DNA of 34,311 bases from Acidobacteriota bacterium (GTDB lineage: Bacteria > Acidobacteriota > Vicinamibacteria > Vicinamibacterales > UBA2999). Made by a program: the position numbers and the translations under genes. Each line of letters begins with the position of its first letter. Position 1 is the first letter of the stretch. The DNA lies in assembly GCA_003222635.1 (NCBI GenBank), contig QHWQ01000027.1, positions 1-34,311 on the forward strand. Direction: 5' to 3'. Shown piece after piece: positions 1 through 34,311 of the stretch. The notes under the pieces are model-generated. The model searched no databases. It was not told where the DNA came from and was given only the letters and a program-made list of their open reading frames with translations.

Positions 1-456
1 ATGTGGCGCCCCGCGCAGTACTGCCACCGCACGTCGCCGATGCTGACGCAGTTCAAGGGGTACGGCGTCTACACGGTGCCGCGCATCGAGCTGCAGCTGG
101 CGGGCACGTTCCGCAGTACGCCGGGCAACGACATCAATGCGGCGTTTGCCGCCAGCAACCAGTACCTGACCGCAAACTCGACGCTCGGCCGGGCGCTTTC
201 AGGTGGAGCGGCAAATCTTACCGTCGGGCTGCTGTCACCCAACGGCACGTTCGTCGACCGCCGCAACGAGCTCGACCTCCGGTTCGGCAAGATCCTGCAT
301 GGCGGAAAAAGCCGCTCCATCGTCAGCCTGGACATCTACAATGCGCTGAATACGGATGCCCTGGTGAACGTGAATCAGAACTTCGCGGCGTGGATGCGGC
401 CGACGGAGATTCTCAACGCCCGGCTCGCGAAGTTCAGCGTGCAGTTTGATTTTTGA
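1..456 (+). CDS. TonB-dependent receptor, C-terminal part (5' end outside window)
   Basis: The reading frame is open from base 1 to the TGA at 454-456, so only the last 151 residues are seen. The segment has the alternating aromatic/polar pattern of outer-membrane beta-strands. It includes a stretch reading LDLRFGKILHG, then SLDIYNALNTDALVNVNQNF, which resembles the 'D.YN..N' strand near the end of Oar-like TonB-dependent receptors, and it ends in aromatic FSVQFDF, a typical outer-membrane C-terminal signature with terminal Phe. The role is inferred as TonB/ExbBD-driven uptake of an unknown substrate across the outer membrane. It lies 88 bp upstream of a secreted-protein operon on the same strand, separated by a large inverted repeat. 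The family call is fairly safe; the substrate is unknown. It differs clearly from the two receptors at 12917 and 18472. Confidence 0.8.
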   Translation: MWRPAQYCHRTSPMLTQFKGYGVYTVPRIELQLAGTFRSTPGNDINAAFAASNQYLTANSTLGRALSGGAANLTVGLLSPNGTFVDRRNELDLRFGKILHGGKSRSIVSLDIYNALNTDALVNVNQNFAAWMRPTEILNARLAKFSVQFDF

Positions 457-458
457 CC

Positions 459-524
459 GTCCGCCTGAAGGCGGACACTACCGATCGGGACACGACGATC
501 GGTAGTGTCCGGCTTTAGCCGGAC
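459..524. repeat. Composite palindromic (REP-like) element, two hairpins inside a larger inverted repeat
   Basis: Three nested inverted repeats are visible. 459-476 is an 18-bp palindrome (GTCCGCCTGAAGGCGGAC). 507-524 is a second 18-bp palindrome (GTCCGGCTTTAGCCGGAC). Between them 477-487 and 496-506 are perfect 11-bp arms around an 8-nt loop. The whole unit is therefore a near-symmetric 66-bp fold. It starts two bases after the receptor stop codon and ends just before the SD of the next gene, so it could terminate or stabilise the upstream mRNA. The first palindrome recurs almost exactly at 31844-31861, which points to a dispersed repeat family and not to a one-off terminator. Confidence 0.8.
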
Positions 525-543
525 CTCGGTCCGAGGAGATCGT

Positions 544-1389
544 ATGAACGTCCCGAGACCAATTGTCGCCGCGGCGATCCTCGCCGCGGCGCTTGTGATG
601 CCGGGCCGCGCCTACGCGCAGATCGATTTCAGCGGCGTCTGGGCGCCGATCTTTCACGAGGATCAACCGGAACGCGTCCCGGGACCGGATGTCGGCGACT
701 ACGCGGGCCTTCCGATCAACGACGCGGCGCGCATGAAGGCGGACACGTGGGACGCGTCGATCCTCACGCTGCCGGAACATCAGTGCAAGCCGCACCCCTC
801 CACCTACGGCTTCCGTGGCGTCGGCAATCTCCGCATCTGGCTCGATTTCGACGACGCCACGCAGAAGCTGATCAAGATCAACACGCAGATTCAGTGGATG
901 GAACAGAAGCGCGAGATCTGGATGGACGGCCGCCCGCATCCGCCTGACTACGCCGCGCACACGTGGCAGGGCTTCTCGACGGCACACTGGGAGGGGCCGG
1001 TGCTCGTCGTCGATACCACGCATCTCAAGCAAGGCTGGATGCGGCGCAACGGGCTCGCGCTGAGCGATCGCGCGACGATGGAGGAGCGCTTCATCCGTCA
1101 CGGCGATTTGCTGACGCACATCTTCATGATCACGGACCCGGTGTACCTCACCGAACCGCTCGTCAAGAGCAACGGGTTTCGCCTGACGGCCAACGGCATC
1201 GTGGATCCGTATCCGTGCGAGTCGGTCGATGAAGTCGTCCGTGAGAAGGGAGTCGTGCCGAGCCATCTTCCGGGGACGAATGAGGCCTCCGAGGAGTTCG
1301 CGGCGAAACACCACCTGTCGGTCGAAGGCGTGCGAGGTGGCGCGGCGACGGCGCTCCCGGAGTTTGCCAAGAAGGCAGCGGCGCCGTGA
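544..1389 (+). CDS. Secreted protein of the SGVW/WEG-LVVDT type, function unknown
   Basis: A 281-residue protein. ATG 544 is chosen over an earlier in-frame start because GAGGAG lies 5 nt upstream and translation then begins directly with a Sec signal peptide (hydrophobic AAILAAALVM, cleavage near AYAQ). The mature part opens with IDFSGVW and has a GDYAGLPIND...TWD block, a CKPH motif, MDGRPHPP, and WEGPVLVVDT. These are the landmarks of a large secreted family common in Acidobacteriota with no assigned activity that I know. It shares the GDY...P.ND...ADTWD block with the gene at 2392, so the two are paralogues. Its stop overlaps the next ATG by one base (TGATG), indicating translational coupling. 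I assign no enzymatic function; the fold is presumably beta-rich. Confidence 0.75.
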   Translation: MNVPRPIVAAAILAAALVMPGRAYAQIDFSGVWAPIFHEDQPERVPGPDVGDYAGLPINDAARMKADTWDASILTLPEHQCKPHPSTYGFRGVGNLRIWLDFDDATQKLIKINTQIQWMEQKREIWMDGRPHPPDYAAHTWQGFSTAHWEGPVLVVDTTHLKQGWMRRNGLALSDRATMEERFIRHGDLLTHIFMITDPVYLTEPLVKSNGFRLTANGIVDPYPCESVDEVVREKGVVPSHLPGTNEASEEFAAKHHLSVEGVRGGAATALPEFAKKAAAP

Positions 1390-2387
1390 TGCGCGCGTTC
1401 GCGGCTGGCATCGTCGTTGCGGCGCTGCTGACTGCCGCGCCGGTTCGTGCCCAGACGGGCGCGGCGCCGGATTTCTCCAACATCGAGATCCACTCGCTCC
1501 ACGTCCAGGGAAGCGTCTGGATGATCGTCGGCGGCCCGTTCAATGCGGCGGTGTCGATCGGCAACGACGGCGTGCTGGTCGTCGACACGATGGTGGAACC
1601 GCTTGCGGACAAGTTCCTCGCGGAGATCAGGAAGCTCGCCGGCGACAAACCCATTCGCTACGTCATCAACACGCATTTCCATGCGGATCACACCGGGGGC
1701 AACGCGAAGGTGATCCCCGCCGGCCAGTCGATCATTGCCGGCAATTTCGCCGCGCAGGTCGGCGCGGCCGCGGCGAACCAGGCCAACGTCATCGCGCACG
1801 AGAACACGCAGATCCGCATGATGAGCGACCTGAAGCCGGCGCCGCCGTTCATCGCGATGCCGACCGACACGTTCTTCACGGAGGCCAAGGATCTCTACTT
1901 CAACGGCGAGGCGGTCCAGATTCTCCACCAGCCTTCCGCGCACACCGACGGGGATGTCATCGTCTTTTTCAGGAAGTCGGACGTGATCGTGGCGGGTGAC
2001 GTCTACATCAACACGACGTTCCCGATCGTGCAGCTCGATCAGGGCGGCAGCTTCCAGGGAATCATCGACGCGCTGAACCGGATCGTCGACCTGACGGTGC
2101 CGGCGGAGAAACAGGAAGGCGGCACGTACGTGATTCCGGGACACGGCCATCTCGCTGACGAAGCGGATGTCGTCGAGTACCGCGACATGAACACGATTCT
2201 CCGAGACCGCTTCCTCGATGCGATCAAGAAGGGGAGGACGCTGGAGCAGATCAAGGCATCGCGCCCGGTGCTCGACTACGAGGGTCGCTACGGCGCTACG
2301 AGCGGGTTCTGGACGACGGATAACTTCATCGAGGCGGCGTACCGCAGCCTCAGTCAGCCGGCGAAGAAAACGAGTCAGGTGCGGTGA
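1389..2387 (+). CDS. Secreted metallo-beta-lactamase-fold hydrolase
   Basis: A 332-residue protein beginning at the ATG that overlaps the previous TGA; a GTG three bases earlier is possible. An N-terminal Sec signal peptide ends near VRAQ. The MBL zinc-site motif THFHADH gives H96, H98, D100 and H101; further ligands are H185 (HTDGD), D204 (AGDVY) and H252 (PGHGH). The dinuclear zinc site is therefore complete. The set resembles periplasmic class B3/SoxH-like MBL hydrolases, but nothing identifies a substrate: lactonase, thioesterase-like or beta-lactamase activity are all possible. It is sandwiched between two paralogous secreted SGVW-type proteins in one operon, so it may process the same exported or imported compound they handle. 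Complete and intact. Confidence 0.85.
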   Translation: MRAFAAGIVVAALLTAAPVRAQTGAAPDFSNIEIHSLHVQGSVWMIVGGPFNAAVSIGNDGVLVVDTMVEPLADKFLAEIRKLAGDKPIRYVINTHFHADHTGGNAKVIPAGQSIIAGNFAAQVGAAAANQANVIAHENTQIRMMSDLKPAPPFIAMPTDTFFTEAKDLYFNGEAVQILHQPSAHTDGDVIVFFRKSDVIVAGDVYINTTFPIVQLDQGGSFQGIIDALNRIVDLTVPAEKQEGGTYVIPGHGHLADEADVVEYRDMNTILRDRFLDAIKKGRTLEQIKASRPVLDYEGRYGATSGFWTTDNFIEAAYRSLSQPAKKTSQVR

Positions 2388-2391
2388 CGTC

Positions 2392-3213
2392 ATGAGACTG
2401 ACGGCAGTCGTACTGTTCGCGGCGGCGCTGCCCGCCGGCCAATCGCTGCTCTCGGCGCAGGCGCCACAGGCGCCGCAGGCGCCGCAGGGGGCTCAGGGAC
2501 GCGGCGGGCAGGCGCCGCAGCCGCCACCGCCGCCACCGACACCTCGCGCAGCCGCGCCGATCGATCTCACCGGCTACTGGGTCTCGATCGTCAACGAGGA
2601 CTGGCGCTGGCGGATGGTGACGCCGCCGAAGGGCGATTACTCGAGCGTTCCGCTGAACGACGCGGGACGGAAGCTCGCGGACACATGGGACACCTCGAAG
2701 GACGGACGCTGCGACGCGTACGGCGCCGCGGCGCTGATGCGCATGCCGACGCGGTTGCATGTGACGTGGGAAACGGACACGGTTCTGAAAATCGACACGG
2801 ACGCGGGGCAGCAGACGCGGCGGCTGTTGTTCGACAAGTCACGTCCGGCGCCCGTCACGCGATCGTTACAGGGTTTCTCCATCGCTGAATGGGAACGGCC
2901 GGCGCGCGCGGGCGGCGCGGGGCGTGGCGGCCGCGGCGGAGATGCGGGCCCGGCTCCGGGCGCAAATCTCAAGGTGATCACCAACCATCTGAGCGGCGGC
3001 TGGCTTCGCAAGAATGGCGTGCCGTACAGTGAGGATGCGGTGGTGACCGAGTACTTCGATCGCTTCGCAGCGCCGAATGCCGACGAGTGGCTCGTCGTCA
3101 CGACGATGGTGACGGATCCGAAGTATCTGAATACCGACTTCGTGACGAGCTCGCACTTCAAGAAGGAGCCGGACGGTTCCAAGTGGAGCCCCTCGCCCTG
3201 CAAGGCCAGCTGA
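2392..3213 (+). CDS. Secreted SGVW-type protein with Ala/Gln/Pro-rich linker, function unknown
   Basis: A 273-residue protein from ATG 2392, 4 nt after the previous stop. Signal peptide residues 1-23 are followed by a low-complexity Q/A/P/G tract (about residues 23-50) encoded partly by tandem 9-bp units around 2458-2496 (reading QAP repeats) and a run of prolines. The folded part starts with IDLTGYW, then GDYSSVPLNDAGR, ADTWDTS, QGFSIAEWERP and LSGGWLRKNG, aligning with the gene at 544 (GDYAGLPINDAAR, QGFSTAHWEGP, GWMRRNG). A second Gly/Arg-rich insert lies between the WERP motif and the next block. The linkers suggest a flexible periplasmic or surface protein. Its stop codon abuts the stop of the convergent DUF6152 gene with no base between. 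Confidence 0.7.
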   Translation: MRLTAVVLFAAALPAGQSLLSAQAPQAPQAPQGAQGRGGQAPQPPPPPPTPRAAAPIDLTGYWVSIVNEDWRWRMVTPPKGDYSSVPLNDAGRKLADTWDTSKDGRCDAYGAAALMRMPTRLHVTWETDTVLKIDTDAGQQTRRLLFDKSRPAPVTRSLQGFSIAEWERPARAGGAGRGGRGGDAGPAPGANLKVITNHLSGGWLRKNGVPYSEDAVVTEYFDRFAAPNADEWLVVTTMVTDPKYLNTDFVTSSHFKKEPDGSKWSPSPCKAS

Positions 3214-3633
3214 CTAGGGTGCATCGACCGGCGTGCCGCCCGGCCCCCTGCGCAGCGCGGGGTCGGAGCTGAGCACCGAGCCGTCGGCCTTCGTCACGCT
3301 GACGAGAATCGCGGCCGGACGGCCATCCTTGAGAGGATGGCCTTTCACCGTCACTTTCTCGCCCGGCTTCAACAGGCTGACCTTGATGCCGGCGCGCAGC
3401 AGCGTGCTCGGACCTTCGGCCTCGAAACCCCAGTCCACGGTTTGACCCGTCTTGTCGACAACCTGGACAAAGAGCCAGGAGTGCGGGTTTGTGTACTGAA
3501 ACTCGCGGATGGTTCCGGTCAGGTCGACGTTGGCATCCCGGTCGTACGCGGCCGCGGAGTGATGCGCGGAGGCAGGCACGGTTCCGATGACCAGTACGCC
3601 GGCGCCAAGGATCGTGGCAAACGTTCGCTTCAC
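3214..3633 (-). CDS. Secreted DUF6152 family protein
   Basis: A 139-residue protein with GTG start (plus-strand CAC 3631-3633) and AGGAGGAG a few bases upstream. The signal peptide ends at ASA, leaving a mature N-terminus of HHSAAAYD. The family landmarks are the HHS triplet right after cleavage, LTGTIREFQYTNPHSW, a WGFEAEGP block and a GEKVTVKGHPLKDG strand. DUF6152 proteins look like small OB-fold-like periplasmic beta-barrels; function unknown. The paired His and NPH motif could suggest metal binding, which is inference. It lies downstream of an SGIW protein (3672-4571), probably co-transcribed, and the same pairing occurs at 21492-22762 in reversed order. Confidence 0.8.
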   Translation of the reverse strand: MKRTFATILGAGVLVIGTVPASAHHSAAAYDRDANVDLTGTIREFQYTNPHSWLFVQVVDKTGQTVDWGFEAEGPSTLLRAGIKVSLLKPGEKVTVKGHPLKDGRPAAILVSVTKADGSVLSSDPALRRGPGGTPVDAP

Positions 3634-3671
3634 TGGCTCCTCCTCATGTGGCGATGTGATGCGCGCGCTGT

Positions 3672-4571
3672 TTACTTTGCCGCCGGCGTCTCGCCCGGTC
3701 CGGTAATCAGCGAGTTGGGGTCTTTGTATCCCTTCTCACCCTTGAGGATGAACTGCGTGCTGCCATCCGGCGTCTTGACGACATTGTTGTTTTCTTCGCA
3801 CGACCACATGTTGATGCGGAGGTCGGGAGTCTTCACGCGCACGTACCGGTTCACCACGTGCCACGGTTCCACCAGCGACAGCGGATCGTAGACCGTGATG
3901 TCGTCTTCGATGACGTCGGCGCCGACTTTTCGAATCCGTTCCACCGTGCTCACCTTGTCGCTGTAGTCCGGCTGACCGCGGTTGTACTGCCCTTCCTTGT
4001 TGTTGATCGTGTGGACGACGAGCGTGTCGCCATCCCAGAAGCCGATCGAATCTCCCGTCCACGTGGGATAGGCCTCGTCCTCGGGCACATGGCCGCGTCC
4101 ATCGGTGTAGATGCGGCGCACCTCGCTTTGCTGCTCGTTGATCCACCAGACCTCTTCCGGTCGAACGATGAATTCGCGAAGGAACGGTTCGGTGATCCAG
4201 CGAGGAAAGCCTGCTGGCAGGCAATAGCTGAGGTGATCCCACTCGATGCCGCGTTTCTGATCGGCGAGCTTCTTCTCGAACTTCGCGCGATACTCGGGCG
4301 TCAGTTTCGCGCTGGTGGGGGAATAGTTCGGGATTCTGGGATCGAACCTCGTGCCGCCGTCATGCGACCAGATGCCGGTCCAGTCGGGGAGTTGGTTCCA
4401 CGTCAGCGTCGCGCCACCGCCGGCTTTCTGCTTCAGCTCGAGGAAGTGCTGTTCCGACTGCTTGTACCACTTCTCGTAGTCCTGGGCGGCGGCGGTATGT
4501 GGCAAGAACAAGAAGATGTGAACGATGATGATCGCGACGCCAGCGGCCGTTCGCGGGGAGAACACCTGCAT
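3672..4571 (-). CDS. Secreted SGIW/WDGDTLVV-type protein, function unknown
   Basis: A 299-residue protein; ATG at 4571 with AAGGAG upstream. The signal peptide has a hydrophobic core IIIVHIFLFL and cleaves near AAAQ. The mature protein has PDWTGIW, SYCLPAGFPRW, YTDGRGHVPE, PTWTGDSIGFWDGDTLVV and a C-terminal YVRVKTPDLRINMWSCEEN. This is the fuller form of the family seen at 544, 2392 and 21492: a CLP...G.P block, a middle 'Y-DGR' and the W-GDTLVV strand. No catalytic motif is recognised. First gene of a two-gene unit with the DUF6152 gene 38 bp downstream. Divergent from the dehydrogenase operon at 4637, with 65 bp between start codons. Confidence 0.7.
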   Translation of the reverse strand: MQVFSPRTAAGVAIIIVHIFLFLPHTAAAQDYEKWYKQSEQHFLELKQKAGGGATLTWNQLPDWTGIWSHDGGTRFDPRIPNYSPTSAKLTPEYRAKFEKKLADQKRGIEWDHLSYCLPAGFPRWITEPFLREFIVRPEEVWWINEQQSEVRRIYTDGRGHVPEDEAYPTWTGDSIGFWDGDTLVVHTINNKEGQYNRGQPDYSDKVSTVERIRKVGADVIEDDITVYDPLSLVEPWHVVNRYVRVKTPDLRINMWSCEENNNVVKTPDGSTQFILKGEKGYKDPNSLITGPGETPAAK

Positions 4572-4597
4572 GGCAACTCCTTCTCTCGAGCGTAGAC

Positions 4598-4636
4598 TTT
4601 ACTCCAGTGCCCGATTCCTCCATATACTTACGCGCC
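4598..4636 (+). promoter_or_regulatory. Candidate promoter with leaderless start for E1alpha
   Basis: TATACT at 4623-4628 ends 8 nt before the ATG at 4637, which would put the transcription start at or within a base or two of the start codon. A weak -35-like TTTACT lies at 4598-4603 with 19-nt spacing. No SD sequence precedes the ATG. The AT-rich box stands out in very GC-rich surroundings, but this is pattern matching only. Confidence 0.4.
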
Positions 4637-5629
4637 ATGAGCATTGCAGCAAAACAGGAAGCGGCGGGGCTCGATGTCGAGAAGGCCCTGCACATGTACC
4701 GGGGGATGGTGGCCATTCGAGCCTTCGAAGAGCGGGCGAACGATCTCTACACGCGCGCGCTCATGCCGGGATTGGCACACCTATATATAGGGGAAGAGGC
4801 GATAGCGGTCGGCGTCTGCGAGGCGCTGCGGCCAGACGACTACATCACCAGCACGCACCGGGGCCACGGCCATTGCCTCGCCAAGGGCGCGGTGCCGAAC
4901 CTGATGTTCGCGGAGCTGCTCGGCAAGGAGGCCGGCTACTGCAAAGGGAAGGGCGGATCGATGCACATCGCCGATCCCGCCACCGGCAACCTGGGCGCGA
5001 ACGCGATCGTGGGCGGCGGCTCGACGCTGGCGACCGGGGCGGCGTACGCCTCGAAGATGCTCGGGCAGGATCGCGTCGCGGTCTGCTTCTTCGGCGAAGG
5101 CGCGCTCGGCCAGGGCGTCCTCTACGAATCGATGAACCTCGCACAACTCTGGACACTGCCGGTGCTCTACGTGTGCGAGAACAACATGTACTGCGAGTAC
5201 ACGCACTACTCCGAGACGACGGCTGGCGACATTCCGAGCCGCGCCACGGCGTTCGGCCTCGCGTCGGAAACGGTTGATGGCCAGGACGTTCGCGCGGTGC
5301 ACGCGGCCGCATCGAAGATGGTGGAGCGCGCGCGGCGCGGCGACGGCCCCGGCTTTCTGTTGATGAACACCTATCGGTTCCGCGGCCATCACGTCGGCGA
5401 CATCGCGCGCGACTACTACCGGTCGAAGCAGGAAGAACAGCGCTGGATGGCGGACCGCGATCCGATCGCGATCTTCGGCGGCTGGCTCGTGTCGGAAGGG
5501 CTCGCGGACAAGGGCGCGCTCGATCGCCTCGAAAAGGAGGTGGCCGCCGAGATGGATGCCGCCGTCGAATTCGCGAAGAACGCGCCGTACCCCGATGCGC
5601 AGCGCGTGGATGAGGACGTCTATGCCTGA
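4637..5629 (+). CDS. 2-oxoacid dehydrogenase E1 component, alpha subunit (pyruvate/acetoin type)
   Basis: A 330-residue protein. ATG 4637 is preferred over a GTG 30 bases upstream because family members start close to this point. TPP-binding E1alpha landmarks are complete: RAFEERANDLY, the GEEAIAVG segment, STHRGHGHCLAKG, GKGGSMHIAD, the TPP motif GEGALGQGVLYESMNLAQLW ending in ENN, and YRFRGHHVGD with the phosphorylation-loop-like RGH. It decarboxylates a 2-oxoacid (or cleaves acetoin) as an alpha2beta2 tetramer with the next gene and passes the acyl group to lipoyl-E2. The closest resemblance is to the short acetoin dehydrogenase/TPP-dependent pyruvate dehydrogenase class. Stop overlaps the E1beta start by 8 bp. 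Confidence 0.92.
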   Translation: MSIAAKQEAAGLDVEKALHMYRGMVAIRAFEERANDLYTRALMPGLAHLYIGEEAIAVGVCEALRPDDYITSTHRGHGHCLAKGAVPNLMFAELLGKEAGYCKGKGGSMHIADPATGNLGANAIVGGGSTLATGAAYASKMLGQDRVAVCFFGEGALGQGVLYESMNLAQLWTLPVLYVCENNMYCEYTHYSETTAGDIPSRATAFGLASETVDGQDVRAVHAAASKMVERARRGDGPGFLLMNTYRFRGHHVGDIARDYYRSKQEEQRWMADRDPIAIFGGWLVSEGLADKGALDRLEKEVAAEMDAAVEFAKNAPYPDAQRVDEDVYA

Positions 5630-6647
5630 CACCGCGATTCATCCCGAGCGAAGTCGAGGGACTGCCGTTCGGGAAATCAGCTACGCCGACGCGATCCGCG
5701 AGGCGCTTGCCGAGGAGATGCGGCGCGATCCGACCGTCTTCGTCATCGGCGAGGATGTCGCCGAGGCGGGCACGCCGTTCAAGGTCGTCAAGGGGCTCGT
5801 CGAAGAATTCGGCAAGACGCGTGTCGTCGATACGCCGATCTCGGAGGCAGGATTCACCGGCCTCGCCGTCGGCGCGGCGATGGCGGGCATGCGGCCGGTC
5901 GTCGACATCATGTTCGGCGACTTCATGACGCTCATCATGGACCAGGTCGTCAATCAGGCCGCGAAGATCCACTACATGTCGGGCGGCAAGTGGAAGGTCC
6001 CGATGGTGATTCGCGCGACGATGGGGGCGACGCGGCGGTCGGCGGCGCAGCACTCGCAGTCGCTGCACGCGTGGCCGAGCCACATCCCGGGATTGAAGGT
6101 GGCGATTCCCTCGACGCCATACGACGCCAAGGGTCTGCTCAAGGCCGCGATCCGCGACGACAATCCCGTCGTCGTCTTCGAGGACAAGATCTCGTACGCG
6201 AAGGTGAAGGGGCCGGTGCCGGACGAGGACTACGTGATCCCGCTCGGCGTCGCGGACATCAAGCGCGAGGGGAGCGACATCTCGATCGTCGCCACGAGCA
6301 GCATGGTGCAGGTGGCGCTCGGCGCCGCGACGATGCTCGAGGAAATCGGCATCGATGCGGAGGTCGTCGACCCGAGGACGACATGGCCGCTCGACGAGAA
6401 GACGCTCATCGAATCGGTCAAGAAGACGTCGCGCTGCATCGTCGTGGACGAGGGGTATTTCAGGTACGGCGTCACCGGCGAGATCGCGTCGGTGATTGCG
6501 GAAGGCGCGTTCTACGATCTCGACGGTCCCGTCCGGCGACTCGGCGCGCGCCACGTGCCGATCCCGTTCGCGCCGCCGCTCGAGGACGCGACGGTTCCGA
6601 ACGAGCGCGACGTCGTCGCGCTCGCACGGCAGATGTGCAACAAGTAG
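5622..6647 (+). CDS. 2-oxoacid dehydrogenase E1 component, beta subunit
   Basis: A 341-residue protein; ATG 5622 overlaps the E1alpha stop by 8 bp, typical of coupled subunits. It shows family blocks ISYADAIREALAEEM, GEDVAEAGTPFKV, DTPISEAGFTGLAVGAA, the HSQSLHAW loop (His of the HSQS...HxP type), PSTPYDAKGLLKAAIRD and the C-terminal transketolase domain with VDPRTTWPLDEKT and DEGYFRYG. It forms the TPP site at the interface with E1alpha. The first 18 residues (MPDTAIHPERSRGTAVRE) precede the usual family start; part of them is encoded by a dispersed DNA repeat at 5638-5662, so they are probably a recent in-frame insertion and not functional. Otherwise complete. Confidence 0.92.
   Translation: MPDTAIHPERSRGTAVREISYADAIREALAEEMRRDPTVFVIGEDVAEAGTPFKVVKGLVEEFGKTRVVDTPISEAGFTGLAVGAAMAGMRPVVDIMFGDFMTLIMDQVVNQAAKIHYMSGGKWKVPMVIRATMGATRRSAAQHSQSLHAWPSHIPGLKVAIPSTPYDAKGLLKAAIRDDNPVVVFEDKISYAKVKGPVPDEDYVIPLGVADIKREGSDISIVATSSMVQVALGAATMLEEIGIDAEVVDPRTTWPLDEKTLIESVKKTSRCIVVDEGYFRYGVTGEIASVIAEGAFYDLDGPVRRLGARHVPIPFAPPLEDATVPNERDVVALARQMCNK
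5638..5662. repeat. HPERSRG-encoding short dispersed repeat inserted in E1beta 5' end
   Basis: The stretch containing ATCCCGAGCGAAGTCGAGGG matches a short element I know as widespread in intergenic DNA of several bacterial phyla (core like 'tcatcctgagcgaagtcgaagga'). When inside a gene it is translated as HPERSRG or similar, as here at residues 7-13. Only one copy is seen in this window, so its repeat nature rests on recognition, not on internal comparison. Confidence 0.5.
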
Positions 6648-6657
6648 GGGGAGACCA

Positions 6658-8019
6658 ATGGCGCTGAAAACCTACGGCACGATGGGCGTGGACTGGGAGG
6701 AGCGGGTCGATTACGACCGGCTGCGGCGCGAGCGGCTCGCGCGCATCAAGGACCTGCTGGCCAAATCGTCAATGGGCGCGTTGCTCTGCTTCGACATGAA
6801 CAACGTGCGCTACATCACCTCGACCCACATCGGCACGTGGGCGCAGGACAAGAACAGCCGCTTCACGCTGCTGCCGCAGAAGGACGAGCCCATCCTGTGG
6901 GACTTCGGCTCCGCGGCCCGCCACCACCAGCTGCATTGCCCGTGGCTTGGCGAGCGCTCCCGCGCCGGCATTCCGTCGATGCGCGGCGCGATGACGCCCG
7001 AGATGGGACGCGCCGAGGACGTCGCAAAGAAGATTCGCATCGAGCTGGAGATGCGCGGGCTCCACAAGGAGCCGCTTGGCGTGGACATCATCGAGCCCGA
7101 CGTGATGATGGCGCTGCAGCGCGAGGGCATCTCCATCGTCAACGGCCACGCGCTGCTGTGCGAGGCGCGCGAGATCAAGACCGAAGACGAGATCACGCTG
7201 CTCAACATGTCGGCGATGATGGTGGACGCGGCGTACTACGATCTCTACAAGGCGATGAAGCCGGGGATGCGCGAGAACGAGGCGGTCGCGCTCGTCGCCG
7301 AACGGCTGTACGACATGGGCTCCGAATACGTCGAGGGCGTCAACGCGATCTCCGGCGAACGCTGCAGTCCGCATCCGCATCTGTTCTCCGATCGCGCGCT
7401 TCGGCCCGGCGACCCGGTCTACTACGACATCCTTCACTCGTACATGGGCTATCGCACCTGCTACTACCGGACGTTTGCCGTCGGCTCGGCGCCGCGCGCG
7501 CTGGTCGATGCGTACAAGCGCTGCCGCGATTACCTCGACGCGTCGATCGAGCTGATTCGGCCCGGGCGGCTGACGTCAGAGGTCGCGTCGGTCTGGCCGC
7601 GGGCGCAGGAGTTCGGCTTCCCGAGCGAGGAGGCCGCCTTCGCGCTGCAGATGGGGCACGGCATCGGCCTCGCCATCTGGGAGCGGCCGATGATCAGCCG
7701 TCTCGTGTCGCTGGAGCATCCGCACGAGATCAAGCCCGGAATGGTGTTCGCGCTCGAGACGTTCTGGCCGTCGACCGACGGCTGGAGCGCCGCGCGCATC
7801 GAGGAAGAGATCGTCGTGACGAAGACGGGTCACGAGGTCATCACGCGCTTTCCGGCGGAGGAGCTGCTCGTCGCCGGTGCGCCGTTCGTCACGGTCGGCG
7901 GCACGCTGCCGATCATCCGTGAGACCGAGGCGCCGCCGAATCCGCAGGTGGTGGAGATGATTGCGAAGGCGGCGCGCGCCGAAGCGGACGCAGGCGAAAA
8001 GGTGGGCGCGAGCAGCTAA
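6658..8019 (+). CDS. M24 (creatinase/prolidase/aminopeptidase P) family protein with one metal ligand replaced
   Basis: A 453-residue protein; ATG 6658 follows AGGGGGAG. The N-terminal creatinase-type domain (roughly 25-190) carries CFDMNNVRYITSTHIGTWA; the C-terminal pita-bread domain follows. Against the M24 ligand set Asp-Asp-His-Glu-Glu the sequence offers D257 (YYDI), H334 (MGHGIG), E367 (ALETFW) and E382 (RIEEE), but the second Asp, 11 residues after the first, is C268 (YRTCYYRTF in place of ..D.TRTF). The metal site may therefore be altered or the protein may be metal-free like creatinase. Reaction unknown: C-N or other bond hydrolysis/lyase chemistry on a small substrate is more likely than peptidase activity. 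It sits between E1beta and E2 in one operon, implying it supplies or modifies the 2-oxoacid substrate. Confidence 0.85.
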   Translation: MALKTYGTMGVDWEERVDYDRLRRERLARIKDLLAKSSMGALLCFDMNNVRYITSTHIGTWAQDKNSRFTLLPQKDEPILWDFGSAARHHQLHCPWLGERSRAGIPSMRGAMTPEMGRAEDVAKKIRIELEMRGLHKEPLGVDIIEPDVMMALQREGISIVNGHALLCEAREIKTEDEITLLNMSAMMVDAAYYDLYKAMKPGMRENEAVALVAERLYDMGSEYVEGVNAISGERCSPHPHLFSDRALRPGDPVYYDILHSYMGYRTCYYRTFAVGSAPRALVDAYKRCRDYLDASIELIRPGRLTSEVASVWPRAQEFGFPSEEAAFALQMGHGIGLAIWERPMISRLVSLEHPHEIKPGMVFALETFWPSTDGWSAARIEEEIVVTKTGHEVITRFPAEELLVAGAPFVTVGGTLPIIRETEAPPNPQVVEMIAKAARAEADAGEKVGASS

Positions 8020-9189
8020 ATGGCCGTCAGCGTGGTCATGCCTGCGCTGGAGATGGCGCAGGAAACCGGCAAGCTCATTTCGTGGCTGAAGCGGGAGGGC
8101 GAGCCGGTCCGCAAGGGCGAGATGCTGCTGGAGGTCGAAACCGACAAGGCGGTCGTCGAAATCGAGGCGGCCGCCGACGGCATCCTCGCCGGAGTCACCG
8201 CAAAGCCTGGAGACGTGGTCCATGTCGGCCACACGATCGCGTGGCTCGTGCAGCCGGGCGAAGCCCCGCCCGCTGCCGCTGCGCCGGCCGCGGCCACCGC
8301 ACGCGCCGTCACCGCACCGGCGGCGATCAGCAGCGCGCCTGCCGCACGTGCCAGCGGTGCGCCGCGCATCTCGCCGAAAGCGCGCCGCCTCGCACAGGAA
8401 ACAGGCCTTGATATCAACAGTTTGAAGGGTTCCGGTCCCGGGGGCGAAATTCTCGCCGACGACATTCTGGCGGCTGCAAGGGAGTCGGAGTCAGGTGATG
8501 GGGCGACTCAACCCCTTGAGTCGGGTCGTCACCCGACTCTGACTCCGACCATCGGTCGACTCATGGCCGAGCGGACGACGCAGAGCTGGACGACAGTCCC
8601 GCACTTCTTCGTGACGCGCGATGTTGATGCGGGCGCGCTGAATGACGCCCGCGAACGGGAGCGATCGCGTAACGCAAAGGTGACGCACACCGATCTACTG
8701 GTCGCGCTCGTCGCGCGCACGCTCGGCAAACATCCTCGACTCAACGCGAGTTGGGAGCGCGGCGAGGTCGTCACACATCCGGACGTCAACGTCGCGCTCG
8801 CCATCGGCGTCGAAAACGCCGTCGTCACCGCGGTGATTCCGCGGGCGGATCGTGCCGCCATCGGCGACATCGCGACGCGCCGCCGCGAGCTGACCGAACG
8901 TGCCCAGGCGGGACGGCTGCAGCCGGCCGACATCACGGGCGCGACGTTTACGATCAGCAATCTCGGCATGTTCGACGTCGACGCCTTCACGGCGATCATC
9001 GTGCCGCCGCAGGCGGCGATTCTCGCCGTCGGCGCGATCGCGGATCGCGTCGTGGCGGTGAACGGTCAGCCCGCGGTCAGGCCGATGCTGTCGATGACGC
9101 TCTCCTGCGATCACCGCGTCGCGTCGGGCGTGCAGGCGGCCGAGTTCATGCGCGATCTCGCCAACGCGATCAGATCCCCGCAGCTGTAA
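8020..9189 (+). CDS. Dihydrolipoamide acyltransferase (E2) of the 2-oxoacid dehydrogenase complex
   Basis: A 389-residue protein starting directly after the preceding stop. Domains: lipoyl domain 1-80 with lipoylation Lys43 in ETDKA; Ala/Pro-rich linker about 84-112; E3/E1-binding domain about 114-150 (APRISPKARRLAQETG...GSGPGGEI); a second linker; catalytic CAT-like domain from about 180 to the end. The catalytic His365 is present in SCDHRVASG, but the usual motif HRxxDG reads HRVASG, with Ser369 where Asp is normal. The Asp is mainly structural in CAT-like enzymes, so activity is not excluded. The second linker contains a self-complementary DNA insert (8482-8549). No E3 gene lies here, so dihydrolipoamide dehydrogenase must come from elsewhere. 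Confidence 0.9.
   Translation: MAVSVVMPALEMAQETGKLISWLKREGEPVRKGEMLLEVETDKAVVEIEAAADGILAGVTAKPGDVVHVGHTIAWLVQPGEAPPAAAAPAAATARAVTAPAAISSAPAARASGAPRISPKARRLAQETGLDINSLKGSGPGGEILADDILAAARESESGDGATQPLESGRHPTLTPTIGRLMAERTTQSWTTVPHFFVTRDVDAGALNDARERERSRNAKVTHTDLLVALVARTLGKHPRLNASWERGEVVTHPDVNVALAIGVENAVVTAVIPRADRAAIGDIATRRRELTERAQAGRLQPADITGATFTISNLGMFDVDAFTAIIVPPQAAILAVGAIADRVVAVNGQPAVRPMLSMTLSCDHRVASGVQAAEFMRDLANAIRSPQL
8482..8549. repeat. In-frame palindromic insert in the E2 interdomain linker
   Basis: Three overlapping inverted repeats occur in 68 bp: 8484-8493 pairs with 8540-8549 (GTCGGAGTCA), 8504-8511 with 8516-8523 (CGACTCAA) around CCCC, and 8518-8526 with 8531-8539 (GAGTCGGGT) around CGTC. 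The insert is in frame and translates into a Ser/Gly/Thr/Pro-rich linker between binding and catalytic domains, so it is tolerated. The GAGTC-rich palindrome looks like a REP-type mobile repeat. No other copy is seen in the window. Confidence 0.7.
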
Positions 9190-9230
9190 CCACGAAGGCC
9201 TCGAGGACGATTTCGCCACGTTTTTCGCGT

Positions 9231-9244
9231 TAGACTGCGCCGCG
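9231..9244 (+). promoter_or_regulatory. Candidate -10 box with leaderless start for the aldehyde dehydrogenase
   Basis: TAGACT at 9231-9236 ends 8 nt before ATG 9245. No SD-like sequence lies before the ATG and no convincing -35 is seen. If used, the gene could be transcribed separately from the E1/E2 operon, whose last gene ends at 9189. Confidence 0.4.
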
Positions 9245-10684
9245 ATGATCGAAACCTTCAAGAACTTCGTCGGTGGCCAGTGGAAGGCGTCGAAGACCGG
9301 CAAGACCTTCGAAAACGAGAACCCCGCGTCGAAGGGAAGCAACCTCGGCTTCTTCCAATCGTCGGGCGCCGACGACATCGACGAGGCGATCGGCGAAGCG
9401 GAAATCGCATTCCGCACGTGGCGCCGGACGACGGTCGCCGAACGCCAGCAGTACGTCTCCGAGTTCCTGAGGCTGCTGAAGGAGTCGCGCGAAGAGCTGT
9501 CGCGCATCGTCACGCTCGAGAACGGCAAGACGCTGCGCGAATCGCGCGCCGAGGTCGATTCGGCGCTCGTCGAGGGGAACTATCACCTCACGCAGGTGTC
9601 CGCCTTCTACGGCCACACCGGACCGGGCGCCGCGCGCGACATCACCACATGGGTGCAGTACGAGCCGCTGGGCCTCGTCTCTGTTATCAGCCCGTGGAAC
9701 TTTCCCATGAACGTCATGTGCCGGAAGACGCTGCCGGCGCTCCTCACGGGCAATACCGTCGTCTTCAAGCCCGCGTCGTTCACGCCATGGTCCGGCATCT
9801 TCATGGCGAGCCTGTTCGAGCGCGCAGGGCTGCCGGCCGGCGTATTCAACTGCGTCACCGGGCTCGGCTCCTCGATCGGCAACCGCATCGTCGAAGATCC
9901 TCGCGTCCGCGCGATTTCGTTCACGGGCTCGACCGCGGTCGGCAAGAAGATCCAGGCGCAGGCGGCCGCGAACCTGACGCGCACGCAGCTCGAGCTCGGC
10001 GGCAAGAACGCGCTGATCGTGATGGCCGACGCGGATCTCGACGCGACGCTCGACGCCGCGGTCACCGCCGGCTTCTCGAACGCCGGCCAGTGGTGCACGT
10101 CGACGAGCCGCATCCTGCTGCAGCGCCCGATCGCGAAATCGTTTCTCGAGAGGCTCGTCGCGCGGTGCGAGCAGATGAACGTTGGCGACGGACTGCTCGA
10201 CGCGACGCACATGGGACCGGTCGCCGGGCCGCAGCAATACGAGGACATTCGAAACGCGATCTGCCGCGCGCAGACCGACGGCGCGCAGATGATCGCGGGC
10301 GGCGACGCACGCGTGTCGGAGGACGGTTACTTCATCCGCCCGACGGTGTTCACCGGCGTCCGCTGCGACATGGAGCTGTTCCGAGAGGAAATCTTCGGAC
10401 CCGTGCTGGCCATCTCCGAGTTCGACTCACTGGATGACGCGCTGAAGGCGGCGAACGATTCGATCTACGGACTATCGTCGGCGATCTACACGAGCGATCT
10501 CCGTGCCGCGCGGAAATACATCGACGGCATCGAGGCCGGCCTCGCGCACGTCAACGTGCACACGGGCTACAAGGAGCCGTCGATGCCCTTCGGCGGCGTG
10601 AAGCAGTCAGGCGCTGGCCTGCCCGAGAACAGCGAAAGCGGTCTCGAAGCGTTCGTGAACCGGAAGGCCGTGTATTTACGTTAA
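9245..10684 (+). CDS. NAD(P)-dependent aldehyde dehydrogenase family protein
   Basis: A 479-residue, full-length ALDH. Cofactor-site blocks are SPWNFPMNVMCRKTLPAL and FKPASFTPWS; SFTGSTAVGKKI precedes the general base E250 (LELGGKN), and the catalytic nucleophile is C284 in AGQWCTSTSR. A terminal EIFGPVLAI and PFGGVKQSGAGLPENS segment is present. The overall style is that of semialdehyde/2-oxoglutarate-semialdehyde dehydrogenases, but substrate cannot be fixed from motifs. It lies 55 bp after the E2 gene on the same strand, so it may oxidise an aldehyde produced in the same catabolic route. Its 3' end overlaps the convergent dctA-like gene by 9 bp. Confidence 0.92.
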   Translation: MIETFKNFVGGQWKASKTGKTFENENPASKGSNLGFFQSSGADDIDEAIGEAEIAFRTWRRTTVAERQQYVSEFLRLLKESREELSRIVTLENGKTLRESRAEVDSALVEGNYHLTQVSAFYGHTGPGAARDITTWVQYEPLGLVSVISPWNFPMNVMCRKTLPALLTGNTVVFKPASFTPWSGIFMASLFERAGLPAGVFNCVTGLGSSIGNRIVEDPRVRAISFTGSTAVGKKIQAQAAANLTRTQLELGGKNALIVMADADLDATLDAAVTAGFSNAGQWCTSTSRILLQRPIAKSFLERLVARCEQMNVGDGLLDATHMGPVAGPQQYEDIRNAICRAQTDGAQMIAGGDARVSEDGYFIRPTVFTGVRCDMELFREEIFGPVLAISEFDSLDDALKAANDSIYGLSSAIYTSDLRAARKYIDGIEAGLAHVNVHTGYKEPSMPFGGVKQSGAGLPENSESGLEAFVNRKAVYLR

Positions 10685-11980
10685 CGCTGCGAGATTCTTC
10701 CGCAGCGTCTCTCCGTCGAGCTCGTGCTCCCAGCGCGACACGACCACCGTTGCCACGCCGTTGCAAAGCATGTTGACGGTGGCGCGGCACATGCTCATGA
10801 AGCGATCGAGACCGAGAATGAGCGCCATCCCCGCGACGGGAATCGACGGAATGACCATCAGCGTGGCGACCAGCGCGATGAAGGCCGCCCCCTGAATGCC
10901 GACGGCACCCTTGTGCGTCAGAGACGCGACGAGAAACAGCGTGATGTAGTTGCCGAGCGTCAGCTGCACGCCGGTCGCCTGCGCGACGAAGACGGCGGCG
11001 AGCGCCATGTAGATGCAGCTTCCATCCGGATTGAACACGTAGCCCGTCGGCGTCACGAGGCCGACCATGGCCTTCGAGCAGCCGAGGTTCTCGAGCTTTC
11101 GCATCAGCGACGGCAGCGCCGGGTCGGAGGAGCTGAGCGACAGCGTGAGGACGATCTCCTCGCGGATATATTTGAGGAAGGTGATGATGCTGAAGCCGGC
11201 CATCGCGGCGACCGCGCCGAGCACGATGAGCACGAACAGCGCGGACGTGACCCACAGCGTGACGATCAGCTTGGCCAGTGGTCCGAGCGAGCTGAGGCCG
11301 TAGCGTCCGACGGTGAACGCCATTGCGCCGAACGCGCCAATCGGAGCGAGCCGCATCAGCATGTTGACGACGCGGAAGACCATCTGCGTCAGGCCTTCGA
11401 GCACGTCGGTCACCGGCTTGGCCTTCGCGCCGAGCGACGCCAGCGCGAAGCCGACGAGCAGCGACACGAGGATCACGTTGAGGATGCTGCCGCCCGCGAA
11501 CGCCCCGACCACGGAGGTCGGAATGATGTTGATGAGGAAGTCGGTGACCGTCTGCGCCTTCGCCTGGCCCGCGTAGCCGGCCACGGCGGTGGCATCGCCC
11601 GCCGTCGGCGTCGCGTTGAACCCGGCGCCAGGCTGCGTGAACGCGCCCACCAGCAGGCCGATGAGCAGCGCGATGCTCGTGAGGATCTCGAAGTAGAGCA
11701 GCGCCTTGCCGCCGACGCGGCCGACCTTCTTGATACTATCCATGCCGGCAATGCCGGCCGCGACGGTGCAGAAGATCACGAGCGAAATCACCATCGTGAT
11801 CAACCGGATGAACGCGTCGCCGAGCGGACGCATCGCCTGCGCGGTCTCCGGCCTGACGTACCCGAGAACAATCGCGAGGGCGACACCCAGGAGAACCTGT
11901 CCCCACAGGCTCCTGTAAAACGGCTTCCGGGCAGCGGTGGCGGCGGCGGCGGGTGCGGGTCGTGTGACGACAGTGGCCAT
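10676..11980 (-). CDS. dctA: C4-dicarboxylate/cation symporter, DctA-like (DAACS family)
   Basis: A 434-residue inner-membrane protein aligning along its length with E. coli DctA from memory: PLGDAFIRLITMVISLVIFC, AGIAGMDSIKKVGRVGGKAL, LRLAPIGAFGAMAFTVG-like block, FLKYIREEI, then the two re-entrant loops and TM7-TM8. The HP1 serine run is present (SLSSSDPALP). The NMDGT-type TM7 motif is here NPDGS, and the TM8 substrate-binding residues D, R and N are retained in LDRFMSMCRATVNML. It imports succinate, fumarate, malate or related acids with Na+ or H+. ATG 11980 is chosen because transport homology starts just after it. It has no SD but a TAGTAT box 8 nt upstream. The NPDG and CRA changes could shift specificity within the family. 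Confidence 0.88.
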   Translation of the reverse strand: MATVVTRPAPAAAATAARKPFYRSLWGQVLLGVALAIVLGYVRPETAQAMRPLGDAFIRLITMVISLVIFCTVAAGIAGMDSIKKVGRVGGKALLYFEILTSIALLIGLLVGAFTQPGAGFNATPTAGDATAVAGYAGQAKAQTVTDFLINIIPTSVVGAFAGGSILNVILVSLLVGFALASLGAKAKPVTDVLEGLTQMVFRVVNMLMRLAPIGAFGAMAFTVGRYGLSSLGPLAKLIVTLWVTSALFVLIVLGAVAAMAGFSIITFLKYIREEIVLTLSLSSSDPALPSLMRKLENLGCSKAMVGLVTPTGYVFNPDGSCIYMALAAVFVAQATGVQLTLGNYITLFLVASLTHKGAVGIQGAAFIALVATLMVIPSIPVAGMALILGLDRFMSMCRATVNMLCNGVATVVVSRWEHELDGETLRKNLAALT

Positions 11981-11994
11981 GGCGGCAGATACTA
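11981..11994 (-). promoter_or_regulatory. Candidate -10 box with leaderless start for the DctA-like carrier
   Basis: On the minus strand TAGTAT (plus 11989-11994) ends exactly 8 nt before ATG 11980. No SD sequence is present. It shares the 50-bp divergent spacer with the dehydrogenase at 12031, which by contrast has an AAGGAGG SD. Confidence 0.4.
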
Positions 11995-12030
11995 CACCCG
12001 ATTTGCGTATCCAAGGAGGACTCTCAGTCA

Positions 12031-12915
12031 ATGGCAAACCTCGGCTACATCGGCCTCGGCGCAATGGGCAGCCGCATGGCCGCTCGCCTGATCGACAAGG
12101 GACACACCGTCACCGGCTACAACCGCACGAAATCGAAGGCGCAGTGGCTGATCGACCGCGGGATGAAGTGGGGTGAGACGCCGCGGAAGGTCGCTGAGTC
12201 GGCTGACATGATCTTCGTGATGGTGACCGACTCGAAAGCACTCGACGGCGTGGCGAACGGCCCTGATGGATTCATTGCCGGCCTCGACAACGGCAAGATC
12301 GTGATCGACAGCAGCACGCTGAGTCCGGCGATGAGCCGTGAGGTCGCCGAGAAGGTTCGCGCGAAGGGCGCCGACATGGTCGACGCGCCCGTCTCCGGCA
12401 GCGTGGCGACGCTCGAGTCCGGCAAGTTGAGCGTGATGGTTGGCGGGAAGAAGGCGACCTTCGATCGCATCAAGCCGATCCTCGACGACATCGGCCCGAA
12501 GGTGACGCACGTCGGCGACAACGGGCTCGCACTGTCGATGAAGATCGCGCACAACCTGAGCCTCGCCGTGCAGATGCTCGCCTTCTGCGAAGGGGTGCTG
12601 CTGGCGGAGAAGAGCGGCATCTCGCGCGAGGTCGCGGTCGATGTGCTCACGCACAGCGTCATCGGCTCGCCGATGGTGCAGTATCGCGGACCGTTCGTCC
12701 TTCAGCTGCCCGCGGAATCGTGGTTCGACGTGAACATGATGCAGAAGGACATGCTGCTCGCGCTCGAGATGGGGCGCCGGCTCGACGTGCCGCTGCCGAC
12801 GACGGCGGTGACGAACGAGTTCCTCACCGCCGCCCGCGGCATGGGCCTGGAGAAGTACGACTTCGCCGTCATCTTCAAGGTGCTCGCACAGATGGCGGGC
12901 CTGAAGAACGTGTGA
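12031..12915 (+). CDS. NAD(P)-dependent beta-hydroxyacid dehydrogenase (3-hydroxyisobutyrate dehydrogenase family)
   Basis: A 294-residue protein with AAGGAGG at 12013-12019, spaced 11 nt from ATG 12031. The N-terminal Rossmann motif is GYIGLGAMGSRMAARL, followed by NRTKSKAQWL; the substrate-binding block is DAPVSGSVATLESGKLSVMV, and the catalytic lysine is K171 in LSMKIAHNLS. The family reduces or oxidises 3-hydroxyacids such as 3-hydroxyisobutyrate, tartronate semialdehyde, succinic semialdehyde or glyoxylate. Which of these is not readable from sequence; absence of a neighbouring valine pathway leaves it open. It is divergent from dctA and ends one base before the convergent TonB receptor stop codon. 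Confidence 0.9.
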   Translation: MANLGYIGLGAMGSRMAARLIDKGHTVTGYNRTKSKAQWLIDRGMKWGETPRKVAESADMIFVMVTDSKALDGVANGPDGFIAGLDNGKIVIDSSTLSPAMSREVAEKVRAKGADMVDAPVSGSVATLESGKLSVMVGGKKATFDRIKPILDDIGPKVTHVGDNGLALSMKIAHNLSLAVQMLAFCEGVLLAEKSGISREVAVDVLTHSVIGSPMVQYRGPFVLQLPAESWFDVNMMQKDMLLALEMGRRLDVPLPTTAVTNEFLTAARGMGLEKYDFAVIFKVLAQMAGLKNV

Positions 12916-12916
12916 T

Positions 12917-15910
12917 TTAGAACAGCACCTTCACTCCCAGCTGCACCTGCCGCGACGAGTTCACCGTCCGCAATATCTGCCCGGCGGTGGCGAGCGGCGC
13001 CTCGTTCTGCGTCGCGCCGGCGAACACCGGCCGGGTGGGTGTGGCGAAGTTGGCGCGATTGAGCACGTTGAACACCTCGAGCCTGAATTGCAGCTTGGTG
13101 TCGCCCTTCAATGACTGGTTCTTCGTGAGCGAGGCGTCGACGTTCGCAAAGCCGGGGCCGCGCAGGAAGTTCCGAGGCGTGCTGCCGAAGGTTCCCTGCG
13201 GCTGCAGCTCGAACACGCTGGTGTCGAACCAGTGATTCGGATCACCCGTGACGATCTTGCGTGGATCGGTCCCGGGCTTCACGTTCGGCCGGTCTTCGGC
13301 TCCGCCGCCGAGGCTGCCCGCGCGCGACCAGTTGATCGTCTGTATCGACGGCGAGAACGGATAACCGCTGCGCATCATCAGCACACCGTTCAACTGCCAG
13401 CCGCGCAGCGCCGCGTTGTCGTGAAATGCGGGGAGCTCCCAGGTGCCGTTGGCCGTGAAGACATGGCGCGAATCGAACGAGGCTGCCGCCCACTCCGCAT
13501 CCAGGTTGTACGGATTCTGCGGATAGGTGGACCCGTTCACCGTGTCCATGCCGAGCTGCGCGTCGCCGTTGTCCATCGTCTTGCTGAGGGTGTAGGAGAC
13601 CTGCACCTGGTGGCCGGCACTGAAACGTTTCATCAGGCCCGTCTGCAGGGAGTTGTACGTCGAACGTCCATCGGAGGTGCGGTAGTCGATCGCCCCGAAG
13701 TTGGGATTGCGGCGCAATCCCAACTTCGGGGCGATCGACTACCGCACCAGCTCGCGCTGCATGTTGACGTTGTACGTCCATCCCATTGGCTGCTTGATGT
13801 GGTCGTCGAGCATGCGCAGGTTGAGCGACGACGTGGTCGTCGTCGACGGCCACACGGGTGTCGGAAACGGAATCGCGGTACCCGTGAAGTTGACGGACGG
13901 CGCGAACGGCCATGACGGAATCGCGAATCCGAGCGAGCTGGCGTACGGATTGTCCGTGTCGTAGTAGAGACCGCTGCCGCCGCGAATCGACGTGCGGCCG
14001 TTGCCGCCGACGTCCCACGCAAAGCCGAAGCGGGGCGAGACGTTGCGCAGTGACGGGTTGACGAACGGGCCCCCCGCAACCGTTGCAGGCGCCAGCAGGT
14101 CGGGCAGATACGCATCCCGGCCATCCTTGTCCTTCGGGAGCGTGAAGAACTCGTACCGCGCGCCGAGATTCAGCGTCAGGCCCGACGTGACGCGATAGTC
14201 ATCCTGGACGTAGAAACCGAACAGCGAGCTGGCCCGTCTGCGTGTCAGCACCCCGCAGGGCAGCACGCCCTGGAAGCGGCTGGGCGTACCAGCGAGGAAC
14301 TGCGCCAGGTTCGGGAAGGTGTAGAGGCCCCTGCTGTTCACCGTCGTCAGCTTGTCGGCGTACGAATGCTCGGCCAGCCCGCCGGTCTTCAGCAGGTGTT
14401 TCCCCCTCGTGTACGTGACATCGTCGCTCCACGTCCAGTAATCGATGTTCTGGTTCGAGGGCGAGATGTTGTCGTTGCCGAGCTGTCCCAGCCCTCCGAT
14501 CTGGATCGTGCCCATGAAGGGGGCTTCCGGGAAGAAGGAGAGCGGCGTCGACAAACTGTTCTGAGCGTACTGAACGTAGGCGAGCAGGCTGGTCGAGAAG
14601 CGCGCCGTATTGAGAAGCGTTGGGTTGAAGGTCCGTTTCTCCTCCACCGTAAGGAACTGATTGTCCGACGTCCCCCTCGTGAAGAACTGCGGAAGGCTCG
14701 TCGTCTGAATCGTGCCGGTGGCGATCGGATAGATCTGATGCGATCCGTCATAGGTATGGCGGACGAACAGGGAATCCTTGTCCGAGAGCTCGATGTCGAT
14801 GCGAGCTTGCGCGAAGTTCTCACGCGTCGGGCGCGTGAACTGGTAGTTGTACTGGCCGATGCCGGGCCCGAGATCGCGTCCGTTCGGCAGCGGATACAGA
14901 TCGAGGTATGGCCTGACCACCGGGTTGACCGTTCCCGCTCGGGCGGCCGCGGTGGGAACGGCCGTCAGGATCGTCATCCCCAGATCTTCCTGCAGCCGTT
15001 CGTACCCGCCGAAGAAGAAGATCCTGTTCTTCTGAATCGGTCCGCCCACCGTGCCGCCAAACTGATGGCGCGTCAACGGCGGCGGATCGCCGACGTCGAA
15101 GTAGTTGGGCGCGTCCATCCGGCTGTCGCGGAAGAACTCGAAGCCCGATCCGTGCACCTGGTTGCTCCCCGACTTGGTCGCGATGCTGACGACGCCGCCC
15201 ATCGCCCGGCCGTAATCCGCCGAGAACGCATTGGTGACGACGCGGAACTCCTGGATCGTCTCGACGCCAAGCGTGGTGTCGGCCGCGGTGACCGTCGCGA
15301 GGCCGGCGTACCCGCGGATGTTCGCGCCGTCCATCAGAAAGCTGTTCGACCGCCCGCCCATGCCGTTGATGTTCAACTGCACTCCGCGCGTGGCCGGCGC
15401 GGTGCCCGACTTCTCGGTGAACTGAGTGATGCCGGGCTGGAGCGTGGCGAGCGTGATGTAGTTGCGCCCGTTCAGCGGCAGCTCCTCGATCGTCTTCTCG
15501 AGGACGATCGCGGAGAGCGCGGACGAGCGCGTCTCGACCAGCGCACTCTCACCCGTCACGGTGATCGATTCCTGGGTCGCGCCAACCGAGAGGACGAAGT
15601 TCAGGCCCGCCTGCTGGGCGACCTGCAACGTGATGCCGCTCTGCACGCCGGTCCTGAACCCCTGCAGGCTGGCGCGCGTCTCGTACTTCCCGGGCGGCAG
15701 CCCGGGAACGGTGAAGTAGCCGTTCGCGTCGGTGACGGCATTCCGCGTCAGGCCTGTGTCGAGGTTGCTGATCACAACGTCGACGCCGGGCAGCACGCCG
15801 CCCGTTTCGTCTTTGATGGTGCCGGAGATGGTTGCTGACGTGATTTGCGCGACCGCGAGAGACGCACTTGCTACCAGGAGAACGACGCCGAGGGTCACTT
15901 TCAACCTCAT
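12917..15910 (-). pseudogene. Oar-like TonB-dependent receptor A, interrupted at a 73-bp palindrome
   Basis: ATG 15910 (GGGAGG SD) starts an intact signal peptide, a carboxypeptidase-regulatory domain (GTIKDETGGVLPGVDVVI... about residues 28-110), a plug (NGMGGRSNSFLMDGANIRG) and most of a large beta-barrel, but the frame stops at TAG 13739-13741 after NVNMQREL. The barrel resumes at about 13715 with NPNFGAIDYRTSDGRSTY and continues to LGVKVLF at 12917. The neighbour receptor (18472-21466) has about 46 extra residues between the matching points. Those residues are missing here, replaced by an inverted copy of the following 36 bases. Everything else aligns well, so the gene is either freshly inactivated or wrongly assembled. 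Function when intact: TonB-driven outer-membrane uptake, probably of large organic substrates. Confidence 0.85.
13676..13748. repeat. Perfect 36-bp inverted repeat with single-base centre
   Basis: Bases 13676-13711 are the exact reverse complement of 13713-13748, with one G at 13712 between them. One arm encodes receptor residues (PNFGAIDYRT, minus strand); the other arm has no coding sense and creates the stop codon. A perfect fold-back of this length at the point of a coding deletion is what template switching or an assembly fold-back leaves behind. Confidence 0.97.
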
Positions 15911-16018
15911 GACGGCCTCCCTGTCACTCAGGAAAAAGACAGGCACACCATAGCGAGGTTGAGAGACCGGATCAACCTACACCAACGTGCCTCCCGTGAC
16001 ATTCGCCGTCACTTCTGC

Positions 16019-17050
16019 TCAGGCCTCTTCCCATCTGAACCGTGAAGCCGCGATCATCCAGAACATTGCGGCGAAGGCGATCAGCACCAGCACCGGTAGT
16101 GCGGCGCCGCTCAGACCGATGCCTCGCCACGTCATCGCGTCGAGACCGTCGACGGCCCATCGCACCGGCAACACGATGGTCGCCTGCTGCAGCCACGCCG
16201 GGAAGATGAAGGTGGGCACCCAGGCGCCGCCGAGCATCACCATCAACAGCACGGCGAGTGTCGTCACGCCACGCGCGGTGGCCGGCGAATTGCCGATCGC
16301 CGCGACGAGCAGACCGAAGGTCGCGGCCATCATCGCGCACGCGATCGAGACGGCGAGGAAACCGGCGACGCTGCCCTCGATGCGCACGTGGAAGACGAGC
16401 ATGGCGAACCCGAACGAGACGAGCAGGATCAGCAGCGAGAGGACCGTCCCGCTGGCCGCCTTGCTCGAGAGAAGCGTGGCCCGGGAGATGGGCGCGCTGC
16501 GCAGGCGCTTCCACAGCCCGCGCTGGCGCTCGAGCAGCATCTCGACGCCCATGTTCGCCATGGCGAACAGCAGGAACTGAATCGCCATGCCCGCGAAGGA
16601 GTGCGCGTAGCCGTTGTACGCGATGTTCGAGCCGGCCGTCATGGCTTGCTCGTTCACGGTGTACGGCATCGTGATGCCGCGGCGCTGGTCGCCGCCGAAC
16701 GTCTCGGTGCTGACCGCCTCCATCACGTGCTGGGTCAGGATGCCGCGCACCATCGCGAGCTCCATGCCGCGCGAGGGGTCGTGGAGCAGCGTGAGCGCCG
16801 GTCTTTCCCCATCGCCGAAGAAGGCCTTGCCCGCTGCCTCGCCGAACCCTTTCGGGATGACGACGGCGACGGCCAGTGTCCCGCGCGTCACGAGATCCCG
16901 CGCCTCATCCTCGGTCGGCGTCGTCACCTTCAGGTTCTTGTCGGTCTCAGCGCCCGCGAGCACCTGTTTCGAGATCGCGGAGCGGTCCTGGTCAGTGAAG
17001 AAGAGCTGCAGATCCTTGCGGACCATCGCCAGAAACGGGATGACAGCCAT
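16019..17050 (-). CDS. ABC-2 type permease, N-terminally shortened by an apparent internal deletion
   Basis: A 343-residue protein whose ATG overlaps the ATPase stop (TGATG). It starts with a cytoplasmic MVRKDLQLFFTD, as ABC-2 permeases do, but then passes directly into QDRSAISKQV, DLVTRGTLAVAVVIPKGFGE and the large periplasmic loop. Family members have a first transmembrane helix and about 40 further residues (ending in 'VVDQD.SAIS') between these points. The junction is near plus 16988-16996. The remaining C-terminal half is normal: five hydrophobic helices including FAGMAIQFLLFAMANMGVEM, then ERQRGLWKRLRSAPIS and a final FRWEEA. Function when intact: drug, lipid or polysaccharide export. 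Lacking TM1, this copy is unlikely to work as written. Confidence 0.8.
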   Translation of the reverse strand: MAVIPFLAMVRKDLQLFFTDQDRSAISKQVLAGAETDKNLKVTTPTEDEARDLVTRGTLAVAVVIPKGFGEAAGKAFFGDGERPALTLLHDPSRGMELAMVRGILTQHVMEAVSTETFGGDQRRGITMPYTVNEQAMTAGSNIAYNGYAHSFAGMAIQFLLFAMANMGVEMLLERQRGLWKRLRSAPISRATLLSSKAASGTVLSLLILLVSFGFAMLVFHVRIEGSVAGFLAVSIACAMMAATFGLLVAAIGNSPATARGVTTLAVLLMVMLGGAWVPTFIFPAWLQQATIVLPVRWAVDGLDAMTWRGIGLSGAALPVLVLIAFAAMFWMIAASRFRWEEA

Positions 17051-17541
17051 CAGTCGCGCAAGCTCCTTCCGGTGAGCGTGAGGAAGACCGTTTCGAGCGT
17101 CGCGCGTTCGCCTCCCGACGTGGCGACGCACGCCTGCAGGCCGTCGAGCGTGTCCTCGGCAATCACTCTGCCGTGGTCCATCACGACGATCCGGTCGGCG
17201 AGACGCTCGACTTCTTCCATGTAATGCGTCGTGTAGAGCAGCGCCTTGCCGCGGCGTTTCAGCGTTTCGAGGTTCTCGAAGATCGCGTTGCGGCTCTGCG
17301 GGTCCACGCCAACGGTGGGCTCGTCGAGCAGCAGAATGTCGGGGTCGTGCAGCAACCCGGCGGCGAGGTTCAGCCGTCGCTTCATGCCGCCGCTATACGT
17401 TGCGACGCGGTCGTTCAGTCGATCGGCCAGGCCGACCAGCTGTCCCCGTTCGAGCGTAAACGACACGTCATCGACGGCGACGATCCGGCCGAACGACTTG
17501 CGCAGATGCGCGACCGTCAGCATGTCCGGAGACGCGCCCAT
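17050..17541 (-). pseudogene. ABC transporter ATPase lacking Walker A (internal deletion)
   Basis: The frame from ATG 17541 gives 163 residues (GTG 17556 would add five). The beginning is a normal ABC-2 ATPase: MLTVAHLRKSFGRIVAVDDV, SFTLERGQLVGL. Then follows ADRLNDRVATYSGGMKRRL, so the P-loop (GPNGAGKTT), Q-loop and helical-domain start, roughly 100 residues, are absent. The rest is intact: signature YSGGMKRR, Walker B ILLLDEPT, D-loop, and H-loop TTHYMEE. The junction lies at plus 17427-17441, within AGCTGGTCGGCCTG, consistent with deletion between two LVGL-encoding direct repeats. Without Walker A it cannot bind ATP normally. It is operonic with the damaged permease. Type and partner are clear; functionality is not expected. 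Confidence 0.8.
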
Positions 17542-17624
17542 CCTAACATCAGCCACTGACCCGGGTCATTTGACAGCCGCGTTGCTCGGGCGAAATGATC
17601 CCGGCCGTGGAGACGAGGTGCTAC

Positions 17625-18488
17625 ATGCCGAGGCCTACACTCACGATTTGCGTCTTCTTTCTAGCCAGTGTGATCGTCCTCGCTCAAAGAGCGGAAAAGC
17701 AGGAGCTCGTCGATATCGAGCTCATGACGTACCCCGAGATCTATTCCGCGATCCACGATCACGGTAAAACCACCGTTCTTGTATACAACGGCGGCACCGA
17801 ACAACGAGGTCCACATGCCGTGCTCGGTGGCCACACGCTGATGGCCCACGCAATCGCTCCAATGATTGCAAGAAAATTGGGCAACGCGCTTGTGGCGCCG
17901 GTTCTTCCATTTTCAGTGAATCCCGCCGGAGGCGTTGACCCGAAAATGCCGGGCGGCATCGAACTGTCTCCAGATCTGTTTCAGAAGGTGAACGAAGCCG
18001 TGGTGGATAGCATGGTCAAAAACGGCTTCAAGAACATCGTCCTGATGGGTGATCACGGCGGCGGCCAGGTCGAACTGAACAAGCTAGCCTCGGCAATGGA
18101 CGCGAAGTACGGCCCGCGGGGTACGCATGTCTATTTCTGCGGAGACGTGTACGAAAAATCGCGGCAGGAATTCGCAGTTTGGTTGACGAGCAAGCGATTG
18201 CCTCTCAGCAACCATGCGGGTATTTCGGATACTTCAACAATGCTCTATCTGCAGCCTGAACCCCAACAATGGGTGCGCAGTATTTACAAGACGACGATCG
18301 GTGATCCGGTCCTGCCGCCCGGTCAGCAGCCTGACCCGAATGTACCCCGCGTGAATAATGGCGTGACGGGTGACCCACGGCGCTCGACACCAGAAATCGG
18401 CAAACTGGTCGTTGAAATGAAAGTCAACAACGCTGTGGCGGAAATCAACAGATTGATCGGAAGAAGCCGCGTCAGAACAACACCTTAA
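17625..18488 (+). CDS. Secreted creatininase-family protein with altered metal ligands
   Basis: A 287-residue protein; ATG 17625 with GAGG six to seven bases upstream and a signal peptide (TICVFFLASVIVLAQ). The creatininase core is present: GGTEQRGPHAVLGGHTLMAH, PVLPFSVNPAG and MGDHGGGQVELNKL. In creatininase the metals are held by Glu34, His36, Asp45, His120 and Glu122. Here E59 is kept, but the His36 position is R61 and the Asp45 position is H70. The exported location and substitutions suggest a periplasmic amidohydrolase with a changed metal site or a non-catalytic homologue; the substrate is unknown. AT content and codon use look a little higher than in neighbours. Its 3' end overlaps receptor B by 17 bp, tail to tail. 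Confidence 0.75.
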   Translation: MPRPTLTICVFFLASVIVLAQRAEKQELVDIELMTYPEIYSAIHDHGKTTVLVYNGGTEQRGPHAVLGGHTLMAHAIAPMIARKLGNALVAPVLPFSVNPAGGVDPKMPGGIELSPDLFQKVNEAVVDSMVKNGFKNIVLMGDHGGGQVELNKLASAMDAKYGPRGTHVYFCGDVYEKSRQEFAVWLTSKRLPLSNHAGISDTSTMLYLQPEPQQWVRSIYKTTIGDPVLPPGQQPDPNVPRVNNGVTGDPRRSTPEIGKLVVEMKVNNAVAEINRLIGRSRVRTTP

Positions 18489-21466
18489 TCCCCAGCTGCA
18501 CCTGCCGCGAGGGGTTGACCGTTCGGACGACCTGACCGGCCGTCGCGAGCGGCGCCTCGTTCTGTGTCGCGCCGGCAAACACCGGCCTGGTCGGCGTGGC
18601 GAAGTTGGCGCGATTGAGCACGTTGAACACTTCGAGCCGCAACTGAAGCTTCGTGTCGCCTCGGAGTGCCTGATTCTTCACGAGCGACATATCGACGTTC
18701 GCGAAGCCGGGGCCGCGCAGGAAGTTCCGCGGCGTGTTGCCGACGGTCCCCTGCAGCGGCAGCTCGAACACGCTGGTGTCGAACCAGCCGTTCGGGTTGC
18801 CCGTAACGATCTTCTTGGGATCCGTGCCGGGCTTCACATTCGGCCGATCCTCGGCGTTGTTCGAAATGTTGCCGGTGCGCGACCAGTTCGGCGTCTGGAT
18901 CGAGGGCGAGAACGGGTAGCCGCTGTGCATCGACACGATTCCGTTCAACTGCCAGCCGCCGAGCACGGAGTTGTTGCGCAATGGCCGACGCAATCGTGTC
19001 GGTACTGAGCTGCGCGTCGCCGTTGTCCATTGCCTTGCTCAACGTGTAAGAAAGTTGGACCTGATATCCATTGCTGTACCGCCGCACGAGGCTCGTCTGC
19101 AGCGCGTGGTACGTTGACCGCCCGTCAGACCTCCGGTAATCGATGGTGCCCCACGCGGGATTCTGCCGCGGCGCTCCGGCCGGGAAGAAGAGCGACCCGT
19201 CGGCCTGTTTGACCGGCACGACGGGATTGCCCTCGATCGCGCTCACCAGGTCGTACCCCCGGGATCCGGCGTAGCCAACCATCATCGCCCAGCTCGCCGC
19301 GAGCTCCCGCTGGACGTTGACGTTGTACGTCACGCCCTTCGGTTGCTTGATGTGGTAGTCCATCGTGCGCATGCTGCGCGCGCCCACGGCGGTCGCCGTG
19401 GAAAACACCGGCGTCGGAAACGGAATCCCCGCGCCGCTGATATTCACGACGTTCACGAAGGGCGGCGACTGGAGCGTGATGCCGAGCGTGCTGTTGTACG
19501 GACCGTCAGTGTCGTGATAGAGCCCGCCGCCGCCGCGCACGGCCGTGCGGCCGTCGCCGCCGACGTCCCACGCAAAGCCGATGCGCGGCGCGACATTCTT
19601 CAGCGACGGGTTGACGAATGGCCCGCCCAGCACAGAGTCTGGCGACGTCCGCACATCAGGCAGATATGCATCCAGGCCGTTCTCGTCCTTCGGCACCGTA
19701 AAGAACTCGTAGCGAGCGCCAAGATTCAGCGTCAGCTTCGAGGTGACGCGGTAATCGTCCTGGACGTAGAAGCCGAAGAGCGTGTTCGGCCGCTGGCGGT
19801 GGAAGTTCGAGTCCGGCGTGTTGCCCTGGAAGCGGCTTGGAACGCCGGCCAGGAACTGCGCCAGGTTCGCGAAGGTATAGGTGCCGCGCGCATGGTTCGT
19901 CGTCAGCTTGTCGGCAAACGCGTGCTCGATGAGCGCGCCCGTCTTCAGCAGGTGCTTCCCCTGCGTGTAGGCGAGGTCATCGCTCCACGTCTTGTAGTCG
20001 ATGTTCTGCGACGATGGCTCGGCGGCGTAGTTGCCGACCTGCGACAGGCCTCCAATCAGGATGAGGCCCATGAACGGCGCTTCCGGCAGGAACGACAACG
20101 GCTGGCTCAGCGTATTGGCCGGATTCTGGATGTAGGTCAGGTGGCTCGAGGAGAAGCGCGCCGTATTGAGCAGGTTCTGCGTCAGCGTCCGCTTCGCTTC
20201 GACCGTGAAGAAACGGTTACCGGAATCCGACTTCGTGAAGAACTGCTCGAACCCCGTCGTCTGAATCGCGCCGCTCGAGACCGGCGCGACCTGGCGCGAG
20301 GCATCGTAGGTGTGGCGCACGAAGAGCGAGTCCTTGTTGGAGAGCTGGACGTCGACGCGTCCCTGCGCGAAGTTTTCCCGCGTCACGCGGTTGTACTCAT
20401 ACGTGTACTGCCCGATCCCGGGCCCGAGGTCGCGGCCGTTCGGCAGCGGAATGAGGTCGAGGTAAGGCCTGACGACTGGATTGACGGCTCCGCCGCGTGC
20501 GGCCGCCGTCGGCACCGCCGTGATCACCGTCGTGCCCAGATCCTCCTGCAGTCGCTCGTACCCGCCGAAGAAGAAGACCCGATTCTTCACGATGGGCCCG
20601 CCCACGGTGCCGCCAAACTGATGTCGCGTGAACGGCGGCGGGTCGCCGAGATCGAAGAAGTTGGGGGCGTCCATCTTGCTGTTGCGGAAGAACTCGAACC
20701 CCGAGCCGCGCAGGAGGTTCGTTCCCGCCTTCGTCGCAACGCTGATCACGCCGCCCATCGCGCGCCCATAGTCGGCCGAGAACGCGTTGGTGACGACGCG
20801 GAATTCCTGGATCGTCTCGACCCCGAGGGTGCTGTCGGCCGCCGTGACCGTGGCTTGCCCCGCGTACCCTCGCATATTGGCGCCGTCAATCAGATAGCTG
20901 TTCGACCGGCCGCCCATGCCATTGATATTGAGCTGAACGCCACGCTGCGCCGGCGAGGTGCTGGTGCGTTCGGTGAACTGGACGATGCCAGGCTGCAGCG
21001 TGGCCAGCATGATGTAGTTGCGGCCATTCAGCGGCAGCTCTTCGATCGCTTTCTCGAGAACGATCGCCGAGAGCGCGGACGAGCGCGTCTCGACGAGCGC
21101 ACTCTCGCCGGTCACGGTGATCGATTCCGCGGTTGTGCCAACCGAGAGGACGAAGTTCAGCCCCGCATCCTGGCCGACCTGCAGCGTGATGCCGTTCTGC
21201 ACGCCGGTCCTGAACCCCTGCAGGCTGGCGCGCGCCTCGTACCTTCCGGGTGGCAGCCCGGGCACCGTGAAGGAGCCGTTGGAGTCTGTGACGGCGCTCC
21301 GCGTCAGGCCCGTATCGAGATTCGCGATCACGAGATCGACGCCCGGCAGTACGCCGCCGGTTTCGTCCTTGATCGTGCCGGAGATGGTCGCCGACGTGAT
21401 TTGCGCGACCGCGAGGGATGCAGTTGCCACCAGGAGAACGACGCCGAGGATTACCTTCAGCCTCAT
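18472..21466 (-). pseudogene. Oar-like TonB-dependent receptor B, broken by an out-of-frame deletion
   Basis: ATG 21466 with AGGAGG SD begins signal peptide, carboxypeptidase-regulatory domain (ISGTIKDETGGVLPGVDLVI), plug and barrel, very similar to receptor A. At about 18980-18995 the frame changes: MDNGDAQLSTDTI is followed by unrelated residues, while the correct barrel continues in another frame as RNNSVLGGWQLNGIVSMHSG through to LGIKVLF (TGA 18472). Receptor A shows what is missing: about 40 residues including NGSTYPQNPYNLDAEWAAAS and SRHVFTANGTW. So a deletion of roughly 120 bp, not a multiple of three, removed two barrel strands. The long open frame continuing past the break to 18485 is not the true C-terminus. 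Upstream is otherwise complete. Confidence 0.85.
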
Positions 21467-21491
21467 GACGGCCTCCTACTGAAGTCGCAGA

Positions 21492-22334
21492 CTACGGTTC
21501 TCGCCCGGTCAGCTTGAGAAACTTCTGGTTCTCATGGCAGATGAATTCGATCATCTCGGACCCGTCTGCCACGATGTCCTGTTCGACTCTCACCGTAAAC
21601 GGACGTGTGTAGGCTTTCGGATCGTCGATGGTCACGTCAATCTGCAGGGTTCCGAAATTCACGCGGCGGAATCGCTCCGTCAACGTCAGCGCGTCGGTGA
21701 ACGGATCGCCTTTGCCGTCGAGCCACCCGTCGCCGGGGAGTCCCGTCAACGCGCCGCGGAAGTTGTTCGAGGTGACGACGAGCGTGTCGCCTTCCCACCG
21801 CCCGATGGAGTAGCCGTGCCAGTACGGCTGTGGCTCTCCCTGCGGCGGTAGAGGGCGGCCGTCCATGTAGATCGTGCGGATGCCGTAGTTCGATTCGAAC
21901 ACGATGACGATCTTCTGCGGCAGCTGGAGGATCTCTCGCGGCTGCGGGTCGAGGTGGTATTCGAGCGGCCCTTGCGGCAGACAGAGCGCGTCGGGATTGT
22001 CGAGCGCGCCCGCTCGTTTCTTCACGAGGTCCAGCGCCAACGGACGATAGGGCAGGCCTTCCTTGAACCCGTAGCCGATGTCGCCGAACGTCGCGAGCGG
22101 AGGCTGCCCCGCGGGCGCGGTGCCAGGCGCCTCCGTGCGGTTGGTGCGCATCCAGATGCCGGAGAGGTCCGGCTTGCCATCCGCTGTGCGCGGCGCGGGC
22201 GCTTTGAGATTCGGCTTGCCGTCAGCGCCCTTCGGAATGTTGGGCTTCGGATTCAACGGCCACTGCGCGGAGAGCGACGCCGAGAACGCAGCGACGATGG
22301 CCGCCGACACCACGACGGTGAATGACGGTTTCAT
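21492..22334 (-). CDS. Secreted SGIW/WEGDTLVV-type protein, function unknown
   Basis: A 280-residue protein; ATG 22334 with GGAGG 5 nt upstream. Much longer in-frame extension upstream is ignored because it runs antisense-like through the neighbouring gene and the signal peptide starts here (VVVSAAIVAAFSASLSAQ). The mature region has repeated 'G-DGKP-L-APAPRTADGKPDLSGIW', then LCLPQGPLEYH, YMDGRPLPP, YWHGYSIGRWEGDTLVV and SEMIEFICHEN. It is the most canonical member of the family in this window and matches 3672-4571 block for block. Co-directional with the DUF6152 gene 26 bp upstream, likely one transcript. It follows TonB receptor B on the same strand. Confidence 0.75.
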   Translation of the reverse strand: MKPSFTVVVSAAIVAAFSASLSAQWPLNPKPNIPKGADGKPNLKAPAPRTADGKPDLSGIWMRTNRTEAPGTAPAGQPPLATFGDIGYGFKEGLPYRPLALDLVKKRAGALDNPDALCLPQGPLEYHLDPQPREILQLPQKIVIVFESNYGIRTIYMDGRPLPPQGEPQPYWHGYSIGRWEGDTLVVTSNNFRGALTGLPGDGWLDGKGDPFTDALTLTERFRRVNFGTLQIDVTIDDPKAYTRPFTVRVEQDIVADGSEMIEFICHENQKFLKLTGREP

Positions 22335-22360
22335 GTCAGCCTCCAGACGAACGCCGAACG

Positions 22361-22762
22361 CTATTGTTGTGGGGCCTGATCGTTGGCGCCCGCGAACAGC
22401 CTCTTCCCGGTGCTTGCCAGGGTGACCGTCTGTGCGTTGGCGTTGTTCGACCCGTTCTTGGCTCGCGTCCCTTCGATGGTGACGATGTCGCCGGCCTTCA
22501 GCGTCAAGCGCGTCCAGCCCTGCCTCATGAGGCCGCTCGCGGCGGCGAGCTCGAATCCCCAGTTGGCGACGTTGCCCGATTCGTCCTTGGCGTCGATGTA
22601 AATCCAGGCGTGCGGGTTGGTCCACTCGTATTTCGTGACGGCGCCGGTCAGCTTGACCGGCTTGTTGGCGTCGAATTCCGCGGCGAACGAGTGATGCGCG
22701 GTCGCGGGTCTTACAAGAAGCAGTAAACCCGCCGCGACGAGGACAACGAGTGTCGACTTCAT
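22361..22762 (-). CDS. Secreted DUF6152 family protein
   Basis: A 133-residue protein with ATG 22762 and GGAGG 8 nt upstream. Signal peptide TLVVLVAAGLLLLV ends at ATA, giving mature HHSFAAEFD. Family blocks are LTGAVTKYEWTNPHAW, NWGFELAAASGLMRQGW, LKAGDIVTIEGTRAKNG and LASTGKRLF. It pairs with the downstream SGIW protein, as at 3214-4571. Divergent from pcaH with 75 bp between the start codons. The conserved HHS and NPH residues are the only candidate functional groups I can see; metal or heme binding is speculation. Confidence 0.8.
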   Translation of the reverse strand: MKSTLVVLVAAGLLLLVRPATAHHSFAAEFDANKPVKLTGAVTKYEWTNPHAWIYIDAKDESGNVANWGFELAAASGLMRQGWTRLTLKAGDIVTIEGTRAKNGSNNANAQTVTLASTGKRLFAGANDQAPQQ

Positions 22763-22822
22763 GCGTCAGACCTCCATGTGAAGTGGCGACGAGGTCTCGA
22801 AGTGTGGGTGATTGTAGTCGAT

Positions 22823-22837
22823 TATCATCTGCCTGAC
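22823..22837 (+). promoter_or_regulatory. Candidate -10 box with leaderless start for pcaH
   Basis: TATCAT at 22823-22828 ends 9 nt before ATG 22838, in a locally AT-richer stretch (GATTGTAGTCGATTATCATC). No SD sequence precedes the ATG. This is the loosest of the seven examples because of the 9-nt spacing. Confidence 0.35.
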
Positions 22838-23551
22838 ATGGATCGGGCCGCCGCGGCGTTTTCGCCCTATCGACGCATGCCGGAGGGCGTGCATCCGCCG
22901 GAAGATCCGGCGTACCGCAGCACCGTCCTGCGCCACCCGCTGCAGCCGCTGATTCGGATTCCGCAGACTATTTCCGAGATCACCGGCCCCGCGTATCCGT
23001 ATGACGCGATTGGCCCTGTCGAGAACGACCTGACGCGCCAGCACCCCGGCGCGCCAATCGGCGAGCGGATCATCGTCGAAGGGCGCGTGCTCGACGAGAA
23101 CGGCCGTCCCGTGCCGCGCACGCTCGTGGAGATCTGGCAGGCGAACGCGTGCGGACGCTACGCGCACGACGTCGATCAGCACGACGCGCCGCTCGATCCG
23201 AACTTCACCGGAACGGGCCGGACGATCACCGACGAGGAGGGCCGGTATCGATTCGTGACGATCAAGCCGGGTCACTATCCGTGGGGGAACCACTACAACG
23301 CGTGGCGCCCCGCGCACATTCATTTCTCGGTGCTCGGCCCCGGGTTTCTCACCCGCCTCGTCACGCAGATGTACTTTCCCGGCGATCCGCTGTTTCCGCT
23401 CGATCCGATCTTCAACTCGGTGCGCGACCCGGCGGTGCGCGAGCGGATGATCTCGTCGTTCGACATCAACCAGACGTTGCCCGACTGGGCGCTCGGCTTC
23501 CGGTGGGACATCGTGCTCCGCGGGCGCGAGGCAACGCCCATGCTGCCGTGA
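22838..23551 (+). CDS. pcaH: Protocatechuate 3,4-dioxygenase, beta subunit
   Basis: A 237-residue intradiol dioxygenase beta chain. The non-heme Fe(III) ligands known from Pseudomonas PcaH (Tyr408, Tyr447, His460, His462) map to Y108 (GRYAHD), Y147 (HYPWGN), H160 and H162 (RPAHIHFS), and the active-site Arg457 to R157. The N-terminal pcaH-specific region (PPEDPAYRSTVLRHPLQPLI) and the EITGPAYPYDAIGPVENDLT block are complete. It opens the ring of protocatechuate to 3-carboxy-cis,cis-muconate in the cytoplasm with PcaG. ATG 22838 is preferred over an earlier in-frame start that lacks homology. The stop overlaps the pcaG GTG start (GTGA). Confidence 0.93.
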   Translation: MDRAAAAFSPYRRMPEGVHPPEDPAYRSTVLRHPLQPLIRIPQTISEITGPAYPYDAIGPVENDLTRQHPGAPIGERIIVEGRVLDENGRPVPRTLVEIWQANACGRYAHDVDQHDAPLDPNFTGTGRTITDEEGRYRFVTIKPGHYPWGNHYNAWRPAHIHFSVLGPGFLTRLVTQMYFPGDPLFPLDPIFNSVRDPAVRERMISSFDINQTLPDWALGFRWDIVLRGREATPMLP

Positions 23552-23951
23552 CGAAAGGCCTCACGCCTTCGCAAACCGTCGGTCCGTACTTCGGCATCAT
23601 GATCCGCGGCCGTCGCGAGTGCCGGCAGGTGAACGACGCGAGTGTGGGGACGCTCGTCCTCATCGAAGGCCAGGTGTTCGATGGCGGCGGCAACGTGATT
23701 CCCGATGCGCTGGTTGAAACCGCGAGCAGGCGCCGCACATCGTCGTCAGCGTGATGGCGCGCGGCATCCTCACGCGCTTTCTCACGCGCATCTATTTCGA
23801 GGACGAGGCGAGCAACGCGCATGATCCCGTCCTGGCGCTCGTACCCGAAGAGCGTCGTGGCACGCTGATGGCGCGGCGCACCGGTCAGGGGCGTTATCGG
23901 TTCGATCTCGTGATGCAGGGCGCCGGCGAAACCGTCTTCTTCGATGTCTGA
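23548..23951 (+). pseudogene. pcaG: Protocatechuate 3,4-dioxygenase, alpha subunit, broken by deletion and frameshift
   Basis: GTG 23548 overlaps the pcaH stop by 4 bp. The first piece is normal PcaG N-terminus: MTKGLTPSQTVGPYFGIMIR and VIPDALVET, then the frame runs to TGA 23752. The C-terminus resumes in another frame near 23725: QAPHIVVSVMARGILTRF, TRIYFEDEASNAHDP and a final GETVFFDV (TGA 23949-23951). The two halves add up to about 130 residues against roughly 190-200 expected, so about 55-65 codons (from the W-ADA-GRYAH region to the GR-QAPH region) are gone and the frame is shifted. PcaG carries no iron but forms the active site with PcaH, so the enzyme would fail unless the break is an assembly error. 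Confidence 0.85.
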
Positions 23952-25230
23952 CCACGTCGAACTGCTTCAGGCGATGCTCGACGTCGAAGCCGCGCTCGCC
24001 GAAGCGGAGGCCGAGCTCGGCATCATTCCGCGCGAAGCCGTCGAGCCGATTCGCTCAGCCGCCCGTGCGGAGCGATATGACTTCGAGGCGATGGCGACGG
24101 AAGCCGCGGCCGATGGCGTCCTCACGATTGCGCTCGTTCGCCATCTCACGAAACAGGTCGAGACGATCGACCGCGACGCCGCGCGCTACGTGCACTGGGG
24201 CGCGACGAGCCAGGACATCCTCGACACCGCCTACGTCCTGCAGCTGCAGCGCGCCGTTCCGGGAATTCTCGCCGATCTCGATCGCGCCGCGGCCGCGGCT
24301 GCGGCGCATGCGCGCCGCCACGTCGATACGCCGATGGCGGGACGCACGTGGCTGCAGCAATCGACCCCAATCACGTTTGGCGTGAAGGCGGCCGGATGGC
24401 TCGACGCGCTCGGTCGCCAGCGAGCGGCGCTCGCCGCCGCGCTGGAGGACGTGCGCGTCCTGCAGTTCGGCGGTGCGTCCGGCACGCTGGCCTCGCTCGA
24501 CGAACGTGGCCTCGACGTCGCGGATCGGCTCGCCTCGCGGCTCGGCCTCGCCGTTCCCGACATCCCGTGGCATGCGCATCGCGATCGGTTCGCGCGGTGT
24601 GCCTGCGCGCTCGGCGTGACGTGCGGCACGCTTGGCAAGATCGCGCGCGACGTCGCGCTGCTGGCGCAGACGGAAGTCGGCGAAGCGGCGGAGGGGAAGG
24701 GCGGCCACTCGTCGGCGATGCCGCACAAGCAGAATCCCGTGAACGCATCGGTCGTGCTCGCCGCCGCGGTGCGCGCGCCAGGTCTGGTCGCGACGATGCT
24801 GGCCGCGATGCCGCAGGAGCATGAGCGCGGGCTGGGAGGATGGCAGGCGGAATGGCCGACATTGCCGGAGCTGGTCTCGCTCACGGCTGGCGCCGCGCGC
24901 GCTGCGGCGACGATGCTCGAGGGTCTCGTGGTCAACGAGACGCGGATGCGCGAGAACCTGCAGGTGACGCACGGGTTGATCGCATCCGAAGCGATTGCGA
25001 TGGCGCTCGCCGCGCACGTCGGGCGCAGTGAGGCGCATCGACTGGTGGAGGACGCGGCGCGCCGCATGCGTACGAGTGGCGGCACGCTGGGTGATGCGCT
25101 TGAGTCCGACCCCGCGGTGACGCGCTACCTCTCACGGGCGGAGATTGATCGTCACCTCGCGCCCGAGCGCTATGTCGGCGCCGTGCGCGCCCTGGTGGAC
25201 CGCGTCGTGCGCCGTTCGGCCGGCTCCTGA
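23944..25230 (+). CDS. pcaB: 3-carboxy-cis,cis-muconate cycloisomerase (fumarase/ASL superfamily)
   Basis: A 428-residue protein; ATG 23944 overlaps the pcaG stop by 8 bp. Superfamily regions are present: HWGATSQDILDTAYVLQ (C1-like), LQQSTPITFG (C2) and the signature SSAMPHKQNPVNASV (C3), with GGWQAEWPTLPEL characteristic of PcaB. It performs the next step after protocatechuate ring cleavage, giving 4-carboxymuconolactone. The N-terminus begins at SDHVELLQAMLDVEAALA, about 15-20 residues later than usual; the conventional start (a 'DPLF/IFS...M' stretch) is absent, so a small loss at the pcaG/pcaB boundary is possible. No pcaD or pcaC follows; the next gene is convergent and overlaps by 61 bp. 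Confidence 0.9.
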   Translation: MSDHVELLQAMLDVEAALAEAEAELGIIPREAVEPIRSAARAERYDFEAMATEAAADGVLTIALVRHLTKQVETIDRDAARYVHWGATSQDILDTAYVLQLQRAVPGILADLDRAAAAAAAHARRHVDTPMAGRTWLQQSTPITFGVKAAGWLDALGRQRAALAAALEDVRVLQFGGASGTLASLDERGLDVADRLASRLGLAVPDIPWHAHRDRFARCACALGVTCGTLGKIARDVALLAQTEVGEAAEGKGGHSSAMPHKQNPVNASVVLAAAVRAPGLVATMLAAMPQEHERGLGGWQAEWPTLPELVSLTAGAARAAATMLEGLVVNETRMRENLQVTHGLIASEAIAMALAAHVGRSEAHRLVEDAARRMRTSGGTLGDALESDPAVTRYLSRAEIDRHLAPERYVGAVRALVDRVVRRSAGS

Positions 25231-26384
25231 CGCTGAATGTGCTCGCGTACGGCCGCGAGCGCCACGAAGACGACCGACAGCGTCGCCGCAATCAGCAGGG
25301 CGTTGATCAGGCCGCCCGTCCATCCGAGCAGCGCGAGCACCGTGAACGTCGATCGGTCGGCGACGGGCGCGCTTCCGAGTACGACGCAGCCCGCAATGGC
25401 GCCGGCCGTCATCGCCAGCATCGTCACACGCGAACCGAGGCGCGAGAAGATCACGGCGCCGAGGATGGCGCCGATCACGCCGCCAAGATTGAATGCCGTG
25501 AGGCCATAGTTGGCGGTTGCGACGTCGAAGCCCGCGCTCGTGAGGAGTGACGGCACCCAGTTCGTACCGGTGTAGACGGACAGCAGGCAGAAGAAGAACG
25601 CGACGCAGAGCGCGAGCGTGTCGCGGCGGAACCCGGGCACGAGCAGCGCGCGGACCGACGCGCGTTCGATGGTGCGTTCGTGCGAATCGACAAACGACGC
25701 GTCCGGCGGAGTCGCGTGTCCGAGGCGTTTGAGCAAGGCCGCCAGCTCCGGCCAGCGTTCGCGCTGTCGCGCGAGAAAGCGCGGCGACTCCGGCAGCGTC
25801 TTCCAGAGTACGGTCGCGAGGACGAGCGGCAGCGCGCCACCGATCAGAAAGAGTGCACGCCAGCCGTACGCGGGCAGCACGATCGCGCCGGTGAAGCCGG
25901 CGAGCGTGCCGCCAAGCGGAATGCACACGATCGTCAACGTGACGGCAAACGGCCTGCGCCGCAACGGCACGTACTCCGACGCGAGCGCCGCCGCGTTCGG
26001 CATCGCGCCGCCCAGGCCAAGCCCGGCGAAGAAGCGCAGCACGGTCAGCATGGTGACGTTGGCGGCAAACGACGCCAGCACCGTCAACACGCCGAAGGTG
26101 ACGACGCTCGTCAGCAGCGCGCGACGGCGGCCGATGCGATCGCCAAGGTACCCGCCGACAAACCCGCCGAACACCATGCCGAGGAGCGCTGCCGCCAGTA
26201 CCGACGCAAACGCCGGCCGTGGCAGCGCCCATTCGCGCATCATCGCGGGAATCGCGGCGCCGAGCAGCTGATTGTCGAGGCCGTCGAAGATGATCGTCAT
26301 CGCCGCGCTGGCGACGAGCAGCTTCTGGTAGAGACTCCAGTGTCCTTCGTCGAGCACCTTGCCGACATCGACTGTGGAAGACAT
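25170..26384 (-). CDS. MFS transporter, aromatic acid:H+ symporter-like, C-terminal part shortened
   Basis: A 404-residue protein from ATG 26384. Family marks: FDGLDNQLLGAAIPAMM in TM1 (the acidic DG-D motif of AAHS/PcaK carriers), GYLGDRIGRRRALL between TM2 and TM3, and PESPRFLARQ in the central loop. Near the end LLGWTGGLINA passes directly to LLIAATLSVVFVALAAV, so the usual YPT-RATGVG stretch with TM11, about 50 residues, is missing; the junction is around plus 25296-25302. The last 20 residues (RQEPAERRTTRSTRA...) are read antisense to pcaB and look like run-on. Position beside pcaHGB suggests uptake of protocatechuate or 4-hydroxybenzoate. As written it may not be functional. Confidence 0.8.
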   Translation of the reverse strand: MSSTVDVGKVLDEGHWSLYQKLLVASAAMTIIFDGLDNQLLGAAIPAMMREWALPRPAFASVLAAALLGMVFGGFVGGYLGDRIGRRRALLTSVVTFGVLTVLASFAANVTMLTVLRFFAGLGLGGAMPNAAALASEYVPLRRRPFAVTLTIVCIPLGGTLAGFTGAIVLPAYGWRALFLIGGALPLVLATVLWKTLPESPRFLARQRERWPELAALLKRLGHATPPDASFVDSHERTIERASVRALLVPGFRRDTLALCVAFFFCLLSVYTGTNWVPSLLTSAGFDVATANYGLTAFNLGGVIGAILGAVIFSRLGSRVTMLAMTAGAIAGCVVLGSAPVADRSTFTVLALLGWTGGLINALLIAATLSVVFVALAAVREHIQRQEPAERRTTRSTRARTAPT

Positions 26385-26398
26385 GGTGGCGGATTCTA
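26385..26398 (-). promoter_or_regulatory. Candidate -10 box with leaderless start for the MFS carrier
   Basis: On the minus strand TAGAAT (plus 26393-26398) ends exactly 8 nt before ATG 26384. No SD sequence is present and no clear -35 is seen. It matches the spacing seen for genes at 4637, 9245 and 11980. Confidence 0.4.
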
Positions 26399-26426
26399 GC
26401 TCTAAAAACATGTAAGATGCGGGCGC

Positions 26427-26470
26427 ACTCGGAAGCCAGGTGGTTCACGCTTCCGAGTTCTTTCTTCTCC
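26427..26470 (+). terminator. Hairpin with pyrimidine/T-rich tail upstream of the MetE-like gene
   Basis: 26427-26436 (ACTCGGAAGC) pairs perfectly with 26449-26458 (GCTTCCGAGT) around a 12-nt loop, followed by TCTTTCTTCTCC. It sits in the leader region between the divergent MFS and MetE-like starts, where a terminator of a finished transcript is not expected, so it could act as an attenuator or cis-regulatory hairpin for the methyltransferase gene. I do not recognise a known SAM, SAH or cobalamin riboswitch consensus. Confidence 0.45.
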
Positions 26471-26565
26471 GTTCGTGTTCAAGTTCAGCGTTCAGTTCGA
26501 GGTTCGACGTTCGCGGTTCGGCGTTCGCGCGCGAACGCGAACCGAACATGAACCTGAACACGAAC
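26471..26565. repeat. GTTC-rich imperfect inverted repeat of 95 bp
   Basis: The left half is built of GTTC/GTTCA/GTTCG units; the right half of their complements. The centre GCGTTCGCG/CGCGAACGC (26521-26538) is perfect; CGGTTC/GAACCG extends it past one bulged base; the outer arms 26471-26487 and 26549-26565 match with one mismatch. The middle left part (about 26488-26513) is unpaired. Transcribed, it would form a long hairpin in the 5' leader of the MetE-like gene. It probably arose as a repeat element, since unit-like GTTC iterations are visible. Confidence 0.75.
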
Positions 26566-26615
26566 TCAGAAGTGGGAACAGGGAAGTGTGAACGGCCGAC
26601 CCCTAGGAGGTGCCT

Positions 26616-27737
26616 GTGTCACGGTTAAACCCGCCGTTCCGCGCCGATCACGTCGGCAGCCTGCTTCGTCCGCAGCATCTCAAGGAAGCGCGCGCTCGAT
26701 TTCAGCGAAACGAAATCACGAAGGAGAAGCTGCGCGCGATCGAGGACGATGCCATTCGCGAGGTGGTGAAGAAGCAGGAGGCGATCGGCCTGCAGAGCGT
26801 CACCGACGGCGAGTTCCGCCGCACGTTCTTTCACATCGACTTCCTGCAGAAGCTGGAAGGCGTGGCGGTGTCAGGCGGCATCGCGACGAAGTTCCACACG
26901 CGCACGGGCGAGATCGACTTCGCGCCGCCGCGTGTCACCGTGACGGGCAAGCTGCGCCACGTCCAGGACATCCAGTCCAACGACTTCACGTTTCTGAAAT
27001 CCGTCGCGACGAAGACGCCGAAGGTGACGATCCCCTCGCCGACAATGGTGCACTTCCGCGGCGGACGGAAAGGCATCGACATCACCGCGTACCCAGATCT
27101 CGAGGAGTTCTTCGAAGATCTGGCGGAGGTCTATCGCCAGGAGATCGCGTCGCTCTACAACGCGGGATGCCGGTACATCCAGTTCGATGACACGAACCTC
27201 GCCTACTTGTGCGACCAGCAGCTGCGCGCGCAGGCGAAGGAGCGCGGCGACGATCCCGACGATCTGCCGCACGCCTACGCGGAGCTCATCAACTCGGTCA
27301 TCGATGACCGTCCCTCGGACCTGACGGTCGCGATTCATCTCTGCCGCGGCAACATGCAGAGCGCGTGGATCGCGGAAGGCGGCTACGAGCCGGTGGCCGA
27401 CGCGCTGTTCAACGAGCTCCACGTCGACGCCTACTTCCTCGAGTACGACGATGCGCGATCGGGATCGTTCGACCCGCTGCGCTTCGTGCCGGAGAACAAG
27501 GTGGTCGTGCTCGGCCTGCTGACGACCAAGTCCGCGGCGCTCGAACATCCGGCCGACATCATGCGGCGCATCGATCAGGCCTCGCGGTATGTCCCCGTGG
27601 AGCGGCTCTGCCTCAGCCCGCAGTGTGGCTTCGCCAGCACGGTGCAGGGCAATCAGATCACCGAAGCGGACCAGTGGACCAAGCTGGAACGCATCGTTGC
27701 CGTCACCCAGCAGGTGTGGGGAGCGGCAGCCGTCTAA
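26616..27737 (+). CDS. Cobalamin-independent methionine synthase (MetE) C-terminal-domain family protein
   Basis: A 373-residue stand-alone UROD/MetE-like barrel. GTG 26616 is chosen because AGGAGG sits 5 nt upstream; a GTG two codons earlier lies within that SD. Typical blocks: PFRADHVGSLLRP, GLQSVTDGEFRRTFFHIDFL, CRYIQFDDTNLAYLCD, VAIHLCRGN (His/Cys region), FLEYDDARSG, LGLLTTKSAALE, and the LSPQCGFAS Cys-containing metal-site segment. In MetE the zinc ligands are two His/Cys, Glu and Cys; H and C of VAIHLCRGN and the final C of PQCGF fit. These short proteins use thiols or corrinoid/CoM-like acceptors; true substrate unknown. Its 3' end overlaps the EutBC start by 22 bp. Confidence 0.85.
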   Translation: MSRLNPPFRADHVGSLLRPQHLKEARARFQRNEITKEKLRAIEDDAIREVVKKQEAIGLQSVTDGEFRRTFFHIDFLQKLEGVAVSGGIATKFHTRTGEIDFAPPRVTVTGKLRHVQDIQSNDFTFLKSVATKTPKVTIPSPTMVHFRGGRKGIDITAYPDLEEFFEDLAEVYRQEIASLYNAGCRYIQFDDTNLAYLCDQQLRAQAKERGDDPDDLPHAYAELINSVIDDRPSDLTVAIHLCRGNMQSAWIAEGGYEPVADALFNELHVDAYFLEYDDARSGSFDPLRFVPENKVVVLGLLTTKSAALEHPADIMRRIDQASRYVPVERLCLSPQCGFASTVQGNQITEADQWTKLERIVAVTQQVWGAAAV

Positions 27738-29617
27738 AGGAACTCTTCGCGCTCGCGAACGAGTTCAAGGAAGGCGATCTGCTCGTCGGCGGGACAACTG
27801 ACGAGCGCGTGCGGCACGAGGCGCGGCAGGCGCTGCTCGCCACGACGCTCGGCGACATCCGCCGTACCACGTTCGTCGATGACGGCCTCACGGCCGCGTT
27901 CGAGAAGACGCGCGACTCCCGCTTCGACGCGGATCTCGATCCGCTCACCGTCGCGCAATTCAAAGCCACGCTGCTCGGGCCAAACGGTCCCGCCTGGGCG
28001 CGCACGCATCGTGACGGTCTCACCAGCGAGGCGATTGCCGCCCTCGCGAAAGTGATGACCGCCGAGGAGCTCTCGTCAGCGGCCTCGCGCCTCTTCAACG
28101 CGTTTGACGGCTCGGGAGTCACCATTGGCTCGCCGCAGCACTTCGGCTCGCGCATCCAGCCGAACAGTCCCGGAGACGACGAGGCCGAGATCCTGTTCTC
28201 GATTCTCGAAGGACTGTCGTACGGATGCGGCGACGTCATCATCGGTCTCAATCCCGCGGCTGACGACATCGAGACCATCGTCCGCCTCGAGCAGCTCCTC
28301 GAGCGCGTCGTCCGCGTCCTCGAGCTGCCGACCCGCTACTGCGTCCTCTCGGACATCGTCAAGCAGCACCGCGCACGCAGCCACGCGCGCATCGACGTCG
28401 CCTTCCAAAGCCTGGCGGGAACGTCGCGTGCCCTGGAAGGGATGGTCGGTCTCGATGTTGACGCGATCGTCGATCTCGCGCGCGACTTCGATCGCCTGTA
28501 CTTCGAGACCGGTCAGGGCTCGGAGGTGACCAACGGCGCCGCCGAAGGCGTGGACATGGTGACGCTCGAGTCGCGCACGTATGGCGCGGCGCGGCACATC
28601 CAGCGGTCCACGGGGAAGCGCTGGATGATCGTCAACGAGCAGCTCACGGCGCGCATCGTCGAGCGCGCGGCGCCTGCGTACCTGATGGCGGTCGCCGGCA
28701 ACGCGGACCCGATGCTCGGCTACATGACGACCTCGTTCCGGCAGCATCCGGAGCTGCGCGGCCGCGCGGCGAAGCAGATGACGTCGGCCATGCAGCAGCG
28801 GCTCGCTGCGCTCGGCGTGCTCGGAGGGGATGGGTCACCGAGGCCCGGTGCCGACACGATTGCGAAACTCTCGTCGCCGCTCGGCCTCGACGGCCGCCGG
28901 GAACTGCGTCAGCTTCAGGATCGCGGCTTCGATCTCGGCCTGCCGGCTGCCGAATCGGCGCTGCGGCTGCAGACGATTTATGCGCACGCGCGCCGCGCCC
29001 TCTATTCATGCATTGACGAGGGTGTCATTCGCGACGCCAGCCCGAGGAATGTTCGCGCGGCGACCGCGGCGGCCAGCCGCGACGACTACCTGGCGCATCC
29101 GGAGGCTGGCGAGCGGCTGCGCGAGCCGGACGCGGCGGCGGTGGCCGCGCAGTATCGAGGCCGTTCGCCGCAGGTGTTGGTCGCGGTGTCCGACGGGTTG
29201 AACGCCGACGCGATCAACGAGCAGCTTCGCGCGCTGCTGCCCGCGCTGCGCCGTCTCCTGAGTGACGCCGGCCTTCACGTCGGCGCGACCGACGTCATCG
29301 TGCAGAACGGCCGCGTACGCGCCGGCTACGAGATTGGCGGTCTCGTGGACGCGGAGGTCGTCGTGCATCTGCTCGGCGAACGTCCCGGCACCGGCATCAA
29401 CACGGTGTCGGCGTACGTGACGTACGGACGTGACGAGACGGGACAGTCACGCTGGAGCCGCGAGCTGGATCATGCCGCCACCACCGCGATTTGCGGCATT
29501 CATCCCAGAGGGAAACCGCCAGACGTCGCGGCGGCAGAGATCGCACGGACCGTGCGCCGCGCGATGCAACAGCGTAAGTCGGGCGTCGCGTTGAAGGCGG
29601 CAGGCGTCTGGCCATAG
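27716..29617 (+). CDS. eutBC: Ethanolamine ammonia-lyase, EutB and EutC fused in one chain, with an internal deletion
   Basis: The frame from GTG 27716 gives 633 residues; no clear SD, so the start is uncertain but SRLKELFALANEFKEGD begins just after. EutB part: GSRIQPNSPGDDEAEILFSI, SYGCGDVIIGLNPAADDIE, TRYCVLSDIVKQ, and LYFETGQGSEVTNG with E264 matching catalytic Glu287 of E. coli EutB, later AGNADPMLGY with the Asp362-like residue. EutC part from about residue 385: LQTIYAHARRALYSCIDEGV, VSDGLNADAINEQL, HLLGERPGTGINTVSAYVTY, HPRGKPP and RKSGVALK. Between WMIVNE (residue 308) and QLTARIVERAAP about 45 residues of the EutB barrel are missing, in frame, so activity is doubtful as written. The holoenzyme would be adenosylcobalamin-dependent, converting ethanolamine to acetaldehyde and ammonia. 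Confidence 0.88.
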   Translation: MGSGSRLKELFALANEFKEGDLLVGGTTDERVRHEARQALLATTLGDIRRTTFVDDGLTAAFEKTRDSRFDADLDPLTVAQFKATLLGPNGPAWARTHRDGLTSEAIAALAKVMTAEELSSAASRLFNAFDGSGVTIGSPQHFGSRIQPNSPGDDEAEILFSILEGLSYGCGDVIIGLNPAADDIETIVRLEQLLERVVRVLELPTRYCVLSDIVKQHRARSHARIDVAFQSLAGTSRALEGMVGLDVDAIVDLARDFDRLYFETGQGSEVTNGAAEGVDMVTLESRTYGAARHIQRSTGKRWMIVNEQLTARIVERAAPAYLMAVAGNADPMLGYMTTSFRQHPELRGRAAKQMTSAMQQRLAALGVLGGDGSPRPGADTIAKLSSPLGLDGRRELRQLQDRGFDLGLPAAESALRLQTIYAHARRALYSCIDEGVIRDASPRNVRAATAAASRDDYLAHPEAGERLREPDAAAVAAQYRGRSPQVLVAVSDGLNADAINEQLRALLPALRRLLSDAGLHVGATDVIVQNGRVRAGYEIGGLVDAEVVVHLLGERPGTGINTVSAYVTYGRDETGQSRWSRELDHAATTAICGIHPRGKPPDVAAAEIARTVRRAMQQRKSGVALKAAGVWP

Positions 29618-29642
29618 ACTTCGCGCACCCGGAATTGAAGGA

Positions 29643-29780
29643 GGGCGCGCATGGCAAGGGCTGCGGGCCGTCGTGGTGATCGACACCGATGGCAGTAAGA
29701 TCACGCGCGTCGCGCATCACATCGACGTGGCGGGGATGATGGCGCAGCTCGGTGCGATGCCGGGCGCCGCACGCACGTAA
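29643..29780 (+). pseudogene. C-terminal fragment of a SnoaL/NTF2-like ester cyclase protein
   Basis: In the frame ending at TAA 29778-29780 the sequence reads LRAVVVIDTDGSKITRVAHH, then IDVAGMMAQLGAMPGA. This resembles the last strands of SnoaL-like polyketide-cyclase/NTF2-fold proteins ('...F-ID-DGKI-----Y-D---M--QLG--P'). No start codon or N-terminal two thirds exists; the region upstream is the eutBC stop at 29617. It is therefore a 5'-truncated remnant, and fits the pattern of lost segments in this part of the window. Recognition of the family is by the short motif only. Confidence 0.55.
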
Positions 29781-29795
29781 CCAGCAGGGAGGGAG

Positions 29796-30857
29796 ATGGC
29801 CTTGCCGAATCGCAGACAGTTCTTCAGGACAGTCGCAGGAACCGCAGCAGGACTCTACGTCAGTGAACGTCTGGTGCACGGCCAGGCGCCGTCGCGCCTG
29901 CAGGTGAGCGTCGCCGGCAAGCGCGTCAGGGTCGTCGACGTGCACTCGCACTGGGACATGCCGCTCGGCGACGTCGTCAAGGGGACGCCGTACGAGAAGG
30001 ATCGCGCCACCGGTCCAGGGCTCGACGATCGCCTTGCGGCGATGGACAAGATTGGCGTCGACACCGAAGCGATCAGCGTCAACGATTTCTGGTGGTGGGA
30101 AATCAAGGACCAGGCGCTGGCGACAGCGATCTGCGCGAAGCACAACGAGACGCTCGCGGAGTGGAACAAACGCTACCCGCAGCGCATCGTCGGCATGGCG
30201 TCGGTTCCGCTGCAGTTTCCGGAGCAGGCCGCGCAGATCATGGAAGACGCGGTCAAGCGGCTCGGCGCGCGCGGGGTGGCCGTCGGCGGACATGTCAACG
30301 GCGAAAGCCTCTCGTCGCCGAAGTTCGATGTCTTCTGGGCGAAGGTGCAGGAGCTGGGGCAGCTCGCGTTCATGCACCCGAACGGCTCCGCGAACCTGAT
30401 TCAGCAGGGCGCGCTGGCCGGTCGCGGCGGCCTTGGCAACATCGTCGGCAACCCGCTCGAGACCACCGTGTTCCTCTCGCGGCTGATCTTCGACGGCACG
30501 TTCGACAAGTTCCCGAACCTGAAGGTGTGCGGCGCGCATGCCGGCGGCTATCTGCCGTCGTATCTCGGGCGCACCGAGGTTGCGTGTCAGCGCAACGGGC
30601 AGCAGTGCATCATCAAGCGGAAGCCGAGCGACTACATGAAGACGAACATCCTCGCCGACTCGATGGTGTTCTCGGCCGAAGGCGTGCGGCACCTGGTCGC
30701 CGAGATGGGACCGAGCCAGGTGGTGTTCGGTACGGACACGCCGTTTGGCTGGCCGGTAACCGTCGATCCGATCGTCAACAACAGCGCGTTGAGCAACGCC
30801 GACAAGGAAGCGATTCTCGGCGGCAATCTCGTGAAGCTGCTGCGGTTGACGACGTAG
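29796..30857 (+). CDS. Tat-exported amidohydrolase (ACMSD-like metal-dependent hydrolase/decarboxylase)
   Basis: A 353-residue protein; ATG 29796 preceded by GGAGGGAG. The N-terminus NRRQFFRTVAGTAAGLYVSE has a twin-arginine motif and hydrophobic stretch, so it is probably folded before export. The amidohydrolase_2 barrel shows VDVHSHWDMP (metal HxH), FMHPNG, CGAHAGGYLPSYLGR (His on a strand end) and FGTDTPFGWP with the catalytic Asp, then GGNLVKLLRL. This is the arrangement of aminocarboxymuconate-semialdehyde decarboxylase relatives, which include hydroxybenzoate/methylsalicylate decarboxylases and hydrolases. Substrate unknown; the nearby protocatechuate genes make an aromatic carboxylate plausible. 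Complete. Confidence 0.88.
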   Translation: MALPNRRQFFRTVAGTAAGLYVSERLVHGQAPSRLQVSVAGKRVRVVDVHSHWDMPLGDVVKGTPYEKDRATGPGLDDRLAAMDKIGVDTEAISVNDFWWWEIKDQALATAICAKHNETLAEWNKRYPQRIVGMASVPLQFPEQAAQIMEDAVKRLGARGVAVGGHVNGESLSSPKFDVFWAKVQELGQLAFMHPNGSANLIQQGALAGRGGLGNIVGNPLETTVFLSRLIFDGTFDKFPNLKVCGAHAGGYLPSYLGRTEVACQRNGQQCIIKRKPSDYMKTNILADSMVFSAEGVRHLVAEMGPSQVVFGTDTPFGWPVTVDPIVNNSALSNADKEAILGGNLVKLLRLTT

Positions 30858-30939
30858 CGGGAAATTTCCGATCGCGCGGCAAATTCCCCACGTTTCGCAC
30901 GACGCGGGCGCCGGACATCACCATTTCCGGCGCTCACGC

Positions 30940-31853
30940 CGCGCCACTCCCTCTTGCGACCTCGCGTGCCGGCACCGCCGCGCGACCGCGAACCCGTACG
31001 CCGATCCCGGCGAGCTGACGACCGCGGAAGGACAGCGCCTGCTGCGGCGCACGAGCTCGGGCTTCATGTGTCCGTGGCGCCGAGCGCGACCCCGCTGCTG
31101 ACGCACGAGGCGCTGCTGGCGCTGGCGACCGCGGGCGTCGACGCGATTTCGCTGAGTCTCGATGGCTCGAACGCCGAGCGCCACGACGCGATCGCGGCAT
31201 CAACGGCACCTACGAGCGGACGCTCGAAGCCGCGCGCGTCGCGCGGGTCGTTCACCTGCCGTTTCAGGTCAACACGCTGGTGTGCGCCGACACCGTTGAC
31301 GATCTGCCCGCCATCTACGAACAGGTCGCGCAGCTTGGCGCCGCGCGGTGGATTCTTTTCTTCCCTCGTGACCGTCGGCCGCGGGCAACTGCTGCAGCCG
31401 ATTTCGGCGGAACGCGCCGAGCAGGTGCTCGAGTGGGTGGCGGGGATCAGCCGCCGTCCGCCGGCGCCCATCATCACCACGACCGAAGCCCCGCAGCTGC
31501 GCCGCATCGCGATGCGGCGGTCGGGCAGAGATGGAGGCGGAGGCGGCGGTGCGCATCACGCCGCTGGCGTGCGCGACGGCAACGGCATCATCTTCATCTC
31601 GCATACGGGCGATATCTGTCCGTCAGGATTCCTCGTGGTGCCGGTGGGTAACGTCCGCACGGCCAACGTCGTGGACGTCTATCGCGAGGCGCCCCTCTTC
31701 CTGCAACTGCGCGATGCCGACAGCTTCCACGGCCGCTGCGGCCGCTGCGAGTATCGCTGGATGTGCGGCGGGTCGCGCGCGCGTGCCTGCTGCGCGTCGG
31801 GCGGGGATCCTCTGGCCGAGGATCCGCTCTGTCAGTACGGCGGGTCCGCCTGA
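30940..31853 (+). pseudogene. Decayed radical SAM/SPASM protein
   Basis: Pieces of one radical SAM/SPASM protein are spread over three frames. (1) About 30955-31044: CDLACRHRRATANPYADPGE, where the cluster motif CxxxCxxC has Arg (CGC at 30976-30978) for the third Cys. (2) From 31050: HELGLHVSVAPSATPLLTHE through SLSLDGSNAERHDAI, after loss of roughly 35-40 codons including the usual GGDP region. (3) From 31196: GINGTYERTLEAARVAR through ARWILFF, after a one-base loss (ATCGC for ATCCGC). (4) From 31365: LVTVGRGQLLQPISAER onward after one extra C at 31364. The SPASM end is good: FISHTGDICPSGFL and GRCGRCEYRWMCGGSRARA. The N-terminus before the Cys motif is not recognisable. Function of the intact family is peptide or cofactor modification; this copy is dead or misassembled. 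Confidence 0.8.
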
Positions 31854-32884
31854 AGGCGGTCACCACCACGAACGGCACGGCGGACACACGTACGCGCCTT
31901 GCGGACGACGAAAAGCATGCCGTCCGGATTGGCGGCGATGCGCAACGGATCGGATGCCGTCGTCTGCAGCGTCATCGCCAGCGAGTGATCGTTGCCGAGC
32001 ATCAGGTGGTTGGCGAAGCCGGCATCGACCAGCGCTTTGATTTGCGCGTAGCGCTGCTCCCATGTGAGCCCGCCGGGCGCCTGCAGCGGCGTTCCGGGTG
32101 GAACGGGTCCGCCGCGCGGCAGTTGATCCATGCCGAGGTAGTAGCCGCGCCGCACAAGTCCTGACTGGTAGTCCGCCGGGCTGTTGTCGCTGTGGCCGAT
32201 GCAGACCTTCGACGGACTGAGCCCCTCCGCTTCGAAAATCACCGCCTGCTTCTCGCCGATGCGCGCCGCGCCTGGGGAGTGCGTGGTCACCGGCAGGCCC
32301 GTCATCCTGCTCGCGCGCGCAGCGGCGCGAAGCACCTTCTCGCCGAACGGGTCGATCATGTTGCCGTTGGCGACCTTGATGATGCCCGCCTTGATGTCGG
32401 TGCCTTCGATGCCGACGGTAATCTCGCGGACGAAGAAGTCCACGAGCTCCTCGACGCTGCGCGACCGCATCGAGTTGGATGGATCGTTCCAGTGCCCGGT
32501 CGCGGCGACGACCTGCACGCCGGAACGGCGCGAGACTTCGTGCATCATGCGGATGTCGCGCCCCAGATCGATCGTCGTGCAGTCGATGATGGTGTTGACG
32601 CCCTCGTCTCGTGCACGTTTCAACTGATCCGACGCGGCCGCGATGAACTTCTCATGGCCGCCGAACAGCTCCGGCCAGGCCTGCCAGACGCCCGCGGAGC
32701 TGGCGATGATGTGTTCATGCGAGAGCGTGAACCCAAGCTTCGACGTATCGATTGGCCCGAGCACGGTGTTGACGGTGGTGCGCCGTGTCTGCGCCTCGGC
32801 GAACGTGCGTCCGAACACGGACGCGACGCCAATCGCTGCGGCCACATGTGTGAGCGCTTGACGGCGAGAGATGCGATTCGTCAT
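31832..32884 (-). CDS. Tat-exported phosphotriesterase-family protein, C-terminus replaced/truncated
   Basis: A 350-residue protein; ATG 32884. The N-terminus has SRRQALTHVAAAIGVASVFG, a Tat-like signal. The PTE zinc site is present: HxH in TLSHEHI (H56, H58), carbamylated-Lys candidate in AGIIKVANG, His in PVTTHSPGA and CIGHSDN, and Asp in MLGNDHSLA. The lactonase/PTE-like fold is thus complete up to ANPDGMLFV. After that come about 30 residues (VRKARTCVRRAVRGGDRL...) unlike the family, where one expects a last helix and a DNPRRFF-type ending. The divergence begins near plus 31895-31905 and the frame stops inside the radical SAM remnant, past a repeat element at 31844. Hydrolysis of a lactone or phosphoester is inferred; the substrate is unknown. 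Confidence 0.8.
   Translation of the reverse strand: MTNRISRRQALTHVAAAIGVASVFGRTFAEAQTRRTTVNTVLGPIDTSKLGFTLSHEHIIASSAGVWQAWPELFGGHEKFIAAASDQLKRARDEGVNTIIDCTTIDLGRDIRMMHEVSRRSGVQVVAATGHWNDPSNSMRSRSVEELVDFFVREITVGIEGTDIKAGIIKVANGNMIDPFGEKVLRAAARASRMTGLPVTTHSPGAARIGEKQAVIFEAEGLSPSKVCIGHSDNSPADYQSGLVRRGYYLGMDQLPRGGPVPPGTPLQAPGGLTWEQRYAQIKALVDAGFANHLMLGNDHSLAMTLQTTASDPLRIAANPDGMLFVVRKARTCVRRAVRGGDRLQADPPY
31844..31861. repeat. Second copy of the GTCCGCCTGAAGGCGG palindrome
   Basis: GTCCGCCTGAAGGCGGTC matches 459-476 in 17 of 18 positions. It provides the TGA stop of the radical SAM remnant on the plus strand and lies in the abnormal 3' end of the phosphotriesterase-like gene on the minus strand. 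This placement suggests the element inserted at, or mediated, the rearrangement that joined the two gene ends. Confidence 0.75.
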
Positions 32885-32897
32885 GGGGGAAATCATA
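32885..32897 (-). promoter_or_regulatory. Candidate -10 box with leaderless start for the phosphotriesterase-like gene
   Basis: On the minus strand TATGAT (plus 32892-32897) ends 7 nt before ATG 32884. The spacer is TTCCCCC, so there is no SD. This hexamer is close to the bacterial -10 consensus TATAAT. Confidence 0.42.
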
Positions 32898-32941
32898 AGA
32901 CGGCTGTCCTGCGATAGACATCAACAGTCGTCATTCCCTTG

Positions 32942-33097
32942 ATGACGTCGAGCAAGCTGCAGACCGTGATCGATCTGCAGAAGGCGGGCTACGTCGAAGA
33001 CGCCGCAGGCCAGCGTGGCACGAAGGGCTTCGGCCCGCTTTGTGAAACACCTTCACCCCGGGAGGGGCCGAGTGTGCCGCCGCGAGTAAACGCGTGA
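32942..33097 (+). CDS. Short open frame, 51 residues, doubtful gene
   Basis: ATG 32942 opens a frame reading MTSSKLQTVIDLQKAGYVED and so on to TGA 33095-33097. The first 33 residues have a helical, protein-like composition (VIDLQKAGYVEDAAG), while the rest (CETPSPREGPSVPPR) looks like translated non-coding DNA. No SD sequence is seen. It may be a remnant of a larger gene or chance. Apart from this and the hairpins at 33096-33136 I see nothing in the 265 bp between 32884 and 33150. Confidence 0.25.
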   Translation: MTSSKLQTVIDLQKAGYVEDAAGQRGTKGFGPLCETPSPREGPSVPPRVNA

Positions 33098-33136
33098 AAC
33101 CGGGCATTTCGGTTTCGTTAGGACGCTGTCCTTTTT
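33096..33136 (+). terminator. Two adjacent hairpins, the second followed by a T-run
   Basis: GAAACCG (33096-33102) pairs with CGGTTTC (33110-33116) around seven bases. AGGAC (33120-33124) pairs with GTCCT (33128-33132) around GCT, followed by TTTT through 33136. The second is a short terminator-like structure only 14 bp before the next ATG, so it could instead be a leader regulatory element for the zinc-ribbon gene. Confidence 0.35.
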
Positions 33137-33149
33137 GGGGTGTAGGGCC

Positions 33150-33404
33150 ATGGCGACGACGAAATGTTATCGATGCAAGGGCGACATGATCATCCTCGGC
33201 GCGCTGTATTCGGGGATGCGCACGTCATTCCGCCCGCAGGATTCGAAGTTCCTGACGCTCGAGACCGGCGACGTGATGACGAAGGCGACGATGTGCCGGA
33301 ATTGCGGGGTGGTGGAGATTCTCGGCGACGTGAACAAGCTGCGGCGGCTGACGAGCGAGCCCGACGCCGAGACCGCCGAGTTCGCGAACACCGCGGTGAA
33401 GTAG
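33150..33404 (+). CDS. Small zinc-ribbon-like protein, function unknown
   Basis: An 84-residue protein from ATG 33150. Two CxxC knuckles, CYRC near the N-terminus (C6, C9) and CRNC in the second half, are separated by a beta-rich segment (GDMIILGALYSGMRTSF, LTLETGDVMTKATM), the layout of a one-zinc ribbon. A charged C-terminal tail (LTSEPDAETAEFANTAVK) follows. Such proteins often bind nucleic acid or act as small adaptors, but no specific role can be given. No strong SD is seen. It ends 9 bp before the stop of the convergent gene. Confidence 0.65.
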   Translation: MATTKCYRCKGDMIILGALYSGMRTSFRPQDSKFLTLETGDVMTKATMCRNCGVVEILGDVNKLRRLTSEPDAETAEFANTAVK

Positions 33405-33413
33405 ATCGACTTT

Positions 33414-33734
33414 CTATCGCGTCAGGCTGCTGAGATACCTCTCCGCCTGACGCGTCCACTCCTCGTTCTTCGGCGGCGTCTCATGGAGCAGGCGCGCCAT
33501 CTCCTGCAGCAACAGCTCGCACTCACCATCGGCGGCCGCGCCGCAGCGAATCCTCTCGAGCCATCGCTGGATGTTCGTCAGTCCGCGAAGCTGGCGTTCG
33601 CAGTCCGCCCGCCAGTCGAGCAGCAGCGCCGCGAGCGCGTGCATCGAATCCGAGCGCGACGCGTTCACGCCTGACGGCGCTTCGGCGTCCAACGACGCGT
33701 CGAGGTCGGCGGCAGGGGCGAGCGGCGGTGTCAT
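33414..33734 (-). CDS. Small helical protein, unknown
   Basis: A 106-residue frame from ATG 33734 (TTG 33752 would add six residues). The N-terminal 30 residues are Ala/Asp/Ser-rich and probably disordered; the remainder (MHALAALLLDWRADCERQLR, LTNIQRWLERIRCG, CELLLQEMARLLHE, NEEWTRQAERYLSSLTR) looks like a bundle of amphipathic helices with three Cys. No signal peptide. No family recognised. It is divergent from the membrane protein at 33789 with 54 bp between starts. Confidence 0.5.
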   Translation of the reverse strand: MTPPLAPAADLDASLDAEAPSGVNASRSDSMHALAALLLDWRADCERQLRGLTNIQRWLERIRCGAAADGECELLLQEMARLLHETPPKNEEWTRQAERYLSSLTR

Positions 33735-33775
33735 GGCGGCAAGAGAAAGCAAACGAAGCGCCAGCCCGTCTGAGC

Positions 33776-33788
33776 TATCCTGCAGCCC
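33776..33788 (+). promoter_or_regulatory. Candidate -10 box with leaderless start for the 33789 gene
   Basis: TATCCT at 33776-33781 ends 7 nt before the GTG start at 33789. No SD sequence is present. Confidence 0.35.
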
Positions 33789-34175
33789 GTGTGGCAGCCG
33801 ACCAACCGCCAGTGGTGGACGCTCTTAATCGTCGCGCTACTAATCGTTGCCGCCTGGCCGTCCGCTGACGACCGCAGCCTCGCGTTGAAATTCGTAAGTT
33901 GGGCGGTCGACCCCGCCGACCGCCTCCCCGTCCTGCCTCCACCCTACGGGCCCGGAGAAGGCGACGACCTCGAGGCGGTCAACGCGCACGATTTGCAGAC
34001 GCGGATGTACGACGAGCTGTACGAAAAAGGTGGCTGGACGCGGACGCGTCTGGAGCTGAAGGTGGCGCGCGATCCGTTCAACGCCGCGACCGAACGCCAA
34101 CTGCTCGTTGCAGCCGGCGTGATCGCGGCGTTCCTGGTGTGGCGGTCTACTTCGTCGCCGCGCCGCCGCCCTTGA
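33789..34175 (+). CDS. Small membrane protein, unknown
   Basis: A 128-residue protein with GTG start. One hydrophobic helix near the N-terminus (WWTLLIVALLIVAAW) and a second near the C-terminus (LLVAAGVIAAFLVWRS), with an intervening soluble stretch of about 80 residues (LPPPYGPGEGDDLEAVNAHD, MYDELYEKGGWTRTRLELKV). The topology suggests a loop on one side of the inner membrane and short cytoplasmic tails; the final SSPRRRP is basic. No family recognised. The end overlaps the next minus-strand gene by 29 bp. Confidence 0.6.
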   Translation: MWQPTNRQWWTLLIVALLIVAAWPSADDRSLALKFVSWAVDPADRLPVLPPPYGPGEGDDLEAVNAHDLQTRMYDELYEKGGWTRTRLELKVARDPFNAATERQLLVAAGVIAAFLVWRSTSSPRRRP

Positions 34176-34311
34176 TGGTGATCTTCTCGACGGTCCACGT
34201 CGAGCAGTCACCCTTGTAGATCACGGTGTCGGACTCGCAGCTGATTTCGTGGATCAGGCATCCCGTCTGGCCGTGACCCTGGCTCGTCTGCGCCCAACCG
34301 ACGAGCTTGCC
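34147..34311 (-). CDS. C-terminal fragment of an unidentified protein (continues past window end)
   Basis: The minus-strand frame is open from base 34311 to TAG at plus 34147-34149, giving 54 residues including GQTGCLIHEISCESDTVIYK and GDCSTWTVEKITIKGGG. Three cysteines and alternating beta-like residues suggest a small secreted beta protein, possibly disulfide-bonded. The start lies outside the window. No family recognised. Confidence 0.5.
   Translation of the reverse strand, partial: GKLVGWAQTSQGHGQTGCLIHEISCESDTVIYKGDCSTWTVEKITIKGGGAATK

Follow-up and report, generated by a model that had tools for sequence, protein, structure and literature searches.

The sequence and comparative data suggest that a TonB-dependent receptor gene in this genome was probably inactivated recently by a short-range template switch, an event that would have left a perfect palindrome with an in-frame stop codon in the part of the gene encoding the barrel. 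The window analysed is the whole of a 34,311-base contig (C196) from a 5.63-Mb assembly in 428 contigs; this assembly is of the metagenome type and fragmented, 88% complete and 2.4% contaminated. At the receptor gene, the nearest named relatives are metagenome-assembled Acidobacteria, several of which are labelled gp6.

The gene that houses the palindrome is located at 12917-15946 on the minus strand and encodes a receptor of the carboxypeptidase-regulatory-domain type. It is present in two parts: (i) an N-terminal part of 735 codons (13742-15946, minus strand) with the CarboxypepD_reg domain (PF13620), the Plug domain (PF07715) and the start of the barrel (PF25183, positions 1-544), and (ii) a C-terminal part (12917-13720, minus strand) that contains the remainder of the barrel (PF25183, positions 586-838 of 838) and is open with the frame unchanged past the lesion. 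All three domains score above the cut-off, and the barrel is divided between both parts. The listed start codon of the N-terminal part is GTG, and an ATG is found 12 codons further in. Neither part contains further stop codons. In comparisons with four relatives, pN/pS is 0.33-0.37 in the N-terminal and 0.31-0.36 in the C-terminal part, i.e. purifying selection is similar in the two halves, and because of this similarity the break is either recent or absent from the organism. We considered that the gene might be an old pseudogene; this is ruled out by the similar purifying selection in both parts together with the lack of further stops. The truncated outer-membrane receptor is presumably non-functional.

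The palindrome consists of two 36-nt arms at 13676-13711 and 13713-13748 that are 100% complementary (36/36 nt) and separated by a single axis base at 13712. The upstream frame ends within it at a TAG (13741-13739 as read on the minus strand) and the C-terminal part continues in the same frame, which bears out the proposal of the first-pass annotation that a perfect 36-bp palindrome lies at the coding break. On the coding strand, the RNA is predicted to fold over the palindrome with a free energy of -87.5 kcal/mol (z -14.5) and a 3-nt loop. In a scan of 1,415,079 bases, about a quarter of the same genome, no other perfect hairpin (loop of at most 10 nt) has arms above 17 nt; for a single-contig genome from the same order, 400,000 bases yielded perfect arms of up to 13 nt, and 232,459 bases from other loci yielded arms of up to 21 nt. 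Given how much shorter the next longest arms in the scanned DNA are, chance does not account for a 36-nt arm that is built from codons of the gene itself and lies at a break. Another hairpin with a 1-nt loop and 17-nt arms, CCCAACTCCCAAGCCAG, is present in the same genome on contig C123 (L119:12117-12151), where it adjoins repeats of the type GGGATTTGGGATTTGGG.

To identify what was replaced, the gene was compared with seven relatives (L047-L052 and L008; 57-75% identical in the N-terminal part) and with a tandem paralogue in the window (18485-21466, minus strand). In all seven relatives and the paralogue, a constant interval of 44 residues, or 132 nt, extends from the L of QREL (QRDL in one) to the first native N; in the window this interval holds 13 codons (V R stop S I A P K L G L R R), corresponding to a net in-frame loss of 31 codons (93 nt). 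Most of the replacement sequence repeats, in reverse complement, the native codons for NPNFGAIDYRT that lie downstream. Because the latter are native and the upstream segment is their reverse complement, the arm at 13676-13711 (minus strand), which comprises these codons with neighbouring bases and aligns with the relatives and the paralogue, is the source, and the arm at 13713-13748 (minus strand) is an inserted inverted copy that replaces most of the 44-residue stretch and whose sequence is absent at this site in the relatives. The in-frame TAG at 13739-13741 (minus strand) is created by this copy, as had been anticipated from the sequence of the window, and the earlier estimate of approximately 46 replaced residues was close and needs a minor adjustment, the comparison giving 44 residues replaced and 31 lost net. 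On both sides of the palindrome the flanks are collinear with the relatives and in frame.

In total, the inserted bases reproduce a neighbouring sequence exactly in reverse complement, and ancestor-collinear sequence, as defined by the alignment with the relatives, is found on both sides of them. We suggest that these features arose in the cell by the following sequence of events, in which the strand and direction of copying are deduced: (i) as the plus (antisense) strand of the receptor gene was being copied, the growing 3' end would have folded back near ATTGCG/CGCAAT, (ii) the folded end would have copied approximately 36 nt of the strand synthesised immediately before, and (iii) it would then have rejoined the original template at a point beyond most of the 44-residue stretch, with the net loss of 93 nt, yielding the perfect palindrome, the in-frame stop and the truncated receptor. 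The first switch, out of the template, would lie at the axis at 13712 and the second switch, back to it, at about 13748. One fold-back by itself would reverse the sequence permanently; here it regains the correct strand and position, and two switches are therefore needed. Judged by its geometry, the palindrome is the putative product of a double template switch with the order 3-2-1-4 of the four-point model. Microhomology may be present at the switch junctions; the nearest relatives available for comparison there are approximately 75% identical in protein.

The class of short-range template-switch mutations includes the quasipalindrome-associated mutations in Escherichia coli. The receptor lesion resembles mutations of this class, as described by the four-point model and in E. 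coli, in the inverted adjacent copy, the return to the original template and the perfect palindrome, and differs from them in its net loss of 93 nt. In great apes, the 3-2-1-4 order is one of two majority patterns and yields single inverted repeats (PMC7954356). In yeast, short inverted templated duplications arise by fold-back at double-strand breaks (PMC11724301); there, too, a short adjacent inverted duplication is joined to the other end, and its length, mostly about 5-34 bp, is similar to the 36 nt found here, although in a yeast rather than a bacterium. Fold-back copying of one strand is also shared with the palindromic chimeric reads generated during library preparation (PMC10908179), but these are low-frequency reads, whereas the receptor palindrome is the contig consensus and is followed by a return to the original strand.

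These chimeric reads, which contain inverted-repeat and palindromic sequence, make it possible, though in our judgement doubtful, that the palindrome is an artefact: a chimeric fold-back molecule could have formed during library preparation or amplification, or two contig ends could have been joined wrongly, and the product would have been taken up into the consensus where coverage was low. The palindrome is known from a single assembly, in 428 contigs and 88% complete, and both this and the fragmentation count in favour of an artefact and against a mutation in the cell. The same holds for the undamaged downstream receptor frame, as an artefact would leave the two halves as intact-looking as a recent break does, and for the neighbouring paralogue, which is also broken; its lesion of about 100 nt at a distance of 5.5 kb could hint at a locally poor assembly. 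On the other hand, an artefact of this form presupposes either a pair of switches or scaffolding across a join that carries no Ns, as a lone fold-back misses the right strand and place. Specifically, we infer that only a molecule that spans the site and switched a second time could provide the join to GAGCTG, given that a read from a single fold-back would continue with the flank in inverted form. The palindrome is also far from the contig ends (13.7 and 20.6 kb), and a second long hairpin was not found in 1.42 Mb of the assembly; because it is the sole long hairpin there, no systematic artefact is seen, and a systematic assembler artefact was rejected given that no other perfect hairpin exceeds 17 nt (loop of at most 10 nt). 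A fold-back chimera at a contig end, which the first-pass annotation had offered beside template switching, is contradicted by the position of the site at 13.7 kb of 34,311 bases, by the collinear flanks and by the return of the sequence to the correct strand and position, while the annotation's proposal of an inverted duplication with deletion by template switching fits the relatives. Our search of the literature on palindrome artefacts in metagenome assemblies returned nothing specific to the present case. The weights given to the template-switch mutation and to the artefact are judgements rather than computed values.

Alternatively, the palindrome could be a functional element, i.e. a regulatory hairpin, an invertible switch or a mobile palindrome residing in the receptor gene. 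The very stable RNA hairpin predicted here would agree with such a role, but both arms are the receptor gene's own codons, a spacer of one base offers no segment for inversion, and the host gene is truncated. Following the suggestion that the same palindrome be sought in related genomes, we found no copy in 42 other genomes of the family, where there are short partial matches only, and a 30-mer from the arm had no exact match in viral contigs; a conserved element was rejected on these grounds, and a function of any of these kinds is almost certainly not the explanation. Nothing in the data points to a functional role for the palindrome.

About 101 nt present in the relatives are missing from the tandem paralogue, which lies 5.5 kb away. 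The gap follows GACACGATTGCGTCGGC (plus strand, about 18981-18995), the frame changes after it, and within the gene the lesion lies slightly downstream of the position that corresponds to the palindrome. ATTGCG occurs twice at this junction (18981-18995). It is conceivable, though very improbable, that tandem receptor paralogues of this lineage are inactivated time and again at closely similar positions in the barrel through different replication errors, e.g. under selection by a phage or bacteriocin that exploits the receptor. Elsewhere in the window, an imperfect 29-nt inverted repeat (90%, loop of 8 nt) at 459-524 lies just past an open frame ending at 456, and a related 24-nt copy at 31844 is 92% identical; this repeat looks like a terminator or a dispersed intergenic element. 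Among the 59 genomes searched, and leaving the window itself aside, the best match to the receptor DNA is L008, in a genome from another family of the order (G046), and this match far exceeds those in the two genomes of the same genus. A best match outside the family suggests that the receptor may have been transferred or patchily lost.

A short-range template switch in the receptor gene would be ordinary in kind, i.e. a recognised accident of DNA copying. If the palindrome is an artefact, the implication is that perfect palindromes at coding breaks in metagenomes need a check of the reads before a pseudogene is called. If it is real, the receptor gene provides a clean case of template switching inactivating a bacterial gene, with the source arm resolved at the level of the sequence.
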